Source: Tsukamurella pulmonis
GTDB taxonomy: Bacteria > Actinomycetota > Actinomycetes > Mycobacteriales > Mycobacteriaceae
Length of the DNA: 64,000 nt
Reading direction: 5' to 3'
NCBI RefSeq assembly: GCF_900103175.1
Contig: NZ_FNLF01000002.1
Span: 2,804,136-2,868,135, forward strand
Positions 1 to 64,000 of the stretch are shown in pieces. A program made the position numbers and the translations under genes. The notes beneath the pieces were generated by a model. The model made no database searches and had not been told where the DNA came from. It saw only the letters and a list, made by a program, of their open reading frames with translations. The stretch's first letter is position 1, and every line of letters starts with the position of its first letter.

Positions 1-2
1 AC

Positions 3-338
3 GCCGCGCCGCCGGAGCGAGCGGGCCAGGCCTCGTCGATGTCGGAGATGAGTTTCGAGCTCGGCACCGCCCTCGGCCTCGCCGTGCTGGGCTCCATCGC
101 GACTGCGGTGTTCACCCGGCACGACGGCATGTCGCGCACGCTCGGCGACACCCTGGCGCGCGTCGATGCGATGACCGGGCCCGGCGCCCCCGCCCTTGCC
201 GACGCCGCGCGTTCGGCCTGGGTCGATGCGGTGACCACGACGGTCGGCGTATCGAGCCTGCTGCTCGTCGCCACCGCCCTCGCCGCCTTCGTCGTGATGC
301 GCGACCGCACGCCGAGCGCGGAACTCGTGCGCTGCTGA
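3..338 (+). CDS. MFS drug/H+ antiporter (DHA2 type), C-terminal part
   Basis: The frame is already open at the left edge, so this is the last ~111 residues of a longer protein. Two hydrophobic segments are visible, one around the ELGTALGLAVLGSIATAVF stretch and one near the C-terminus (SSLLLVATALAAFVVM). The motif GQASSMSEMSFELGTALG is typical of the last third of 14-helix EmrB/QacA-type efflux pumps of the inner membrane. The substrate cannot be told from this fragment. The gene ends with TGA and is followed by a short ORF and a kinase gene on the same strand. Confidence 0.8.
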   Translation, partial: AAPPERAGQASSMSEMSFELGTALGLAVLGSIATAVFTRHDGMSRTLGDTLARVDAMTGPGAPALADAARSAWVDAVTTTVGVSSLLLVATALAAFVVMRDRTPSAELVRC

Positions 339-348
339 CTCGTCCACC

Positions 349-447
349 ATGGAGTTCGTCGATGCGGACACGCTCCGCCGCCTGCTTCCGACCGAGGAGT
401 TCGACATCCCGCTCGGCGTGAGCACCGCGGCGCTGTACCGGCGCTGA
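349..447 (+). pseudogene. Short ORF, possible remnant of an ornithine-cyclodeaminase-like gene
   Basis: A 32-codon ATG-to-TGA frame sits between the transporter and the kinase. Its first residues (MEFVDADTLRRLLP) resemble the N-terminus of ornithine cyclodeaminase/mu-crystallin proteins, but the frame stops soon after. No clear ribosome binding site precedes it. It could be a decayed gene start, or chance coding in GC-rich DNA. The resemblance is from memory of the family and is weak. Confidence 0.25.
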
Positions 448-471
448 GAGGCGCCTCGATAGGCTGGCAGC

Positions 472-1296
472 GTGGATCCCCTCGCCGGCTGGTGCGATGC
501 CCTCGACCGATGGAGCCTCTCCCCCGACGGTGCGCCGTTCGACACGCCCGGCAGCGACCTGCTGCCCGTGCGATGGCGGGACCGGCCGGCGATGCTCAAG
601 CGCGCCAACACCTCCGAGGAGCGGGCCGGGGCCGCGGTGCTGCGCTGGTGGGGCGGCGACGGTGCCGCCGAGGTCTTCGCGCACGACGGCGACATCGTGC
701 TCATGGAGCGGGCGACCGGAACCGCGAGCCTCATGACGATGGCCCTCGACGGTCGCGACGACGAAGCGACCCGGATCCTGTGCGGCACCGTCGAACACCT
801 GCACCGGCCCCGCCCGGGCGCGCCCGACGCCGAGCTCGTTCCGCTGCGCGAGTGGTTCGCATCGCTGGAGAGGGCGCACGGGGACGACCCGCGGTACCGA
901 CGCTCATGGGACGCCGCTCTCGGCCTGTTCGCCGACCCGCGCGACCCGGTGGTGCTGCACGGCGATGTGCACCACGACAACGTCCTCGACTTCGGGGCGC
1001 GCGGCTGGCTGGCGATCGATCCCAAATGCGTGGTGGGCGAGCGGGGCTACGACTACGCGAACCTGCTGACCAATCCGGACCTGCCCACCGCAGCCGATCC
1101 GGTGCGGTTCGCGCGGCAGCTCGCGGTCGTCGTCGCCGCGTCCGGCGTGCCACGCGAACGCCTGCTGCGCTGGGTGCTCGCCTTCGCCGGACTGTCGGCG
1201 GCGTGGTTCGACGAGGACGGCGAGAGCGCCGAACGCGAGCGGGACTTCGCCGTCGCCGATCTCGCAGCGGCGCACCTGCGCGGGTCCGCGTCGTGA
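472..1296 (+). CDS. Aminoglycoside/hydroxyurea phosphotransferase family kinase
   Basis: A 274-residue protein with the kinase fold of the APH(6)/hydroxyurea phosphotransferase family. A lysine near residue 43 fits the ATP-binding lysine. The catalytic loop HGDVHHDN lies at 163-170 and a DPK metal-binding motif at 183-185. Members phosphorylate streptomycin-like aminoglycosides or other small molecules in the cytoplasm; the true substrate here is unknown. The GTG start lies six bases after TAGGCT (460-465), a leaderless arrangement. The stop overlaps the next start as GTGA, so the two genes are probably translated together. Confidence 0.8.
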   Translation: MDPLAGWCDALDRWSLSPDGAPFDTPGSDLLPVRWRDRPAMLKRANTSEERAGAAVLRWWGGDGAAEVFAHDGDIVLMERATGTASLMTMALDGRDDEATRILCGTVEHLHRPRPGAPDAELVPLREWFASLERAHGDDPRYRRSWDAALGLFADPRDPVVLHGDVHHDNVLDFGARGWLAIDPKCVVGERGYDYANLLTNPDLPTAADPVRFARQLAVVVAASGVPRERLLRWVLAFAGLSAAWFDEDGESAERERDFAVADLAAAHLRGSAS

Positions 1297-2090
1297 CGGC
1301 GCGGCCACCGATCGTGCTGCTGCACGGCTGGCCCGTCACGGACCTGCACTGGCGCCACCTGCTGCCCCGGCTGCGCGACGCGGGTTTCACCCCGCTCCCC
1401 ATGAGCCTGCCCGGCCTGGGGGTGAGCGCCGACGGCGTGCGCGACTTCCGCAAGAGCACGCTGGTCGACCGTGTGCTCGATCAGCTGGCAGCGCAGTCGG
1501 TTCGGCGATGCGCCGTGATCGGCCACGACTGGGGCGGAACCGTCGCGGTGCACCTCGCGGCGGCGTCCCCGGACCTGGTCGGCGCGCTCGTCGTCGAGGA
1601 GGAGATCCTGCCGGGGATCGACGTGGGCGTTCCCGCGCCGGGCAGCGCGCACTACCCGGACTGGCACGGCGCGTTCAACCGGGCGCCGGGCCTCGCCGAG
1701 GGCCTCGTCCCCGGCCGCGAGGACGATTTCTACGGCGCCTTCCTCCGGCAGAGCGCCGGTCCGGCAGCGCTCGACCCCGCAGTCGTGCGCGCCTACGTCG
1801 ACGCGTACCGCCCCACCGACGTCCACCGGGCCGCGCTGCAGTACTACCGCACGCGGACCGTCGACCTCGACGACGTGGCACGCCTGCGCACCCACCCGGT
1901 CACGGTGCCGGTACTCGGGCTCGGCGGGCGGTACGCGATGGGGACGGCGGTCGCCGAGGGGCTGCGTCCGGTCGCGAAGGACGTGCGCGGGGTCGTCCTG
2001 TCCGACTCCGGCCACTACCCCGCGGAACAGGAGGCCGACTGTGCCGCGCGCGCCGTCATCGACTTCCTTCGCGAACGCGATCTCCACTGA
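1293..2090 (+). CDS. Alpha/beta hydrolase, epoxide hydrolase-like
   Basis: A 265-residue alpha/beta hydrolase starting at GTG inside the GTGA overlap with the preceding kinase. It shows the oxyanion motif HGW at 11-13, a nucleophile elbow GHDWGG with Asp79, and a late catalytic His in SDSGHYP near 241. An Asp nucleophile is typical of epoxide hydrolases and haloalkane dehalogenases rather than esterases. Coupling to the kinase suggests a shared small-molecule modification or detoxification role, which is inference. The substrate is unknown. Confidence 0.75.
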   Translation: MTARPPIVLLHGWPVTDLHWRHLLPRLRDAGFTPLPMSLPGLGVSADGVRDFRKSTLVDRVLDQLAAQSVRRCAVIGHDWGGTVAVHLAAASPDLVGALVVEEEILPGIDVGVPAPGSAHYPDWHGAFNRAPGLAEGLVPGREDDFYGAFLRQSAGPAALDPAVVRAYVDAYRPTDVHRAALQYYRTRTVDLDDVARLRTHPVTVPVLGLGGRYAMGTAVAEGLRPVAKDVRGVVLSDSGHYPAEQEADCAARAVIDFLRERDLH

Positions 2091-2179
2091 CCGCGACGTC
2101 TCGGCCCAGGGAAACCCGTTGACAGCGAAGGGGCGCCCCTCGGAGAGTCGGATGCGAACACGACAGGAGGACGCACAGC

Positions 2180-2710
2180 ATGAGCCGCACCGTCATCGTT
2201 CTGACGGGCCCACCGGGGTCCGGTAAGAGCACCGTCTCCGCAGCGTTGGCCCGCAGCACGACGCCCGGCGTGCACCTGCACTCCGACGACTTCTGGGCCG
2301 CCATCGTGGCCGGCGCGATCGCACCGTACGAGCCGGAGTCCGCGCACCAGAACGACATCGTCATGGGTGTCGTCGCGGGCGCGGCGTTCGGTTACGCGCT
2401 GGGCGGCTTCACCACCGTCGTCGACGGCGTCGTCGGCCCATGGATGCTCGAGCACTTCCGCGACACACCGCCCGAGGTGGAGCTCCACTACGTCGTGCTG
2501 CGTCCCTCGCTCGACCGGACGCTCCAGCGCGCGCAGGCGCGGACGGGCATCGACGCTCTCGTCGACGAGGGGCCGCTCGTGGCGATGTGGCAGCAGTTCG
2601 CCGACCTCGGCGGGTACGAGTCGCACGTGATCGACACGTCGGACGAGGCCCCGACGCGCACTCTCGGGCGCGTCGCGGACGCCGTCAGGTCGGGCCGCTT
2701 CCGAGTCTGA
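2180..2710 (+). CDS. AAA-type P-loop kinase, small
   Basis: A 176-residue P-loop NTPase. Walker A is GPPGSGKST at residues 10-18, and an HSDDFW motif follows near residue 35. The size and motifs fit the AAA_33/shikimate-kinase-like small kinases that phosphorylate sugars, nucleosides or other small metabolites. An AGGAGG ribosome binding site lies about ten bases before the ATG. A TTGACA box at 2119-2124 could be a -35 element, but no good -10 is visible. The substrate cannot be assigned. Confidence 0.7.
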   Translation: MSRTVIVLTGPPGSGKSTVSAALARSTTPGVHLHSDDFWAAIVAGAIAPYEPESAHQNDIVMGVVAGAAFGYALGGFTTVVDGVVGPWMLEHFRDTPPEVELHYVVLRPSLDRTLQRAQARTGIDALVDEGPLVAMWQQFADLGGYESHVIDTSDEAPTRTLGRVADAVRSGRFRV

Positions 2711-2714
2711 TTGA

Positions 2715-2743
2715 TTTTCGATATCATGCCATCCAATCGAAAA
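2715..2743. repeat. Inverted repeat before the 13E12-type gene
   Basis: TTTTCGAT (2715-2722) and ATCGAAAA (2736-2743) form perfect 8-base arms around a 13-base spacer. The element is AT-rich compared with its surroundings and lies 30 bases before the HNH gene. It may be an operator or part of a promoter. It has no T-run, so it is unlikely to be a terminator. Confidence 0.55.
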
Positions 2744-2773
2744 CTTGTCGGTGGGTCGGCGTAGCGTCAAGTC

Positions 2774-3994
2774 ATGGAGAAAGTTCATGAAGCGGAGGTT
2801 GATCGGCCTCCCGATGGCGGTGTGATCGATCGGTTGCGTTCGAGTGAAGTCCGACGGTGCCGTCTGGTGTTCGAACAGTACGCCCTCGCGGCGTCACTGC
2901 TGCGGGAGCGGGTGTGCGAGCGGATCGCCGCCGGTGTGGGCCAGGACCGCTGGCAGCAGGGCGTCGCCGCGGAACTCGCCCTGGCGCTGCACCTGTCCCC
3001 GCACACCGCCGCGAAGTTCCTCGCCCGCGCAGTGGAGCTCGAGCGGCACCTGCCGCACACCCGCGCCCGCCTGCACGACGGGGACCTCGCCCCGGAGGCG
3101 ATCCCGGTGATCATCGGCGGCCTGGCGCACCTGGATATCGCGGATCGGCAGACCGCGGATCAGCAACTGTGCGCCGACCCGGCGACCCTGGCGGGGATGG
3201 GACTCAAGCAACTCGCCGCCCACGTCGAGCAGATCGCGTACGCGCTCGATGCGCGGGCCACCGTGGACCGGAACGCCTCCGCGGAGAAGGACCGCACCGT
3301 CACCATCCGCCCGCTCCCCGAAGGCATGGCCAGGGTCTCGCTACTGCTGCCGCTGGCGCAGGCGGTCGGCGCGTACGCGCACCTGCGCAAACACGCCGAC
3401 ACCCTCCTCGGCCACGGCACCGAGCTCCGCACGCGCGGGCAGATCATGGCCGACACCGCGTTCGCCCGCCTCACCGGCCGCGCATCGATCGACGGCCAAC
3501 CCGTGCTGGTGAACCTGACCATCCCCGCGACCGTCCTGCTGGGCGATCGGCCCGGCACCGCGCACCTCGACGGCGGCGGCACACTGCCGGCGGAAATCGC
3601 CCGCAACCTCATCGGCCACGCCACCGCCGCGGGTCTCGCGTGGGTCAAACGCCTCTACATCACCCCCGAATCCGGCGCGATCGTCGCGATGGACTCCCGG
3701 CAACGCTGCTTCCCCGACGGGTTGGCGGAGATGATCCGCGCCCGGGACCGGTACTGCCGCACCCCGTACTGCGATGCGCCGATCGCGCATTCGGATCACG
3801 TGGTCCCCCACGCGAGAGGCGGGCCGACGAGCTTCGAGAACGGGCAGGGTCTGTGCGCGGCGTGCAACTACGCCAAGGAAGCCGAAGGCTGGACGTCCAC
3901 GGTCGGATCGGACCCGTCGGGGAGGCACACCGTCGAAACCCACACCCCCACAGGACATGTCCACCGATCCACCGCACCGTCGCAAGCGGCTTAA
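2774..3994 (+). CDS. 13E12 repeat family protein, DUF222 plus HNH endonuclease domain
   Basis: A 406-residue protein of the actinobacterial 13E12 REP family. The N-terminal ~290 residues are alpha-helical and match the DUF222 type. The C-terminus has an HNH nuclease domain: CRTPYCDAP, then SDHVVPHARGGPT and CAACNYAKE, with two CxxxxC/CxxC zinc knuckles around the His residues. Such genes are multicopy in mycobacteria and relatives; one copy is the integration site of phage phiRv1 in M. tuberculosis. Their function is not established. The stop TAA shares a TTAA with the stop of the opposing MerR gene. Confidence 0.9.
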   Translation: MEKVHEAEVDRPPDGGVIDRLRSSEVRRCRLVFEQYALAASLLRERVCERIAAGVGQDRWQQGVAAELALALHLSPHTAAKFLARAVELERHLPHTRARLHDGDLAPEAIPVIIGGLAHLDIADRQTADQQLCADPATLAGMGLKQLAAHVEQIAYALDARATVDRNASAEKDRTVTIRPLPEGMARVSLLLPLAQAVGAYAHLRKHADTLLGHGTELRTRGQIMADTAFARLTGRASIDGQPVLVNLTIPATVLLGDRPGTAHLDGGGTLPAEIARNLIGHATAAGLAWVKRLYITPESGAIVAMDSRQRCFPDGLAEMIRARDRYCRTPYCDAPIAHSDHVVPHARGGPTSFENGQGLCAACNYAKEAEGWTSTVGSDPSGRHTVETHTPTGHVHRSTAPSQAA

Positions 3995-4368
3995 ACCGAT
4001 CCGGAGGACCGCTGCGATCCTGCGGTATCGATCACGCCGTCGAGAACCTCCCTTGCCCGGACCAGATCGCGAATGCCCGCGTCGATGCGGTTGCGCTCCG
4101 CACGTAGTGTCTCCGTGAGCCAGGGCGTGGCGCTCGCGTTCGGCGATCCGTCCTCATCGTGGATGCACGGCAGCAACTGAGCGATCACCGTGCTCGTGAG
4201 GCCTGCGGCGAACAGTTCCTGGATGCGCACCACCCGATCGACTGCACGGTCCGGGTAGAGCCGCTGCCCCGCGCCCGTGCGCGTCGAGGCCAGAAGCCCC
4301 TTCTCCTCGTAGTAGCGCAGCGAGCGCACGCTCACTCCGGTGCGTTGCGCGAGTTCTCCGATCCGCAT
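3991..4368 (-). CDS. MerR family transcriptional regulator
   Basis: A 125-residue MerR regulator. The N-terminal winged helix-turn-helix begins MRIGELAQRTGVSVRSLRYYEEKGLL and is followed by a dimerisation helix. One cysteine (LLPCIHDEDG) is present, but no metal-binding Cys cluster of the MerR/CueR type, so a redox or drug-type signal is more likely. It is divergent from the Old Yellow Enzyme gene, with a palindromic operator in the 41-base gap, so it probably activates that gene. Confidence 0.85.
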   Translation of the reverse strand: MRIGELAQRTGVSVRSLRYYEEKGLLASTRTGAGQRLYPDRAVDRVVRIQELFAAGLTSTVIAQLLPCIHDEDGSPNASATPWLTETLRAERNRIDAGIRDLVRAREVLDGVIDTAGSQRSSGSV

Positions 4369-4376
4369 CTCTTGCC

Positions 4377-4394
4377 CCTCACACTGGTGTCAGG
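4377..4394. promoter_or_regulatory. Probable MerR operator between merR and OYE genes
   Basis: CCTCACAC-TG-GTGTCAGG is an 18-base palindrome with seven of eight arm positions matching. It is followed by TTTTAGCGT, in which TAGCGT (4398-4403) is a -10-like box ending six bases before the OYE ATG at 4410. An operator lying in the promoter spacer is the usual design for MerR-activated promoters. Confidence 0.65.
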
Positions 4395-4409
4395 TTTTAG
4401 CGTACGGGC

Positions 4410-5495
4410 ATGTCCCTCCTCACGCCGTACCGCAGCCGCACTCTCGACCTTCCCAATCGCGTCGTCATGGCGCCCATGACGCGATTGCGTTCGGAGCCCG
4501 ACGGCTCGCCGACGGTCGACGTCGCCGACTACTACCGCCAGCGCGCCAGCGCGGGTCTGATCGTGTCCGAGGGGATGTGGCCGCACCCGTCAGGGCAGAG
4601 CGAGGCGTGGGTCCCCGGCCTGGCGACCGATCGGCACGAGCGCGCGTGGGCACGGGTCGTCGACGCCGTGCACGCCGAAGGCGGAAGGATCGTCGCGCAG
4701 CTCATGCACGGCGGGCGCAAGGGACATCCCGGCGCCCGGATCGACGGTTCGATCCCCGCCGGTCCGTCGGCCGTGCCCGACGGTGACGTCCTTCACCTGC
4801 TGGACGGTTCGAAGACGACGTGGCCGCGCCCCGCAGCGATGACCGCCACCGACATCGCGCGGGCGATCGAGCAGTACGTAGCGTCAGCACGCCGGGCTGT
4901 TGCGGCGGGATTCGACGGTGTCGAACTGCACGGCGCCAACAGCTACCTGATCCATCAGTTCCTCGCGGACAACACCAACCTGCGTACGGATCGCTACGGC
5001 GGCTCCACGGCGAACCGGCTGCGGTTCGCCCTCGAGGTGGTCGACGCCGTATCCGACGCCATCGGCGCCGGCCGCACGGCGATCCGGCTCTCGCCCGGAA
5101 ACCCGCAGTTCTCGATGATCGAGCACGACCCCGCCACCCTCTACCGCGCACTCGTCGGGGAGCTGAGCGACCGCGATCTGATGTACCTGCACCTCACCGA
5201 CAACGACGACTACCCTGCACTCGGCGACCTCCGGCCGCGATTCGCGGGCACCGTCATCGCCAACGTGGGCGAGAACCGCGCACCCACGTCGGCGACAGCG
5301 GCGGAGCTGGCCCTCTGCAACGGCGCCGACCTGGTCTCCTTCGGCCGGGCGTTCATCGCGAACCCCGATCTCGTGGAGCGTATTCGGCGATCGCTACCGC
5401 TCGCCGCCATCCGGGAGGACGTGCTGTACGGCCGCACCGCCGAGGGTTACTCGGACTACCCCTGCGCCGGGATCTCAGCCGGCGGGGATCGGTAG
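4410..5495 (+). CDS. NADH:flavin oxidoreductase, Old Yellow Enzyme family
   Basis: A 361-residue FMN-dependent ene-reductase. Family hallmarks are the N-terminal LPNRVVMAPMTRLRS, the substrate-binding HGAN pair and DRYGGSTANRLRF. These enzymes reduce activated C=C bonds of quinones, enones and nitro compounds with NAD(P)H in the cytosol. It is divergent from a MerR regulator with a palindrome between them, which suggests induction by electrophile or quinone stress. The last 21 bases overlap the 3' end of the opposing hydroquinone-reductase-like gene, itself a quinone-related enzyme. Confidence 0.9.
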   Translation: MSLLTPYRSRTLDLPNRVVMAPMTRLRSEPDGSPTVDVADYYRQRASAGLIVSEGMWPHPSGQSEAWVPGLATDRHERAWARVVDAVHAEGGRIVAQLMHGGRKGHPGARIDGSIPAGPSAVPDGDVLHLLDGSKTTWPRPAAMTATDIARAIEQYVASARRAVAAGFDGVELHGANSYLIHQFLADNTNLRTDRYGGSTANRLRFALEVVDAVSDAIGAGRTAIRLSPGNPQFSMIEHDPATLYRALVGELSDRDLMYLHLTDNDDYPALGDLRPRFAGTVIANVGENRAPTSATAAELALCNGADLVSFGRAFIANPDLVERIRRSLPLAAIREDVLYGRTAEGYSDYPCAGISAGGDR

Positions 5496-6470
5496 CGGCG
5501 CGGGAGCGGTGCCGGAGCCGAACGGGCTGCCGCCGAGCTTCTCGCGGCCGTGCTCGGTGAACCAGTTCTTCAGGTCCGGCCCCTTGGGGACGATGCCCGA
5601 CGGGTTGATGTCGCGATGCACCTCGTAGTAGTGCCGCTTGATGTGGTCGAAGTGGGTGGAGTCGCCGAAACCGGGCGTCTGGAACAGATCCCGCGCGTAC
5701 GCCCACAGCACCGGCATCTCGCTGAGCTTCTCCCGGTTGCACTTGAAGTGCCCGTGGTAGACGGGATCGAATCGCGCCAGCGTGGTGAACAGCCGCACGT
5801 CCGCCTCGGTGATGGTGTCGCCCACCAGGTACCGCTGCGTCGCGAGCCGCTCACTGAGCCAGTCGAGCCGGGAGAAGAGCTGATCGTAGGCGGCGTCGTA
5901 GGACTCCTGCGAGCCCGCGAAACCGCAGCGGTACACGCCGTTGTTCACGTCGCGGTAGACCAGCTTGTTGACCTCGTCGATCTCACCGCGCAGGTCCTCG
6001 GGGTAGAGCTGCGGGGCGCCGTCGCGGTGGAAGTCGGTCCACTCCAGCGAGAAGTCGATCGTGATCTGCGGGAAGTCGTTGGTAACCACGGCGCCCGTCG
6101 GCACGTCGACGATCGCGGGCACGGTGATGCCCTTCGGATAGTCGGGGACGCGCTTGAAGTACGCGTCCTGCAGGCGCGGGATCTGCAGCACGGGGTCGAG
6201 ACCGCCCGGGTCGAGGTCGAACGTCCAGGACCGCTTGTCGTGGGTGGGGCCGGCGATGCCCAGCGAGATCGCGTCCTCGAGCCCGAGCAGCCGCCGCACG
6301 ATGATGGTCCGGGTGGCCCACGGGCAGGCGTACGAAGCCACCAGCCGGTAGCGCCCCGCCTCCACGGGATAGCCGTCGCGGCCGTCCCTGGTGATGCGGG
6401 TCTCGATGTAGCGGGTGTCCCGCTCGTACGGCTTGTTCGCGGTGACGTAGCTGCCCTGTTCCTCGCTCAT
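5475..6470 (-). CDS. Glutathione S-transferase family protein, glutathionyl-hydroquinone reductase type
   Basis: A 331-residue protein of the Xi/omega-type GST family (ECM4/YqjG-like). The active-site motif CPWA has its cysteine near residue 49, and the all-alpha C-terminal domain carries the family's YRCGFA and TLARFDPVYHGHFKCN stretches. Enzymes of this family remove a thiol adduct from conjugated hydroquinones. Mycolate actinobacteria use mycothiol rather than glutathione, so the physiological thiol is probably mycothiol (inference). It converges on the OYE gene with a 21-base overlap. Confidence 0.85.
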   Translation of the reverse strand: MSEEQGSYVTANKPYERDTRYIETRITRDGRDGYPVEAGRYRLVASYACPWATRTIIVRRLLGLEDAISLGIAGPTHDKRSWTFDLDPGGLDPVLQIPRLQDAYFKRVPDYPKGITVPAIVDVPTGAVVTNDFPQITIDFSLEWTDFHRDGAPQLYPEDLRGEIDEVNKLVYRDVNNGVYRCGFAGSQESYDAAYDQLFSRLDWLSERLATQRYLVGDTITEADVRLFTTLARFDPVYHGHFKCNREKLSEMPVLWAYARDLFQTPGFGDSTHFDHIKRHYYEVHRDINPSGIVPKGPDLKNWFTEHGREKLGGSPFGSGTAPAPLPIPAG

Positions 6471-6506
6471 GTCTCCAGGTTAGTAACCGGGGGCGACCCT
6501 CGCGAG

Positions 6507-6527
6507 GTAACGTCGACAGATCGTTAC
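6507..6527. repeat. Inverted repeat in the divergent promoter region
   Basis: GTAACG and CGTTAC form perfect 6-base arms around nine bases, midway between the hydroquinone-reductase-like gene and the secreted LppP-like gene. It is a possible operator for either promoter. Nothing in the window names the regulator. Confidence 0.4.
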
Positions 6528-6591
6528 TCGATACAACCAGTGCCCGTCGATGGAGCCAGCGTCGACCTCCCGTCAAGGAAGGACCGAAGCC

Positions 6592-7089
6592 ATGCGCAAG
6601 CCTCTGACCGCACTCGCCCTGTCCGCTGCGGCGGCCGCCACGGGGATCGCGACCGCCACCGTCGGGGCCGGGACAGCGGGTGCCGCGCCCGTCACCTGCC
6701 CCGAGATCCCGCAGGACCGGATCGACAGCGCGATCGCCTCGATCGCGCCGCCGATGCCCGGAGTGCCGTGGGTCGTCGAAGCCATGGGCGGGTCGGTGGA
6801 CTGCACCCTCAACTGGGTATCGCTCGGAATCCACGGCACCGTCAGCTCTCCCCGACAGGTCCTGCTCTTCGACCGTCAGAAGTTTGCCGGGACCCCGACG
6901 AAGAAGGCACACGGATACACCTCGGTGGTCGGGAGCAACGGCCCCGGCCAGATCACCGTACGGTTCAAGTGGCTGAACCCCGGTGACGCCAACGCCAATC
7001 CCCCGGGCTCGGCCGACGTGCGGTTCCAGACGATGCCGCAGGACACTCCGCAGCCGCTCGACCCGATCCCGCCGCAGGTAGCGGACTAA
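6592..7089 (+). CDS. LppP/LprE-like secreted protein
   Basis: A 165-residue exported protein. The start at 6592 is chosen over an upstream in-frame ATG because AAGGAAGGA precedes it and a signal peptide begins there (MRKPLTALALSAAAAA, cleavage likely after GTAGA). The mature part has the features of mycobacterial LppP/LprE lipoproteins: a CTLNWVSL segment, SPRQVLLFD, and a late ITVRFKW beta strand. Those relatives carry a lipobox cysteine; none is seen here, so this one is probably released rather than lipid-anchored. Its function is unknown. Confidence 0.7.
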   Translation: MRKPLTALALSAAAAATGIATATVGAGTAGAAPVTCPEIPQDRIDSAIASIAPPMPGVPWVVEAMGGSVDCTLNWVSLGIHGTVSSPRQVLLFDRQKFAGTPTKKAHGYTSVVGSNGPGQITVRFKWLNPGDANANPPGSADVRFQTMPQDTPQPLDPIPPQVAD

Positions 7090-7583
7090 CCCTGGGTCGC
7101 CGCCCACTCCTCGACCCGCGCGGCGCTCTCCTCGTCACTGAGATCCTCGACGCGGGTCATGATCGACCAGCGCACGCCGAACGGGTCGCGGATGCTGGCG
7201 AACCGGTCGCCGGAGACGAAATTCGCCACCGGCTCCCGGATCGTCGCGCCCGCGGCCTCGGCGCGCGCGACCACGTCATCGACGCTGCTGCAGTACAGCC
7301 CGAGCGAGTAGCAGTCGGCGTCGCCGCCGGGCGGCGCGATGAGGCCGAACTGCTCGTTCGGCTCCCCGAGCTGAAGGCGGCCGTGACCGAAGTCCAGCTC
7401 GGCGTGCACGACGACGCCTCCCATCTCCGTGACGCCGCGTGAGCGGGCCCCGAAGACCGAGACGTAGAAGTCGATGGCCGCCTTGGCGTTCGGGATCGCG
7501 AGGAAGGGCGTCAGCGAGGAGAAGGAGTGCGGGACGCCGTCGGTGGTGTGTGCGCCGTTCGCGGCGGCGATGTTCTCTGTCAT
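7086..7583 (-). CDS. VOC (glyoxalase/PhnB-like) family protein
   Basis: A 165-residue vicinal-oxygen-chelate protein built from two beta-alpha-beta-beta-beta units: TPFLAIPNAKAAIDFYVSVFGA at the start and the late DPFGVRWSIM typical of PhnB-like members. The family covers glyoxalases, dioxygenases and antibiotic-binding proteins; the exact role is open. It converges on the LppP-like gene with interlocked stops (CTAA) and lies divergently from an AraC-type regulator. Confidence 0.8.
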   Translation of the reverse strand: MTENIAAANGAHTTDGVPHSFSSLTPFLAIPNAKAAIDFYVSVFGARSRGVTEMGGVVVHAELDFGHGRLQLGEPNEQFGLIAPPGGDADCYSLGLYCSSVDDVVARAEAAGATIREPVANFVSGDRFASIRDPFGVRWSIMTRVEDLSDEESAARVEEWAATQG

Positions 7584-7659
7584 GCCGACGACGTTACGAG
7601 CGCACCCCGCCGCACCGATTGAACATTCGCGACAGATCCCGCGCGCCTAGGATCGATCC

Positions 7660-8424
7660 GTGAACCCCCGCGGCATCCTCTACCCGGCGCAGCTGCCGAC
7701 CTTCGAGCGCCGGGAGCCGTCCCCCGCAGCGGACGCACTGGTGCGCTGGTTCTGGATCTCCCAGTGGGAGATCGCGCCCGGCCGCACCTCGCGCCAGGAC
7801 GTACTGGCCTTCCCCGCGCTCAACCTCGTCGTCGAGACGGATCTGGTCGGTCTCGCGGGCGCCACGACGGAGCGCTCGCACCGCGACCTCGTCAGCACGG
7901 GATGGGCCGTGGGTGCGCTCCTGAGGCCCGCGGCGACCCCCGCGGTCACCGACGACGCCCGCGCGATCCTGAACGGCTACCCCACCGTCGACGCACCGGA
8001 CCTGCACGCGGACGTCACCGCGGCGATGACGCGCGGGGACCTCGCGGGCGCCTGCCTCGCCGTCGAATCCTGGCTCACGGCACGGGTTCCGACGGTGACC
8101 GACGACGCCGCGCTCGCGAACCGCCTCGTCGTCACGATCGAGGAGGACGAGACGATCCTCACCGTGGAGGACGCGGCGGCGACGATCGGAGTCTCGCCGC
8201 GGACGGCACAGCGCCTGACCCGTCGTTTCGTGGGCCTGACGCCGCTCGCCCTGATCCATCGCCGCCGGTTGCAGGAGGCGGCGCACCGGCTGAGCACGGA
8301 ACCGGACACCACGGTCGCCGAGATCGCCGCGGAGCTCGGCTACGCCGACCAGCCGCATCTCGTGCGCGACTTCCGCAAGGTGCTCGGCTTCACGCCGGGC
8401 GGGTACCGCCGGACCGCGCGCTGA
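7660..8424 (+). CDS. AraC family transcriptional regulator
   Basis: A 254-residue regulator. The C-terminal ~85 residues contain the double helix-turn-helix: VEDAAATIGVSPRTAQRLTRRF and VAEIAAELGYADQPHLVRDFRKVLGFTPGGYRR. The N-terminal part is a sensing domain of the type found in one-component AraC regulators. The GTG start lies six bases after TAGGAT (7648-7653), a leaderless layout. It is divergent from the VOC gene, a plausible target. Its stop meets the stop of the next gene in a TGATCA palindrome. Confidence 0.85.
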   Translation: MNPRGILYPAQLPTFERREPSPAADALVRWFWISQWEIAPGRTSRQDVLAFPALNLVVETDLVGLAGATTERSHRDLVSTGWAVGALLRPAATPAVTDDARAILNGYPTVDAPDLHADVTAAMTRGDLAGACLAVESWLTARVPTVTDDAALANRLVVTIEEDETILTVEDAAATIGVSPRTAQRLTRRFVGLTPLALIHRRRLQEAAHRLSTEPDTTVAEIAAELGYADQPHLVRDFRKVLGFTPGGYRRTAR

Positions 8425-8688
8425 TCAGTCCTTACGCGTCACCTTGTCGGCCACCGCATCGGAGACTTCGCGGGCCGCGACGAGGTTCTCCCCCGCGAGC
8501 TTGACGCCCTCGGTGGTCGCCGACGTCGCGATGTCCGCCGCGCTCGCGGCCATGCGGCCCACGCCGCCCTTCACATCGCCGCCTAGCGCCTCGCCCGCGC
8601 CCTCGACGATCTCGCCGGACTTGCGCACAGAATCGGCCGCGATCCTGGTGACCGCCTCGATGTTCTCCTGGATCCGCTTGCCGATCAT
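8425..8688 (-). CDS. Small conserved protein, unknown function
   Basis: An 87-residue, Ala- and Val-rich, mostly amphipathic helical protein with no signal peptide. It has alternating small and charged residues (IEAVTRIAADSVRKSGEIVEGAGEAL is helical). It begins MIGKRIQENIEA and ends in charged residues. Nothing identifies a function. It lies just downstream of eutC on the same strand? No: it is transcribed in the same minus direction, 26 bases after the eutC stop, so it may be the last gene of the eut transcript. Confidence 0.5.
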   Translation of the reverse strand: MIGKRIQENIEAVTRIAADSVRKSGEIVEGAGEALGGDVKGGVGRMAASAADIATSATTEGVKLAGENLVAAREVSDAVADKVTRKD

Positions 8689-8714
8689 CGCCTACTCCTT
8701 CGCCGCGGGTGCGC

Positions 8715-9503
8715 TCAGTCTAGTCCGCGCTGGTCAGCGCCTTCCAGCTCCGCGCGTGAGGTGTCCTTGAGATCGACGCCGGACCGGCCGAGTCGCCGTG
8801 CGCCGACGACGAGACCTGCGGCGATCCTGGCGGCGTCGGGGTAACCGAGGCCCTCGGGCGGGTGGATGTTGGAGATGCAGTTGCGGTGCGCGTCGGTGAC
8901 CCCGATGCCGAAGTCCTCGGGATCGGCGCGGTGGGTCAGGTAGATGCCGAGGCTGTCGGCGACCGAGAGCCCCGGTCGCTCCCCGATGAGCACGAGGAGG
9001 GTCCGCACGCCCAGCGCGCGGGCGACGTGGTCGCCCAGCGCGACGCGGGCCTGCGTCGCGATCACGGGCGGTGCCACCGTGACGTCGGGCGGCAGCGCGG
9101 CGATGATCGCGGCGGCCAGCGCGATGCCGTGGTCGGTGAGCGCCTTGGGCGAGAGACCGTCGGCCAGCACGAGCGCGACGTCGGCGTCCGGCACCGTCGA
9201 CACCCCGGTCAGGTCCGCGGGCACCCGGCCCAGGTCGGGGCGGCGCAGGTACTCGCCGCGGTCGGCCGCCCGGCTGGTGACGACGGCGGGCTCGCCGAGT
9301 CCGAGATCACGGGCGCGGGAGAGGAATTCGTCGGCGTCGAGGGGTTGATGCACGGCGTCGCGTGCAGCCGCGTGCGCGGCGGCGAATTCGAGGACCCGCC
9401 GTGTGGGCAGCGCGTCGCCGGTGCGCCCCAGCCCGATCCGCGACTGCGTCGTGGTGCGCAGGGCGTCCCAGAAGGCGGAGTCGGTCCGCTGGGGCGCGCT
9501 CAC
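8715..9503 (-). CDS. eutC: Ethanolamine ammonia-lyase small subunit
   Basis: A 262-residue EutC. The GTG start at 9503 lies in a GTGA overlap with the eutB stop. Family features are LRTTTQSRIGLGRTGD near the start, DVALVLADGLSPKA in the middle, and the late CISNIHPPEGL. EutC partners EutB in the adenosylcobalamin-dependent deamination of ethanolamine to acetaldehyde and ammonia in the cytoplasm. No microcompartment shell gene accompanies it, so this is the simple non-compartment type of pathway. An acetaldehyde dehydrogenase is not seen nearby. Confidence 0.93.
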   Translation of the reverse strand: MSAPQRTDSAFWDALRTTTQSRIGLGRTGDALPTRRVLEFAAAHAAARDAVHQPLDADEFLSRARDLGLGEPAVVTSRAADRGEYLRRPDLGRVPADLTGVSTVPDADVALVLADGLSPKALTDHGIALAAAIIAALPPDVTVAPPVIATQARVALGDHVARALGVRTLLVLIGERPGLSVADSLGIYLTHRADPEDFGIGVTDAHRNCISNIHPPEGLGYPDAARIAAGLVVGARRLGRSGVDLKDTSRAELEGADQRGLD

Positions 9504-10915
9504 CGCGGCACCCCCGCCGCGAGTTCGCGCAGCGGCGACGCCTCGACCGCGACGTCGCGGAGGCCACCGGATTCGTCGGTCATCCCCTGCCGCGCGAGCC
9601 AGGCATCGAACTCGGGCGCGGGCCGCAGGCCGAGTGCGCGCCGTACGTAGAGCGCGTCGTGGAAGGCGAGCGACTGGTAGCCGAGCATCACGTCGTCGGC
9701 GCCGGGAACGGTGATGACGAACGACACCCCGGCCACGCCGAGCAGCGTGAGCAGGTCGTCCATGTCGTCCTGGTCGGCCTCGGCGTGGTTGGTGTAGCAG
9801 ACGTCCACGCCCATGGGCAGGCCGAGGAGTTTGCCGCAGAAGTGGTCCTCGAGTCCGGCGCGGGTGATCTGCTTGCCGTCGTAGAGGTACTCGGGCCCGA
9901 TGAACCCGACCACGGTGTTCACCAGCAGCGGATCGAGGTGCCGGGCGACGGCGTAGGCGCGGGTCTCGAGCGTCTGCTGGTCGACGGGCGCGCCGTCGGT
10001 GCCCAGGTGCGTGCCGGACGAGAGCGCCGAGCCCTGCCCCGTCTCCAGGTACATCACGTTGTTCCCGACGGTGCCGCGCCCCAGCTCGCGCGCGGCGGCG
10101 TTCGCTTCCTCGAGGAGTCGGATCGTCACGCCGAAGGCGGAATTGGCGCCCTCGGTGCCGGCGATCGACTGGAAGACCAGGTCGACGGGGGCGCCCTGCT
10201 CGATGAGCCCCAGCGTCGTGGTGACGTGACTGAGCACGCACGACTGGGTGGGGATGTCGAAGCGGGTGCGCACCTCGTCGAGCAGGTGCAGCAGGTCCGA
10301 GGTGGCGTGCGGCGAGTCGGTGGCGGGATTGATCCCGATCACCGCGTCGCCGCAGCCGAGCAGCAGACCGTCGAGGGTGGCGGCGGCGATGCCGCGGGGA
10401 TCGTCGGTCGGGTGGTTCGGCTGCAGGCGGGTGGCGAGCGTGCCCGGCAGCCCGACGGTGGTGCGGAAGCCCGCGGTGACCCGGACGGCGCGTGCGACGG
10501 CGATGAGGTCCTGGTTGCGCATCAGCTTGCTCACCGCCGCCACCATCTCCGGCGTCAGGGCAGGTCCGAGCGCGGCGAGCCGGGCACCGGCATCGTCGGC
10601 GACGGCGATCCGCAGCAGGAGGTCCCGCAGGTCCCCGACGGTCAGGTGCGCGATCGGGGCGAAGGCGGACCGGTCGTGGCTGTCGATGATGAGGCGGGTG
10701 ACCTCGTCGGACTCGTACGGCACCACGAGCTCCTCGAGCAGCGCGGTCAAAGGGACCTCCGCGAGGGCCCACTTCGCGGCGGCCCGCTCGGCGTCGGACG
10801 CCGCCGCGCAGCCGGCGAGCTGATCGCCCGACCGCAGCGGCGTCGCCTTGGCCAGCAGGTCGGCCATGGACGTGAAGGTGAAACTCTCCCCGCGGACGGA
10901 TTGGGTGCGGATCAT
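9500..10915 (-). CDS. eutB: Ethanolamine ammonia-lyase large subunit
   Basis: A 471-residue EutB, close to the usual length (~455). It carries the substrate- and cobalamin-pocket segments LRSGDQLAG, TRLQPNHPTDD, GDAVIGINP, NTVVGFIGPEYLY and DVCYTNHAEADQ. EutB binds ethanolamine and adenosylcobalamin and carries out the radical deamination with EutC. The start ATG at 10915 has GGAGC upstream. It follows the secreted phosphatase and permease genes in the same direction and is coupled to eutC. Confidence 0.95.
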   Translation of the reverse strand: MIRTQSVRGESFTFTSMADLLAKATPLRSGDQLAGCAAASDAERAAAKWALAEVPLTALLEELVVPYESDEVTRLIIDSHDRSAFAPIAHLTVGDLRDLLLRIAVADDAGARLAALGPALTPEMVAAVSKLMRNQDLIAVARAVRVTAGFRTTVGLPGTLATRLQPNHPTDDPRGIAAATLDGLLLGCGDAVIGINPATDSPHATSDLLHLLDEVRTRFDIPTQSCVLSHVTTTLGLIEQGAPVDLVFQSIAGTEGANSAFGVTIRLLEEANAAARELGRGTVGNNVMYLETGQGSALSSGTHLGTDGAPVDQQTLETRAYAVARHLDPLLVNTVVGFIGPEYLYDGKQITRAGLEDHFCGKLLGLPMGVDVCYTNHAEADQDDMDDLLTLLGVAGVSFVITVPGADDVMLGYQSLAFHDALYVRRALGLRPAPEFDAWLARQGMTDESGGLRDVAVEASPLRELAAGVPR

Positions 10916-10941
10916 GCTTGCTCCGTTTTCAGACGTGACTT

Positions 10942-12204
10942 CTAGTAGACGGTATCCGCGACGGACCCCAACGGGGCGCCGTCGGCGCCGCGGACGGGCA
11001 CCTTCGCACCGGCGGCGTCGGTGCCCGCGGTCGCGCACGCGTACGGCTTCGCCTGCGGCTTCGGCTCGATGAACATGGGGTTGACCAGCCACTTGCCGTC
11101 GGCGTTCGCGTAGGCGGTGCACATCAGCTCGGGGACGTTGCGGTTGATCACCAGCCGCAGGCCGGTGGCGTCGCCGAGGAAGGTGAGGTCGGTGACGGAG
11201 TCGCCGGCGGAGAACACCTGCCGCCGGTCCTCCGGCGCTCGCTGCCAGGCCTGCGCACCGGTGATCCCGAGGACCTCCTGGTTGACCAGGCACCGCTTGC
11301 CGTCGATGTAGTTGATCACCGAGTCGTCGCCGTCGGGGACGTCGCCGCAGCCGCGCAGGTGCGGAGCGATCTTCCCGTCGGCGACGACGGGGCGGATGCC
11401 GATCAGCTTGTCGGGCGCGAGCCCGACCTCGGGCGCCCATGCCCGCACGACGGGCTGTGCGGAGGCGGAGATGATCCGCACGTCGAAGCCGTTGTCCACC
11501 AGCGTCCCGATCAGGTCCTTGATCTGGCTGTAGTAGCGCACCCAGGCGGCCACCTCGGTGGTCCCGACGACCTGCTTCGCCCCCTCGGGCGCGGCGAGCG
11601 CCTCGGTGCGGGCGGCCTTCGCGAAGTCCTCGACCTCCGCCTCGGTGTACCCGGCCATGAGCTGGACGACCCAGGCGTACGCGGGCTCCATGCGGCGGTG
11701 GTCGTAGCCGGCGAACGCGGCCCTGCCGCCGATCTCGCCGTCGTCGACGACGCCGACGAGCGCGTCGGCGCAGCGGGTGTCGCGGTCCGTGGGCAGCGGT
11801 GCGCCCGGCGCCGCGAGCGCGGTCGGGCACGCCGCGGCGAGGGCCTGCGCCGCCTCGGGGACGAGGTAGCGGCTGGTGGTCCGCCAGTCGCCGTTCGCGG
11901 GCTGGCGGATCTTGCCGGTGCGGATCATCCAGTACGCGGTCGCCGAGCCGATGTCGTTGCGCACCACGGTGTTGTCCCAGTCGAACAGGGCGACGGGGGC
12001 GGCACCGTCGTGCCCGGCACCGCAGTGGCCGCGTTCGGCGATGAGCTGCTGGAGGCGGTCGTGGTTGTCGCCGTACCAGCCCGCGTCGGCCGCGAGGCTG
12101 CGGCACTCGGCGGCCTCGTCCTGTGCGTCGCTCGTGGTGCAGCCGGCGAGCGGTGCGAGCGCCAGGAGCGCCGCGGCGAGCAGCGCCGCGTGGGTGCGCC
12201 TCAC
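10942..12204 (-). CDS. Secreted HAD-family phosphatase lipoprotein, PchP-like
   Basis: A 420-residue protein with a lipoprotein signal peptide (LALAPLAGC, lipidated Cys22). HAD motif I is DWDNT at 75-79, a motif II-like ISASAQ follows in the middle, and GDSVTD gives the late metal-binding motif. This motif set resembles Pseudomonas phosphorylcholine phosphatase (PchP), an extracytoplasmic HAD enzyme that frees choline from phosphocholine. Between an ethanolamine permease and EutBC, the likely substrate is phosphoethanolamine (inference). It overlaps the permease stop as GTGA. Confidence 0.75.
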   Translation of the reverse strand: MRRTHAALLAAALLALAPLAGCTTSDAQDEAAECRSLAADAGWYGDNHDRLQQLIAERGHCGAGHDGAAPVALFDWDNTVVRNDIGSATAYWMIRTGKIRQPANGDWRTTSRYLVPEAAQALAAACPTALAAPGAPLPTDRDTRCADALVGVVDDGEIGGRAAFAGYDHRRMEPAYAWVVQLMAGYTEAEVEDFAKAARTEALAAPEGAKQVVGTTEVAAWVRYYSQIKDLIGTLVDNGFDVRIISASAQPVVRAWAPEVGLAPDKLIGIRPVVADGKIAPHLRGCGDVPDGDDSVINYIDGKRCLVNQEVLGITGAQAWQRAPEDRRQVFSAGDSVTDLTFLGDATGLRLVINRNVPELMCTAYANADGKWLVNPMFIEPKPQAKPYACATAGTDAAGAKVPVRGADGAPLGSVADTVY

Positions 12205-13646
12205 TGCAGTTCCCGTTCGGCGTCGGCGAGGGCGGCGAACTCCTCGTCGGGCGAGTTGGCCACCAGGTGGTGGCGACTGTAGACGCCGAAGTAGACGAGG
12301 AAGGCGGCGAACGCCGCGAGGGTCAGGCCCGCCGCGGTCGGGTCGACGAGGAACGTCGCGACTACAGCGGCGCACGCGATGACCAGGGCGAACGAGGTGG
12401 TGACGATGCCTCCGGGCGTGCGGTACGGGCGCGGCATGTCGGGCTCGCGGCGGCGCAGCACGATGTGGCTGACCATCATGAGCACGTAGCTCACTGCGGC
12501 GCCGAAGACGGCCATGTTGAGCAGCATCGCGCCTTTACCGGTGAGCGAGAGGGCGAAACCGATGACGCCGGGGACGATGAGCGCGAGGACCGGCGCCTTG
12601 CGCGCGTTGGTGATCGAGAGGCTCTTCGGGAGGTAGCCCGCGCGCGAGAGCGCGAAGGTCTGGCGGGAGTAGGCGTACATGATCGAGAAGAAGCTCGCGA
12701 CCAGGCCGGCGAGGCCGATGTAGTTGACCACCTTCGCCGCGGTGCCGTCGCCCAGCGCCTCGACCAGCGGGTTGCCGGATCCGGCCATCGCGCTCGCTCC
12801 GGCGGCGCCGGGGGCGAGGAGGAAGACGGTGGCGCCGGTGAGGACGAGGATCCCCATCGCGACGATGATGCCGCGGGGCACGTTCTTCTCCGGCTCGCGC
12901 GCCTCCTCCGCGGCGAGCGGAACGCCCTCGATGGCGAGGAAGAACCAGATCGCGAACGGCACGGCCGCCCAGATGCCGAGGTAGCCGTACGGCAGCCAGC
13001 TCGACGCGCCTGCGGCGTCGGTCACGGCGATGTCGGTGAGGTTGTGAGCGTCGAACTTCCCGATGGCGAAGACCGCGAAGATCACCAGGCCCACCAGGGC
13101 GATCGCGGTGATGACGAACATCGCCTTGAGTGCCTCGCCGGCGCCGGTGAGGTGGATGCCGATGAACAGCGCGTAGACGAACAGGTAGACCCACCAGCCG
13201 TCGGTGATGCCGAACAGGTTCAGTGATTCGACGTAGGAGCCGATGAAGGTGGCGATCGCTGCGGGCGCGATGGAGTATTCGATGAGGATCGCGATGCCCG
13301 TGGCGTAGCCGCCCCAGGGGCCCATCGCCCGTCGGGCGAAGGTGTAGCCGCCGCCGGCCGCGGGCAGCGCCGAGGACATCTCGGCCATGCCGAGCACCAT
13401 CGCGAGGTACATGCCGGCGATGATCACCGCGGCGATGGCCAGGCCGCCCCATCCGCCCTGCGCGAGTCCGTTGTTCCAGCCGGCGTAGTCGCCGGAGATC
13501 ACGTAGCTCACGCCGAGGCCCGCGAGCAGCACCCATCCGGCCGAGCCGGAGCGGAGGGTGCGTTTGGCGAGGTAGTCGTCGGATTCGATGGTCGCGTCCA
13601 CCCCGTCGTGGTGGAGCTGTTGCGGCGCCTGGCGCTCTGTACTCAT
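12201..13646 (-). CDS. eat: Ethanolamine permease, APC superfamily
   Basis: A 481-residue amino acid/amine transporter with about 12 hydrophobic segments. Key stretches are VSYVISGDYAGWNNGLAQGG and AEMSSALPAAGGGYTFARRA, characteristic of Eat-type ethanolamine permeases. It brings ethanolamine across the inner membrane for EutBC. The start at 13646 is chosen because GGAAGG lies six bases before it. It is the first gene of the permease-phosphatase-eutB-eutC unit and is preceded by direct repeats and a hairpin. Confidence 0.9.
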   Translation of the reverse strand: MSTERQAPQQLHHDGVDATIESDDYLAKRTLRSGSAGWVLLAGLGVSYVISGDYAGWNNGLAQGGWGGLAIAAVIIAGMYLAMVLGMAEMSSALPAAGGGYTFARRAMGPWGGYATGIAILIEYSIAPAAIATFIGSYVESLNLFGITDGWWVYLFVYALFIGIHLTGAGEALKAMFVITAIALVGLVIFAVFAIGKFDAHNLTDIAVTDAAGASSWLPYGYLGIWAAVPFAIWFFLAIEGVPLAAEEAREPEKNVPRGIIVAMGILVLTGATVFLLAPGAAGASAMAGSGNPLVEALGDGTAAKVVNYIGLAGLVASFFSIMYAYSRQTFALSRAGYLPKSLSITNARKAPVLALIVPGVIGFALSLTGKGAMLLNMAVFGAAVSYVLMMVSHIVLRRREPDMPRPYRTPGGIVTTSFALVIACAAVVATFLVDPTAAGLTLAAFAAFLVYFGVYSRHHLVANSPDEEFAALADAERELQ

Positions 13647-13679
13647 ATCGGCCTTCCTGATCACGGTCGATCCTGTTCC

Positions 13680-13732
13680 CGGCGTGTTTCCGGGCCGGTA
13701 TCGGCGTGTTTCACCGACGGTTCCTGTCGGTG
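13680..13732. promoter_or_regulatory. Direct repeats and hairpin upstream of the ethanolamine permease
   Basis: CGGCGTGTTTC occurs twice, at 13680-13690 and 13702-13712, exactly 22 bases (two helical turns) apart. Next to it CACCGAC (13712-13718) and GTCGGTG (13726-13732) form a 7-base stem with a 7-base loop. The region lies between the TetR gene and the permease, both on the minus strand. It looks like a regulator-binding region, or an attenuator for the TetR transcript. Confidence 0.5.
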
Positions 13733-13744
13733 TGATCTGGAACA

Positions 13745-14362
13745 CTACGAGTCAAGCGTTGCAGCGGGGTTGCAGCGCAGGTCGCCGACGGCGGGGGCCA
13801 CCCATCGACGGAGGTATGCGCGCAGTTCGTCCTGCGCGCGGGGCGGGTCGCCCGGGGAGATGAAGAAGGACTGCATGATGCGCAGCTGGAACTCCACGAG
13901 CTCGCGCAGCCGCTGCTCGTCGTAGCCGTGGGCGGACCAGTCGACGTCGAAGCGCTGGATCATGGTCATGCCGAAGGCCATGGCCTGCCCGGACGCGATG
14001 GCCTCGGTGTGCGAGTACTCGCCCGCCAGCATGAGCCGCAGGTGCGGGGCGCGCGGCACCTGATCGAGAGTGAAGACGATGCCCTCGACCACGGCCTCCG
14101 CGGGGTCGTCGATGCCGTGCACGTGGGCCGCGAGCCGGTCCAGGAACGCACCCACCGATTGCACGGCCGCGGCCTGCAGCAGCGCGTCGACGGTCGGGAA
14201 GTAGCGGTAGACCGTCTGCCGGATCACGCCGAGTGCGTCGGCCACCTCCGCGATCGACGTGGTGCCGCGCTCGCCGATGATCTCCACCGCGGCCGCGACG
14301 ATGCGCGCGGACGCCTCCTCGTCGCCGCCCGGCGGCGAACCACCCCATCCCCTGCGTGCCAT
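13745..14362 (-). CDS. TetR family transcriptional regulator
   Basis: A 205-residue TetR protein with the helix-turn-helix TSIAEVADALGVIRQTVYRYFPTVDALL near residues 35-65, and a helical ligand domain. It is upstream of the ethanolamine operon in the same direction and divergent from the metal-dependent hydrolase gene. The gap between them holds a GAACnnGTTC-type palindrome that this protein, or a KstR homologue elsewhere, may bind. Confidence 0.85.
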   Translation of the reverse strand: MARRGWGGSPPGGDEEASARIVAAAVEIIGERGTTSIAEVADALGVIRQTVYRYFPTVDALLQAAAVQSVGAFLDRLAAHVHGIDDPAEAVVEGIVFTLDQVPRAPHLRLMLAGEYSHTEAIASGQAMAFGMTMIQRFDVDWSAHGYDEQRLRELVEFQLRIMQSFFISPGDPPRAQDELRAYLRRWVAPAVGDLRCNPAATLDS

Positions 14363-14392
14363 CGCCCCAGGCTACAGCTTCGCGCGTTCTCA

Positions 14393-14416
14393 ACATACAG
14401 AACGTGTTCTATGTGT
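14393..14416. promoter_or_regulatory. KstR-like palindromic operator
   Basis: The 24-base element is centred on AGAACGTGTTCT (14399-14410), and 9 of 11 arm positions pair. The core AACnnGTT matches the consensus of KstR, the cholesterol-catabolism repressor of mycolate actinobacteria. The same 12-mer occurs upstream of the acyl-CoA dehydrogenase gene near 44.66 kb. It lies directly before the -10 box of the metal-dependent hydrolase gene, a repressing position. Confidence 0.65.
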
Positions 14417-14421
14417 ATGGT
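14416..14421 (+). promoter_or_regulatory. -10 box of a leaderless promoter
   Basis: TATGGT ends seven bases before the ATG at 14428, with no ribosome binding site between them. This is the usual spacing when transcription starts at the A of the start codon. Confidence 0.5.
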
Positions 14422-14427
14422 CGCCCC

Positions 14428-15351
14428 ATGACGGACCTGCACCCCCGCAAGATGGACTTCCACTTCGACGAGGCGCCCGTGCCCTTCGTGTGGAACCCGG
14501 ACAACCCCGCCTTCTCGTCGATGATGAACGCGGTCAGCTTCCTCGCCGTCGGCTTCGAGAAGATGATCGTCAAGCTGATCCTTCAGCTGCGAAAGGAGTT
14601 CGCCGACCCGGAGGTCGCAGCGGAGGCCAACGCCTTCATGCAGCAGGAGGGGCACCACTCGACCGCGCACCGTCGGCACGTCCAGGCCCTCATCGCCCAG
14701 TACCCGGGCCTGGAGAACACCCTCGACGCGGTGATCGGCGAATTCGACCTGCTCACCGAAGCCACCTCCACGGACTACCGGCTGGCGTACACGGCCGATC
14801 TCGAGGCGACGTTCACGCCGGTGTTCAAGCTCATGCTCGACAACGAGGAGGCACTGTTCCGCCCCGGCGACGATCGGGTCGCGTCGATGTTCTTGTGGCA
14901 CTTCGTCGAAGAGGTCGAGCACCGCAGCTCCGCGCTCATCATCTACAACGCGATCGTGGGCAGCGAGGTGTACCGGATGCGGATGGCGCCGTCGATCTTC
15001 GCGCACGTGCTCAAGGTGATCCGCATCGCCTGCGCGGGCTTCAATCAGCATGTGCCGCTCAAGGACCGGCACGTCGATGCGTTGTCGATGTTCGGCCGGT
15101 ACCGGCTCAAGCAGAAGGTGCTCGTCGCCGTCGCGCCGCACCTGACGAAGGGAGCGATGCCGCGCGCCTTCGACGTACTCCCCAAGGCGGAGCAGGCCGT
15201 CGCACTCAAAGGCATCATCCGGAGCCAGATGCCGCTGCACGATCCCGCGCACGAGAACCTGCCGGAACTCGCCGGGGAATGGCTGCGACGCTACGACAGC
15301 GGCGTGGACTGCACCCGCTGGTACGCCTCCTCCGCGGCGATCGGGGCCTGA
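14428..15351 (+). CDS. Metal-dependent hydrolase family protein (PF10118/COG3687 type)
   Basis: A 307-residue protein of the predicted metal-dependent hydrolase family. The acidic/histidine motifs EGHHSTAH and FVEEVEHRSS fit a di-metal site. The family occurs in mycobacteria next to lipid-related genes; no reaction is established. The start at 14428 is favoured over 14356 because a -10 box and a KstR-like operator lie just upstream. Three bases separate it from the membrane protein gene, so they are probably one transcript. Confidence 0.8.
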   Translation: MTDLHPRKMDFHFDEAPVPFVWNPDNPAFSSMMNAVSFLAVGFEKMIVKLILQLRKEFADPEVAAEANAFMQQEGHHSTAHRRHVQALIAQYPGLENTLDAVIGEFDLLTEATSTDYRLAYTADLEATFTPVFKLMLDNEEALFRPGDDRVASMFLWHFVEEVEHRSSALIIYNAIVGSEVYRMRMAPSIFAHVLKVIRIACAGFNQHVPLKDRHVDALSMFGRYRLKQKVLVAVAPHLTKGAMPRAFDVLPKAEQAVALKGIIRSQMPLHDPAHENLPELAGEWLRRYDSGVDCTRWYASSAAIGA

Positions 15352-15354
15352 CCG

Positions 15355-16485
15355 ATGGACCTGTGCACCCCCACGTTCGACGCGCTCGCGCGCCGTATGG
15401 GCTTCACCTGCGACGACACCGGCGGGCTGGTCTCCGTCCGCAGCCCGTTCCAGCTCGAGAACTGGACGCTGCCGGCGCTGGAGGTGACGATCATCGTCGG
15501 CTCGATCCTGATGCTGGTGCACGCCTTCCGGCGCTGGCGGCAGGGCGATGCGACGAATCTCGCGGTCTGGTTCGGCGCGACGGCGTACCTGTTCGTCATC
15601 GAGCCGCCGCTGTACTTCCCGGGCGCGTTCGGCATCGAGGGGTACGTGGACACGATGTTCGCGCACAACCTGTTCACGGTCGAATTCCTGTGGGGCCGGC
15701 TGCCGCTCTACATCGTGGCGATCTACCCCCTGATGGCGACGATGTCGTTCGAGATCGTCCGGATGCTCGGCGTGTTCCGGCGGTGCGGCATCATCCTGGG
15801 CGCGTGCACCGTCGGTCTGGTGCACGGCGCGTTCTACGAGATCTTCGACCACCTCGGCCCGCAGCTGCGCTGGTGGGAGTGGGCGCCCGACAATCCGATC
15901 AACCTGCCGTTCTTCGCGTCCGTCCCGATGGGCTCGGTCGTGGTCTTCGCCGCGCTCTGGCCCATGTCGCTGGCGTTGTGCGTCCAGTTCATGGTCGGCC
16001 GCCACGTCGATGCGGGCGTCCGGTTCGCCGGCCCTCAGCTGGTGTGGCGCACCGTCGTCATCGGGCTCGCGGCCTCGGTGGGCACCTTCCTGCTGCCCCT
16101 GCCCGCCACGATCCTCGGGCTGGCCGGCGACACGGTGCGCGGCACCGTCTACGCCCTGGAACTGGCGCTGATGGCGGCGGCCGCGCTGTACGCCGTCCGG
16201 CGGGCGTCGACGGCGGGCGCACCGTCGATTCCGGCGCACCGCAACCGCCTGGTCCAGACGTACGCGAGCCTGTACGTCGTGGTCTTCGCCGGGCTGTGGA
16301 TCGCCGCGCTGCCCGACTACTTCCGCGCGGAGAACGGCGTGACCGCCGCGGGCGATCCCGTCGGGAACCTGCCCTTCGCTCTGCTGTGCTTCGCGGTCGC
16401 GATCGGCGCCGTGGCGTCGACGTTCCTGCTCCGTGCGCGGGAACCGCTTGCATCCGAGCAGATCGGGAGCACCATGGAGGTGTGA
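15355..16485 (+). CDS. Polytopic membrane protein, unknown function
   Basis: A 376-residue protein with roughly nine hydrophobic segments. Conserved-looking polar stretches between helices include HGAFYEIFDHLGPQLRWWEW and ENWTLPALEV. His and Trp clusters near the membrane face hint at a small hydrophobic substrate, but nothing allows a function. It is coupled on both sides: three bases after the metal-dependent hydrolase gene and a GTGA overlap with the MgtC-like gene. Confidence 0.7.
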   Translation: MDLCTPTFDALARRMGFTCDDTGGLVSVRSPFQLENWTLPALEVTIIVGSILMLVHAFRRWRQGDATNLAVWFGATAYLFVIEPPLYFPGAFGIEGYVDTMFAHNLFTVEFLWGRLPLYIVAIYPLMATMSFEIVRMLGVFRRCGIILGACTVGLVHGAFYEIFDHLGPQLRWWEWAPDNPINLPFFASVPMGSVVVFAALWPMSLALCVQFMVGRHVDAGVRFAGPQLVWRTVVIGLAASVGTFLLPLPATILGLAGDTVRGTVYALELALMAAAALYAVRRASTAGAPSIPAHRNRLVQTYASLYVVVFAGLWIAALPDYFRAENGVTAAGDPVGNLPFALLCFAVAIGAVASTFLLRAREPLASEQIGSTMEV

Positions 16486-17204
16486 GCACGCTCGCGGACT
16501 CATGGATCAGCGCCGGCCAGGGATGGCGCCAGATCGAGCAACTCGTCCTCGCGTTCGCCCTGTCCACCGTGGTCGGGCTCGAGCGCGAGTTCCGCGGCAA
16601 GAGCGCCGGCCTGCGCACCCAGGCCATCGTCGGCACCACGTCGGCCCTGATCCTGCTGGTCAGCAAGTACGGCTTCAGCAACGTGCTCGCCCCGGAGACC
16701 GTGGTCCTCGATCCGTCCCGCGTCGCTGCGCAGATCGTCTCGGGCATCGGCTTCCTCGGCGCCGGCTTGATCATCACGCGGCGCGGCGCGATCCGGGGCC
16801 TCACCACAGCCGCCGCCGTGTGGGAGACCGCCGCGATCGGCATGGCCGCCGGCGCCGGACTGGAGATCCTCGCGGTCGCGGTGACGGGGCTGCACTTCGT
16901 CGCGGTTCTCGGATTCACGCCGCTGGGCCGGATGGTCGCGGCGCGCGGCACGGCCGAGCGCAGCCTCACCGTCACCTACCGCGACGGGGCGGGCGTACTA
17001 CGGGACGTCCTCGCCTCGTGCTCGCGCCGGGGCTGGAGTGTGGCCTCGCTCACCGTCCTCGACGGCCCCGCCGGCGAGGACGGGCCCGACCGGGAGGTCA
17101 CCGTCGCGTTATCGCTGGTGGGACGGGGTGTGACGGAGGCGGGCGCGACGCTCGGCGGCGTCGACGGGGTGCTCCGCGTCGACCGCGGAGCGGACGAGGA
17201 CTGA
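16482..17204 (+). CDS. MgtC/SapB family membrane protein
   Basis: A 240-residue protein starting at GTG in a GTGA overlap with the previous gene. The first ~140 residues have the MgtC hallmarks VVGLEREFRGKSAGLRT and IVSGIGFLGAGLIITRRGAI, with four to five membrane helices. The C-terminal ~90 residues form a soluble ACT-like domain. MgtC proteins act in Mg2+-limited or intracellular growth and modulate ATP synthase or membrane potential; they do not transport Mg2+ themselves. The operon context suggests an envelope role here (inference). Confidence 0.85.
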   Translation: MSTLADSWISAGQGWRQIEQLVLAFALSTVVGLEREFRGKSAGLRTQAIVGTTSALILLVSKYGFSNVLAPETVVLDPSRVAAQIVSGIGFLGAGLIITRRGAIRGLTTAAAVWETAAIGMAAGAGLEILAVAVTGLHFVAVLGFTPLGRMVAARGTAERSLTVTYRDGAGVLRDVLASCSRRGWSVASLTVLDGPAGEDGPDREVTVALSLVGRGVTEAGATLGGVDGVLRVDRGADED

Positions 17205-17212
17205 AGGTGAAC

Positions 17213-17267
17213 CGAACGGTTCGTGACGATCCCACAAGAGACGGCTGTGAAGTTCTCACCTGAGAAC
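17213..17267. promoter_or_regulatory. Two palindromes upstream of the KasA-type gene
   Basis: CGAACGGTTCG (17213-17223) is a perfect 11-base palindrome. GTTCTC and GAGAAC (17252-17257, 17262-17267) form perfect 6-base arms around ACCT. Both lie in the 91-base gap before the ketoacyl synthase gene, so they are candidate operators for control of this mycolate gene. Confidence 0.5.
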
Positions 17268-17295
17268 AGCCGGATGGGCGGTCCGATCCTGTTTC

Positions 17296-18612
17296 ATGGA
17301 GGACATGGCAGACATCCGGAGTTTCAGCACGCTCGGCGGACAGTTCCCCAACGTCGTGGTCACCGCGATCGAGATGACCACCTCGATCGGCACCGACACC
17401 GAGTCCACGTGGGCCGGCCTCCTGGCCGGCAAGAGCGGCATTCGCGAGCTCAAGGGCGATTTCATCGGCGTGGACATCGCCGATCTCCCGGTCCGCTTCG
17501 GCGGCCAGCTGCTCGAGGACCCCACCTCCGAGGTCCCCGAGCGCCCCGACCGCAAGTACGCGGGCGACATCAGCAAGCAGCACGTCAGCAAGCGCCGCAT
17601 GTCCTACGTGGAGCAGGCCGCACACGTGATCACCAAGCGCCTGTGGGACAACGCCGGACGCCCCGACGTGGACCACAACCGCCTCGCCGCGGTCGTCGGC
17701 ACCGGCCTCGGCGGCGGCGAGTCGATGGTCGAGGCCGTCGACGCGCTGCGCGACCACGGCGTCCGCAAGGTCTCGCCGTTCACCGTCCAGATGGCCATGC
17801 CGAACGGTGCCTGCGCCGTCTCGGCGCTGGAGATCGGCGCCCGCGCGGGCGCCATCGCCCCGGTGTCGGCCTGCTCGACCGGCAACGAGGCCATCGCCCA
17901 CGCCTGGCGCCAGATCGTCATGGGCGACGCCGATATCGCCGTCTGTGGTGGCATCGAGGGCAAGATCGACAGCCCCGTCATCGCCCCGTTCGCCATGATG
18001 CGCGCGCTCTCGACCCGTAACGACGATCCGCTGGCCGCCTCGCGTCCGTTCGACAAGGACCGCGACGGCTTCGTCTTCGGCGAGGCGCAGACGCTGATGA
18101 TCATCGAGACCGAGGAGCACGCCCTCGCCCGCGGCGCGAAGCCCATCGCCCGCCTGCTCGGCGCCGGCATCACCTCGGACGGCTACCACATGGTCTCCCC
18201 CGACGTCGAGGGCGGCGGCGCCGCGCGCGCCATGAAGCGCGCCATGCAGACCGCCGGCCTGCAGAGCTCGGACATCGACTACATCAACGCGCACGCGACC
18301 GCGACCCCGATCGGCGACCTCGCCGAGGCCAAGGCCATCAACGCGGTCGTCGGCACCGACGCGGCGATCTACGCCCCCAAGGGCGCGCTGGGCCACTCGA
18401 TCGGCGCCGTCGGCGCCCTCGAGGCCGCCCTGACGGTGCTGTCGCTGCGCGACGGCGTCATCCCGCCCACCCTGAACCTGGAGAACCAGGATCCGGAGAT
18501 CGAGCTCGACGTGGTGCACGGCGAGGCGCGCAAGGGCGACTTCACGTACGCCCTGAACAACTCGTTCGGCTTCGGCGGCCACGACGTGGCCCTCGCCTTC
18601 GGCAAGTACTGA
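17296..18612 (+). CDS. kasA: Beta-ketoacyl-ACP synthase, KasA/KasB type
   Basis: A 438-residue FAS-II condensing enzyme. The catalytic triad is Cys193 in [14 protein letters not shown], His333 in [11 protein letters not shown] and His367 in [12 protein letters not shown], and the late [10 protein letters not shown] is typical. KasA/KasB elongate acyl-AcpM with malonyl-AcpM to make meromycolate chains in the cytosol. Residues ~72-100 are longer than in M. tuberculosis KasA. The gene stands alone, without fabD, acpM or accD6. An ATG at 17305 is an alternative start. A strong hairpin follows the stop. KasA and KasB cannot be told apart here. Confidence 0.88.
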
Positions 18613-18627
18613 GCCGCAGCTCTTCTC

Positions 18628-18670
18628 ACGACGCCGCCCGCCCCTGATTCTCAGGAGCGGGCGGCGTCGT
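18628..18670. terminator. Strong GC-rich hairpin between convergent genes
   Basis: A 20-base stem (18628-18647 with 18651-18670), with one mismatch and a 3-base loop TTC, sits 15 bases after the kasA stop and just before the end of the opposing TetR gene. It has no T-run, but actinobacterial terminators often lack one. It can serve both strands. Confidence 0.75.
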
Positions 18671-18675
18671 CCGTA

Positions 18676-19188
18676 TCAGGCGGCCGCGAGGCGTTCGGCG
18701 ACGGCGCGGACGTACCTCTCGTCCACGGTCACCCCCGTGGTTGCGATGGCCGCTGTGCGGGCGAGGACACAGAGGCCGTGGATCGCCGACCACAGCTCGA
18801 TCGCGCGATCGATGCCCCCGAGACGTTCCGCCAGCGCGTCGATCCAGGGGCGGGTGACCTCACGGAGGTTCCCACCGGCACCGTCGAGCAGATCGTGGCG
18901 GAAGATCAGATCGAACATGTGCGGGCGCTCCGCGGAAAAGCGCCAGTACGCCACCGCCGCGTCGTCGATGCCGCCCGCCAGCGCGGGTGCCAGGACGCGA
19001 TCGAGATCGTCGACCCCCTCCCTGGCGATGGCCGCGAGCAGCGAAGCGAGCGTCGGGAAGTACCTCCGTGGGGCCCCGTGTGACAGCCCCGCGGCCGCCG
19101 CGACGGACCGTACCCCCACCGCGGCGACGCCCTCCGCATCCACCATGACGGTTCCGGCGCGGATCAGAGCTTCTCGTGTCGCATCCAC
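18676..19188 (-). CDS. TetR family transcriptional regulator
   Basis: About 170 residues. The DNA-binding helix pair is VRSVAAAAGLSHGAPRRYFPTLASLL, and the C-terminal domain is short. GTG at 19188 is preferred as the start; a longer frame from 19227 would place one operator copy inside the coding region. Two copies of a TAGACAGTGTCTA-type palindrome lie between this gene and the divergent acyltransferase gene, so it likely represses itself and that gene. Confidence 0.8.
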   Translation of the reverse strand: MDATREALIRAGTVMVDAEGVAAVGVRSVAAAAGLSHGAPRRYFPTLASLLAAIAREGVDDLDRVLAPALAGGIDDAAVAYWRFSAERPHMFDLIFRHDLLDGAGGNLREVTRPWIDALAERLGGIDRAIELWSAIHGLCVLARTAAIATTGVTVDERYVRAVAERLAAA

Positions 19189-19189
19189 G

Positions 19190-19245
19190 TTGACAGTGTC
19201 TACGGACTGAGGCAGGCTGGCAAGCACACGTAGACAGTGTCTACG
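19190..19245. promoter_or_regulatory. Paired TetR operators, 41-base spacing
   Basis: TAGACAGTGTCTA at 19231-19243 extends to 7-base arms CGTAGAC/GTCTACG (19229-19245). A near copy, TTGACAGTGTCTA, lies at 19190-19202. The centres are 41 bases apart, about four helical turns, so both sit on the same face of the DNA. They lie between divergent TetR and acyltransferase genes. Confidence 0.75.
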
Positions 19246-19262
19246 AATTGGAGGAGGTCACC

Positions 19263-19922
19263 GTGTTCTACTCCCTGTACAAACACGTTCTGATCGGTCC
19301 GGCGCTGCGCGCCGTTGTTCGCGTCGAGGCGATCGGTGCCGGAAACATTCCTCGGCACGGTCCGGTGATCCTGGCAGCGAATCACCTCGCGGAGGTCGAC
19401 TCCCTGGTCCTCCCCCTGGCAGCGCCGCGGGAGATCGCCTTCCTGGCGAAGTCGGAGTACTTCACCGGCACCGGGGTCCGTGGTCGGCTGTCGCGCTGGT
19501 TCTTCCAGTCCGCGGGGCAGATCCCCGTCGACCGATCGGGTGGCGGCACCGCCGCGCTGAACGCAGCGGTCGCTCATCTTCGACGGGGCGGCGCCTGGGG
19601 GATCTACCCCGAGGGCACCCGCTCCCCCGATGGGCGCCTCTACCGGGGACACACCGGACTCGCGCGGGTCGCCCAGCAGGTGCCGGGCGCAGTGGTCGTA
19701 CCGGTGGGATTGAGCGGCACGGACACCGTCAACCCGCCCGGCCCGCGACGGTCGCTCCGACCGGGCCGCGTGACAGTGCGTTTCGGCGCTCCGCTCGAAA
19801 TCGGCGGCCTCATCGACGAGCACGGGATCCGCGATGCGACCGACGAAGTGATGCGCCGCATTCACACGCTCACAAGCCAAACGATCGCGAGCGACTACGC
19901 GGCTCCACGACTGCGCTCGTAA
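19263..19922 (+). CDS. 1-acyl-glycerol-3-phosphate acyltransferase family (PlsC-like)
   Basis: A 219-residue acyltransferase. The catalytic NHLAEVD (HX4D, His41/Asp46) and YPEGTRS (115-121) motifs are those of PlsC-type enzymes, which move an acyl chain from a thioester onto a lysophospholipid or other lipid at the membrane. The start GTG at 19263 has GGAGGAGG about five bases upstream, better than the TTG at 19248. The paired operator next to it implies repression by the neighbouring TetR protein. The exact acceptor is unknown. Confidence 0.85.
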   Translation: MFYSLYKHVLIGPALRAVVRVEAIGAGNIPRHGPVILAANHLAEVDSLVLPLAAPREIAFLAKSEYFTGTGVRGRLSRWFFQSAGQIPVDRSGGGTAALNAAVAHLRRGGAWGIYPEGTRSPDGRLYRGHTGLARVAQQVPGAVVVPVGLSGTDTVNPPGPRRSLRPGRVTVRFGAPLEIGGLIDEHGIRDATDEVMRRIHTLTSQTIASDYAAPRLRS

Positions 19923-19926
19923 CGAG

Positions 19927-20604
19927 CTAACGGACCCCGCCCGCCGTGGTGCCACGCGTCAGTACCTCCAACGCCTGATCGCCGGACCGGATCACATCCT
20001 CGGCACTCAGCGGCCGCGGATTACCCTCGAGCGACAACGCGGCCAGCCCCACCCAGGCACCGAACAGGAAGTGCGACATCAAGCGTGCATCCAACGGGAG
20101 AACCTCACCGGCGTCGATAGAGTCCTGAATCAGGCCTTCGAACGCGATCCTCGTCGCCTCCAATTGACGGTCGATGCGCGCATCCGTGGGCGACACCGGC
20201 TCGTCGGTCCGGAGTTCGCGCGCGATCAGATACCGGGTCAGCGCCGGCCTGTCGACGAGCATGCGCAAGTAGGCGCGCCCGGTCGCAACCACTCGCTCGA
20301 CCGCGCTCCCCCCGCCGGAACTCGCAGCGGCGACCTCCTCGAACGCCGCCGTCAACAGGCGCTCGGTCGTAGACGCGACGAGCCCGTCCTTGGTACCGAA
20401 ATGGACGTACACCGTCGCGGGGGCCGTTCCGGCACGAGCAGCAACATCCTCGATGCGGACCGACTCCGGGGCGGTACGCCCGAGTAGGTCCTCGGCTGCG
20501 GCAATGATCGCAGCGCGCGTCTTGGCTCGCCGCCGTTCACCGCGCGCCGCCGGGCCCACCGGCTCTTCCATCGTCATCGCCGCTGATCGTAATCGAGCGG
20601 GCAC
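19927..20604 (-). CDS. TetR family transcriptional regulator
   Basis: A 225-residue TetR protein with helix-turn-helix VRIEDVAARAGTAPATVYVHFGTKDGLV. GTG at 20604 is chosen as start because AGGAGG lies exactly five bases upstream; a longer frame to 20643 has no such site. It is divergent from the MpaB-like gene. Between them are three evenly spaced palindromes, the likely binding sites for this protein. It ends four bases after the acyltransferase stop. Confidence 0.85.
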   Translation of the reverse strand: MPARLRSAAMTMEEPVGPAARGERRRAKTRAAIIAAAEDLLGRTAPESVRIEDVAARAGTAPATVYVHFGTKDGLVASTTERLLTAAFEEVAAASSGGGSAVERVVATGRAYLRMLVDRPALTRYLIARELRTDEPVSPTDARIDRQLEATRIAFEGLIQDSIDAGEVLPLDARLMSHFLFGAWVGLAALSLEGNPRPLSAEDVIRSGDQALEVLTRGTTAGGVR

Positions 20605-20663
20605 TCCCTCCTCCTGACCCGACCACTCCCCGGACCGACACACCGAGCCCCCACCTCCAAATC

Positions 20664-20712
20664 AGAGTCACACTCTAGACAGGAGTCGGACTCTACTTTA
20701 GAGTGAGACTCT
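20664..20712. promoter_or_regulatory. Three tandem TetR operators with an 18-base period
   Basis: AGAGTcacACTCT (20664-20676), GGAGTcggACTCT (20682-20694) and AGAGTgagACTCT (20700-20712) share the pattern AGAGTnnnACTCT and are spaced exactly 18 bases apart. They fill the region between the divergent TetR and MpaB-like genes and probably cover both promoters. Confidence 0.8.
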
Positions 20713-20744
20713 GATTAACTGAACCACTCAGCGCAGGAGATGTC

Positions 20745-21974
20745 ATGAACCCCGCCCTCACCCCCACCACGCCCGCAGCGACCGGTCCGCTCGTCGAGCG
20801 GGTGACCGAATTGACCGACCTCGCACGCATTCCCGGCGCCGAGGTCTATCTCAGCGCTGACGAGGTCGACTACGAGGCCTGGAATCACGTCGGCGATCCG
20901 CTCGCCGAGGATCTGGTCGAGCTGATGCGCAGGAGAAAGATGATGGGTGGCGATCTGTACGCAAACGCGCGGGCCCTCGAGACAGAGGGGGCACCGGAGG
21001 CGATCGCGTTCTTCGCGGACGTCGAGACCTTGCCCACCTGGTTCGACATCGATGCCTTGCGCCTCGGGGCCAGCATGGGGCGGCGCAACCCGCTCGGAAT
21101 GAACATCGGTATGCATTCGGCCCTGCCGTTCACGTACATCGATCCGGCCACCTCCGAGGTCATGGGATCGACGGGGCGCCTTTCCGGCGGTAGCAGCGAC
21201 TACCGCAGGAGAATGATGGAGACGGCAACCGCCTTCGTGGGAGCGCTCGACGTGGACGGCATGCTCCCCGGCGGCGAGCGGTGGATCGTGTGGGTTCGGA
21301 TCCGCCTGCTGCACACGATGATCCGCCTCGGAATTCACCGTGGTGGTCGGTGGCCCCTCGCCAACAAGGGCACACCGATCAGCCAGCTCGCCACTGCGGC
21401 GTGCACGTACATCTTCGGGCAGCACCGGGTCAACATCATCGAGTTCGCAGGCGGTGTCGTGACCCAGGAGGAGCGCGACGGCTTCGCACTGATGTGGCGC
21501 TGGGTGTCGCGCATCCAGGGCGCCAACAATCAGTTGCTGGGCCGCACGCACGCCGAGGAGTTCGCACTCCAGTCCCGTGAGCACCAGTGCTTCTACGAGC
21601 CGAGCGCCAGGGGTGCGGAACTCACCGAGTACGTGATCGCCGGTGCCACCGACATGGGGCACTTCCTGGGCTCTCGGGCGATCAATCAGGCGCTCTCCCG
21701 GCAACTCCTCGCTCCGAGGATGACGGCGACGATCCCGGACGGGGATCTCCGCGAATGCCTCGACGTCGCACCGCTTCCCTTCGCGGAGGCCGTGGTCCGC
21801 ACCGTATCCGTCCTGCTGAAGATCCCCAATCAGCTCACCCGACTCAAGGTCGTGCGGGACTACTTCGACAGGAACGGCCAGCAGATCCTCGACCGGGCCG
21901 TCGAACGCGGCCTCCAGGGCGTCAAGCCCGAATACCGCGGCACCCCGGTCGACGGCCGCCCCACCGATCAGTGA
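20745..21974 (+). CDS. Oxygenase MpaB/latex-clearing-protein family (DUF2236)
   Basis: A 409-residue protein of the DUF2236 family, which includes rubber oxygenase Lcp and fungal MpaB. The conserved VRIRLLHTMIR stretch near the middle carries the Arg/His typical of its heme or metal site. Members cleave or oxidise isoprenoid chains; the substrate here is unknown. No signal peptide is visible. It heads a unit with crotonase and tautomerase genes and is preceded by AGGAG and by the triple TetR operator. Confidence 0.75.
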   Translation: MNPALTPTTPAATGPLVERVTELTDLARIPGAEVYLSADEVDYEAWNHVGDPLAEDLVELMRRRKMMGGDLYANARALETEGAPEAIAFFADVETLPTWFDIDALRLGASMGRRNPLGMNIGMHSALPFTYIDPATSEVMGSTGRLSGGSSDYRRRMMETATAFVGALDVDGMLPGGERWIVWVRIRLLHTMIRLGIHRGGRWPLANKGTPISQLATAACTYIFGQHRVNIIEFAGGVVTQEERDGFALMWRWVSRIQGANNQLLGRTHAEEFALQSREHQCFYEPSARGAELTEYVIAGATDMGHFLGSRAINQALSRQLLAPRMTATIPDGDLRECLDVAPLPFAEAVVRTVSVLLKIPNQLTRLKVVRDYFDRNGQQILDRAVERGLQGVKPEYRGTPVDGRPTDQ

Positions 21975-22045
21975 AGCCGCACCGCGCTGCCTGCTGCCGC
22001 ACGGATGCGTCGCGGCGCAGCGCGGATCTGCCGGAAAGGAAAGTC

Positions 22046-22849
22046 ATGCCGGAAGTCACCACACCCCACGAGGAAACGGTCACCGTCGAGCAACGCGGTC
22101 AGGTCCTGATGATCGGGCTCAACCGCCCCGACAAGCTCAACGCCTTCAACCTCCAGATGATCGATGAGCTCGCCCAGGCGTATCACCGGCTGGAGAACGA
22201 TCCCGAGATCCGCTGCGGCGTGCTCTTCGCGCACGGCAAGCACTTCACCGGCGGCCTCGATCTGCAGGAAGTCGGGCCGCAGATCGAGGACGGCGGCGTC
22301 GACTACGACCGCCCCGGCCGCCTCGATCCCTGGCGACGGTCCAACGTCTGGACGACACCGCTCGTGATGGCCGTCCACGGATGGGTGATGACCCTCGGCA
22401 TCGAGCTGGCGCTCGCAGCCGACATCCGCGTCGCCTCCTCCGATACGAAATTCACTCAGATGGAGATCAACCGTGGCATCTACGCCTTCGGCGGCGCCAC
22501 CGTTCGACTCCCACGCGACGCGGGCTGGGGCAACGCGATGCGCTGGCTGCTGACCGGCGAGCCCTACGACGCCGCCGAAGCGCTGCGCATCGGCCTCGTA
22601 CAAGAGGTGGTCGAACCCGGCCACCAGCTCGAACGCGCCCTCGAACTCGCCGAGTACATCGCGGAGAAAAGTGCGCCGCTCGGTGTGAAGACCACCCTCG
22701 AGTCCGCCCACCGGGCCCGCAACGAGGGCGAACAGGCGGCGTTCGCACGCCTCGACAGCGATATGACGGCACTGCTTCACACCGACGACGGCCGGGAAGG
22801 CATGCAGTCGTTCGTCGAACGACGAGACGCACGCTTCACCGGCAGGTAG
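22046..22849 (+). CDS. Enoyl-CoA hydratase/isomerase family protein
   Basis: A 267-residue crotonase. It has LNRPDKLNAFNLQM near the start, the oxyanion-hole segment HFTGGLDLQEV, and HGWVMTLGIELALAADIRVA. Members hydrate or isomerise enoyl-CoA thioesters in the cytosol. The start at 22046 has AAAGGAAA upstream. It follows the MpaB-like gene on the same strand, so it may process the acyl-CoA released by a cleaved isoprenoid or terpenoid (inference). Confidence 0.85.
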   Translation: MPEVTTPHEETVTVEQRGQVLMIGLNRPDKLNAFNLQMIDELAQAYHRLENDPEIRCGVLFAHGKHFTGGLDLQEVGPQIEDGGVDYDRPGRLDPWRRSNVWTTPLVMAVHGWVMTLGIELALAADIRVASSDTKFTQMEINRGIYAFGGATVRLPRDAGWGNAMRWLLTGEPYDAAEALRIGLVQEVVEPGHQLERALELAEYIAEKSAPLGVKTTLESAHRARNEGEQAAFARLDSDMTALLHTDDGREGMQSFVERRDARFTGR

Positions 22850-22902
22850 CTACCGAATATCAAGCACGCCCCCCTATCGACCAACGAACCAGGAGCGACA
22901 CC

Positions 22903-23400
22903 ATGCCCATGATCGACCTCAATCTGCCGGCCGACGCATTGACCCCGGAGCGCGAGCAGCAGCTCGTCGACGAGCTGACCACCATCCTGGTCAAGGCCGA
23001 AGGCGCCGACGCCACCAACCCGATCGTTCGGCAGATCGCGTGGGTGGTCGTCCACCACACCCCGATCTACGCGGGCGGGAAGCCGCCCGCCAAACCGCAC
23101 TACCGCGTCATCACGTCCGTCCCGGAAGGACAGGTGAACACCCTCGACCGTCGCCGGGCGCTCGTCGCCGAGGTCACCGCCGCCGTCGTCAAGGCCGAGG
23201 GCTCCGGCGATCCCGATGCACACCACCGCGTCTGGGTGTTCCCCCTCGAGATCCCGGAGGGGCGATGGGGCGCGGGCGGAGACATCATGGGCCTGGCGGA
23301 CATCATCAACTCCGTGATCGGAGACGAGGAGAAGGCTCGGGAAGCAGCGGGACGGCGTATCGCCCGGAGCCGAGCTGAGCGAGGCATCGGAATCGGCTAG
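22903..23400 (+). CDS. Tautomerase superfamily protein, fused two-unit form
   Basis: A 165-residue protein with the catalytic amino-terminal proline (Pro2 after Met) of 4-oxalocrotonate tautomerases. Two half-units are visible: LVDELTTILVKAEGAD near 22-40 and LVAEVTAAVVKAEGSG near 87-105. Ordinary 4-OT subunits are about 62 residues, so this is a tandem-fused type. It ends in the crotonase unit and converges on a hydrolase gene with interlocked CTAG stops. The substrate is unknown. Confidence 0.75.
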   Translation: MPMIDLNLPADALTPEREQQLVDELTTILVKAEGADATNPIVRQIAWVVVHHTPIYAGGKPPAKPHYRVITSVPEGQVNTLDRRRALVAEVTAAVVKAEGSGDPDAHHRVWVFPLEIPEGRWGAGGDIMGLADIINSVIGDEEKAREAAGRRIARSRAERGIGIG

Positions 23401-24269
23401 TCACCAGCCACTGGAAAGCGCCGTGCGATCGCACCGGCGAACTCCCCGGGCGCGAACTCCTGCACCGCGTGGCCGGCCTGGGCGATCTCCACGACCTCGA
23501 TGCCCGCGAAGTCCCGTCGCAGCTGCGGCAGATGCGCGTGCGGCCGGAACACGGGGTCGCGCATCCCCCAGATCGCGAGCGCGGGCTTCCGACCGAGCGC
23601 CGCCGGGACCGCACTCTCGAGCCCAGCCAAGAAGGAGTCGGCATCGCGGATCTCCCTCGGCATGACCGCCAAGGCGACGCGTGCCGAAGGCGTCGACTGC
23701 ACCGCCCGGTAGTGCTCGAGCTCCCGCCTCGCGAGCACCCGGCTCAGCTCGGAGACCAGAATCCGGTCGATCATGAGGTTCTTCTCGAGGATCTGTCGTT
23801 GCGCGAATCTGGAACTCATCGCTGCGCTGAACAGACGTTTCGAGAACGCCCGGTTCGGCCCGTACGTCGTGTTCGCGAGAACGACGCCGCGCACGCGGTC
23901 GGCACGCTCCACCGCCACGTCCAGCGCGATCGGTCCACCCCAGTCGTGTCCGACGACGACGAAGTCATCCAGACCGAGCCGGTCCACCAGGCGACCGAGC
24001 GCGCTCGACAACTCAGGGATCGTGTATCCGCATCCGGCGGGACGCTCCGAAAGCCCGAATCCGAGATTGTCGACGGCGATGCAGCGATATCGCGCCCGGA
24101 GCTCGGCGATGATGCGGCGATACAGGAAACTCCAGGTAGGCGTCCCGTGACAGAAGAGCAGCACAGGGCCCCGCCCCTCGTCCACGTAGTGCATTGTTCC
24201 CGCATCGGTTTCACACCACCGAGACTCGAACGGGTACAGATCAGGGTCGGGCCGGAAGTCGACGAACAT
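23397..24269 (-). CDS. Alpha/beta hydrolase, haloalkane dehalogenase/epoxide hydrolase type
   Basis: A 290-residue hydrolase. The nucleophile elbow is GHDWGG with Asp109 and adjacent Trp110, the oxyanion motif is HGTPTW (41-46), and the catalytic His lies in AQAGHAVQE. Haloalkane dehalogenases have Asn where this has Thr43, so halide binding is doubtful and epoxide or C-C hydrolysis is possible. It is divergent from a TetR gene with two shared operator copies, so it is probably induced by a small ligand of that regulator. Confidence 0.8.
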   Translation of the reverse strand: MFVDFRPDPDLYPFESRWCETDAGTMHYVDEGRGPVLLFCHGTPTWSFLYRRIIAELRARYRCIAVDNLGFGLSERPAGCGYTIPELSSALGRLVDRLGLDDFVVVGHDWGGPIALDVAVERADRVRGVVLANTTYGPNRAFSKRLFSAAMSSRFAQRQILEKNLMIDRILVSELSRVLARRELEHYRAVQSTPSARVALAVMPREIRDADSFLAGLESAVPAALGRKPALAIWGMRDPVFRPHAHLPQLRRDFAGIEVVEIAQAGHAVQEFAPGEFAGAIARRFPVAGD

Positions 24270-24293
24270 GCCACGCTCTCCTTCTCGCGTGCC

Positions 24294-24335
24294 GCTACGG
24301 GTGTAGCGCCTTGAGGCCGACGCTACACCTGTAGC
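24294..24335. promoter_or_regulatory. Two TetR operators in a divergent promoter
   Basis: GCTACGGGTGTAGC (24294-24307) and GCTACACCTGTAGC (24322-24335) share GCTACnnnnGTAGC with perfect 5-base arms and are 28 bases apart. The second overlaps the -10-like TAGCAT (24332-24337) of the TetR gene. Confidence 0.75.
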
Positions 24336-24343
24336 ATGTGTTC

Positions 24344-24952
24344 ATGCCCGACCTACCATCGCGATCGCCAGCCGCGCAGCACCGTCGAGACCTGGTCGCA
24401 CGAAGTGCGATCGGCATCCTCGCGCAGGACGGCGTGCGCGCGTTGACCCATCGCGCGGTCGACGCGAGCGCCGGACTCCCTCCGGGATCGACCTCCCATG
24501 TCGCGCGTACACGCGAGGCGCTGCTGACGTTGGTGGTGGACGCACTGGCCGAATCGACTCTGGTCGATTCCGGGCGCGTCGCGACCTGGCTGGACGACGA
24601 CTCATCCCCCTTGTCGGTGGAAGAACTCGCCGACCATCTCGCAGGACTCGTCGAGACACTCGCGGCCCGTCACGACGACATGCGCGCGCGGTACGCCCTG
24701 ATCATCGAACTGCACGACTCCCCGACGCTGCACGCGAAATTGACAACCGGTTCGGAGGTGCACGCGACGGCACGGAGGATCGCGACAGCCGCGCTCCGCC
24801 GCGCCGGGCTTCCCCACGCCGGCAGCGATGTCGATGAACTGCTCGGACTCATGGAGTCCCTCGTGTTCCATCGTTCAGCCATCGATGAGCAGTCACCGGC
24901 GCACGCCATCCTTCACGCCTACCTGCGGGGTCGCGCGTCGACGCGGACCTGA
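24344..24952 (+). CDS. TetR family transcriptional regulator
   Basis: A 202-residue regulator with helix-turn-helix VRALTHRAVDASAGLPPGSTSHV, followed by a helical ligand domain. The ATG at 24344 lies six bases after TAGCAT, a leaderless layout; a GTG two codons upstream is the alternative. Two palindromes between it and the divergent hydrolase gene indicate self-repression and control of that gene. Confidence 0.8.
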   Translation: MPDLPSRSPAAQHRRDLVARSAIGILAQDGVRALTHRAVDASAGLPPGSTSHVARTREALLTLVVDALAESTLVDSGRVATWLDDDSSPLSVEELADHLAGLVETLAARHDDMRARYALIIELHDSPTLHAKLTTGSEVHATARRIATAALRRAGLPHAGSDVDELLGLMESLVFHRSAIDEQSPAHAILHAYLRGRASTRT

Positions 24953-25062
24953 ATCGCCGGAGCACGAGGGGTGCGATGCAGATCAGGCGAAGTCAGGCCG
25001 TACCACCGCGTCGAGCCCGGCTCACCGAGCCGACATCGCGATTCTCGCCTACCTTTGAAGTT

Positions 25063-26961
25063 ATGGCCGGTAACAAACGGAAGCCCACCGCACCGTCGAC
25101 CACGCAGGCCAAGGATGCGCCTCCGGCCTCCAGCGAGGCGCTACGCCGGTTCGTGCGCGCCCGCGCCTCCGACTACCTCGCCGATCCGAACGTGACCTCG
25201 GTCGGGATCGGCTACAAGGTCGTCGACGGCAAGCCGACCGACACCGTCGCCCTGCAGTTCACCGTGCGCCGGAAGGCCGCGCCCGAGGCTCTCGAGAGCC
25301 TGGGCACCTCGCTGCTCCCGGAATCGGTCGAGGTCGACGGCGTCGCGGTGCCCACCGACGTCCTGGAACGCAGCTTCGAACTCTCGTACCGCGTCGTCGC
25401 CGAGCCCGAGGCCGCACCGGCGGAGGCGAAGGCCCGCCTGGACCCGATCCGCCCCGGTATCAGCGTCGGCAACGTGAAGGTCTCCGCCGGCACCATCGGC
25501 GCGATCGTCTACGACCGCACCGACGGCACCCCGCTCATCCTGTCGAACTGGCACGTCCTCAACGGTCCCGACGGTGCCATCGGAGACACCGTCGTGCAGC
25601 CCGGCGCGTACGACGACGACCGGGTCGACGACAACCGGCTCGGCGTGCTGTACCGCTCGCATCTCGGCGTCGCCGGGGACTGCGCCGTCGCCACCATCGA
25701 GGGCCGCGGCTACGAACCCGAGCCCCTCGGGCTGACCGTCGCGCCCACCGAACTCGGCGAGCCCGAGCTGGGCGACAAAGTGATCAAGAGCGGCCGCACC
25801 ACCGGCGTCACCCACGGCGTGGTGCGCCGGGTGGACGTCGTCGTGAAGATCAACTACGGCGGCGCAGCCGGCGAGCAGCAGATCGGCGGCTTCGAGATCG
25901 GTCCGGACCCGCGGAACCCCGCGCCCGACAACGAGATCAGTCAGGGCGGCGACTCGGGATCCGTCTGGCTGTTCAAGGCCGCCAACGGGCGTCCCACCGG
26001 CGTCTTCGCCGGCCTGCACTTCGGCGGCGAGGCGGCCGGCAGCCCCGACGAGCACGCGCTCGCGTGCCTCGGCAAGTCCGTGTTCACCAAGCTCGGCATC
26101 ACCCTCACGCCGCCCGACGGTGCCCCGACGGCGCAGGCCGCCGGCGGCGCTCGGATCGGCGCCGGGTACGACCCCGATTTCCTCAGCACCGCGGTACCCG
26201 TGCCGTCGGTGGACGCGAGCCTGAAGGATGACGCCGTCGATGTCGACGGCAGCCCGATCATCGACTACACGCACTTCTCGCTGACGCAGAGCCGGTCGCG
26301 GCGGCTCACGCGGTGGGTCGCGTGGAACATCGACGGTGCCAGCCTGCAGAGCATCGATCGGAGCGGTTCGAAATTCGTCCTCGATCCGCGACTCCCCGCG
26401 GACACGCAGGTCGGAAACGAGCTGTACGCCGGCAACCGCATCGACCGCGGTCACGTCGCCCGTCGCGCCGACCTCACCTGGGGCAGCAAGGCCGAGGCGG
26501 AGCAGGCCAACTCCGACTCGTTCTACTACACGAACATCTCCCCGCAGGTCGATGACTTCAACCAGAGTGCCCGCCAAGGCATCTGGGGCCTGATCGAGAA
26601 CGCGGTGCTCACCGACGCCGAGGCGGAGGATCTCAAGGTCAGCGTCTTCGGCGGGCCGGTGTTCGGCGACGACGACCGCACCTACCGCGGCGTCGCTCTC
26701 CCCTGCGAGTTCTTCAAGGTGGTCGCGTTCGTCGGCGACGGGAAGCTCGTCGCCCGCGGATTCCTGCTCACCCAGAACCTCGATCGGCTCGAGGCCCTCG
26801 ATCTCGACGAGTTCCGCGCCTACCAGGTGAGCCTGACGACGATCGAAGAGCGGACCAAGTTGCGCTTCCCGGATGAGCTCCGCACCGGTGACACCTACAG
26901 CGCGCCGGAGGACATATCTGACTACGAACCATTGGCCAGTCTGGGCGATATCGCCTGGTAG
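25063..26961 (+). CDS. Fusion of trypsin-like protease domain and DNA/RNA non-specific endonuclease
   Basis: A 632-residue two-domain protein. Residues ~130-345 form a trypsin-like fold with all three catalytic residues: His164 in SNWHVL, Asp206 in GDCAVA and Ser298 in QGGDSGS. Residues ~390-620 form a beta-beta-alpha metal nuclease: DRGH at 461-464, followed by TNISPQ and FNQ. There is no signal peptide. TACCTT ends seven bases before the ATG. A protease joined to a nuclease suggests activation by proteolysis, as in conflict systems (inference). It borders the HEPN island. Confidence 0.82.
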   Translation: MAGNKRKPTAPSTTQAKDAPPASSEALRRFVRARASDYLADPNVTSVGIGYKVVDGKPTDTVALQFTVRRKAAPEALESLGTSLLPESVEVDGVAVPTDVLERSFELSYRVVAEPEAAPAEAKARLDPIRPGISVGNVKVSAGTIGAIVYDRTDGTPLILSNWHVLNGPDGAIGDTVVQPGAYDDDRVDDNRLGVLYRSHLGVAGDCAVATIEGRGYEPEPLGLTVAPTELGEPELGDKVIKSGRTTGVTHGVVRRVDVVVKINYGGAAGEQQIGGFEIGPDPRNPAPDNEISQGGDSGSVWLFKAANGRPTGVFAGLHFGGEAAGSPDEHALACLGKSVFTKLGITLTPPDGAPTAQAAGGARIGAGYDPDFLSTAVPVPSVDASLKDDAVDVDGSPIIDYTHFSLTQSRSRRLTRWVAWNIDGASLQSIDRSGSKFVLDPRLPADTQVGNELYAGNRIDRGHVARRADLTWGSKAEAEQANSDSFYYTNISPQVDDFNQSARQGIWGLIENAVLTDAEAEDLKVSVFGGPVFGDDDRTYRGVALPCEFFKVVAFVGDGKLVARGFLLTQNLDRLEALDLDEFRAYQVSLTTIEERTKLRFPDELRTGDTYSAPEDISDYEPLASLGDIAW

Positions 26962-27101
26962 CGACCTTGGCGCCCGTCCGGAATCGCCGCTGTTCTGTCG
27001 TCCGCGCCACTCGAAACGCTGACCTGACGTACGCACTCAGCACCTCATCACGTGGCGGCACCTGATCTCAGCCAGCCGCGGACATGGAGTGACTCACCGC
27101 C

Positions 27102-27107
27102 TATTCT
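27102..27107 (+). promoter_or_regulatory. -10 box of the DUF4145 gene
   Basis: TATTCT ends six bases before the ATG at 27114 without an intervening ribosome binding site. This fits a leaderless transcript and confirms the start. Confidence 0.45.
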
Positions 27108-27113
27108 GCACGC

Positions 27114-27749
27114 ATGCACCTCACCAACACCTGCTGGTCCTGCGGCGTACTGACCGGACACGTGCTTATCGAAGCGCGAACGGATTCAGACGATGACGGC
27201 GAGTACCGAGTGCAGGGTGCGTTCTACTGCCTGTCTTGCAATGCTATGTCGACGGGAACAGTTGAGGTCTACCACACCTACGACGACTTCCGGGTAGATG
27301 CATTCAAGGATGTGGACAACGAAATCATTTGGCACCCGACAGCGAACTCGACGCGAGCATACCCAGACGTGCCTGAACACATCGCCAGTCCGGCCACGGA
27401 AGCGTTCGAGTGCTGCGCGGCCGGACATCTACGAGCTGCAATTATTCTCGCCCGAGCGGTGATCGAGGCAACCGCGAAAGACAAGGACATCACCACCGGC
27501 CAGCTCCACACCAAGATTGATGCGCTTGCGAACCAGGGATTCATCCGAGCACATATCAAGGAAGCCGCTCACGAGATCCGCAACGTCGGCAATGACATGG
27601 CACATGGCGATTTCGATGACCCGATCACCCGCCCAACAGCCGACCTCGTGATCGCACTCATGGAGGAGATCCTTAACGAGGTCTACCAGTCGCCGGCGAA
27701 GGTCAAGAAACTTCAAGCCGCCCGCGCCGCAGCCAACGCGACTAGATAG
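27114..27749 (+). CDS. DUF4145 (HEPN-like) protein with zinc ribbon
   Basis: A 211-residue protein. Cys7-x2-Cys10 and Cys39-x2-Cys42 make an N-terminal zinc ribbon. The C-terminal half is a DUF4145/HEPN-type helical domain: HLRAAIILARAVIEATAKDK and EIRNVGNDMAHGD, with Arg156 and His164. HEPN proteins are often RNases in toxin-antitoxin and anti-phage systems; DUF4145 members occur with restriction-modification genes. The sequence is clearly less GC-rich than the flanks. It begins the island that ends at tRNA-Leu. Confidence 0.75.
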   Translation: MHLTNTCWSCGVLTGHVLIEARTDSDDDGEYRVQGAFYCLSCNAMSTGTVEVYHTYDDFRVDAFKDVDNEIIWHPTANSTRAYPDVPEHIASPATEAFECCAAGHLRAAIILARAVIEATAKDKDITTGQLHTKIDALANQGFIRAHIKEAAHEIRNVGNDMAHGDFDDPITRPTADLVIALMEEILNEVYQSPAKVKKLQAARAAANATR

Positions 27750-27794
27750 GTCAATCTGGATCCGGAGTCCGGCGATCGAGCGATCAGTGATCCA

Positions 27795-28037
27795 ATGGCG
27801 GTCAACCATTCGACCGACAAAGGGGCAGCTCTCGGGGGTGTCCTCTTCATGCTCGTCTCGCAGTGGATGGGCCACGCGCAGTACACGCTCACCCTCGACA
27901 CCTATGGCGACTGGATTCCAAGCCAGGACGGCGGCACGCTTAACACGCTGCCTGCCCCGGCTCCGGCCACGGACACCGCGCCTCTCGCGGAGGCTAAGCC
28001 GAACCTTGCTCCGGTGATTCAACTATTTAGGCGATAG
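27795..28037 (+). pseudogene. Tyrosine recombinase/integrase, C-terminal remnant
   Basis: An 80-codon frame reads as the C-terminal end of a phage-type integrase: VSQWMGHAQYTLTLDTYGDW holds the GH (His27) and the active-site tyrosine (Tyr37), followed by a typical linker tail. The Arg-His-Arg part of the catalytic domain and the N-terminal DNA-binding domain are missing. It is a leftover of a mobile element that may have used the nearby tRNA-Leu as target. ATG here is only the first in frame, not a real start. Confidence 0.7.
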
Positions 28038-28060
28038 ATTCAAAGCTCCGAAAGCAAAGT

Positions 28061-28627
28061 TCACCAATTTAGCCAACTACCAGTCAAGATGTTTAGCGTG
28101 AGACTCTCGATGAATACAACCGCCTCTTCCCTGCCGGGCTTATAGCCCGTCGGATGCCCACATCTGTTGCGCAGATTCAAGCGCTCAATCAACACTTGCC
28201 GGGCGTTTCTGTTGTACATTCCAACATCCTCGCCCAACTGAATGAACTGGGATTCACTAAGATAAAGCAGGTCATCTGACTTCTTGACCTCACGATAATT
28301 CTTAGAACTTCCGTAGCGCGACAGATTCTTGGCCTGAATATCTTTCACGCCATTCTTTCGCCCCGCCACAACGCCATAGAGGTGTTCGATCGTAGCCGCC
28401 CAGGTCATGAGAATCGCTGCTCGATAGAGTCCATTCTCGTACGCCGACACCGCTTCTCGCAGGTAGTCTGCATACTTCTCGGGCGCCGCATTCCGCGCCT
28501 CCACAAGGGATTGTAGAGCTTTCGCAGGAGACTCATGTTGCGAGTCTCGCACTCGCGCAGGATATAGCTCCTGAAGCGTCTTAAGCTGTGCGACGAGCTC
28601 CAACGGTTCAGACCGACTCGGGCGCAT
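28061..28627 (-). CDS. HEPN-like protein, putative RNase toxin
   Basis: A 188-residue, all-helical protein. YENGLYRAAILMTWAATIEHLYG is the HEPN core helix, and Arg153-x4-His158 in LRNRCGHPTGYKPG matches the RxxxxH catalytic motif of HEPN ribonucleases. Base composition is far from that of the genome (one 60-base line, 28201-28260, counts to 28 G+C). It overlaps the upstream winged-helix gene by 20 bases, so they form a two-gene cassette. The function (toxin or abortive infection) is inferred from family and layout. Confidence 0.65.
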   Translation of the reverse strand: MRPSRSEPLELVAQLKTLQELYPARVRDSQHESPAKALQSLVEARNAAPEKYADYLREAVSAYENGLYRAAILMTWAATIEHLYGVVAGRKNGVKDIQAKNLSRYGSSKNYREVKKSDDLLYLSESQFIQLGEDVGMYNRNARQVLIERLNLRNRCGHPTGYKPGREEAVVFIESLTLNILTGSWLNW

Positions 28628-29387
28628 CTGCCGGGTTGCTCAGAACATACTTTCGCATATTCTTGAAAATCTCGGCGACCGTCTCTGCGGTAGCATCAGC
28701 GGCGATGTGAATTTCTAGATTAACATGTACCGCGGGGCTTGTTTCAACGGAGATTTGTCGTTGATTTCCTTCCGGCTCACTATCGGAAGTAGGCGGGTTC
28801 TGAGGATGCTTCGCAGAATCATTATGCTCAGTTCCCTCCTGTGGAGACTTTCCTTGACGAGCCGTCACAAATGCTTCAATCGCGGACGAATCAGTTTTGA
28901 AGTATGAGTCGGGCTTTGCTTTAGCGCCCCTGGTGAACTTGCCGAGTCCAGCATCGCCAGCAACACGCATAAAGAAGATTACCGCGTCTGTCAGGGCAGC
29001 CCCTTGTGCTCCCTCCAACTGATCCTGGTGTTTGTCGTGCCAGTAGTTGCCGATAACTGTCTTCGAAGGGTCCTGAATCTTGCTGTGATGCATCCACTCG
29101 ATCGTCTCGACATAGAGGGGAACTTCACGAAGTGCAGCGATCATAAGAGGCTGTTTCACTTCCGCCTCAGTCGCGTCGGCGTAAGCCCGCCCGCGTTCAG
29201 AAAGTTTGATGTTTGTGCCATCACGCTCGAGCAATCCGATGCGCTTAAGCGCCTCGAGCTTTCGATTGTCGGCGTACTTGCTGTCAATCGTCTTCTTAAC
29301 TCTATCGATAGGAACCCAGCCCACTTGGGTCTTGAGGTACCCGCCGAGAGCATCGACGTCCTCGATGGTGGTCTTGATCGGTAGCAC
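28608..29387 (-). CDS. Winged-helix-like protein, first gene of the HEPN cassette
   Basis: A 259-residue protein. Residues ~25-70 look like a winged helix (RKLEALKRIGLLER then KLSERGRAYA). The middle is helical and is followed by a low-complexity linker (~180-215). The C-terminal ~40 residues (VHVNLEIHIAADATAETVAEIF) form a beta-alpha segment of a kind I recall from proteins next to HEPN or TIR genes, but I cannot name it. It is transcribed before, and overlaps, the HEPN gene, so it may be its sensor or antitoxin. AT-richer than the flanks. Confidence 0.6.
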   Translation of the reverse strand: MLPIKTTIEDVDALGGYLKTQVGWVPIDRVKKTIDSKYADNRKLEALKRIGLLERDGTNIKLSERGRAYADATEAEVKQPLMIAALREVPLYVETIEWMHHSKIQDPSKTVIGNYWHDKHQDQLEGAQGAALTDAVIFFMRVAGDAGLGKFTRGAKAKPDSYFKTDSSAIEAFVTARQGKSPQEGTEHNDSAKHPQNPPTSDSEPEGNQRQISVETSPAVHVNLEIHIAADATAETVAEIFKNMRKYVLSNPADAPESV

Positions 29388-29450
29388 GTCTCTCCAATAT
29401 GGGCTTCGAGGTGGGATGGGGTTCAGAGATTATGGCACGAGATTCCGCCA

Positions 29451-29521
29451 CGGTGCGTACAACGCACCGGGATGGTCACGCTGTGGGTAGCACGGGGTAG
29501 CACAGCGGCGGTCAACGCACC
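29451..29521. repeat. Repeat-rich segment beside tRNA-Leu
   Basis: CGGTGCGT (29451-29458) and ACGCACCG (29462-29469) form an 8-base inverted repeat. AACGCACC recurs at 29514-29521. GGGTAGCAC is repeated at 29485-29493 and 29495-29503 with a 10-base period. The segment is between the island and the 3' end of tRNA-Leu, where integrase arm or core sites would be expected. Confidence 0.4.
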
Positions 29522-29562
29522 CTAGATGCGACCCGATAAGCCGCCTACCTGCGGCGATGTGG

Positions 29563-29636
29563 TGCCCCCGGTGAGACTCGAACTCACACTGGACGGGTTT
29601 TGAATCCGTTGCCTCTGCCAATTGGGCTACGGGGGC
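29563..29636 (-). tRNA. tRNA-Leu (anticodon CAA)
   Basis: The minus strand folds into a cloverleaf: acceptor GCCCCCG/CGGGGGC, T arm GTGAG-TTCGAGT-CTCAC, anticodon loop TTCAAAA giving CAA (Leu, UUG codon), and discriminator A. CCA is encoded at 29562-29560. Two oddities: the variable loop has only about five bases, whereas most bacterial tRNA-Leu have a long variable arm, and the anticodon stem has an A-C mismatch at 31-39. Short tRNA-Leu(CAA) genes are annotated in mycobacteria. It borders the HEPN island. Confidence 0.85.
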
Positions 29637-29673
29637 GTCCGGCGGACCGTCGGAAACAGTCAGCCGAGCAAGC

Positions 29674-30789
29674 TTACCGGGCGGGGTCGGCGGCCTCGGA
29701 CTCGGCGTCCACGGAGGCGAGGAAGCCGTCGATCACGGGCCAGGTCTCGCGGACGGCATCGGGGCCGGCGACGAGGCCGAGGTGGCTGGACTCGACGGTC
29801 GCGAACTCCACCCGCGGCGAGCCGGTGAACAGGTCCACGCCGTGGTGCGCGGTCTCCCACGCGCACAGGGCGTCCCGGTGCGAGCCGAACAGCTGCACGG
29901 GCACGTCGATGGCGCGCAGGTCCACGACGGTCTCGCCCAGGGTCACACGACCGTCCGCCAGCTCGCCGCGGAAGATCAGCCGCTCCCAGAGCTGGCGAGC
30001 CAGCTTGCCGGGGTAGCCCGGGAAGGTGCGCTGGAAGCGGTCGATGACCTCCATGCGTGCCAGCTTCTCGGGCTCGCCGAGGTTCTCCAGCACGAACTTG
30101 GGCTTCTTGAGCTCGCGGTCCCACGACGTGGCGCGGTAGGCCACCTGCACGATCGGCGCGGGGATGCCGCCCATGAGCGCGATGAGCACGCCGGGGCCGA
30201 AGCCGTCGACGGGCTTCATCAACGACGTCACGAGCGGGTACGGCGGCTGCGCCGCGTACTTGAGCGGCGTCGCGATGGAGACGATCGACCGGATGGGCTC
30301 CGTCGACGCGCCGGCGGTGAGGAAGGAGAGCGTGCCTCCCAGGCTCCAGCCGAACAGGTCGACGCCGGCACCGTCGGGCACCTCGCCGCCCCAGAAGTCC
30401 TCGAGGGCCCGGGCGATGGCCTGCGGGATGATGTCGAGGGCGAAGTCCTCGAAGCCGAGTCCGCGGTCCCCGTAACCCATCTCGCCGAAGTCGATCACGT
30501 ACGGAACCCGCCCCGTCGAGGCGAGGTGCGCGACGACGGAGGTCTCGGGCGAGAGGTCGTAGCAGGTGGCGGGCGCCGCGATCGGCGGCACCAGCAGCAC
30601 CGGCGCGGCGCCGGGCACGGCTGCCGCGGCGCGCGCCTCGTCGGAGGCGAACCGGCGGAGGGTGCGGTGCGCACCGTCGGCGACGACGACGTGCTCGGTC
30701 CGCTCGACGGGGCGGATACCCTCGCCCAGAGTCAGGGCCCAGAGGTTGCCGGCACGCTCGCGCAATTGAGTCAGGCTCAATACGTTCAT
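29674..30789 (-). CDS. PhaC-like alpha/beta hydrolase
   Basis: A 371-residue protein related to class III PHA synthases: VLLVPPIAAPATCYDLSPE near the start, then GWSLGGTLSFLTAG as nucleophile elbow and a late SSHLGLVAG with the catalytic His. The elbow has Ser, not the Cys of true PHA synthases (GxCxGG), so it may be a hydrolase rather than a polymerase. Many mycobacteria have this paralogue of unknown function. It is divergent from the pdtaR-like gene. Confidence 0.75.
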   Translation of the reverse strand: MNVLSLTQLRERAGNLWALTLGEGIRPVERTEHVVVADGAHRTLRRFASDEARAAAAVPGAAPVLLVPPIAAPATCYDLSPETSVVAHLASTGRVPYVIDFGEMGYGDRGLGFEDFALDIIPQAIARALEDFWGGEVPDGAGVDLFGWSLGGTLSFLTAGASTEPIRSIVSIATPLKYAAQPPYPLVTSLMKPVDGFGPGVLIALMGGIPAPIVQVAYRATSWDRELKKPKFVLENLGEPEKLARMEVIDRFQRTFPGYPGKLARQLWERLIFRGELADGRVTLGETVVDLRAIDVPVQLFGSHRDALCAWETAHHGVDLFTGSPRVEFATVESSHLGLVAGPDAVRETWPVIDGFLASVDAESEAADPAR

Positions 30790-30848
30790 GGGCCTACGAT
30801 ACCGCGCGCGACGTGCCCGATTTCCGCCGCCCGGTAACGTACCCCCTG

Positions 30849-31463
30849 ATGAAGGACACCGAGCCCACCCCGCACCGCGTGCTCGTCGCCGAGGACGAGG
30901 CGATCATTCGCATGGACCTCACCGAGATGCTGCGGGAGGAGGGCTACGACGTGGTCGGCGAGGCCGAGAACGGCCAGGTCGCCCTCGAAAAGGCCCGGGA
31001 CCTGCAGCCCGACCTGGTGATCATGGACGTCAAGATGCCCGTGCTCAACGGCCTGGACGCCGCGCAGGACATCGCCCGCGAGCGGATCGCCCCCGTCGTG
31101 ATGCTGACGGCCTTCGGCCAGCGGGAGTTCGTCGAGAAGGCCCGCGAAGCCGGCGCGATGGCGTACCTGGTCAAGCCCTTCACCAAGGCCGATCTGGTCC
31201 CCGCGATCGAGATCGCCATCAGCCGGTTCGCCGAGCTCAAGGCCCTGGAGAAGGAAGTGACCACGCTCTCCGGTCAGCTCGAGACCCGCAAGCTCGTGGA
31301 CCGCGCGAAGAGCATCCTCATGCAGGCGCACGGCGTCTCCGAGCCCGAGGCCTTCCGCTGGATCCAGCGGACCGCCATGGACCGGCGCACGGACATGCGC
31401 ACCGTGGCGCACCTGGTCATCGACACCCTGGGCACCCCCACCGACTCGGCGGGAGCGCCCTAG
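30849..31463 (+). CDS. pdtaR: ANTAR-type response regulator PdtaR
   Basis: A 204-residue protein matching M. tuberculosis Rv1626 in length and sequence. Receiver residues are Asp60 (VIMDVKMP), Thr87 and Lys109 (LVKPF); the C-terminal ANTAR domain follows, with LVDRAKSILMQAHGVSEPEAF. PdtaR is phosphorylated by the kinase PdtaS and binds mRNA to antagonise termination. No kinase gene is adjacent, as in mycobacteria. ATG at 30849 is chosen because TAACGT lies eight bases before it. Confidence 0.93.
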   Translation: MKDTEPTPHRVLVAEDEAIIRMDLTEMLREEGYDVVGEAENGQVALEKARDLQPDLVIMDVKMPVLNGLDAAQDIARERIAPVVMLTAFGQREFVEKAREAGAMAYLVKPFTKADLVPAIEIAISRFAELKALEKEVTTLSGQLETRKLVDRAKSILMQAHGVSEPEAFRWIQRTAMDRRTDMRTVAHLVIDTLGTPTDSAGAP

Positions 31464-31470
31464 CGGCCGA

Positions 31471-31779
31471 TCAGACCGCGCGGACGGACCGCGACGGCGG
31501 CAGCTGCTGGCCCCGGTAGTACCCGGTGCGCGGCATGTTCTGGAACGCGGGCGCATCGCCCGTGGCCTTGTCGTTCTGGCGGTCGATGACCTTCTTGACC
31601 GCCTGCGGCGACGTGCCGGTGTAGCGCGCGATGTGCACGATCGGGATCCGGGCCGCGTAGGCGGCGAGGATCGTCTTGCGGTACTGCTCCTCAGCGTTCG
31701 CCTTGAGGTGCGACCAGTGCGAGATCGGGCTGAGGAAGTCGCGGACCTCTTGAGGCGTGGGCTCGGGGACCTTCGGCAT
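31471..31779 (-). CDS. Small protein, unknown, possible helix-turn-helix
   Basis: A 102-residue basic protein. HIARYTGTSPQAVKKVIDR near residues 48-66 could be a helix-turn-helix. The rest is charged and Pro-rich and has no signal peptide. It converges on pdtaR, with the stops seven bases apart. Its function is unknown. Confidence 0.55.
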   Translation of the reverse strand: MPKVPEPTPQEVRDFLSPISHWSHLKANAEEQYRKTILAAYAARIPIVHIARYTGTSPQAVKKVIDRQNDKATGDAPAFQNMPRTGYYRGQQLPPSRSVRAV

Positions 31780-31896
31780 CTCTACTCCGTGAGTTCTAGC
31801 CCGGGGCGGGGACCCAGGCGGCTGATAGGGGCGTTCGTCCGTACATCGACCGTGCGCCGTGGTTTGTTACACGCCGGTTGGATTAGTTTGCCAGGG

Positions 31897-32886
31897 GTGG
31901 TACAACGGGCATCGATGTATCCCTCAGCAGTGGCGACGGAGTCGCCGGACGTGCTCCACACCTGGGTCTTCACACCCGTGGTGACGGGGCTCATGGTCGT
32001 CGCCTCCATTCTCTACGTCTACGGCGTCGTCCGGGCGCGGCGCGCCGGTGTCGCGTGGCCGATCTCCCGGGTGCTGTCGTGGTTCGTCGCGATGGCGCTG
32101 CTGGTGTTCTCGGTCAACAGCGTCATGGCCGAACTCGCCAAGCACCTGTTCTGGGCGCACATGGTGGTGCACCTGGTGCTGATCACCGTGGTGCCGATGT
32201 TCCTGGTGCTCGCCGAGCCGATCCGGCTGCTGGCGACGGCCACCGGCGAGACCGGCGACCGGCGCGTGCGCGCCGTCCTCGGCAACCGGGTGGTGCGGCT
32301 GATCACCAGCCCGATCGTGGGCCTGCCGCTGTACGCGTTCGCGCTGATCAGCACGCATCTCACCGGGTTCCAAGACCTCGCGCTCGACAATCCGTGGCTC
32401 AAGCAGCTCGAGTACACCGGCTACTTCGTGGTGGGCTGGATCTTCATGCTGCCGCTCATCGGCAACGAGCTGTGCGGCCCGACGAAGCTCTCGCACCCGC
32501 TGCGCTTCGCCTCGTTCCTGCTCGCGATGGGCCCGGACACCCTCGTGGGCGTCACGCTCATGATGACCACCACCGAGCTGGCGCCCGGCTACGCCGCGTC
32601 GCGCCTGGGCTGGGGCCCCACGGGCCTCGAGGACCAGTCGGCCGCGGGCGCCATCATGTGGTTCGGCGGCGACGGCCTGATGATGATCCTGCTGCTCGTG
32701 GTGGCCTTCCAGTGGATCACCGCGGAGGCCACCGGCCGGCGCGGCGGGGGCATGGGCTCGTGGCTCGACTCCGCCCGCCGCGGCACGCTGATGGGCGAGG
32801 GCGACGAGGGCGTGGACGTCGACGACGACGAGGCCGCCCTGGCCGCGTACAACGCGCGCCTACGGGAGATGAACCGCGGGCACTGA
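31897..32886 (+). CDS. CtaG-like cytochrome c oxidase assembly family membrane protein
   Basis: About 329 residues with seven or more membrane helices. HMVVHLVLITVVPMFLVLAEP and the HxxxH-like histidines match the caa3-type CtaG/DUF2243 family, linked to copper delivery to cytochrome oxidase. GTG at 31897 is preferred because TAGTTT ends seven bases before it; ATG at 31915 is an alternative. The acidic C-terminal tail (EGDEGVDVDDDEAALA) is soluble. It converges on a rhomboid gene with stops meeting in TGATCA. Confidence 0.75.
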   Translation: MVQRASMYPSAVATESPDVLHTWVFTPVVTGLMVVASILYVYGVVRARRAGVAWPISRVLSWFVAMALLVFSVNSVMAELAKHLFWAHMVVHLVLITVVPMFLVLAEPIRLLATATGETGDRRVRAVLGNRVVRLITSPIVGLPLYAFALISTHLTGFQDLALDNPWLKQLEYTGYFVVGWIFMLPLIGNELCGPTKLSHPLRFASFLLAMGPDTLVGVTLMMTTTELAPGYAASRLGWGPTGLEDQSAAGAIMWFGGDGLMMILLLVVAFQWITAEATGRRGGGMGSWLDSARRGTLMGEGDEGVDVDDDEAALAAYNARLREMNRGH

Positions 32887-33615
32887 TCAGCGCAGCTGAT
32901 AGACCCGCGTGCCCGGGAAGGTTCCGAAGCGCACCGCGATCGCCGCGACCAGCACGGCCGCGATCACCCCGGCGCAGGCCCAGCCCACGGCCTCGACCTG
33001 CTGCCGCGTCCGCTTGTCGCGCGGGAGCAACTCGGGGGCGTAGACGATGCCGGCCGTCACGAGCGCACCGGCGACGAAGCCGCCGAGGTGGCCCAGCCAC
33101 GAGATCCCGGACAGCGTGAACGACGCGACGACGTTCACGCCGATGATCACCAGCAACGACGTGGGGTCGATCTTCATGCGCAGGTAGAGCACGAGCTGCG
33201 CTGCGATGAGACCGAAGATGGCGCCCGAGGCTCCCACGGTGATCGTGTTCTCCAGGCCGAACCACAGCACGGCCGCGCTGCCGCCGAGCAGCGACACCCC
33301 GTAGAGCACCGCGAACCGCGCACGGCCCAGCGCCTGCTCGATGTTCCGCCCGAAGACGTACAGCGTGAACATGTTGACCAGCAGGTGAATGGGACCGAAG
33401 TGCAGGAACCCTGAGGTCACCGCGGTCCACCACCAGCCGTTCAGGGTGGCCGGCTCCGACAGCGCGAGCCGGGCCACCTCCAACGAGGCCATGTTGTTCT
33501 CGATGCTGCCCGAGGCCTTCGCGCTGAAGGCGAAGGCGATCACGTTCACCGCGATCAGCGAGTAGGTCAGGACGGGTTGCCAGTCCCGTCGGACCGGCGT
33601 TCCGAGTACGGTCAC
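32887..33615 (-). CDS. Rhomboid family intramembrane serine protease
   Basis: A 242-residue membrane protein with at least six helices. The catalytic dyad is Ser130 in GASGAIFG and His176 in WLGHLGGF, and the oxyanion-helping HLLVNM lies at 77-82. It cleaves transmembrane segments inside the bilayer; substrates are unknown. Its stop touches that of the CtaG-like gene. The next gene upstream on its strand is the small membrane protein at 33622. Confidence 0.9.
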   Translation of the reverse strand: MTVLGTPVRRDWQPVLTYSLIAVNVIAFAFSAKASGSIENNMASLEVARLALSEPATLNGWWWTAVTSGFLHFGPIHLLVNMFTLYVFGRNIEQALGRARFAVLYGVSLLGGSAAVLWFGLENTITVGASGAIFGLIAAQLVLYLRMKIDPTSLLVIIGVNVVASFTLSGISWLGHLGGFVAGALVTAGIVYAPELLPRDKRTRQQVEAVGWACAGVIAAVLVAAIAVRFGTFPGTRVYQLR

Positions 33616-33621
33616 GGGCGG

Positions 33622-34113
33622 CTAGCCGGCGAGGGACACGAGAACGGTGCCCGACGAAGCCGTCAGTTCCGCGCCCGCCACCGGCGACGCGGGCAAGCCG
33701 GCGACGGTGACCGCGTAGTTCACGTCCGTTTCGACGACCTCCACCGAGAAGTCGAACGGCAGCACGCACTTGCCCGAGCGGAGCGCCCCCTCGTCGAGGC
33801 GCCCGTCGATGCTCACGCGACCGTCTGCGCTGCGCAGCACCACCCGCGCGCCCTCCTTGACTCCGGCGGCCTCGCCCGTCCCGGCGCACGAGGACTCCGT
33901 CGCCCGGTACTCAGGACCCGCGAGCACGACGAAACCCTGTCGCTCGAAGGCAGTGCTCGCGACGCCGAACGAGACGGAGAAGATCCCGACCACCGCCATG
34001 ACGACGAGCGCGACGGCGGTCACGACGACGACCCAGGTCCGGGAACCGGGTCCGAGGCGACGCCACGGCTGCTGGGGCCCGGCGGCAGCGGGGCGGGCAG
34101 CTCCGAACGCCAC
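33622..34113 (-). CDS. Single-pass membrane protein, probably frameshifted at its 5' end
   Basis: A 163-residue frame from GTG 34113, with one membrane helix (TWVVVVTAVALVVMAVVGIF) and an extracytoplasmic beta-rich domain with two Cys. No ribosome binding site precedes 34113. A -1 shifted frame starting at GTG 34178, overlapping the tesB stop as GTGA, would run into this one at GGGCCCC (34080-34074). The real gene is likely 33622-34178 with an indel, a sequencing error or a -1 slip. Its function is unknown. Confidence 0.6.
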   Translation of the reverse strand: MAFGAARPAAAGPQQPWRRLGPGSRTWVVVVTAVALVVMAVVGIFSVSFGVASTAFERQGFVVLAGPEYRATESSCAGTGEAAGVKEGARVVLRSADGRVSIDGRLDEGALRSGKCVLPFDFSVEVVETDVNYAVTVAGLPASPVAGAELTASSGTVLVSLAG

Positions 34114-34178
34114 TCACGGCCCGGCGTGCCCTCCGGCACGGCCGGGATCGGTCGCTGCTGCGTGTCCTGGCTGGTCAC
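34074..34178 (-). other. Probable missing 5' coding part of the membrane protein
   Basis: GTG at 34178 overlaps the tesB TGA, the coupling seen in many genes here. Its frame codes TSQDTQQRPIPAVPEGTPGR and then LPAPLPPGP before leaving the expected frame. One more C in the CCCC run would join it to the 33622-34113 frame. The phase also fits a slippery heptamer G GGC CCC. Confidence 0.45.
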
Positions 34179-35065
34179 TTGGCCCCCTTCGGCGGGAAGT
34201 ACTTGAGCACACCCTCCTGGGTGGTGCTGGCTACCAGAATGCCTTCTGCATCGAAGAATTGCCCGTTCGACATACCGCGACCACCGTCCGCGACCGTCGA
34301 ATGCGTGGCGTAGAGGTTGTAGCGGTCGAACCGGACCCGCCGGTGGAACCACAGCGACTGGTTGAGCGTGACGGCCATGATCCGGTCGAATCCCCAGGAC
34401 AGACCGTGCCGGGTGATGATCGAGTCGAGGATCGTGGTGTCCGAGGCGTAGGCCAGCGCGGCGTCGTGGATCACCTGGTCGTCCGGCAGCTCGCCGGCGG
34501 TGCGGATCCAGACGTTGTTGTCCTCCTGGACCAGCCCCTTGCCCTTGGCGATCCACGCGGGATCGTTGGTGAAGCGCATGTCCATCGGCTGCGGCGCCTC
34601 GACGAACATGGCGACCACGTCCTCGTAGCCCGCCAGGGTGTCCTGGATGCTCGGCAGGCCCTCGGGGCCCGGCACCTGCGGCGCCGGATCGCCGTGCACC
34701 AACGGATTACGGCCGTCGGTCTGGTAGGCCAGCTGCATCAGCGCGAGCACCGTGCCGCCCTGCTCGACCGAGACCAGCCGGTTCGCCACGTTGCGGGTGT
34801 CGCGCAGCCGCCGCACCACGAACTCCAGGTCGGCGTTCACCTCGCCGCCGTTGATGAAGTGCGTGTGCGCGGCGTGCAGGAACAGCGACTCGCGCGCGCC
34901 CGGGACCGTGTTCCCGGAGGCCACGATCGCCTGCGAGAGGATCTGGCCGCCGAACGTGCGGGCGGCGGTCTTGGCGGGGTGACGACCGAGGAAACGGCCC
35001 TCCCCCGCCGCCGCGAGATCCAGGGTGCCGAGGAACTCGTCGAAATCGGTGAGTGTCTCCGTCAT
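34175..35065 (-). CDS. tesB: Acyl-CoA thioesterase II
   Basis: A 296-residue TesB with a tandem hot-dog fold. It has RTFGGQILSQAIVAS near 36-50 and the late HSTVADGGRGMSNGQFF with the active-site Asp/Thr/Gln set. It hydrolyses medium- and long-chain acyl-CoA to the free acid and CoA. It sits downstream of pyruvate kinase in the order lgt-pyk-tesB, the same as M. tuberculosis Rv1614-Rv1618 without the intervening genes. Confidence 0.92.
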   Translation of the reverse strand: MTETLTDFDEFLGTLDLAAAGEGRFLGRHPAKTAARTFGGQILSQAIVASGNTVPGARESLFLHAAHTHFINGGEVNADLEFVVRRLRDTRNVANRLVSVEQGGTVLALMQLAYQTDGRNPLVHGDPAPQVPGPEGLPSIQDTLAGYEDVVAMFVEAPQPMDMRFTNDPAWIAKGKGLVQEDNNVWIRTAGELPDDQVIHDAALAYASDTTILDSIITRHGLSWGFDRIMAVTLNQSLWFHRRVRFDRYNLYATHSTVADGGRGMSNGQFFDAEGILVASTTQEGVLKYFPPKGAK

Positions 35066-35102
35066 GACGACGAGAGTACGGTGCTCGATCGACGGCTCGC
35101 CG

Positions 35103-36533
35103 TCAGTGGTCGTCCTCGCCGATCCGGTGCACCTGGATCAGGTTGGTCGAGCCGATGGTCCCGGGGGGAGCACCGGCGACGATGACCACCTGGTCGCCCT
35201 TGGAGTACCGGCCGATGCCCTCGAGCGAGTGGTCGACCTGCTTGATCATCGCGTCGGTGCTGTCGGCGCCGTCGACCAGGAAGGTCTCCGTGCCCCAGGA
35301 CAGGGCGAGCTGGCTGCGCACCTCCGGCAGCGGCGTGAAGGCCAGCAGCGGCAGGCGAGTGTGCAGGCGCGCGAGGCGGCGCACGGTGTCGCCCGACTGG
35401 GTGAACGCCACCAGGGCCTTGGCGTTGAGGCGCTCGCCGATGTCGCGCGCGGCGTAGGAGATGATGCCGCGCTTGGTGCGGGGCACGTGGTTGAGCGGCG
35501 GCACCGACGGTCCGCCGTCCTCGACCGCGCGGACGATGCGGGACATGGTCTGCACCGTCTCGATCGGGTACTTGCCCACGGACACCTCGCCCGAGAGCAT
35601 CACCGCGTCGGCGCCGTCGAGCACCGCGTTCGCGACGTCCGAGGCCTCGGCGCGCGTGGGACGGCTGTTCTCGATCATCGACTCGAGCATCTGCGTGGCC
35701 ACGATGACGGGCTTGGCGTTCTCGCGCGCGATCTGGATGGCCCGCTTCTGCACCAGCGGCACCTCCTCGAGCGGCAGCTCGACGCCCAGGTCGCCGCGGG
35801 CCACCATGACCGCGTCGAACGCCAGGATGACGGCCTCGAGGTTGTCGATGGCCTCGGGCTTCTCGAGCTTCGCGATGACCGGGACGCGGCGGCCGACCCG
35901 GTCCATGACCGCGTGCACCCGCTCGATGTCGGCCGGCGAGCGGACGAACGAGAGCGCGATGAAGTCGACGCCCAGCTCGAGCGCGAACTCCAGGTCCTCG
36001 ATGTCCTTCTCCGACAGCGCGGGCACGGAGACGTTCATGCCGGGCAGCGAGACGCCCTTGTTGTTGGAGACGGGGCCGCCCTCGGTGACCCGGCAGACGA
36101 CGTCGTCGCCCTCGACCGAAACGACCGTCAGGCCGACCTTGCCGTCGTCGACGAGCAGCCGGTCGCCGGGGCGCGCGTCCTGCGCGAGCTCCTTGTAGGT
36201 GGTGGAGACGCGGTCGTGCGTGCCGACGACGTCCTCGACCGTGATGCGCACGGTCTCGCCGGTCTCCCAGACGGTGCGGCCGTCGCCCGTGAAGCGGCCG
36301 AGGCGGATCTTGGGGCCCTGCAGGTCGGCGAGGATGCCGACGGCACGGCCGGTGGTGTCGGAGGCGGCGCGGACGCGGCCGTAATTCACCGCGTGGTCGG
36401 CGTGTTCGCCGTGGCTGAAGTTCAGGCGCGCGACGTCCATGCCCTCCTCGACGAGGGCGAGGACCTTCTCATCGGTTCCGACGGCGGGGCCCAGGGTGCA
36501 GACGATCTTGGTTCGACGAGTCACGGCGTCCAC
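35103..36533 (-). CDS. pyk: Pyruvate kinase
   Basis: A 476-residue pyruvate kinase, converting phosphoenolpyruvate and ADP to pyruvate and ATP. The hallmarks are MDVARLNFSHG, IAKLEKPEAIDN with the active-site Lys, and MVARGDLGVELPLEEV. GTG at 36533 is chosen since AAGGAGG lies six bases upstream within the lgt 3' end; GTG at 36524 gives the more usual N-terminus (TRRTKIVC) and is the alternative. The gap to lgt is one base, so they are co-transcribed. Confidence 0.95.
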   Translation of the reverse strand: MDAVTRRTKIVCTLGPAVGTDEKVLALVEEGMDVARLNFSHGEHADHAVNYGRVRAASDTTGRAVGILADLQGPKIRLGRFTGDGRTVWETGETVRITVEDVVGTHDRVSTTYKELAQDARPGDRLLVDDGKVGLTVVSVEGDDVVCRVTEGGPVSNNKGVSLPGMNVSVPALSEKDIEDLEFALELGVDFIALSFVRSPADIERVHAVMDRVGRRVPVIAKLEKPEAIDNLEAVILAFDAVMVARGDLGVELPLEEVPLVQKRAIQIARENAKPVIVATQMLESMIENSRPTRAEASDVANAVLDGADAVMLSGEVSVGKYPIETVQTMSRIVRAVEDGGPSVPPLNHVPRTKRGIISYAARDIGERLNAKALVAFTQSGDTVRRLARLHTRLPLLAFTPLPEVRSQLALSWGTETFLVDGADSTDAMIKQVDHSLEGIGRYSKGDQVVIVAGAPPGTIGSTNLIQVHRIGEDDH

Positions 36534-36534
36534 G

Positions 36535-37545
36535 TTAGTCCTCCTTATTCCGCTCTGTGGAGTCTCCTGTCAACCCGCCGGTTTCCATCTGGCGAACATC
36601 AGTCTGCTCGCCGGCGACGGAGGTCGGGGCCGACGCCGATCCCGCCTGCTCGGGGTCGCTTTCCGACGGTGCGCCCTCCGGCGCGTCGAGCAGGACCGAA
36701 TCCTCGCGCCCCTTCGGGGCGAGGAGGAAGTAGGCGATGGCCCCGGCGAAGACGAGCGCCGCGGTGAAGACGTTGATGCGCACGCCGAAGATCAGCGTGG
36801 CGTGATCGTCGCGCATCATCTCGATGAAGAAGCGGCCCAGGCAGTAGCCGGCGACGTAGAGCGCGAACAGCCGGCCGTGACCGATGCGGAAGCGCCGGTC
36901 GACGATCACCAGGAACGCCGCGACCAGCAGGTTCCAGATCAGCTCGTAGAGGAAGGTGGGCTGCACGACCGCGAGCACGACGCCGGTGCTGTGCCCGTCG
37001 AGCACGTCGGGCCCGCGCTGGCCCACGTCGTTGGCGCGCTCGTAGATCTCCAGGCCCCACGGGAGCGTGGTCGGCGCGCCGTAGAGCTCCTGGTTGAACC
37101 AGTTGCCGAGCCGCCCGATGGCCTGCGCGACCACGATGGCGGGCGCGATGGCATCCGCGAACGGGCCGATCTTGATGCCCATCTTGCGGCAGCCGATCGC
37201 GGCGCCGACGCCGCCGAGGGCCACCGCACCCCAGATGCCGAGGCCGCCGTCCCAGATGCGGAAGACGGCGCCGATACCGCGGCCGTCGGGGCCGAAGTAG
37301 GTGCTGAAGTCGGTCAGCACGTGGTAGAGCCGGCCGCCGACGAGGCCGAACGGGACGGCCCAGACGGCCACGTCGACCACCTGGCCGGGCTTGCCGCCGC
37401 GCGCCACCCAGCGGCGGTCGCCCCACCAGCAGGCGACGACGATGCCGATGATGATGCACAGCGCGTAGGCGCGGATCGGGACGGGCCCGAGGTGCCAGAC
37501 GCCCTGGGCCGGGCTCGGAATGCTCGCGAGGATCACGCCCGTCAC
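36535..37545 (-). CDS. lgt: Prolipoprotein diacylglyceryl transferase
   Basis: A ~336-residue membrane enzyme that adds diacylglycerol to the lipobox Cys of prolipoproteins. The signature GRLGNWFNQELYG and the essential VGGRLYHVLTDF and HGRLFALYV stretches are present, with seven membrane helices. A ~70-residue acidic, Ser-rich tail follows, longer than in M. tuberculosis. GTG at 37545 is chosen from similarity in N-terminal length; GTG at 37536 is possible. It heads the lgt-pyk-tesB unit. Confidence 0.93.
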   Translation of the reverse strand: MTGVILASIPSPAQGVWHLGPVPIRAYALCIIIGIVVACWWGDRRWVARGGKPGQVVDVAVWAVPFGLVGGRLYHVLTDFSTYFGPDGRGIGAVFRIWDGGLGIWGAVALGGVGAAIGCRKMGIKIGPFADAIAPAIVVAQAIGRLGNWFNQELYGAPTTLPWGLEIYERANDVGQRGPDVLDGHSTGVVLAVVQPTFLYELIWNLLVAAFLVIVDRRFRIGHGRLFALYVAGYCLGRFFIEMMRDDHATLIFGVRINVFTAALVFAGAIAYFLLAPKGREDSVLLDAPEGAPSESDPEQAGSASAPTSVAGEQTDVRQMETGGLTGDSTERNKED

Positions 37546-37570
37546 CCTACTGACCGCGACGGGGCCGCGT

Positions 37571-39100
37571 TCACTGCGCGCGCAGCCGCTCCCACAGCAC
37601 GGGCCAGTCGACGGTGCGCCCGGCGTAGAGCACCGCGACCGGGTCGCCGTCGTCGCCGGGTGCGGGCACCGCGCGACGGTGGGTGAACGCCGCGTCGAGC
37701 ACCGGGGACGGCTCGCCGATCCAGAACACGGAGCGCGCGCCGTCCGCGGGGCGGCCGAAGTAGTGGTACGCGCGGTGGCCGCTGTAGGCCCGGGGCAGCC
37801 CCGCGTCGCGCCCGAAGTAGTCGACGGCGGCGGCGAACGGATAACTCTCGGCGACGATGACGGTGCCCTCGCGTTCCGCGGGGGTGAGCGTCGCGTAGGC
37901 GGCGACGACGCTGGTCGAGAGCCGCTGCAGGAGGCGGTCACCGTCGACGAGCATCGTGGCCGGCGCCCGCAGCGGCGGCGCGCCGATCCGCTCCGCCACG
38001 GCGGGCGACCACACCGGGGAAGCAGCGACCCAGCTCGCGGTGGAACCGATCAGCGCCACGACGGCGACGGCACGGAGCGCGCGGCGGGCCCGGAGCCGTC
38101 GGCGGCGGCACCAGTGTTCGACGGCGACGGCGCCCGCCGCCATCGGCAGCGCGTACACCGACGCGAGGTAGTAGGCGCGGCCGTGGGTGAGCACGATGGC
38201 GGCGACGACGAGCAACAGCGCGACGCCGAGGAACCGGTACGGCCGCAGGTCGCGCGAACGCAGGAGAGCGACGGCGCCGGCCAGCAGCAGCGGCAGCCCG
38301 ATCAGCAGGCCCGCGCCGAAGATCCCGACGAGCGCGAATCCCGCGCCACCGGGCCATTCGGCGCGCACGACGGCGCCCATCCGGGTGTACGCCCAGTCGT
38401 GCCCGGCCTGCCACCACAGCGTCGGCGCCACCGCGGCCCCCGCGAGTGCGGCGCCGCCCCACAGCGCGGGGCGGGTCAGCAGCCGCCGCGGGCCGCAGGC
38501 CAGGGCGCCGAGCGCGACGGCGATCCACAGGGCCGGCACCAGGAACTTCGTGAGCAGCGACAGCGCGGTCACCGCGCCCACGAGCAGCAGCAGCCGGTCC
38601 TGGCGCGTGCGCACCCACCGCACCAGCAGGTACACGATGAGCGTCCACCACAGCGGGTCGAGCGAGTACGTCGCGAGCCAGTGCCCCACCGCGCTCACCA
38701 GGGACATCGCGACGGCCGCGGCGGCGAAGACCTGTGCCCACGCGCGCCCGCCGAGCTCGCGGGCGATCAGTCCCGCGAGCACGGTGATCGCGGCGACGGC
38801 CAGCGTGGCCGGGAGGCGCAGCACGACGAGGTTCCCGTGCGCGAGGGAGTCGAGCGCCGCGGCGAGCAGCGGGACCAGCGGCGGCTGATCGAAGTAGCCG
38901 GCGGACGGGTGGTCGCGGCCGGCGACGACGAAGTAGGCCTCGTCGAAGAAGTGGCCGTAGTTGCGGCTGCCGATCAGCATCACGGCGAGCACGACGGCGC
39001 CGACGACGGCGAGCGGGAGCCGGGCGAGCGGCGGCGGCGCGGACGGCCGTGCGGGCGCATCTGCGGGCGTCGATGGATCTGCGACGAGCGGGGATGTCAT
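37571..39100 (-). CDS. Glycosyltransferase family 39 (GT-C) membrane protein
   Basis: A 509-residue protein with about 11 hydrophobic helices. The FDEAYF motif in the first external loop has the acidic pair expected of GT-C enzymes, and GYFDQPPLVPLL follows, as in ArnT/PMT-like proteins. It uses a polyprenyl-phosphate sugar to modify a lipid or protein on the outer face of the membrane. Donor and acceptor are unknown. It is upstream of lgt with 25 bases between them, probably the same transcript. Confidence 0.85.
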   Translation of the reverse strand: MTSPLVADPSTPADAPARPSAPPPLARLPLAVVGAVVLAVMLIGSRNYGHFFDEAYFVVAGRDHPSAGYFDQPPLVPLLAAALDSLAHGNLVVLRLPATLAVAAITVLAGLIARELGGRAWAQVFAAAAVAMSLVSAVGHWLATYSLDPLWWTLIVYLLVRWVRTRQDRLLLLVGAVTALSLLTKFLVPALWIAVALGALACGPRRLLTRPALWGGAALAGAAVAPTLWWQAGHDWAYTRMGAVVRAEWPGGAGFALVGIFGAGLLIGLPLLLAGAVALLRSRDLRPYRFLGVALLLVVAAIVLTHGRAYYLASVYALPMAAGAVAVEHWCRRRRLRARRALRAVAVVALIGSTASWVAASPVWSPAVAERIGAPPLRAPATMLVDGDRLLQRLSTSVVAAYATLTPAEREGTVIVAESYPFAAAVDYFGRDAGLPRAYSGHRAYHYFGRPADGARSVFWIGEPSPVLDAAFTHRRAVPAPGDDGDPVAVLYAGRTVDWPVLWERLRAQ

Positions 39101-39196
39101 GGCATCGACGTTCGCGCAGCGGTCCTACCCGCGGTAGCGCCGTTCGGCGGCCCGTCGACCGACGAAAGGAGGTACCGGTCCCGTCGGGCCCGTCCT

Positions 39197-39202
39197 TACG
39201 AT
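39197..39202 (+). promoter_or_regulatory. -10 box of the sensor kinase-cyclase operon
   Basis: TACGAT ends six bases before the ATG at 39209 and no ribosome binding site is seen, so the operon is likely leaderless. Confidence 0.5.
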
Positions 39203-39208
39203 GACTGC

Positions 39209-40306
39209 ATGCACGTCGACCCCGGTCCCCGCATCCGCGCCGCCCAGGCGGCGCTGCTGGTGGTGTCGGCGATCGGCACCCTCGGCCTGGTGATGGCGCT
39301 CTTCCCCGCGCTGCGCGGCGCGGATCTCGGGCTCGGGGCGGCGGTGATGCTCGCCGCGTCCGCGGCGGTCGGGCTGCTGCGTCCCGTCCCGGCTGCGCCC
39401 GTCGTTGCGGCTGCCGGTTGCTACCTCGTGCTCGGGCCCTGGTCCGAGGCCACTCAGGCCGGCGCGACCGTCTGGGTCGCGGTGGCGGTCTCGCTGGTCT
39501 CGTCCGCGGCGGCGCAGGCCGCCCGGGACCGCCGCGAGGCCGTCCTGGCCTTCGCACCGTTCGTGGTCTTCGCGGCCGCAGTGGCGGCGTCGTCGCACTC
39601 CGTGTGGGGCGCGCTCGGCTCGCTCGCCCCGGTGCTCGGCGGCTCGACCGTCGGCCTGGGGATACGGCTGCGCGACGCCGGGCGGGAGCGGCGCGCCCTC
39701 GCAGAGCGCCAGGCCCGCGCCGACGAGCGGCTCGCGCTCGCGGCCGAGCTGCACGACCTCGCCACCGCCCGCCTGACCCGGATCGTGCTCGCCGCGCGGA
39801 CGGCGGACGAGCCCGGCATCGAGGAGGACGCGCAGGCCGCGCTCGCCGACCTGCGGCGCGTGGTGGTCGGGCTGCAGACGGTGGACGCACCGTCGGTCCC
39901 GCTGGCGACGAGCGGCGTGGTGGCTCCCGCCGAGGTCGGCGGCGCGATCACCGACGCCGTCGGCCGGGCCCGCGACGCCGGGCAGCACGTCGACCTGTCC
40001 GGGACTGTGTCGCAGCCGCTCCCCCGCGCGACGGCCGACTGTCTCGCCCGGGTGCTGGAGGAGGGCCTGACCAACGCGCGCAAGCACGCGGCGGGCGCGC
40101 CCGTCGACGTCGAGGTGAGCGCACGCGGTGTGCGTGTGCACAACCCGGCGTCCGCCGCGGACGCACGACTCGCGGCGACCGGCAGCGGCACCGGCCTGCG
40201 CGGCCTGGCCGCCCGCACCTCCCTGGTCGGGGGCACGTTGCGGCACGGGCCGGCGCCCGACGGTGGCTGGACCCTGCAGGCCGAGTTCCCGGCGGCGGCC
40301 CGATGA
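39209..40306 (+). CDS. Histidine kinase, NarL-type two-component sensor
   Basis: A 365-residue kinase. Five or six N-terminal membrane helices (residues ~10-150) form the sensor. The phosphoacceptor is His182 in LAAELHDLATARLTRI, followed by an HATPase domain with GLTNARKHA (N box) and GTGLRGLAAR (G box). It phosphorylates the response regulator encoded next, with which it overlaps as ATGA. The third gene in the operon is a lycopene cyclase, so carotenoid formation may respond to a membrane or light signal (inference). Confidence 0.9.
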   Translation: MHVDPGPRIRAAQAALLVVSAIGTLGLVMALFPALRGADLGLGAAVMLAASAAVGLLRPVPAAPVVAAAGCYLVLGPWSEATQAGATVWVAVAVSLVSSAAAQAARDRREAVLAFAPFVVFAAAVAASSHSVWGALGSLAPVLGGSTVGLGIRLRDAGRERRALAERQARADERLALAAELHDLATARLTRIVLAARTADEPGIEEDAQAALADLRRVVVGLQTVDAPSVPLATSGVVAPAEVGGAITDAVGRARDAGQHVDLSGTVSQPLPRATADCLARVLEEGLTNARKHAAGAPVDVEVSARGVRVHNPASAADARLAATGSGTGLRGLAARTSLVGGTLRHGPAPDGGWTLQAEFPAAAR

Positions 40307-40929
40307 CGGTGCGCGTGCTGGTGGCCGACGACGACCCGATCGTGCGGGAGTACCTGCGGTCGGTCCTGTCGGCGGAGCCGGACCTGGAGGTGGTGGCGAC
40401 GGCCGCGGACGGCGCCGCCGCGGTGGAGGCCGGGATCGCGCAGGCACCGCAGGTCGCGCTGCTCGACGTGCGGATGCCCGGCGTCGACGGGATCGTGGCG
40501 ACGCGGGCGCTGCGCGAGCTCGATCCGCCCGTCGCCGTCGTGCTCATCACCTCGCTCGACACCGACGCGGTGCTGGTCGACGGGCTGGCCGCCGGTGCGG
40601 CGGGCTTCGTGGTCAAGACCGCCGAGCCCGCGCTGCTGGCGGCGGCGGTGCGCACCGCCGCCGGCGGCGGTTCCCTGCTCTCCCCCGACGCGCTGGCCCG
40701 GCTGGTGCGGCTGGCCGGGGATCGCCCGCGCCGCGACGCCCGGGTCGACGCGCTGGGTGCGCGGGAACGCGACGTCCTGCGCGAGCTCGCGACGGGCGCC
40801 ACGAACGCGGAGATCGCGGCGCGGCTCTTCCTCGCCGAATCAACGGTGAAGGGCTACGTTTCGACGTTGATGACCCGTCTGGACTGCGCGAACCGCACCC
40901 AGTTGGCCCTGCTCGGGGCGCCGCTGTGA
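40303..40929 (+). CDS. LuxR/NarL family response regulator
   Basis: A 208-residue regulator. The receiver phosphoacceptor is Asp55 (ALLDVRMPG), with the DDD acidic triad at 9-11 and Lys ~104. The LuxR-type helix-turn-helix is GATNAEIAARLFLAESTVKGYVSTL. It partners the preceding kinase, its start overlapping the kinase stop (ATGA). Its own stop overlaps the start of the cyclase gene (GTGA). Confidence 0.92.
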   Translation: MTVRVLVADDDPIVREYLRSVLSAEPDLEVVATAADGAAAVEAGIAQAPQVALLDVRMPGVDGIVATRALRELDPPVAVVLITSLDTDAVLVDGLAAGAAGFVVKTAEPALLAAAVRTAAGGGSLLSPDALARLVRLAGDRPRRDARVDALGARERDVLRELATGATNAEIAARLFLAESTVKGYVSTLMTRLDCANRTQLALLGAPL

Positions 40930-41990
40930 CGCCGGACGTGGTGGTGCTGGGGCTGGGGCCGGCCGGTCGCGCCCTCGCGCACCGGGCGGCGGCCGCGGGG
41001 TTGACGGTGCGGGCGTTCGACCCGGCGCCGGACGCGCGATGGCGGCGCACCTTCGGGCTGTGGGCGGACGAGCTCCCCGCGTGGCTGCCGACGGGGGTCG
41101 TCGCCGCCGTCGGAAGTCCCCGGGTCATCGCCCGGAGCCGACGCGCGCTGCGGCGCGAGTACGCCGTGCTGGACGTCGATGCGCTGCAGGACGCGATGCA
41201 CCTCGACGGTGTCGACGTCCGCGCGGAGCGGGCCGGGCGCGACGGGCACGGCGCCGCGTTCGTCATCGACGCGCGCGGGCCGGCGCCGGCGAGCGGGGCC
41301 GGGGTGCCGCGGCAGACCGCGGCCGGGGTGCTGGTGCCCGCCGACGCGCACGAGCAACTCTGGATGGACTGGCGGCCCGCGCCGGGCGTGCCCGAGGGCG
41401 CGGCGGCGTCGTTCCTCTACGCGGTGCGGGTCTCGGACCAGGCGCTCCTACTGGAGGAGACCTGCCTGGCGGGGGCGCCCGCGCTCACCGTCGACGAGTT
41501 GGAGGTGCGGCTGCGCGCCCGGCTGGCCGCGCGCGGGATCGTGGCGGGCGCGCTGCACGAACGGGTGGACTTCCCGCTGCTCGCGCCGGGTCCGCGGCGG
41601 GGCCGCGGCTGGTGCGGTGTCGGCGTGCGCGGGAGCACGCTGCACCCGGCCACGGGCTACTCAGTAGCGGGTTCGCTGGCCTTCGCCGACGAGGCGGTCG
41701 GGGCGCTGCGGGCGGGGCGGAACCCGGTCGACGCCGACGCGATAGCGGCGCACCGGCTGCGGGCGGCGGCGTTGACAGCGCTGCTCGGTATGTCCGCGCC
41801 GGAACAGCGCGACTTCTTCGAGGTGTTCTTCGGCCTGCCCGAGCGGCATGTGCGCGGTTTCCTGGCCGGACGGTCCTCGGCGACGACGAACGCCGCAGCG
41901 ATGGCTGCGGCGTTCGTGGCGGCGCCGTGGGGGCTGCGCCGGCGCCTGGCTCGCGCGATTACTCCGCGGACTCCTCGCGGGCCGCGCTGA
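40926..41990 (+). CDS. crtL: Lycopene beta-cyclase, CrtL type
   Basis: A 354-residue flavoprotein-like cyclase. The dinucleotide-binding motif is LGLGPAG (8-14), and the family's FDPAPDARWRRTFGLWADEL and FLYAVRVSDQALLLEETCLA stretches are present. It closes the ends of lycopene into beta rings at the membrane, giving coloured cyclic carotenoids. It is the last gene of a kinase-regulator-cyclase unit, an unusual partner for a two-component system. Its last 32 bases overlap the opposing thioredoxin gene. Confidence 0.82.
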   Translation: MTPDVVVLGLGPAGRALAHRAAAAGLTVRAFDPAPDARWRRTFGLWADELPAWLPTGVVAAVGSPRVIARSRRALRREYAVLDVDALQDAMHLDGVDVRAERAGRDGHGAAFVIDARGPAPASGAGVPRQTAAGVLVPADAHEQLWMDWRPAPGVPEGAAASFLYAVRVSDQALLLEETCLAGAPALTVDELEVRLRARLAARGIVAGALHERVDFPLLAPGPRRGRGWCGVGVRGSTLHPATGYSVAGSLAFADEAVGALRAGRNPVDADAIAAHRLRAAALTALLGMSAPEQRDFFEVFFGLPERHVRGFLAGRSSATTNAAAMAAAFVAAPWGLRRRLARAITPRTPRGPR

Positions 41991-42327
41991 AGTCGGCCTG
42001 CTCGATGTCGAGAGCGCGGGCCTGACCGATGAGGTCCTCGAGCGCGGCGGGCGGGAGCGCACCGGCCTCGTTGTAGACGAGGTTGCCCTTCTTGAAGACC
42101 ATCAGGGTCGGGATGGAGCGGATGTTGGCGGCCGCCGCGAGGCTCTGCTCGGCCTCGGTGTCGACCTTCGCGAAAACCACATCGGGATGATCCTCGGATG
42201 CCTTCTCAAAGGTCGGGGCGAAGGCCCGGCACGGCCCGCACCACGAGGCCCAGAAGTCGACCAGCACGATATCGTTGCCGGTCACGGTCTGATCGAACTT
42301 GTCTGCGGTCATATCAACTGTTGCCAT
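41959..42327 (-). CDS. trxA: Thioredoxin
   Basis: A 122-residue thioredoxin with WCGPC active site (Cys30, Cys33), DFWASWCGPCRAF and the cis-proline segment IRSIPTLMVFKKG. It reduces protein disulfides in the cytosol, as M. tuberculosis Rv1471. Its C-terminus (QADFSAAREESAE) overlaps the cyclase gene on the opposite strand by 32 bases. Confidence 0.9.
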   Translation of the reverse strand: MATVDMTADKFDQTVTGNDIVLVDFWASWCGPCRAFAPTFEKASEDHPDVVFAKVDTEAEQSLAAAANIRSIPTLMVFKKGNLVYNEAGALPPAALEDLIGQARALDIEQADFSAAREESAE

Positions 42328-42423
42328 ACTCTCCCCAACGATTTTGCCGACTCCATGATTCCCATTCGCCGAAATGTCGGATGGGATGGCTATTGTCTAC
42401 TCGGACGCGCACCCGCGCGTCGC

Positions 42424-42440
42424 ATGTACACCGAGTACAT
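42424..42440. promoter_or_regulatory. Palindrome upstream of the lectin-LysM gene
   Basis: ATGTAC and GTACAT form perfect 6-base arms around ACCGA, 17 bases before the ATG at 42458. It lies just before the AAGGGGAT ribosome binding region and may be an operator, or an mRNA hairpin affecting translation. Confidence 0.5.
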
Positions 42441-42457
42441 CGACTAAGGGGATACAC

Positions 42458-43030
42458 ATGACCGACGTGCTTCGCGCAGGTAACCAGCTCGGCCTCGGGG
42501 AGACTCTCGACTCCCTCAACGGCGGCTACACGCTGACCCTGCAGAGCGATGGCAACCTCGTACTCACCGAGGGCGCCGGCACCGTGGTGTGGGCCAGCGG
42601 CACCGATGGCAAGGGCGTCGAGCGCGCCAACTTCCAGACCGACGGCAACTTCGTGCTCTACAACGGCGCCGGTGAGGGCGTCTGGTCCACCCAGACCGAG
42701 GGCTCCGGCGCCGACCGCATCGTCCTGCAGGACGATCGCAACCTCGTCGTCTACGCCGGCGATGCCGACAAGTGGGCCTCCAACACCGCCACCGACCAGC
42801 CCGCCCCGGCTCGTCAGGCCGCTCCGGAGCCCGAGCCCGTCGCCGCCGAGGCGCCCGCCGCGCCGGCCGCTCCCGCGCCGCGCACCCACACCGTCGTCTC
42901 GGGCGACACCCTGTGGGCCATCGCCGAGCAGTACCTGGGCGACGGCAACCGCTACACCGAGATCGCGCAGCTCAACAACATCGCGAACCCGGATCTGATC
43001 AACGTCGGCCAGGTCATCACCATCCCCTGA
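42458..43030 (+). CDS. B-lectin (mannose-binding) and LysM domain protein
   Basis: A 190-residue protein without signal peptide. Residues 1-110 form a bulb-type lectin unit with three QxDxNxVxY sites (Q29-T37 with Tyr changed to Thr, Q60-Y68, Q91-Y99). A Pro/Ala/Glu-rich linker (112-142) leads to a LysM domain (THTVVSGDTLWAIAEQYLG, 143-189) for peptidoglycan. Lectin-type bacteriocins and surface proteins have such pairings. It is followed by a clear terminator, so it is monocistronic and perhaps strongly expressed. Confidence 0.85.
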   Translation: MTDVLRAGNQLGLGETLDSLNGGYTLTLQSDGNLVLTEGAGTVVWASGTDGKGVERANFQTDGNFVLYNGAGEGVWSTQTEGSGADRIVLQDDRNLVVYAGDADKWASNTATDQPAPARQAAPEPEPVAAEAPAAPAAPAPRTHTVVSGDTLWAIAEQYLGDGNRYTEIAQLNNIANPDLINVGQVITIP

Positions 43031-43050
43031 TCCACCGACGCTCAGACGCG

Positions 43051-43089
43051 AACCGGCCGGCCTCCCGCGATGGAAGGCCGGCCGGTTTT
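43051..43089 (+). terminator. Intrinsic terminator after the lectin-LysM gene
   Basis: A perfect 13-base stem (43051-43063 with 43075-43087) and an 11-base loop are followed by TTTT. It is 20 bases after the stop of the lectin-LysM gene and can also serve the small minus-strand gene. Confidence 0.85.
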
Positions 43090-43103
43090 CGTTCACGGCG
43101 CGC

Positions 43104-43238
43104 TCAGAGGCTGCGCGGATGAGCGCCGAGCGAAGCCGAGATGACGGCCAACGGCGTGCTCGTCAGGCGCAGGTTGTGCCGTTCCTGCGGGGTCATCGTC
43201 CACCGCGCGTACAGGTTCCGTGCGAGTGCGAACATCAT
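43104..43238 (-). CDS. Small 44-residue protein, unknown
   Basis: An ATG-to-TGA frame of 44 codons, too short for many gene finders. AAAGGTG lies five bases before the ATG. The protein has a hydrophobic/basic start (MMFALARNLYARW), a TPQERHNLRL segment and the C-terminus SLGAHPRSL. It is read away from the lectin gene's terminator. No family is recognised. An alternative start is the second ATG. Confidence 0.5.
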   Translation of the reverse strand: MMFALARNLYARWTMTPQERHNLRLTSTPLAVISASLGAHPRSL

Positions 43239-43416
43239 GGCTCACCTTTCCTACGAGCCGCACGGACGCCGGCGAAGCCGAAGTCTGTGCGGCAATGAAG
43301 TTTTCAGCGGCCGGACGCGCCGGCCGGGGTTCGAACCACAGCCAGTATCACCCCGCGACGACGGCGCGGCAACCACTTCCGCGTCAAGATCCCGTCATCA
43401 TCGCGCTACCTGTTGT

Positions 43417-44640
43417 TCACTCGCCGCGCAGCAGCCCCTTCGCCACGTGCGTCACCTGGATCTCGTTGCTCCCCGCGTAGATCATGAGCGACTTGGCGTC
43501 GCGCGCGAGCTGCTCGACGCGGTACTCGGCCATGTATCCGTTGCCGCCGAACAGCTGCACGGCCTCCATCGCCACCTCGGTGGCGGCTCGCGAGCTGTAG
43601 AGCTTCATGGCCGAGGCCTGTGCCAGCGTCGGCGGCTTACCGGCGCGCGAGGCCTCAATGGCCGTGAACAGCATGTTCTGCACGTTGATCCGGGCCACCT
43701 CCATCTCGGCCAGCTTCAGCTGAATGAGCTGGAACTTCCCGATCTCCTGCCCCCACAGTGTGCGCGAGCGGGCGTAGTCGATGGACAGCCGCTGCGCCTC
43801 GTTGATGATGCCCAGCGCGAGCGCCGCGATGCCGATCCGCTCGGCGGTGAAGCCGGCCTTCGCCGAGGCCCCGCCGCCACCGGGCGTCTCCTCGGTCCCG
43901 CCGAGCAGGCGGTCCGCGCCGAGGTGCACGTCGTCGAAGAACAGCTCACCGGTGGGAGAGCTCATCATGCCCATCTTCTTGAAGGCCTTGCCCTGCGTGA
44001 GCCCCTCCATGCCCGTGTCCAGCACGAAGGTGAGCACCTTGCGGTCGCGGATCGGCGTGCCGTCACCCTCGTCGAGTTTGGCGAAGACGACGATCGTGTC
44101 GGCGTGCGGGCCGTTGGTGATGAAGGTCTTCTGCCCCTTGAGGATGTAGCCGCCCTGACCGTCCCGGCGCACCGTCGTCTTCATGCCGCCGAGGGCGTCG
44201 GAGCCGCTGTCGGGCTCGGTGATCGCCCACGCGCCGACCTTCTCCATGGTGACCAGCTCGGGCAGCCAGCGCTTCTTCTGCGCGAGGGTGCCGCGGGACT
44301 TGATCGTCGACACCGTCAGGCCCATCGAGACGCCCATCGAGCCGATCAGGCCGAGGCTGACGCCGGCCATCTCGACGTTGAGGATGAGGAACATCGACGA
44401 GCTCAGCGTGCTGGAGCCGCCGGCCTTCGGCTTCTCCCCCGCCTCTTCCGCGGCCAGCTCGGCCTCGAGGTTCTCGCGGTTGACCTGGTCGATGCCGAAG
44501 GTCTGCAGCATCTTCCGGGTGATGTCGTAGGGCGGCAGCGCGCCGGTCTCCAGCTCGTCGACGTGCGGGCGCACCTCCTTGTCGATGAACGCCCGCAGGG
44601 CGTCGCGCACCATCAGGTCTTCGTCGGACCACTCGAACAC
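43417..44640 (-). CDS. Acyl-CoA dehydrogenase
   Basis: A 407-residue FAD-dependent acyl-CoA dehydrogenase. It has WAITEPDSGSDALGGMKTT and the C-terminal QLFGGNGYMAEYRVEQLARD. Where many members have the catalytic Glu (IYEGT), this reads IYAGS, so the base must lie elsewhere or activity is altered. GTG at 44640 is chosen since GGAGG lies six bases upstream. A KstR-like palindrome is 17 bases further up, so it may belong to a sterol or long-chain catabolic regulon. Confidence 0.85.
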   Translation of the reverse strand: MFEWSDEDLMVRDALRAFIDKEVRPHVDELETGALPPYDITRKMLQTFGIDQVNRENLEAELAAEEAGEKPKAGGSSTLSSSMFLILNVEMAGVSLGLIGSMGVSMGLTVSTIKSRGTLAQKKRWLPELVTMEKVGAWAITEPDSGSDALGGMKTTVRRDGQGGYILKGQKTFITNGPHADTIVVFAKLDEGDGTPIRDRKVLTFVLDTGMEGLTQGKAFKKMGMMSSPTGELFFDDVHLGADRLLGGTEETPGGGGASAKAGFTAERIGIAALALGIINEAQRLSIDYARSRTLWGQEIGKFQLIQLKLAEMEVARINVQNMLFTAIEASRAGKPPTLAQASAMKLYSSRAATEVAMEAVQLFGGNGYMAEYRVEQLARDAKSLMIYAGSNEIQVTHVAKGLLRGE

Positions 44641-44656
44641 CGGCAACCTCCGTCAA

Positions 44657-44670
44657 TAGAACGTGTTCTA
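44657..44670. promoter_or_regulatory. KstR-like operator upstream of the acyl-CoA dehydrogenase
   Basis: TAGAACGTGTTCTA has perfect 6-base arms around GT, matching the KstR consensus TnnAACnnGTTnnA. The inner 12 bases are identical to the site at 14399-14410. It lies between the divergent acyl-CoA dehydrogenase and MarR-type genes. Confidence 0.75.
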
Positions 44671-44768
44671 CATATTGGGGTCCATCCTCGCACCTCCGCC
44701 GCCCGACGGTGCGCGAACCCCCGGGAAGCCCTTGACCTCAACCAACGTTTAGGAAATACCGTCGGGGC

Positions 44769-45218
44769 ATGGAGGACTACACGGACGACCGCATCCTGGG
44801 ACAACCGATCGGCTACTGGGCCAGCATGACCGGACGATCCGCCGTCCGGTTCATCCGCGCCACGCTCGAACGCCACGGGCTCACCCAACCGCAGTGGTGG
44901 GCGCTGAACTACATCGCCGACCGCCCCGACGGCGTCGGGATGGACGAGGTGGTCGAGTATCACCGCGGCTTCGTCGACACCGACGACGCGCTGCGCCCCG
45001 ACGTCACCTGCCTCGTCGCGACCGGGCTGCTCGACGACACCGACGGCGCCCTCACCGTCAGCCCCGCGGGCCGGCGGCGCCGCGACGAGACCTGGCCGGA
45101 CATCCGCTCCGCCCTCGCGCAGATCCGCGCGGGCGTCACCGACGACGACTTCATCACCACGATCCGGACCCTGCAGCGGATGATCGACAACATCGGCGAC
45201 CCCGCCTGGCACGCCTGA
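44769..45218 (+). CDS. MarR-like winged-helix regulator
   Basis: A 149-residue protein. RHGLTQPQWWALNYIADRPDGVGMDEVVEY and the DGALTVSPAGRRRRDETW wing match MarR-type regulators. TTGACC at 44732-44737 is a likely -35 box. It is divergent from the acyl-CoA dehydrogenase and converges on the acyl-CoA synthetase gene with one base between stops. The ligand is unknown. Confidence 0.75.
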   Translation: MEDYTDDRILGQPIGYWASMTGRSAVRFIRATLERHGLTQPQWWALNYIADRPDGVGMDEVVEYHRGFVDTDDALRPDVTCLVATGLLDDTDGALTVSPAGRRRRDETWPDIRSALAQIRAGVTDDDFITTIRTLQRMIDNIGDPAWHA

Positions 45219-45219
45219 G

Positions 45220-46749
45220 TCAGTTGACCTTGCGCTCCAAGGCGTCCCAGAACGGCGCGCGGAGCACGAACTTCTGGATCTTGCCCGTCGCGGTGCGCGG
45301 GAGCGAGTCGACGAAGTCGATCCGCTTCGGGCACTTGTACCCGGCCAGGTGCTCGCGGGTGTGCGCGATGAGTTCCTCGGCGGTCACCCCGTCGGCGACG
45401 ACGATCGCGGTGACGAGCTCGCCCCATTTCTCGTCCGGGATGCCGATCACCGCGACCTCGCGGACGGCCGGGTGCAGGGCGAGAGCGTCTTCGACCTCGA
45501 TGGAGGTGACGTTCTCACCACCCGAGATGATCACGTCCTTCTTCCGGTCGGCGATGGTCAGGTAGCCGCCCTCGAAGGTCCCGCGGTCGCCGGTGTGGAA
45601 CCAGTCGCCCTCGAGTGCCGCGGCGGTCTCGGCCGGCTTGTTCCAGTACGCGGTGAGCGCATGGTTGGTGCGGGTGAGGATCTCGCCGTCCTCGTCGATC
45701 TTCAGCGTCACGCCGAGCGCCGGCGCGCCCGCGCGGCCGAGGCGGCGGGCCACCTCCATCGGGTCGTCGCCGGCCCACTCCGCACGCTCGCGGTTGACGG
45801 TGATCAGCGGCGAGGTCTCGGTGAGGCCGTAGATCTGGATGAACTCCCAGCCCAACTCGTACCGCACGCGGTGGATCACGCGGGTGGGCGGCGGTGCGCC
45901 CGCGCAGATGACGCGGACGGTGCCGCTGCCCGGGATCGGTCCGTCCCACTCGGCGGCGGCGTCGAGCGCCGCGGTCACCACGGCGGGCGCCGCGCACATG
46001 ACCGTCACCCCCTGGTCGCGGACGCGGCGCAGGATCTCGCCACCGTCGACCTTACGGAGGACGACATGCTTGATCCCGACCCCGGTGGCGGCGAACGGCA
46101 TGCCCCAGCCGTTGGCGTGGAACATCGGCAGGGTGTGCAGCAGGACGTCGTTGTCGGTCAGCGCGACGTGCATGCCGAAGACCGTGGCGTTGAGCCAGAG
46201 GTTGCGGTGCGTGAGCTGCACGCCCTTCGGCCGAGCGGTGGTGCCCGAGGTGTAATTGATGGTGGCGGTGGCGTTCTCGTCGCCCGCCCAGGGCTTCGGC
46301 TCGGACGGTGCGCCGGCCCGCCCGAAGATCTTCTCGTCGTCGCGACCGAGCACGAAGACGTGCTTCGCGGTCACGGTCTCCGCGAGGTGCTCGACCTCGG
46401 GGTCGAGCAGCAGCACCTCGGCGCCGGAGTCCTCGACGATGTACTCGACCTCGGCCGGCGCGAGCCGGAAGTTGACCGGCACCAGGATCCGACCCCAGCC
46501 GGAGACTCCGAAGAACGACGTCAGCAGGCGGGCGGCGTTCTGCGAGACGATGGCGACGCGGCCGCCGACGGGAACGCCCAGCTCGTCGAGCCGGGCGGCC
46601 TGCCCGCGCGCGAGGGCCGCCATCTCGGCGTAGGTCCTCTCGCCCCACGATGGTGCCGGTTGGTCCGGCTCGTCGACCATCCCGACGCGGTCGGGGTAGA
46701 CGATCTCGGCCCGGTCCAGAAAGTCACGTACACCCAGATTCACGAACAT
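45220..46749 (-). CDS. Acyl-CoA synthetase (AMP-binding, FadD-like)
   Basis: A 509-residue adenylate-forming ligase. The AMP-binding motif is YTSGTTARPKG, followed by IYGLTETSP and the late GWFHTGD-like GDWFHTGDRG and the catalytic-Lys region PRTATGKIQKF. It activates a fatty or aromatic acid to the CoA ester with ATP. It is divergent from the MarR-GNAT gene, whose palindromic operator lies in the gap. Confidence 0.9.
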   Translation of the reverse strand: MFVNLGVRDFLDRAEIVYPDRVGMVDEPDQPAPSWGERTYAEMAALARGQAARLDELGVPVGGRVAIVSQNAARLLTSFFGVSGWGRILVPVNFRLAPAEVEYIVEDSGAEVLLLDPEVEHLAETVTAKHVFVLGRDDEKIFGRAGAPSEPKPWAGDENATATINYTSGTTARPKGVQLTHRNLWLNATVFGMHVALTDNDVLLHTLPMFHANGWGMPFAATGVGIKHVVLRKVDGGEILRRVRDQGVTVMCAAPAVVTAALDAAAEWDGPIPGSGTVRVICAGAPPPTRVIHRVRYELGWEFIQIYGLTETSPLITVNRERAEWAGDDPMEVARRLGRAGAPALGVTLKIDEDGEILTRTNHALTAYWNKPAETAAALEGDWFHTGDRGTFEGGYLTIADRKKDVIISGGENVTSIEVEDALALHPAVREVAVIGIPDEKWGELVTAIVVADGVTAEELIAHTREHLAGYKCPKRIDFVDSLPRTATGKIQKFVLRAPFWDALERKVN

Positions 46750-46835
46750 GCGGCCCAGGCTATTGCCGTCGCACAGGTCCGCGGGGCGAGTCGGTCAAAC
46801 GGGAGCGGGTTGCATCCCATTGCCCTCGATCACTC

Positions 46836-46853
46836 CTCTGACTAAAGTCAGAG
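46836..46853. promoter_or_regulatory. Perfect 18-base MarR-type operator
   Basis: CTCTGACT-AA-AGTCAGAG is an 18-base perfect palindrome ending two bases before the ATG at 46856. Binding here would block initiation of the MarR-GNAT gene, so self-repression is likely. Confidence 0.8.
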
Positions 46854-46855
46854 AA

Positions 46856-47743
46856 ATGAACGATCAGGTGGACGGCGTCCGGCGATTCAACCGCGCGGTC
46901 ACGCAGCGGCTCGGCGTGCTGCAGGATCGCTACCTCGCGCGGGACCGCCCACTGGGGCAGGCGCGGCTGCTGTGGGAGATCGGCCGCGCGGACGGCGGCG
47001 TCGACCTCCGTGACCTGCGCTCGCGCCTCGATCTCGACTCCGGGTACCTCAGTCGCCTGCTCCGCGCGCTCGAGTCGGACGGGCTGGTCACCGTCGGGCA
47101 GGACGACGGTGACGGTCGCGTCCGGACCGCCCGCGTCACCCCCGCCGGCGCGGCCGAGTACGACGAGCTCGAAACCCGATCCCACGACGCCGCGCAGGCG
47201 CTGCTCGATCCGCTCTCGACGGGGCAACGCGCGCGGCTCGTCTCGGCGATGGAGGAGGTCGAACGGCTGCTCGTCGCCTCGCTGGTGCGGGTCGAGGAGG
47301 CCGACGCCGGCTCCCCCGCGGCCCGATTCGCGGCCCGGGCGTACTACGGCGAGCTCGGCGCGCGCCTGCAGGACGGCTTCGATCCCGATGTGGGCGGCGC
47401 GATCCGTGACGCGGCGATCACGCCGCCGGCGGGGCTGCTCCTGGTCGCGACGCTGCGCGAGGAGACCGTCGGGTGCGGGGCGCTCACCTTCCAGGACGAC
47501 GGCTTCGCCGAGGTCAAGCGCGTGTGGGCGGCGCCCACGATGCGCGGCCTCGGTCTCGGCCGCCGGATCATGGCCGAGCTGGAGGATCGCGCTCGCGCGG
47601 CGGGCGTGCGGACCGTGCGGCTGGACACGAACGCCGATCTCACCGAGGCGATCGGCCTGTACCGCGCGCTCGGGTACGCCGAGGTCGAGCGCTACAACGA
47701 CAACCCCTACGCGCAGCGCTGGTTCGCGAAGGACCTGCGGTAG
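46856..47743 (+). CDS. MarR-GNAT fusion: regulator with acetyltransferase domain
   Basis: A 295-residue protein. The N-terminal ~140 residues are a MarR winged helix (LRSRLDLDSGYLSRLLRALE). The C-terminal half is a GNAT acetyltransferase: VWAAPTMRGLGLGRRIM is the acetyl-CoA loop and GLYRALGYAEVERYN the end. Such fusions may sense and modify a small amine or drug. The palindrome over its start suggests it controls itself and perhaps the divergent acyl-CoA synthetase. Confidence 0.88.
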   Translation: MNDQVDGVRRFNRAVTQRLGVLQDRYLARDRPLGQARLLWEIGRADGGVDLRDLRSRLDLDSGYLSRLLRALESDGLVTVGQDDGDGRVRTARVTPAGAAEYDELETRSHDAAQALLDPLSTGQRARLVSAMEEVERLLVASLVRVEEADAGSPAARFAARAYYGELGARLQDGFDPDVGGAIRDAAITPPAGLLLVATLREETVGCGALTFQDDGFAEVKRVWAAPTMRGLGLGRRIMAELEDRARAAGVRTVRLDTNADLTEAIGLYRALGYAEVERYNDNPYAQRWFAKDLR

Positions 47744-47765
47744 ACGCTCCGCCGTGCGGCGGCGA

Positions 47766-48242
47766 TCAGCGCATCTGGAACCGTCCCGTGCAGACCGCCT
47801 CGGGCGCGCTCCCCGGCTTGACCTTGACCGTGACGACCAGGGGGCCGGGCCCCGGCCGAGCGGAACCGCTGGTCATCACGGTGCTACCGGGCTGGAACAG
47901 CTCGCGACGCTCGACGGAGGTGTTGATCGGCACCGAACCCTGCTTGCCGGTGACCTCGTTCTTCCAGGTCATGGTTCCGACGACGGGGAACGTCCGGAAG
48001 TAGGTCCTGCCGTGCTGGACCAGGATGCCGACGTCCTCGCCCACCGTCGGCTCGACCGTCTGGGTCACGCGGATGAAGATTCCGTACCTCTCGGCGAAGT
48101 TCGGGCTGGCGAACGAAGGGCAGTCGTGGCGTTGTTCATGTCCGATGGTGTCCGCGGAGGCCATGCCCGCGCCCAGAGCGACCCCTGCGGTGGCGGCGAC
48201 GACGACGGATCCGACGATGCGAGTAACAGTTTGCGTAGCCAT
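47766..48242 (-). CDS. Secreted small protein, unknown
   Basis: A 158-residue exported protein with signal peptide (VVVAATAGVALGAGMASA, cleavage before DTIG). The mature part is beta-rich with two Cys and WKNEVTGKQGS. Its pattern resembles the next secreted protein (WRNTTTGQVGS), read divergently from the other side of the gap, so the two are probably distant paralogues. No function is recognised. Confidence 0.7.
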   Translation of the reverse strand: MATQTVTRIVGSVVVAATAGVALGAGMASADTIGHEQRHDCPSFASPNFAERYGIFIRVTQTVEPTVGEDVGILVQHGRTYFRTFPVVGTMTWKNEVTGKQGSVPINTSVERRELFQPGSTVMTSGSARPGPGPLVVTVKVKPGSAPEAVCTGRFQMR

Positions 48243-48426
48243 GCTTTGAATATCGCGACCGCAAGCGCCGTCATTACCCGCGCAGGTCAGCGGTCGTCTC
48301 GGCCCGTTCCGTTGCGGCGCTGTTTCAGGGTGGCGGTAACAAGTACTGAGTGGGAATCGACAGGATTGGTGAGGCTCGAGAAAGCGGTCGCGATCGACGT
48401 GTTCATTCGAATCGAAAGGTTCTCCG

Positions 48427-48840
48427 ATGTCTCGTTACACCAAGGTCGTCTCGTTCGCCGGCGCGCTCGCGCTGTGCGGTTCCGCCGCGGGAGTCACCGG
48501 CGCTGCCGCGGAACCCACGGGCTGCAACGTCGGCAACGACCTCCTCGTCACCGCCGGGCAGTCCCAGTCGGTGCCCGCAGCGGCGGACTTCTTCTCGACC
48601 TGGCCCAGCACAGCCGATCCTGCGGTCACGAGCACGGTCGTCGACTGGCGCAACACCACGACGGGGCAGGTCGGCTCGCAGCGCGCACCGGGGGCACCGG
48701 GCTTCATCGCCGGGCAGCTGTCGTCCTCGATCAACGGCGTCCCCACCGGGGTCGGCACCGTCGAGTTCACGGTGCACGTCTCCGACACGTCGTTGAACCG
48801 TCCGTACCTGGAATGCTCCGGGGCGACGGTCATCCACTGA
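48427..48840 (+). CDS. Secreted small protein, unknown
   Basis: A 137-residue protein with signal peptide (VVSFAGALALCGSAAGVTGA, cleavage near AAA-E). The mature part has two Cys and WRNTTTGQVGSQ, echoing its divergent neighbour at 47766-48242. Mycobacterial and Rhodococcus genomes have many such short secreted proteins. No function is recognised. GAAAGGTTCTCC precedes the ATG. Confidence 0.7.
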   Translation: MSRYTKVVSFAGALALCGSAAGVTGAAAEPTGCNVGNDLLVTAGQSQSVPAAADFFSTWPSTADPAVTSTVVDWRNTTTGQVGSQRAPGAPGFIAGQLSSSINGVPTGVGTVEFTVHVSDTSLNRPYLECSGATVIH

Positions 48841-48870
48841 CCCCGCAGTCGGGCAGCAATAGGGTCTGCG

Positions 48871-49464
48871 TCAGTCCTCCGTGTCGAGATCGACCACGAG
48901 CATCTCCTGCCACATCACGCCGTCGTCGCCCTGGAGATCGCCGTGCCGCAGTTCGCTGGGCGGTCCGTCGATCCGTGTGACGAGCTGCGATCCGCGCACG
49001 GGTGCGAGGTCGAACCACTGTCCGACGCGTCCGTCGAACTCGATCGGATCGCCGGACTCGACCACGTAGTCGTAGGGCATCGAGGCGAGCCGGAGACCAG
49101 TGACCGTCGCCGTGACGAAGGCATTTTCGCTGGCGGGGTCGATCACGTCTCGCCGTTGCCCCTCGCGAACGGCCATTGGTCCGTCGACGATCACCACTGT
49201 TCCGGTGAGCACTTCCCGGCCGGCCGCGTCGGTCTCGGGCGCCTTCGCGCAAAGAATGCGCCCCACCCCGATATCGGCAACCAGCGGAACACCTGTGGCG
49301 CTGCGATCCACGGCGTCGACCGCGGCTGTCCACCCTTCGCCCACGTACCCCAGGTGTTCGGCCGATTCGACGGTCCACCGCAATCGCCACCGTCCGTGGA
49401 GACCGAGATGCGGACCGACCAGTCGCCGGTAAGTATGGATCTGCATGACAGCGGGGATGATCAT
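48871..49464 (-). CDS. Cytoplasmic protein, unknown
   Basis: A 197-residue beta-rich protein with no signal peptide (an internal start at 49446, MQIHTYRR, is also possible). Features are WRLRWTVESAEHLGYVGEGW near residue 27 and an acidic C-terminus. No family is recognised. The start lacks a clear ribosome binding site. Confidence 0.55.
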   Translation of the reverse strand: MIIPAVMQIHTYRRLVGPHLGLHGRWRLRWTVESAEHLGYVGEGWTAAVDAVDRSATGVPLVADIGVGRILCAKAPETDAAGREVLTGTVVIVDGPMAVREGQRRDVIDPASENAFVTATVTGLRLASMPYDYVVESGDPIEFDGRVGQWFDLAPVRGSQLVTRIDGPPSELRHGDLQGDDGVMWQEMLVVDLDTED

Positions 49465-49571
49465 TGCGCGCCAAAGTACAACGGCCGATGACCCGATGAC
49501 CAGAGACGGGCCCGGTGGCGCTCACGACCTCCCCTCAGGTCGTCGCCGGTCGGCGGGTACGTTGGCGAGAG

Positions 49572-50006
49572 ATGCACGACGACACCGACGGGGCGCCCGA
49601 GTCTGCCTGGCAGAAGTTCTGGCCGGGTGCCTTCGTCGGCATCGTGCTCTTCTTCCCCGCGTATCTGCTCGCGACGATCGTCTACGCCGTGATGGGGCGG
49701 CACGGGATTCCGCTCGGCCCGTTCCTCTCGCTCCCCATCGGAGCCGTCCTCCTCGGGATCGCCACCTCCGTCGAGGACAGCGTGCAGTCGGCCGCCTTCT
49801 GGCCGAAGATCGAGGACGCCTGGTACCTGCTTCCCGGTCTCGCGACGCATGTACTGCCCATCGCGCTCGCCGTGGTTGCGCCGTATCCGATTGCGACGGG
49901 CGTTCCAGGCGGAGCGTCCGTCCTCGTGGCGGGAGCTCTCGTCTTCGTCCCCGCGGGGCTGGCGATCGGCCGGGCGCGGCGCAAGAACAGGCGCGATCAG
50001 AACTAA
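49572..50006 (+). CDS. Small membrane protein, unknown
   Basis: A 144-residue protein with four hydrophobic segments; the last one ends in basic residues (RARRKNRRDQN). ATG at 49572 is favoured over 49515. The function is unknown. Its stop touches the stop of the opposing gene. Confidence 0.6.
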   Translation: MHDDTDGAPESAWQKFWPGAFVGIVLFFPAYLLATIVYAVMGRHGIPLGPFLSLPIGAVLLGIATSVEDSVQSAAFWPKIEDAWYLLPGLATHVLPIALAVVAPYPIATGVPGGASVLVAGALVFVPAGLAIGRARRKNRRDQN

Positions 50007-50621
50007 CTAGGTCGGCTGCCCGAGTTCGGCGTTCTCGGCGGAGGGGTGGGCGGCCACCGGTAGGCCTGCTGCCAGCATGCGGACGACGGACGGCGGGGTG
50101 AGCAGGCGCAGTTCGCCCGTCGGGAGGCCAGGTGTGTAGCCCTCGAAACTCCAGCGCAACCACGCGTCGTTCCAGCGGAGGAAGGCATCCGTGCCGTCGG
50201 TGACCACGGCACCGTCGGGCGGCGGCGCGGTGACGACGGCGGTCCCGGCCCGACGCTCGGCGCGCAGCGCCCGGTCCATCGCCTTCGGCGTGTTCTCGAC
50301 GCCGGGGTTCGCGACGGCCCAGAGCCGCTTGAACTCCCGGTAGTCGGCGTTGCGGCACTCGCCGCACGGGCGGTGCCCCGCGGCGTACGCAGTGGCCTCG
50401 TCGAAGAGGAAGAGCTGGGTGTACTTGCGCGGCTCGGGTTCCCGCGGCGAGCGATACCGGCCGTTGAAGTCGAGCCGGCACGCGATCCACATGGCGTTCG
50501 CGTGCTCACGGACGACGGTGCCGCTCTCGTCGTGCAGGATGCCACGGTTGCCCAGGAAAGCACCGCGGGCCGGATCGGCGACGATCCGGCCCCACGGGTC
50601 CACGCGATTGCGCAGCGGCAT
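50007..50621 (-). CDS. Conserved protein with HRPCGxCR motif, unknown
   Basis: A 204-residue protein. HRPCGECRNADYREFKRLW near residue 85 has two Cys and a Cys-flanking His like the metal-binding end of Ada-type DNA repair proteins, but the rest does not match Ada. ATG at 50621 (MPLRNRVDPW) is chosen over 50669. Upstream on its strand is the sufT-like gene. The function is unknown. Confidence 0.6.
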   Translation of the reverse strand: MPLRNRVDPWGRIVADPARGAFLGNRGILHDESGTVVREHANAMWIACRLDFNGRYRSPREPEPRKYTQLFLFDEATAYAAGHRPCGECRNADYREFKRLWAVANPGVENTPKAMDRALRAERRAGTAVVTAPPPDGAVVTDGTDAFLRWNDAWLRWSFEGYTPGLPTGELRLLTPPSVVRMLAAGLPVAAHPSAENAELGQPT

Positions 50622-50634
50622 CGCCGACGCGGTC

Positions 50635-51021
50635 CTAGACGGTGAAGCCCAGTGCGCGCAGTTGCTCACGACCGTCGTCGGTGATCTTGTCCGGGCCCCA
50701 CGGCGGCATCCACACCCAGTTGATCTTGGCGTCGGTGGCGAGGCCGGACGAGACCAGCGCGGCGCGGGTCTGGTCCTCGATGACGTCGGTCAGCGGGCAG
50801 GCCGCCGAGGTCAACGTCATGTCGATGGTGACCGCGGCGTCGTCGTCGACCCGCAGGTCGTAGACGAGGCCCAGATCCACCACGTTGATGCCCAGCTCGG
50901 GGTCGACCACGTCGCGCATGGCCTCCTCGACGTCGAACAGGGTGGGCAGGTTCAGCGGGTTGTCGCCGGCCTGCGCCTGGTCGGCCGCGGTGCCGGCGGC
51001 CTCAGCAGCGTTCTCGCTCAT
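50635..51021 (-). CDS. sufT: SUF-associated DUF59 protein (SufT-like)
   Basis: A 128-residue MIP18/DUF59 protein with VVDPELGINVVDLGLVYDLR and CPLTDVIEDQTR. Its homologue Rv1466 is the last gene of the M. tuberculosis SUF operon and helps mature Fe-S proteins. Its ATG overlaps the sufU stop. It closes the operon here too. Confidence 0.9.
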   Translation of the reverse strand: MSENAAEAAGTAADQAQAGDNPLNLPTLFDVEEAMRDVVDPELGINVVDLGLVYDLRVDDDAAVTIDMTLTSAACPLTDVIEDQTRAALVSSGLATDAKINWVWMPPWGPDKITDDGREQLRALGFTV

Positions 51022-51475
51022 GCCGTCTTCTCCTCCGAGTCGATGATCTGGGACAGCGCGTCCTTGAACGCCATCCAGCCGAGCAGTGCGCACTTCACGC
51101 GCGCGGGGTACTTCGAGACGCCGGCGAAGGCGATGCCGTCGCCGATGAGGTCCTCGTCGCCCTCGACCTGCCCCCGCGACTGCAGCATCTCCGTGTAGGA
51201 CTGCAGCATCTTCAGGGCCTCGCCGACCGGCTCGCCGATCACCTGATCGGTGAGGACCGAGGTCGAGGCCTGCGAGATCGAACAGCCCTGCCCGTCGTAG
51301 GAGACGTCGACGACGGTCTCGTGGTCGTCCGACAGGTGCACCCGCAGGGTCACCTCGTCACCGCACGTGGGGTTGACGTGGTGCACCTCGGCCTCGAAGG
51401 GCTCGCGCAGCCCACGGCCGTGCGGGTGCTTGTAGTGGTCCAGGATCACGTCCTGGTACATCTGCTCCATACGCA

Positions 51476-51476
<1 letters not shown>
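51018..51476 (-). CDS. sufU: Fe-S cluster scaffold/sulfur carrier SufU
   Basis: A 152-residue SufU. NPTCGDEVTL, GQGCSISQAS and a later Cys in RVKCALLGW give three conserved cysteines plus Asp for zinc binding. It takes sulfur from SufS for assembly on SufBCD. Its start shares the A of the sufS TGA. Confidence 0.92.
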
Positions 51477-54697
<3,221 letters not shown>

Positions 54698-54698
<1 letters not shown>

Positions 54699-56128
54699 TA
54701 GCCCACGGACCCTTCCATCTGAAGCTCGATCAGGCGGTTCAGCTCGAGCGCGTACTCCATCGGCAGCTCCTTGGCGATGGGCTCGACGAAGCCGCGCACC
54801 ACCATGGCCATGGCCTCGTCCTCGGTGAGACCGCGGCTCATCAGGTAGAACAGCTGATCATCCGAGACCTTCGAGACGGTGGCCTCGTGGCCCATCGTCA
54901 CGTCGTCCTCGCGGATGTCCACGTACGGGTACGTGTCCGACCGGGAGATCGTGTCGACCAGGAGCGCGTCGCACTTGACGGTGGACTTGCTGCCGTGGGC
55001 GCCCTTGTTGATCTGGATCAGGCCGCGGTAGCTCGCCCGGCCGCCGCCGCGGGCGACCGACTTGCTGACGATGTTGCTCGAGGTGTTCGGCGCGAAGTGC
55101 ACCATCTTGGAGCCGGTGTCCTGGTGCTGGCCCTCGCCGGCGAACGCCACGGAGAGCACCTCGCCCTTGGCGTGCTCGCCCATCATCCACACGGCGGGGT
55201 ACTTCATGGTGACCTTGGAACCGATGTTGCCGTCGATCCACTCCATGGTGGCGCCGGCCTCGGCCTTGGCCCGCTTGGTAACCAGGTTGTAGACGTTGTT
55301 CGACCAGTTCTGGATGGTCGTGTAGCGGCAGCGGCCGCCCTTCTTGACGATGATCTCGACGACCGCGGAGTGCAGCGAGTCGCTCTTGTAGATCGGCGCG
55401 GTGCAGCCCTCGACGTAGTGCACGTAGGCGTCCTCGTCGACGATGATCAGCGTGCGCTCGAACTGGCCCATGTTCTCGGTGTTGATCCGGAAGTAGGCCT
55501 GCAGCGGGATGTCCACGTGGACGCCCTTGGGCACGTAGATGAACGAGCCGCCCGACCACACGGCGGTGTTCAGCGCGGAGAACTTGTTGTCGCCCGCGGG
55601 GATCACCGAGCCGAAGTACTCCTCGAAGAGCTCCGGGTGCTCACGCAGACCGGTGTCGGTGTCCATGAAGATGACACCCTTCTCCTCCAGGTCCTCACGG
55701 ATGGAGTGGTAGACCACCTCGGACTCGTACTGCGCGGCGACGCCGGCGACGAGGCGCTGCTTCTCCGCCTCGGGGATGCCGAGCTTGTCGTAGGTGTTCT
55801 TGATGTCCTCGGGCAGGTCCTCCCAGGACTCGGCCTGCTTCTCCGAGGAGCGCACGAAGTACTTGATGTTGTCGAAGTCGATGCCGTCGAGGTCACTGCC
55901 CCAGGAGGGCATCGGCTTCTTCTCGAAGATGCTCAGCGCCTTGAGGCGCTGGTTCAGCATCCACTCCGACTCGTTCTTCTTCGCGGAGATGTCGGCGACC
56001 ACGGCCTCGGAGAGGCCGCGCTGCGCCGAGGCGCCGGCGGCGTCGGAATCGTGCCAGCCGTAGCCGTAGGTTCCCAGGGACGCAATGGTCTCCTCCTGGG
56101 ACAGCGGGCCGTTCTCGACCGTTGTCAT
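54698..56128 (-). CDS. sufB: Fe-S cluster assembly protein SufB, intein-free
   Basis: A 476-residue SufB. It has [35 protein letters not shown] and the C-terminal [17 protein letters not shown]. It is the scaffold core that receives sulfur for cluster building. The M. tuberculosis homologue is interrupted by an intein; this one is not. Its start overlaps the sufR stop by four bases. Confidence 0.95.
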
Positions 56129-56811
56129 CGAAGCTCCTTAGCGGGTTGCTCGCGGACCACGCGCTCAAGGGGCACGTGGGTGGTGCATGCGCGGTCACCA
56201 TTGGCGATGGTGGCCAAACGCTGTACATGAGTTCCCAACGCCTGTTCGATCGCCGAAATTTCGGCCTCGCACAATTCGGGGAACTCGGAAGCGACCTCCG
56301 ACACCGGGCAGTGGTGCTGGCAGATCTGAACGCCGTTGCCCACTTCTCGGGCATCGGCGGCGAATCCGGCGTCCGAGAGGGCCGCCGCGATCCTACGGGC
56401 ACCGTCCACCGGGTCTGCGGACTCGGTGGGGCTGACGGTGCCGATGGCCTTATCGGCCCGGCGGCGCGCGAAGGTGCGCACCGCCTCCTCGCCGCCGACC
56501 TCGCGCAGGGCGCGAAGCGCGTCGACCGCCAGGGCGTCGTAGCCCTGGCCGAGGCGACGCCGACCGGAGGGCGTGAGCAGGAACTCCTTCGCGGGACGTC
56601 CCCGCCCGCGGCCGCCCAGGCCCGACGGTGGCGCCACCGTCACGTCGCCCGCCTCGAGCAGATTGTCGAGATGGCGGCGCACGGCGGTGGTCGTGATCCC
56701 CAGGGCCTCGCCGATATCGGCCGCGGTGGCCTGGCCCCGGTTCATGAGCAGCGCGACCACGGCGTCACGGGTGTCCCCGTCACGCTGGGTTTCGTGCTGC
56801 TCGTATTTCAC
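56125..56811 (-). CDS. sufR: Fe-S-sensing transcriptional repressor SufR
   Basis: A 228-residue regulator. The ArsR-like winged helix is [23 protein letters not shown]. The C-terminal [18 protein letters not shown] has three Cys for a [4Fe-4S] cluster. It represses the suf operon when clusters suffice. GTG at 56811 ([11 protein letters not shown]) is chosen as start. It is first in the operon, as Rv1460. Confidence 0.92.
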
Positions 56812-56824
56812 AACACGATTGTTT
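56811..56824. promoter_or_regulatory. Possible SufR operator
   Basis: CAAC-N6-GTTT at 56811-56824 (core AACA-cgat-TGTT) resembles the CAAC-N6-GTTG site known for cyanobacterial SufR. It overlaps the sufR start codon, a position suited to self-repression. Confidence 0.45.
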
Positions 56825-56914
56825 CTTAATTCGCCCGACACTTCCAGCAAGGTCAGGCTAAGCTCAACCCCTACCCGGCACGCCGCCGGACGCACACCGT
56901 CTACTCTTGCGGAC

Positions 56915-58711
56915 GTGCGCGCCGCCCCTTCCCTCCCCGCCCCTGTGCGCACGTTCGCGGACTACCTCGGCCTGACCAAGCCCGGAGGGGCACCGTCGGG
57001 CATCGCGGCGAACGGCCCCGGCGGCACGGTGAACCGCCTGCACACCGACGAGCAGCAGTACCCGGACCTGAACGCGCAGGAGAAGCGCACGGTCCGCCGG
57101 ATCGCCACCTTCGGCGGCGTCGGCGCCGTGCTCATCGCGTTCGGCGCGCTCGGCGTCGGCTCGTTCCCCGTGGTGCAGAACCCCATCGCCGGGCGCCGGC
57201 TGCTCGGCCTGATGTTCCGCATGCAGTCCACGGCGCTGACGGTCACGATGGTCGGCACCGCGATGCTGATGATCGCGTGGGTGCTGCTGCGCAGGTACAC
57301 CATCGGCTACCTCAACCCGAACGCGCACGCCGAGCCCGCGCCGCCCCGGCGGCTCACGCGCCGCGGCTTCGACCGGATCCTCGCGCTGTGGGTGCTGCCG
57401 TTCCTGTTCGCGCCGCCGATGTTCAGCAAGGACGTCTACTCGTACCTGGCGCAGTCGGAGATCACCGCGCGCGGCCTCGACCCGTACAAGATCGGCCCCG
57501 CGGCGGCGCTCGGCATCGACCACGTCTTCACCCGCTCAGTGCCCAACATCTGGCGCGACACCCCCGCGCCCTACGGGCCGCTGTTCCTCTACATGGGCCG
57601 GGGCATCACGTGGCTGACCGGCGAGAACGTCGTGGCCGGCGTGGTCCTGCACCGCGTGCTCGCGCTCGCCGGCGTGGCGATGATCGTGTGGGCACTCCCC
57701 CGGATCGCCCGCCGCTGCGGCGTCAACGAGGTGGCCGCACTGTGGCTGGGCGCGGCGAACCCGCTGGTCATCTTCCATCTCATCGCCGGCATCCACAACG
57801 AGGCGCTCATGCTCGGCATGATGCTCGTCGGCATCGAGTGGGCGCTGCGCGCGATCGACTCCGGCCTGCCCTTCCTCACCGGGTTCGCCCCCACCCGGAC
57901 CGGGGGCCTCCTCACCGCCGGGGCGGCGATGATCGCGCTCTCCGGCCTGATCAAGATCACCTCCGTGCTCGCCCTCGGGTTCATCGGGATGGCGCTGGCC
58001 CGCCGGCTCGGCGGCAGCTTCCCCAACATCGGCGGGCGGCTGCGCGACTGGCGCACCGCGCTGGCCGAGTGGAGACCGAACGTGGGTCGCACCCTGATCG
58101 CGCTCGCGATCTCCGCCGGCTTCCTGGGCGTCGTGCTGGTCGTCGTGGTCGTCGTGGTCTGCCAGGCGACGGGGCTCGGCTACGGCTGGCTCGACGCGGG
58201 CACGCTCGGCACGGCCAACAAGGTCCGCTCGTGGCTGTCCATCCCGACGGTGCTGGGCCTCGGCACCGGGCAGGTCGGGGTGCTGCTGGGTCTCGGCGAC
58301 CACACCACCGCGATCCTCGCGATCACCCGGCCCATCGCGGCCGCGCTCGCCGCCGTGATCGTGCTGCGCATGCTCATCGCGACGCTGTCGGGCCGGATCC
58401 ACCCCGTCGGTTCGCTGGGCATCTCGATGGCGGCGCTGGTGCTGCTCTTCCCGGTCGTGCAGCCCTGGTACCTGCTCTGGGCGATCGTCCCGCTGGCCGC
58501 CTGGGCCACGGCGCCGGGCTTCCGGCTGGCCGCGGTCATCGTCTCCAGCGTGATCTCCGTGATGCTCATGCCCAACGGCGGCGAGATCGAGCCCTACGTC
58601 ATCGCCAAGGCCGGGATGGCGACGGTCGTCATCGTCGCGCTGGCCGTCTACCTCGCCTTCGAGCTCCCCCGCCACCGCGAACGGCGGCGCCGCGCGGGCC
58701 GAGTAGTCTGA
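56915..58711 (+). CDS. mptB: Alpha-(1->6)-mannopyranosyltransferase, MptB-like
   Basis: A 598-residue GT-C enzyme with about 13 membrane helices. The loop-1 acidic motif sits in FSKDVYSYLAQ, and the order equals Rv1459c, divergent from sufR. MptB-type enzymes use polyprenyl-phosphate-mannose to extend the mannan backbone of lipomannan. TACTCT (56902-56907) ends seven bases before the GTG at 56915, so the mRNA is likely leaderless. Confidence 0.88.
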   Translation: MRAAPSLPAPVRTFADYLGLTKPGGAPSGIAANGPGGTVNRLHTDEQQYPDLNAQEKRTVRRIATFGGVGAVLIAFGALGVGSFPVVQNPIAGRRLLGLMFRMQSTALTVTMVGTAMLMIAWVLLRRYTIGYLNPNAHAEPAPPRRLTRRGFDRILALWVLPFLFAPPMFSKDVYSYLAQSEITARGLDPYKIGPAAALGIDHVFTRSVPNIWRDTPAPYGPLFLYMGRGITWLTGENVVAGVVLHRVLALAGVAMIVWALPRIARRCGVNEVAALWLGAANPLVIFHLIAGIHNEALMLGMMLVGIEWALRAIDSGLPFLTGFAPTRTGGLLTAGAAMIALSGLIKITSVLALGFIGMALARRLGGSFPNIGGRLRDWRTALAEWRPNVGRTLIALAISAGFLGVVLVVVVVVVCQATGLGYGWLDAGTLGTANKVRSWLSIPTVLGLGTGQVGVLLGLGDHTTAILAITRPIAAALAAVIVLRMLIATLSGRIHPVGSLGISMAALVLLFPVVQPWYLLWAIVPLAAWATAPGFRLAAVIVSSVISVMLMPNGGEIEPYVIAKAGMATVVIVALAVYLAFELPRHRERRRRAGRVV

Positions 58712-58717
58712 CTACCC

Positions 58718-59650
58718 GTGCCCGCACTGTCCGCGACCTCCGTCACCAAGCGATTCGGCGACGTCGTCGCCGTCGACGGACTCGATCTCACCGTGGAGCG
58801 CGGCAGCGTTCTGGCCCTGCTCGGCCCCAACGGCGCCGGCAAGACGACCACCGTCGAGCTGTGCGAGGGCTTCGGCTCCCCCGACTCCGGCACCATCGAG
58901 GTCCTGGGGCTCGATCCCGTCGCCGACGCCGCGCGGCTCAAGCCCCGGATCGGCGTCATGCTGCAGGGCGGCGGCGCCTACCCCGGCGCGAAGACGGGCG
59001 AGATGCTGCGCCTGGTCGCCGCGTACGCCGCGAATCCGCTCGACCCCGACTGGCTCCTCTCCACCCTGGGCCTGACCGACGTCGTGAACGTCGGCTACCG
59101 CCGGCTCTCCGGCGGCCAGCAACAGCGCCTCTCGCTCGCCTGCGCCCTCGTCGGCCGCCCCGAGCTGGTCTTCCTCGACGAGCCCACCGCGGGCCTCGAC
59201 GCCCAGGCGCGCCTGCTGGTGTGGGACCTCGTCGCCGCGCTGCGCCGCGACGGCGTCACCGTCCTGCTCACCACCCACCTGCTCGACGAGGCCGAGGCGC
59301 TCGCCGACCGGGTCGTCATCATCGACCGCGGCCGCGCCGTGGCCGACGGGACGCCGGAGGAGCTCACCCGTCTCGGCGCGGAGCACGAGCTGCGGGTGAG
59401 CGCACCGTCGGGCCTGGACCCCGCGGCGCTGGCCGCGCGGCTCGGGCCCGGCTTCACCGCGACGGTCGACACGACCGACGTCCACGGTTCGGTGTACGTG
59501 ATCCGGGGCGCCGAGGTGACGCCGACGGTGATCGCCGACGCGGCCGCGCACTTCGCCGCGCAGGGCGCGCTGCTGACGGACCTGCGCGTGGGAACGCGCA
59601 CGCTGCAGGACGTCTTCCTGGACCTGACCGGCCGCGATCTGAGGGGATGA
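58718..59650 (+). CDS. ABC transporter ATP-binding protein (Rv1458c-like)
   Basis: A 310-residue ATPase: Walker A GPNGAGKTT, signature LSGGQQQRLS, Walker B LVFLDEPTAGLD. It energises the permease encoded next. Its type is the drug- or lipid-export ABC-2 class. A role near MptB and CtaA in envelope or heme export is inferred from conserved order. Confidence 0.9.
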   Translation: MPALSATSVTKRFGDVVAVDGLDLTVERGSVLALLGPNGAGKTTTVELCEGFGSPDSGTIEVLGLDPVADAARLKPRIGVMLQGGGAYPGAKTGEMLRLVAAYAANPLDPDWLLSTLGLTDVVNVGYRRLSGGQQQRLSLACALVGRPELVFLDEPTAGLDAQARLLVWDLVAALRRDGVTVLLTTHLLDEAEALADRVVIIDRGRAVADGTPEELTRLGAEHELRVSAPSGLDPAALAARLGPGFTATVDTTDVHGSVYVIRGAEVTPTVIADAAAHFAAQGALLTDLRVGTRTLQDVFLDLTGRDLRG

Positions 59651-59651
59651 C

Positions 59652-60437
59652 GTGACCCGAACCGAGCCCCGATTCGCCCGCGGCACCTTCCTGCCGAACC
59701 CGGAGGCGGCGCGCCCCTCGGCGATGCTCGCGGCGCAGACCCGGATGGAGCTCACGCTCCTGCTGCGCAACGGCGAGCAGCTGCTGCTCACGATGTTCAT
59801 CCCGATCGCGCTTCTCGTCGGCTTCGCGATCCTGCCGATCGGCGGCGACGCCACGCGCATCGACGCCCTGGTCCCGGCCGTCATGGCCGTCGCGGTCATG
59901 TCGACGGCGTTCACCGGCCAGGCCATCGCCGTCGGCTTCGACCGGCGCTACGGGGCGCTCAAGCGGCTCGGCGCGACGCCGCTGCCGCGCTGGGGCGTCA
60001 TCGGCGGTAAGACCCTCGCCGTGATCATCGTGGTGATCCTGCAGGCGCTCATCATCGGCGGGATCGGCCTCGCGCTCGGCTGGCGACCCGAACCCGTCGG
60101 GGTGCTGCTGTGGGTGCCGATCCTCGCGCTCGGCGTCTTCGCCTTCGCCTCGCTGGGCCTGCTGCTGGGCGGCACGCTCAAGGCCGAGATCGTACTCGCG
60201 CTGGCGAACCTGCTGTGGTTCGTCATGGCCGCGGTCGCCTCGCTCGTCGTCGTGCGCGAGCACGTGCCCGATGCCGTCGTGCTGATCGCACGCCTGTCCC
60301 CGTCGGGTGCGCTCACCGAGGCCCTGACCCGCGCCGCGGCGTCCGGTGCGGTCGACTGGTTCGGTCTCGCGGTCCTCGCGGTGTGGGGCGTGATCGGCTC
60401 AGCCGCGGCCGTGCGGCTGTTCCGGTTCACCGGTTAG
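59652..60437 (+). CDS. ABC-2 transporter permease (Rv1457c-like)
   Basis: A 261-residue protein with six membrane helices; FDRRYGALKRLGATPLPRW is typical of ABC-2 permeases. It partners the preceding ATPase; the cargo is unknown. GTG at 59652 follows the ATPase stop by one base. Confidence 0.88.
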   Translation: MTRTEPRFARGTFLPNPEAARPSAMLAAQTRMELTLLLRNGEQLLLTMFIPIALLVGFAILPIGGDATRIDALVPAVMAVAVMSTAFTGQAIAVGFDRRYGALKRLGATPLPRWGVIGGKTLAVIIVVILQALIIGGIGLALGWRPEPVGVLLWVPILALGVFAFASLGLLLGGTLKAEIVLALANLLWFVMAAVASLVVVREHVPDAVVLIARLSPSGALTEALTRAAASGAVDWFGLAVLAVWGVIGSAAAVRLFRFTG

Positions 60438-60472
60438 CCACTACAGGCCGTAGTAGCTCCGGGGCGCCCACG

Positions 60473-60478
60473 TACGAT
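60473..60478 (+). promoter_or_regulatory. -10 box of ctaA
   Basis: TACGAT ends seven bases before the GTG at 60486. An ATG at 60477 would fall inside this box, which argues for the GTG start. Confidence 0.45.
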
Positions 60479-60485
60479 GATCGGC

Positions 60486-61457
60486 GTGTACCAGCTCTTC
60501 CTGCGCCTCGTCGACCGCCTGCCACTGCCCAGTGTGAAGGCGCAGCGGCGGTTCGCGCTCGCCGCGCTGCTCTCCCAGGCGCTGATCGCCGTCACCGGCT
60601 CGGTGGTGCGCGTGACGGGATCCGGGCTGGGGTGCCCCACCTGGCCCAAGTGCTTCGACGATTCCCTCCTGCCGATCCCGCAGGACGAGGTCCCCTGGTG
60701 GCACCAGGCCATCGAGTTCGGCAACCGGCAGATCGCGGTGTGGATCGTGGTCACCACGTCGATCGCGATCGTGCTGGCCGTGACCCGCGCCCGGCGCCGC
60801 CGCGAGATCCTGGTCTACGCCTGGATCCTGCCCTTCTCCACGTTCGCCCAGGGCATCCTCGGCGGCATCACCGTGCTCACCGGGTTGCGCTGGTGGGTCG
60901 TCGGCGCACATATGCTGGTCTCCTGCGCCATGGTCTGGATCGCCGCGACGCTCTACGCGAAGGTCGGTGAACCCGACGACGGCGTCGAGATCGAGGCGGC
61001 GCCGGCCGGAGCGCGCCGCCTCGTCGCCCTCTCCGCGGTCGTCATGGCCTTCGTCCTCGCGGCGGGCGTGGTCGTCACCGCCGCCGGCCCGCACGCGGGC
61101 GACCGGACCAACCCCAAGGCCATCGACCGGCTCGACGTGTCGATCCCGGCGCTCTCGCTCACCCACGGACTACTGGTGGCGGTGTACGTCGCGATCCTCG
61201 TGTGGGCCGCGGTGCTGATCGTCCGTGGACCGTCGAGCGAGGCCGTGCGGCGACGGGTGAAGATCGTCTTCGCGGTCGTCGCGGCGCAGTCGCTGATCGG
61301 CGTGGTCCAGTACTTCACCGGCGTTCCGGCGCTCCTGGTGGTCCTGCACGTCGCGGGCGCCATGTCGGTGATCGCGGAGACCGCGATCCTCTACCGACTG
61401 ATGTCGGCGCGGGTGCTGCGCGGCTCGGACGTCGCGCCGGATAAGCTGGCCGCATGA
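60486..61457 (+). CDS. ctaA: Heme A synthase CtaA
   Basis: A 323-residue membrane enzyme with eight helices. VVRVTGSGLGCPTWPKCF and the conserved His residues (WHQAIEFGNRQ, and HG and HVAG later) fit heme ligands. It oxidises the heme O methyl to form heme A for cytochrome oxidase. GTG at 60486 is chosen by the -10 spacing; ATG 60477 is possible. The order with Rv1457c/Rv1456c homologues is conserved. Confidence 0.9.
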   Translation: MYQLFLRLVDRLPLPSVKAQRRFALAALLSQALIAVTGSVVRVTGSGLGCPTWPKCFDDSLLPIPQDEVPWWHQAIEFGNRQIAVWIVVTTSIAIVLAVTRARRRREILVYAWILPFSTFAQGILGGITVLTGLRWWVVGAHMLVSCAMVWIAATLYAKVGEPDDGVEIEAAPAGARRLVALSAVVMAFVLAAGVVVTAAGPHAGDRTNPKAIDRLDVSIPALSLTHGLLVAVYVAILVWAAVLIVRGPSSEAVRRRVKIVFAVVAAQSLIGVVQYFTGVPALLVVLHVAGAMSVIAETAILYRLMSARVLRGSDVAPDKLAA

Positions 61458-61747
61458 GTGATCAGGCACCCGGCAACGTCGTCTCCCGCCTGAAGGGCTT
61501 CGCCGCCAAGCACGACGGTGCGACCGCCGTGCTGCAGAACATGGGCGAGGAGGGCGTGCGCATCACCCTCGTCGGCGGCGACGGGGTGATGGGCGATCAG
61601 ATCGTCGCGAACCCCGCCCAGGCGAAGGACGCCGCCGAGAAGGCCGGCCTGGACACCTCCGAGTGGGACCGCGAGCTGGTCAGCAAGGCCACCACGGCGT
61701 CCGGCCACCACGAGCGCATGGCCGGCTACCGCGCATTCGGCCGCTAG
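61454..61747 (+). CDS. Small conserved protein, unknown
   Basis: A 97-residue soluble protein with VVSRLKGFAAKHDGATAVLQN and a late GHHERMAGYRAFGR. It overlaps ctaA by four bases (ATGA). TAAGCT ends six bases before the ATG. No function is recognised. Confidence 0.65.
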   Translation: MSDQAPGNVVSRLKGFAAKHDGATAVLQNMGEEGVRITLVGGDGVMGDQIVANPAQAKDAAEKAGLDTSEWDRELVSKATTASGHHERMAGYRAFGR

Positions 61748-61759
61748 GCCACCACGGGC

Positions 61760-62329
61760 TCAGGCCCGTTCGTACTGCGCCAGGATCACGCCGATGTCGA
61801 AGGCGCGGTGCGAGGTCAGCTTCCACTGCTGCGGCGCGAACCCGCCCGCGAACAGCGGCACCCCGTCGCCCGCGGTCACCGGGTAGATCTTCAGCGCGAG
61901 CCGATCGACCTCGGGCGCGAGCGTCGCAGCGAGCGCTCCCCCGCCGCACAGCCAGATGTCGCCGCCCTCCTGCTGTTTGAGCGCGCGCATGTGCTCGACG
62001 GGATCGTCGGCGACGATCTCCACCTCCGGGAAGTCCGCGGCGTTCAGGGACCGCGAGTAGACGATCGTCCGCAGATGCGAGTACGGATCGTTCACGCCCA
62101 CGTCGGCGCCGATCCGGTAGGTCGTGGTGCCCATGACGACGGTGTCCCACTTGGTCCGGGGCGGCGTGATCCCCAGGGCCTCGTGCAGCCCCGTCGGCAG
62201 GCCGTCGCCCCACTCCTCGTTCATCTGCCGGGAGTACTCCTCGTCGACGGGGTAGAAGTCGTACTGGCCCTCGGGGCCGGCGATCCGACCGTCGAGCGAG
62301 ACGGCGACGTAGTAGACGAGTGAACGCAA
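61760..62329 (-). CDS. Dihydrofolate reductase family protein (RibD-C like)
   Basis: A 189-residue protein. YYVAVSLDGRIAGPEG at the start and DIWLCGGGALAATL match the RibD C-terminal/DHFR-like fold, which uses NADPH. The substrate is unknown. A TTG start at 62329 is chosen because GGAG lies seven bases upstream; a longer frame to 62392 begins with poorly conserved residues. Confidence 0.75.
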   Translation of the reverse strand: MRSLVYYVAVSLDGRIAGPEGQYDFYPVDEEYSRQMNEEWGDGLPTGLHEALGITPPRTKWDTVVMGTTTYRIGADVGVNDPYSHLRTIVYSRSLNAADFPEVEIVADDPVEHMRALKQQEGGDIWLCGGGALAATLAPEVDRLALKIYPVTAGDGVPLFAGGFAPQQWKLTSHRAFDIGVILAQYERA

Positions 62330-62415
62330 CGAGGAACTCCTCGGTCGAGGTGGATGTGCCGCCGGATTCCGCGGCCCCGTCGACCCTGTCACACCCCGTG
62401 CGGTAGAGAGGACAC

Positions 62416-63381
62416 ATGCGCGCGATCACTGTGACCGAACACGGCGGCCCCGAAGTCCTGACCTACGGCGAGGCACCCGACCCCGTCCCGGGCCCCGGCC
62501 AGGTGCTGGTGCGCACGTCCGCGATCGGCGTGAACTTCATCGACACCTACTTCCGCGAGGGCATGTACCCCACGACGCTGCCGTACGTCCCGGGCAGCGA
62601 GGGCTCGGGCACCGTCGTGGCGCTGGGCGAGGGCGTCACGGGCCGCGCCGTGGGCGACGTGGTCGCCTGGTGCGACGGCCCGGGCTCGTACGCGGAGCTG
62701 GTGAACGTCCCGGCCGACCGCACCGTCGTCGTGCCCGACGGGGTGGCGCCCGAGGTCGCGGCGTCGGTCCTGCTGCAGGGCATGACCGCCCACTACCTCG
62801 CGCACGACTCGCACCCGGTGACGGCGGGCGAGACCGTGCTGGTGCACGCCGGCGCGGGAGGCACGGGCCTGCTGGTGACGCAGATGGCGACCGCGCTGGG
62901 TGCCCGCGTGATCACGACGGTCTCGACCGACGAGAAGGAGCGGCTCTCGCGCGAGGCGGGCGCGTGGCAGGTGCTGCGCTACGACGAGGACGTCGCGGCC
63001 CGCGTGCGAGAGCTGACCGACGGCGAGGGCGTGGCCGCCGTGTACGACGGCGTGGGTAAGGACACCTTCGAGGCCTCGCTGCTCGCGACGCGGCACAAGG
63101 GCATCGTCGTGCTGTTCGGCGCGGCGTCCGGCCCGGTGCCGCCCTTCGACCTGCAGCGGCTCAACCCACTGGGCTCGCTGTTCGTGCAGCGCCCGACGCT
63201 CGCGCATCACGTCGCGACGCCGGAGGACTTCGCGCGGCGCAGCGGCGCCGTCCTCGACGGGCTGCGCGACGGCTCGCTGACGTTCACCGTCGGCGCGACC
63301 TACCCTCTGGCGGAGGCCGGGCGCGCCCACACGGACCTGCAGGCACGGCGGACGACCGGCTCGGTGGCGCTGCTCCCCTGA
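62416..63381 (+). CDS. qor: NADPH:quinone oxidoreductase
   Basis: A 321-residue MDR-type enzyme without the zinc ligands. VNFIDTYFREGMYP and the NADPH-binding VHAGAGGTGLLVTQMA are typical of Qor/Rv1454c. It reduces quinones by one or two electrons. TAGAGA ends six bases before the ATG. Confidence 0.9.
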   Translation: MRAITVTEHGGPEVLTYGEAPDPVPGPGQVLVRTSAIGVNFIDTYFREGMYPTTLPYVPGSEGSGTVVALGEGVTGRAVGDVVAWCDGPGSYAELVNVPADRTVVVPDGVAPEVAASVLLQGMTAHYLAHDSHPVTAGETVLVHAGAGGTGLLVTQMATALGARVITTVSTDEKERLSREAGAWQVLRYDEDVAARVRELTDGEGVAAVYDGVGKDTFEASLLATRHKGIVVLFGAASGPVPPFDLQRLNPLGSLFVQRPTLAHHVATPEDFARRSGAVLDGLRDGSLTFTVGATYPLAEAGRAHTDLQARRTTGSVALLP

Positions 63382-63400
63382 CACGGCATGTAAGCGGTGT

Positions 63401-63413
63401 CAACACGGTGTTG
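63401..63413. promoter_or_regulatory. TetR operator
   Basis: CAACACGGTGTTG is a perfect 13-base palindrome. It directly precedes TATTCT (63414-63419), the -10 box of the TetR gene whose ATG (63426) follows six bases later. Self-repression is likely. Confidence 0.7.
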
Positions 63414-63425
63414 TATTCTGAGCCC

Positions 63426-64000
63426 ATGCCCACGACCTACCACCACGGCGACCTGCCCGGCGCCCTGGTGAGCGCCGCCGTCGAGATCCTCGACGAGGAG
63501 GGCGGCGCCACCGATCTGTCGTTGCGCGCCGTCGCTCGCCGCGCCGGTGTCTCCACCGCCGCGCCGTACCGGCACTTCCCGGATCGTGGCGCGCTGATCT
63601 CGGCGGTCGCCGCCGTCGGCTACCGCGAGCTCGCGGCCGCGCTCGCCGCCGCCAGCCCCGCACCGTCGGGCCCCGAGGACCTGCCCGACATCGCGATCGC
63701 CTACGTGGACTTCGCCCTGCACCGCACCGGACTCTTCCGCGCCATGTTCGCCGAGCCGTGCGGCACGGAGCCCGACCGGGTCGAGGCCGTCGAGGCCGTC
63801 AAGACCTATCTCACGGGGCTGATCCAGCAGACGCTGCCGGGCTCGGCCGATTCCACGGACACCGCCACGGCCGTGTGGGCGCTGGTCCACGGGCTGGCCT
63901 TCCTCCACCTGGACGGCAAGTTCGACGCGTCGCCGGCCGAGGAGGTGCACCGTCGGGTCCGCGCGACGGTGACCGCCGCCCTGGGGATCGCGCAGGCCTG
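63426..64000 (+). CDS. TetR/AcrR family regulator (ends at window edge)
   Basis: About 191 residues are seen, with helix-turn-helix LSLRAVARRAGVSTAAPYRHFPDRGALI and a TetR C-terminal domain. The last two bases of the window are TG, probably the start of TGA, so the gene is complete but for its last base. It follows qor, a likely but unproven target. Confidence 0.85.
   Translation, partial: MPTTYHHGDLPGALVSAAVEILDEEGGATDLSLRAVARRAGVSTAAPYRHFPDRGALISAVAAVGYRELAAALAAASPAPSGPEDLPDIAIAYVDFALHRTGLFRAMFAEPCGTEPDRVEAVEAVKTYLTGLIQQTLPGSADSTDTATAVWALVHGLAFLHLDGKFDASPAEEVHRRVRATVTAALGIAQA

Follow-up and report, generated by a model that had tools for sequence, protein, structure and literature searches.

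A winged-helix and HEPN gene pair beside a tRNA-Leu gene of Tsukamurella pulmonis: a candidate toxin or defence module with a C-terminal tail that also precedes effectors of other folds

The window analyzed here, a stretch of 64,000 nucleotides from the T. pulmonis genome (4.78 Mb, two contigs), contains an overlapping gene pair (Table 1) that is best read as a toxin or defence module. Judging from the sequences compared, the C-terminal tail of the upstream protein of this pair also stands before predicted effectors of quite different fold, which is a larger finding than the HEPN pair itself. The toxin or defence reading is preferred because the same tail precedes recognized defence effector families, and it rests on these families and not on defence islands.

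Table 1. Features of the gene pair and its immediate surroundings (positions in the window)
Feature	Position	Strand	Evidence or remark
Tyrosine integrase C-terminal remnant, 80 aa	27795..28037	+	79% over 66 aa to the C-terminal end of the 319-aa L087 ORF, E 3e-33
Downstream gene	28061..28627	-	188 aa; predicted HEPN ribonuclease (effector/toxin)
R-x4-H motif RNRCGH (R153-H158)	28154..28171	-	Invariant in window + 6 divergent relatives, and in window + 4 orthologues
N-terminal helix of HEPN (residues 9-21), candidate tail partner	28565..28603	-	Low-confidence model; class-level similarity
Upstream gene	28608..29387	-	259 aa, GTG start; predicted antitoxin-like protein, DNA-binding through a winged helix, with a C-terminal tail
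Beta-alpha tail (residues 217-249), proposed effector-docking segment	28641..28739	-	25/33 positions invariant (5 sequences)
Disordered linker (residues 180-216)	28740..28850	-	pLDDT <50 for 180-223; gapped alignment
Second helix-strand, winged-helix-like element (residues 109-179)	28851..29063	-	Model
Winged-helix element 1 (residues 8-71)	29175..29366	-	AlphaFold model, block pLDDT mostly 83-92
tRNA-Leu(CAA), probable island integration site	29560..29636	-	3'-end copies ~8 and ~10 kb off in two siblings

The two minus-strand genes share 20 bases (28608-28627), as the earlier sequence-only reading of this DNA had described, and the pair is indeed AT-richer than the rest, its G+C being 52.9% where the window as a whole has 69.8%, with 28 G+C among the 60 bases of 28201-28260. 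The lowest other 1,327-base stretch sampled (50-base steps, outside about 26900-29600) has 64.2% G+C. The stretch 38001-42000 has 75.5-77.6% G+C with a strong AT skew. Co-directional genes that adjoin or overlap are a criterion for type II toxin-antitoxin pairs, and overlap is found in the window and also in the orthologous pairs L028, L033, L034, and L037, while the pair of L032 overlaps or abuts according to the start codon chosen. The window proteins are 79% (HEPN) and 73% (upstream protein) identical to those of L028, with synonymous sites saturated, and pN in both genes is 0.14-0.24 against L028 and L033, again at synonymous saturation, which indicates that purifying selection acts on both genes. 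A search of 27700-29700 for sigma-70-like promoters returned none.

The R-x4-H motif noticed in the downstream protein (R153/H158) is present, and its R and H are invariant in both HEPN alignments, a 7-row alignment (A1) of the window protein with six divergent relatives that are 21-29% identical to it and a 5-row alignment (A6) with four orthologues. Among the seven invariant columns of the former are R152, N153, H157, and P158, in a numbering that is one less than the R153/H158 of the latter. The N and P of this set are invariant among the orthologues as well. The model of this protein is helical (pLDDT 80.7), and an annotated HEPN protein, 2hsb, ranks second in its PDB search (E 0.34, probability 0.98, target TM 0.60). 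The four best matches, with E 0.10-0.90 and probability 0.63-0.98, are 1wwp (E 0.10), 2hsb, 2q00, and 5yep_C, the last (E 0.9) being the SO_3166-SO_3165 HEPN/MNT pair; 1wwp and 2q00 carry no HEPN name in the search output. Both this model and that of the upstream protein were built from 5-sequence alignments, and neither has a PDB match at E ≤ 0.001, with rmsd of at least 5.2 Å among the ten best of each. No match at the curated cut-offs of Pfam or NCBIfam was obtained for either window protein. Below that level, the HEPN protein reaches PADLOC PD-T7-3 (E 4.6e-4 across 34 residues) and the solved ‘Dandelion-hepn’ (E 0.0012 with the 7-row profile, 0.052 with the 5-row window-type profile), its body profile reaches the DUF4145-like class (E 4.6e-5, probability 68), and its relative in L008 has a DUF4145 match just below the cut-off. 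On its motif, helical model, and weak matches of fold and profile, the downstream protein is very probably a divergent HEPN, and RNase activity is predicted for it via R153/H158.

The winged helix, linker, and C-terminal beta-alpha segment first read from the letters of the upstream gene have counterparts in the AlphaFold model (pLDDT 72.1), which has two winged-helix-like elements, a disordered linker, and, inside the tail, a helix at residues 234-249. In the PDB, the whole model comes closest to chains of the BpuJI recognition domain, FokI, and Nt.BspD6I (E 0.016-0.033, query TM 0.36-0.42), and lower in the list (ranks 5, 12-14, 20, and below) are O-methyltransferases, repressors, and other winged-helix proteins. 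These neighbors are a hint, short of proof, that the upstream protein may read DNA, and the protein is predicted to be antitoxin-like, with a putative DNA-binding winged helix and a putative toxin-binding tail. PDB profile searches for solved relatives of the upstream protein or of the DUF5343 alignments returned nothing usable. Membership in DUF5343 was considered and rejected, as the upstream protein has no DUF5343 match and its N-domain profile compares to DUF5343 at E 0.0077 (probability 5). It reaches PADLOC PDC-M34A weakly (E 0.036, residues 172-246).

Homologues of the two genes are paired: the window-type pair occurs in six of six loci (the window, L028, L032, L033, L034, and L037), which were recovered through the tail, so that a solitary HEPN would have escaped. 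The orthologous pairs outside the window belong to five genomes, namely that of L028 (same class), Microbacterium psychrotolerans (L032), Kribbella soli (L033), Mycobacteroides sp. (L034), and Microlunatus parietis (L037). In searches led by the HEPN protein, 3 of 61 relatives and 7 of 396 genomes of the phylum had a match, both counts including the genome of the window, and no unpaired close HEPN orthologue was met in these two sets. The eight non-self HEPN homologues from these searches stand directly after a DUF5343-plus-tail gene (L003, L006, and L008), are fused behind an extra N-terminal region with winged-helix features (L002, L004, and L005), or form the head of long proteins (L007 and L009, the former starting 343 bases from a contig end); the HEPN family is therefore without a tail sensor in five of the eight, counting L007. 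The fused architecture (L002 476-1926, L004 1486-2930, and L005 1486-2754) has a small gene in front in all three cases, and in L005 this gene matches a winged-helix family weakly (HTH_45, 0.0035) and is similar to the fused region (hhalign E 3e-4). The tail-led search of the class gave matches in 6 of 296 genomes, including the window's own, and the distribution of the tail is therefore patchy. A viral scan with the HEPN protein and the phage searches gave no match.

Tail-led scans identified 37 loci, of which 36 were confirmed in the genome collection (from 103 pattern matches) and one in IMG/VR; the scan used a 5-row tail alignment and needs conserved peptides, and divergent tails will have been missed. 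An adjacent effector gene, defined as a same-strand ORF of at least 80 aa around the stop of the tail gene, is present in 37 of 37 loci, and its likely start lies between -23 and +13 bases relative to the stop. The effectors fall into five BLAST clusters, assigned before the effector starts were re-chosen: DUF4145-like HEPN (16), Ymh HEPN (12), window-type HEPN (4), SEFIR/TIR (3), and pPIWI-associating nuclease or pP_pnuc (2). Representatives of four of the five are named by Pfam or PADLOC, as SEFIR (PF08357, 2.8e-6, in L064) and bSEFIR (1.2e-21, in L063), pP_pnuc_1 (1.2e-12, in L035), Hypoth_Ymh (1.3e-27, in L045), and DUF4145 (5.5e-5, in L047), and the window-type representative L033 is without a match. 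The tail is included in all 15 hhalign comparisons between sensor classes, and a DUF5343 domain is present in the relatives L003, L006, L008, L045, L047, and L063. Sensor frames are interrupted or short in L036, L039, L046, L060, and L065. The interruptions in L030/L065, L036, and L039 (parts in different frames, with an in-frame stop in L036) are either assembly errors or decayed copies. In L048, a gene at 3873-5120 (+) encodes two tandem DUF5343-like copies with one tail behind them, and a Ymh HEPN comes next.

The N-terminal domains of the sensors are exchanged as well. Across 44 pairs (the 37 tail loci plus the window, L028, L011, L003, L006, L008, and L029), classified with HMMs that were themselves made from sequences of this set, the DUF5343a domain occurs with DUF4145-like (11), RNE-type HEPN (4), and Ymh (1) effectors, the DUF5343b domain with Ymh (9), DUF4145-like (4), and SEFIR (2) effectors, and a third type with pP_pnuc (3) and Ymh (2) effectors. 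Three of the four N-domain classes are thus combined with at least two effector classes, and the window-type upstream protein was found with a single one (window-type HEPN, 6 pairs); two pairs with short frames were left out of the four classes. DUF5343a and DUF5343b are themselves relatives (E 5.5e-10).

Were the tail a common socket, a shared plug would be expected on the effectors, and their N-termini were compared for this reason. Effector bodies have no detectable similarity outside the group formed by the window-type, RNE-type, and DUF4145-like HEPN proteins, while a short amphipathic pattern is found in the first ~26 residues of the effectors. With anchors picked by eye, effector starts chosen by hand, and profiles trained on the other classes, the N-terminal site outscores every other segment of the whole protein in 32 of 44 effectors (window-type 3/6, pnuc 3/3, Ymh 10/12, DUF4145-like 13/16, SEFIR 2/3, and RNE 1/4). 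The site of the window's own HEPN ranks fifth, and its helix is modelled weakly (block pLDDT 48, 55, and 43 over residues 1-30). Compared to 150 control ORFs of the same loci, which are the longest ATG frames and in some cases possibly no genes, the empirical p is ≤ 0.05 in 29 of 44 effectors and ≤ 0.01 in 17. Summed over 12 class pairs, hhalign gives a score of 156.8, whereas 60 column shuffles do not exceed 100.7 and 60 sets of body segments do not exceed 121.2; single class pairs are weak (best E 2.7e-4). An anchor-free motif finder applied to the effector N-termini did not recover the helix; the anchor-free score of the N-termini (247.5) exceeds 12 class-wise shuffles (≤ 231.0) and is lower than those of internal (354.6) and C-terminal (383.9) segments, in which conservation within classes is dominant. 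An initial match between DUF4145-like and SEFIR effectors (hhalign E 4e-5) was distrusted since some ORFs began inside the tail-coding overlap, and after the starts were re-chosen it stood at E 0.016 for the full length and 2.7e-4 for the first 48 residues. The sharing of an N-terminal segment beyond the controls by effectors of different fold suggests that the tail may dock on the effector N-terminal helix. If the tail is such a socket, one interface would explain the exchange of killing enzymes between sensors, a short sequence would serve for finding further systems, and the question of whether docking restrains or recruits the effector could be tested with few constructs.

The pair lies between the tRNA-Leu gene on its upstream side and the integrase remnant on its downstream side. 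The integrase-like ORF of 319 aa to which the remnant is similar is located near the same tRNA in the sibling genome G010 (PF00589 at 2e-5, just below the cut-off); it adjoins a 382-aa ORF (L087 7711-8859, minus strand) with an RN-x3-H motif and no Pfam match. Copies of the tRNA 3' end occur in two further siblings, 51 bases (100%) about 8 kb away in G013 and 50 bases (98%) about 10 kb away in G005 (L088 1583-1633 and L089 3268-3317), which indicates that elements of this genus integrate repeatedly at tRNA-Leu(CAA), a hotspot. Within the window no far att copy was found, the sole exact match of at least 13 bases to the tRNA region being 13 bases at 24916, and the mobile element carrying the pair is taken as decayed. 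Beyond the integrase remnant is a DUF4145 HEPN gene at 27114-27749 (+) (Pfam 5e-18; PADLOC PD-T7-4, 4e-8; phrog_1305, 5e-28), which is probably further island cargo. The possibility that the window HEPN is a copy of this gene was rejected, as the two match over 29 residues (E 0.029). The 661-aa product of a gene at 24976-26961 (+) matches a DNA/RNA non-specific endonuclease domain (3e-42) and, weakly, a trypsin-like one (0.008). An Rfam scan of 27000-30000 returned the tRNA only.

For the defence islands proposed for survey around homologues, an uncontrolled survey (150 of 174 neighbor ORFs) gave some defence-type matches, but a clear island did not emerge. Among the matches listed (25 of 150 PADLOC and 25 of 104 Pfam families) are type I methylases, a Thoeris ThsB-like TIR, AIPR, RhuM, and PADLOC candidates, and the commonest Pfam families listed are ordinary, e.g., acetyltransferases in seven ORFs.

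Type II antitoxins are recognized by their gene order, gene overlap, DNA-binding head, disordered linker, and short structured tail. The window pair has this same gene order and overlap and a predicted head, linker, and tail of this kind, which argues for a toxin-antitoxin reading. With the pairing, the conserved motif, the conserved tail, the swapping of effectors and N-domains, and the shared effector N-terminal segment as its observed basis, the pair is, on balance, probably a modular toxin-antitoxin-like abortive-infection module on a decayed island at tRNA-Leu, in which a restrained toxic effector would be freed on sensing and would act in phage defence. The HEPN protein would be the toxic effector, a predicted RNase acting via R153/H158, and the upstream protein would read DNA by its winged helices and hold the effector by its C-terminal beta-alpha tail, docked on the N-terminal helix of the effector. 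In the resting cell, the complex would keep the effector from doing harm and may also repress the operon that encodes it. On contact of the N-domains with foreign DNA, or on loss of the upstream protein, the HEPN protein would cut cellular RNA and growth would stop. Beyond the window, it is quite possible, if a little short of probable, that a plug-in immune platform spans several bacterial phyla, in which one tail and one effector docking helix combine at least four classes of N-domains (presumed DNA readers, with two DUF5343 subtypes) with several HEPN lineages, a pPIWI-associating nuclease, and a SEFIR/TIR protein, and of which the window would be a distinct branch.

The chief rival is recruitment guided by DNA, which we consider rather unlikely: a winged-helix activator would read foreign DNA like the recognition part of FokI or BpuJI and bring in an idle effector (RNase, DNase, or NADase) in a split, restriction-like arrangement. 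BpuJI, FokI, and Nt.BspD6I hold ranks 1-4, 6, 7, and 9-11 among the PDB matches of the sensor model, and effectors from different families are found with one and the same tail; however, these matches are weak, O-methyltransferases and other winged-helix proteins are listed too, antitoxins and repressors often have winged helices, and the gene order and overlap are of the toxin-antitoxin type. The same layout, together with the decayed mobile island at a tRNA hotspot, would also suit a plain toxin-antitoxin pair that stabilizes the island and has no anti-phage role. We regard this as improbable, since partner effectors elsewhere match the PADLOC defence families bSEFIR, Aga_Nuclease, and PD-Lambda-3_B, and the plasmid searches gave no match to the window sensor, nor to one DUF5343 sensor, although 4 of 72,556 plasmids have a weak HEPN match. 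A DNA-binding regulator with a helical protein of housekeeping role, outside any conflict, is very improbable: HEPN folds are known in non-toxic proteins too and the commonest neighbor families are ordinary, but the patchy distribution of HEPN matches, the low-G+C patch at an integration site, and the effector swapping speak against it.

The abortive-infection module favored here was initially thought to be of an unrecognized type, and this holds for the window proteins, which lack curated Pfam or NCBIfam matches, but not for their DUF5343-type relatives, which match PDC-M34A, a PADLOC entry whose prefix we take to mean a candidate. DUF5343 (PF17278) proteins bear the same C-terminal tail directly before a HEPN or other effector, whereas the window protein is without a DUF5343 match and matches PDC-M34A weakly. 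HEPN/MNT (HepT-MntA) is a two-gene toxin-antitoxin system with a small HEPN protein as the toxin. The window likewise has a two-gene module with a small HEPN, but identity with HEPN/MNT was rejected, as the partner is a winged-helix model with a tail and has no nucleotidyltransferase match in Pfam. PD-T7-3 and ‘Dandelion’ are the nearest sequence matches of the window HEPN, over a stretch of 34-47 residues, but they are longer (a profile of 432 positions and a chain of 460 residues) than the separate HEPN of 188 aa; no publication on Dandelion was found in the open-access literature. The effector families bSEFIR, PD-Lambda-3_B / Ymh HEPN, and the pPIWI-associating nuclease adjoin the same tail, but in the loci analyzed here each comes second in a pair that is led by a tail sensor. 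A search of the open-access literature found no publication that names DUF5343, PDC-M34, or pPIWI-associating nuclease, nor any for the combinations with SEFIR and HEPN that were tried, and the sections available to us of PMC3710099, PMC9519451, PMC10952713, PMC8195603, and PMC10440598 make no mention of the window pair; no description of the window sensor class or of the tail-plus-helix scheme appears to exist in the portion of this literature that was searched. The partner swapping of the tail proteins resembles the Panacea network, in which, according to the sections available, one antitoxin element is combined with many unrelated toxins (PMC10440598). The element described there is a globular domain, whereas here it is a short linear tail, whose partners apparently have an N-terminal segment in common.
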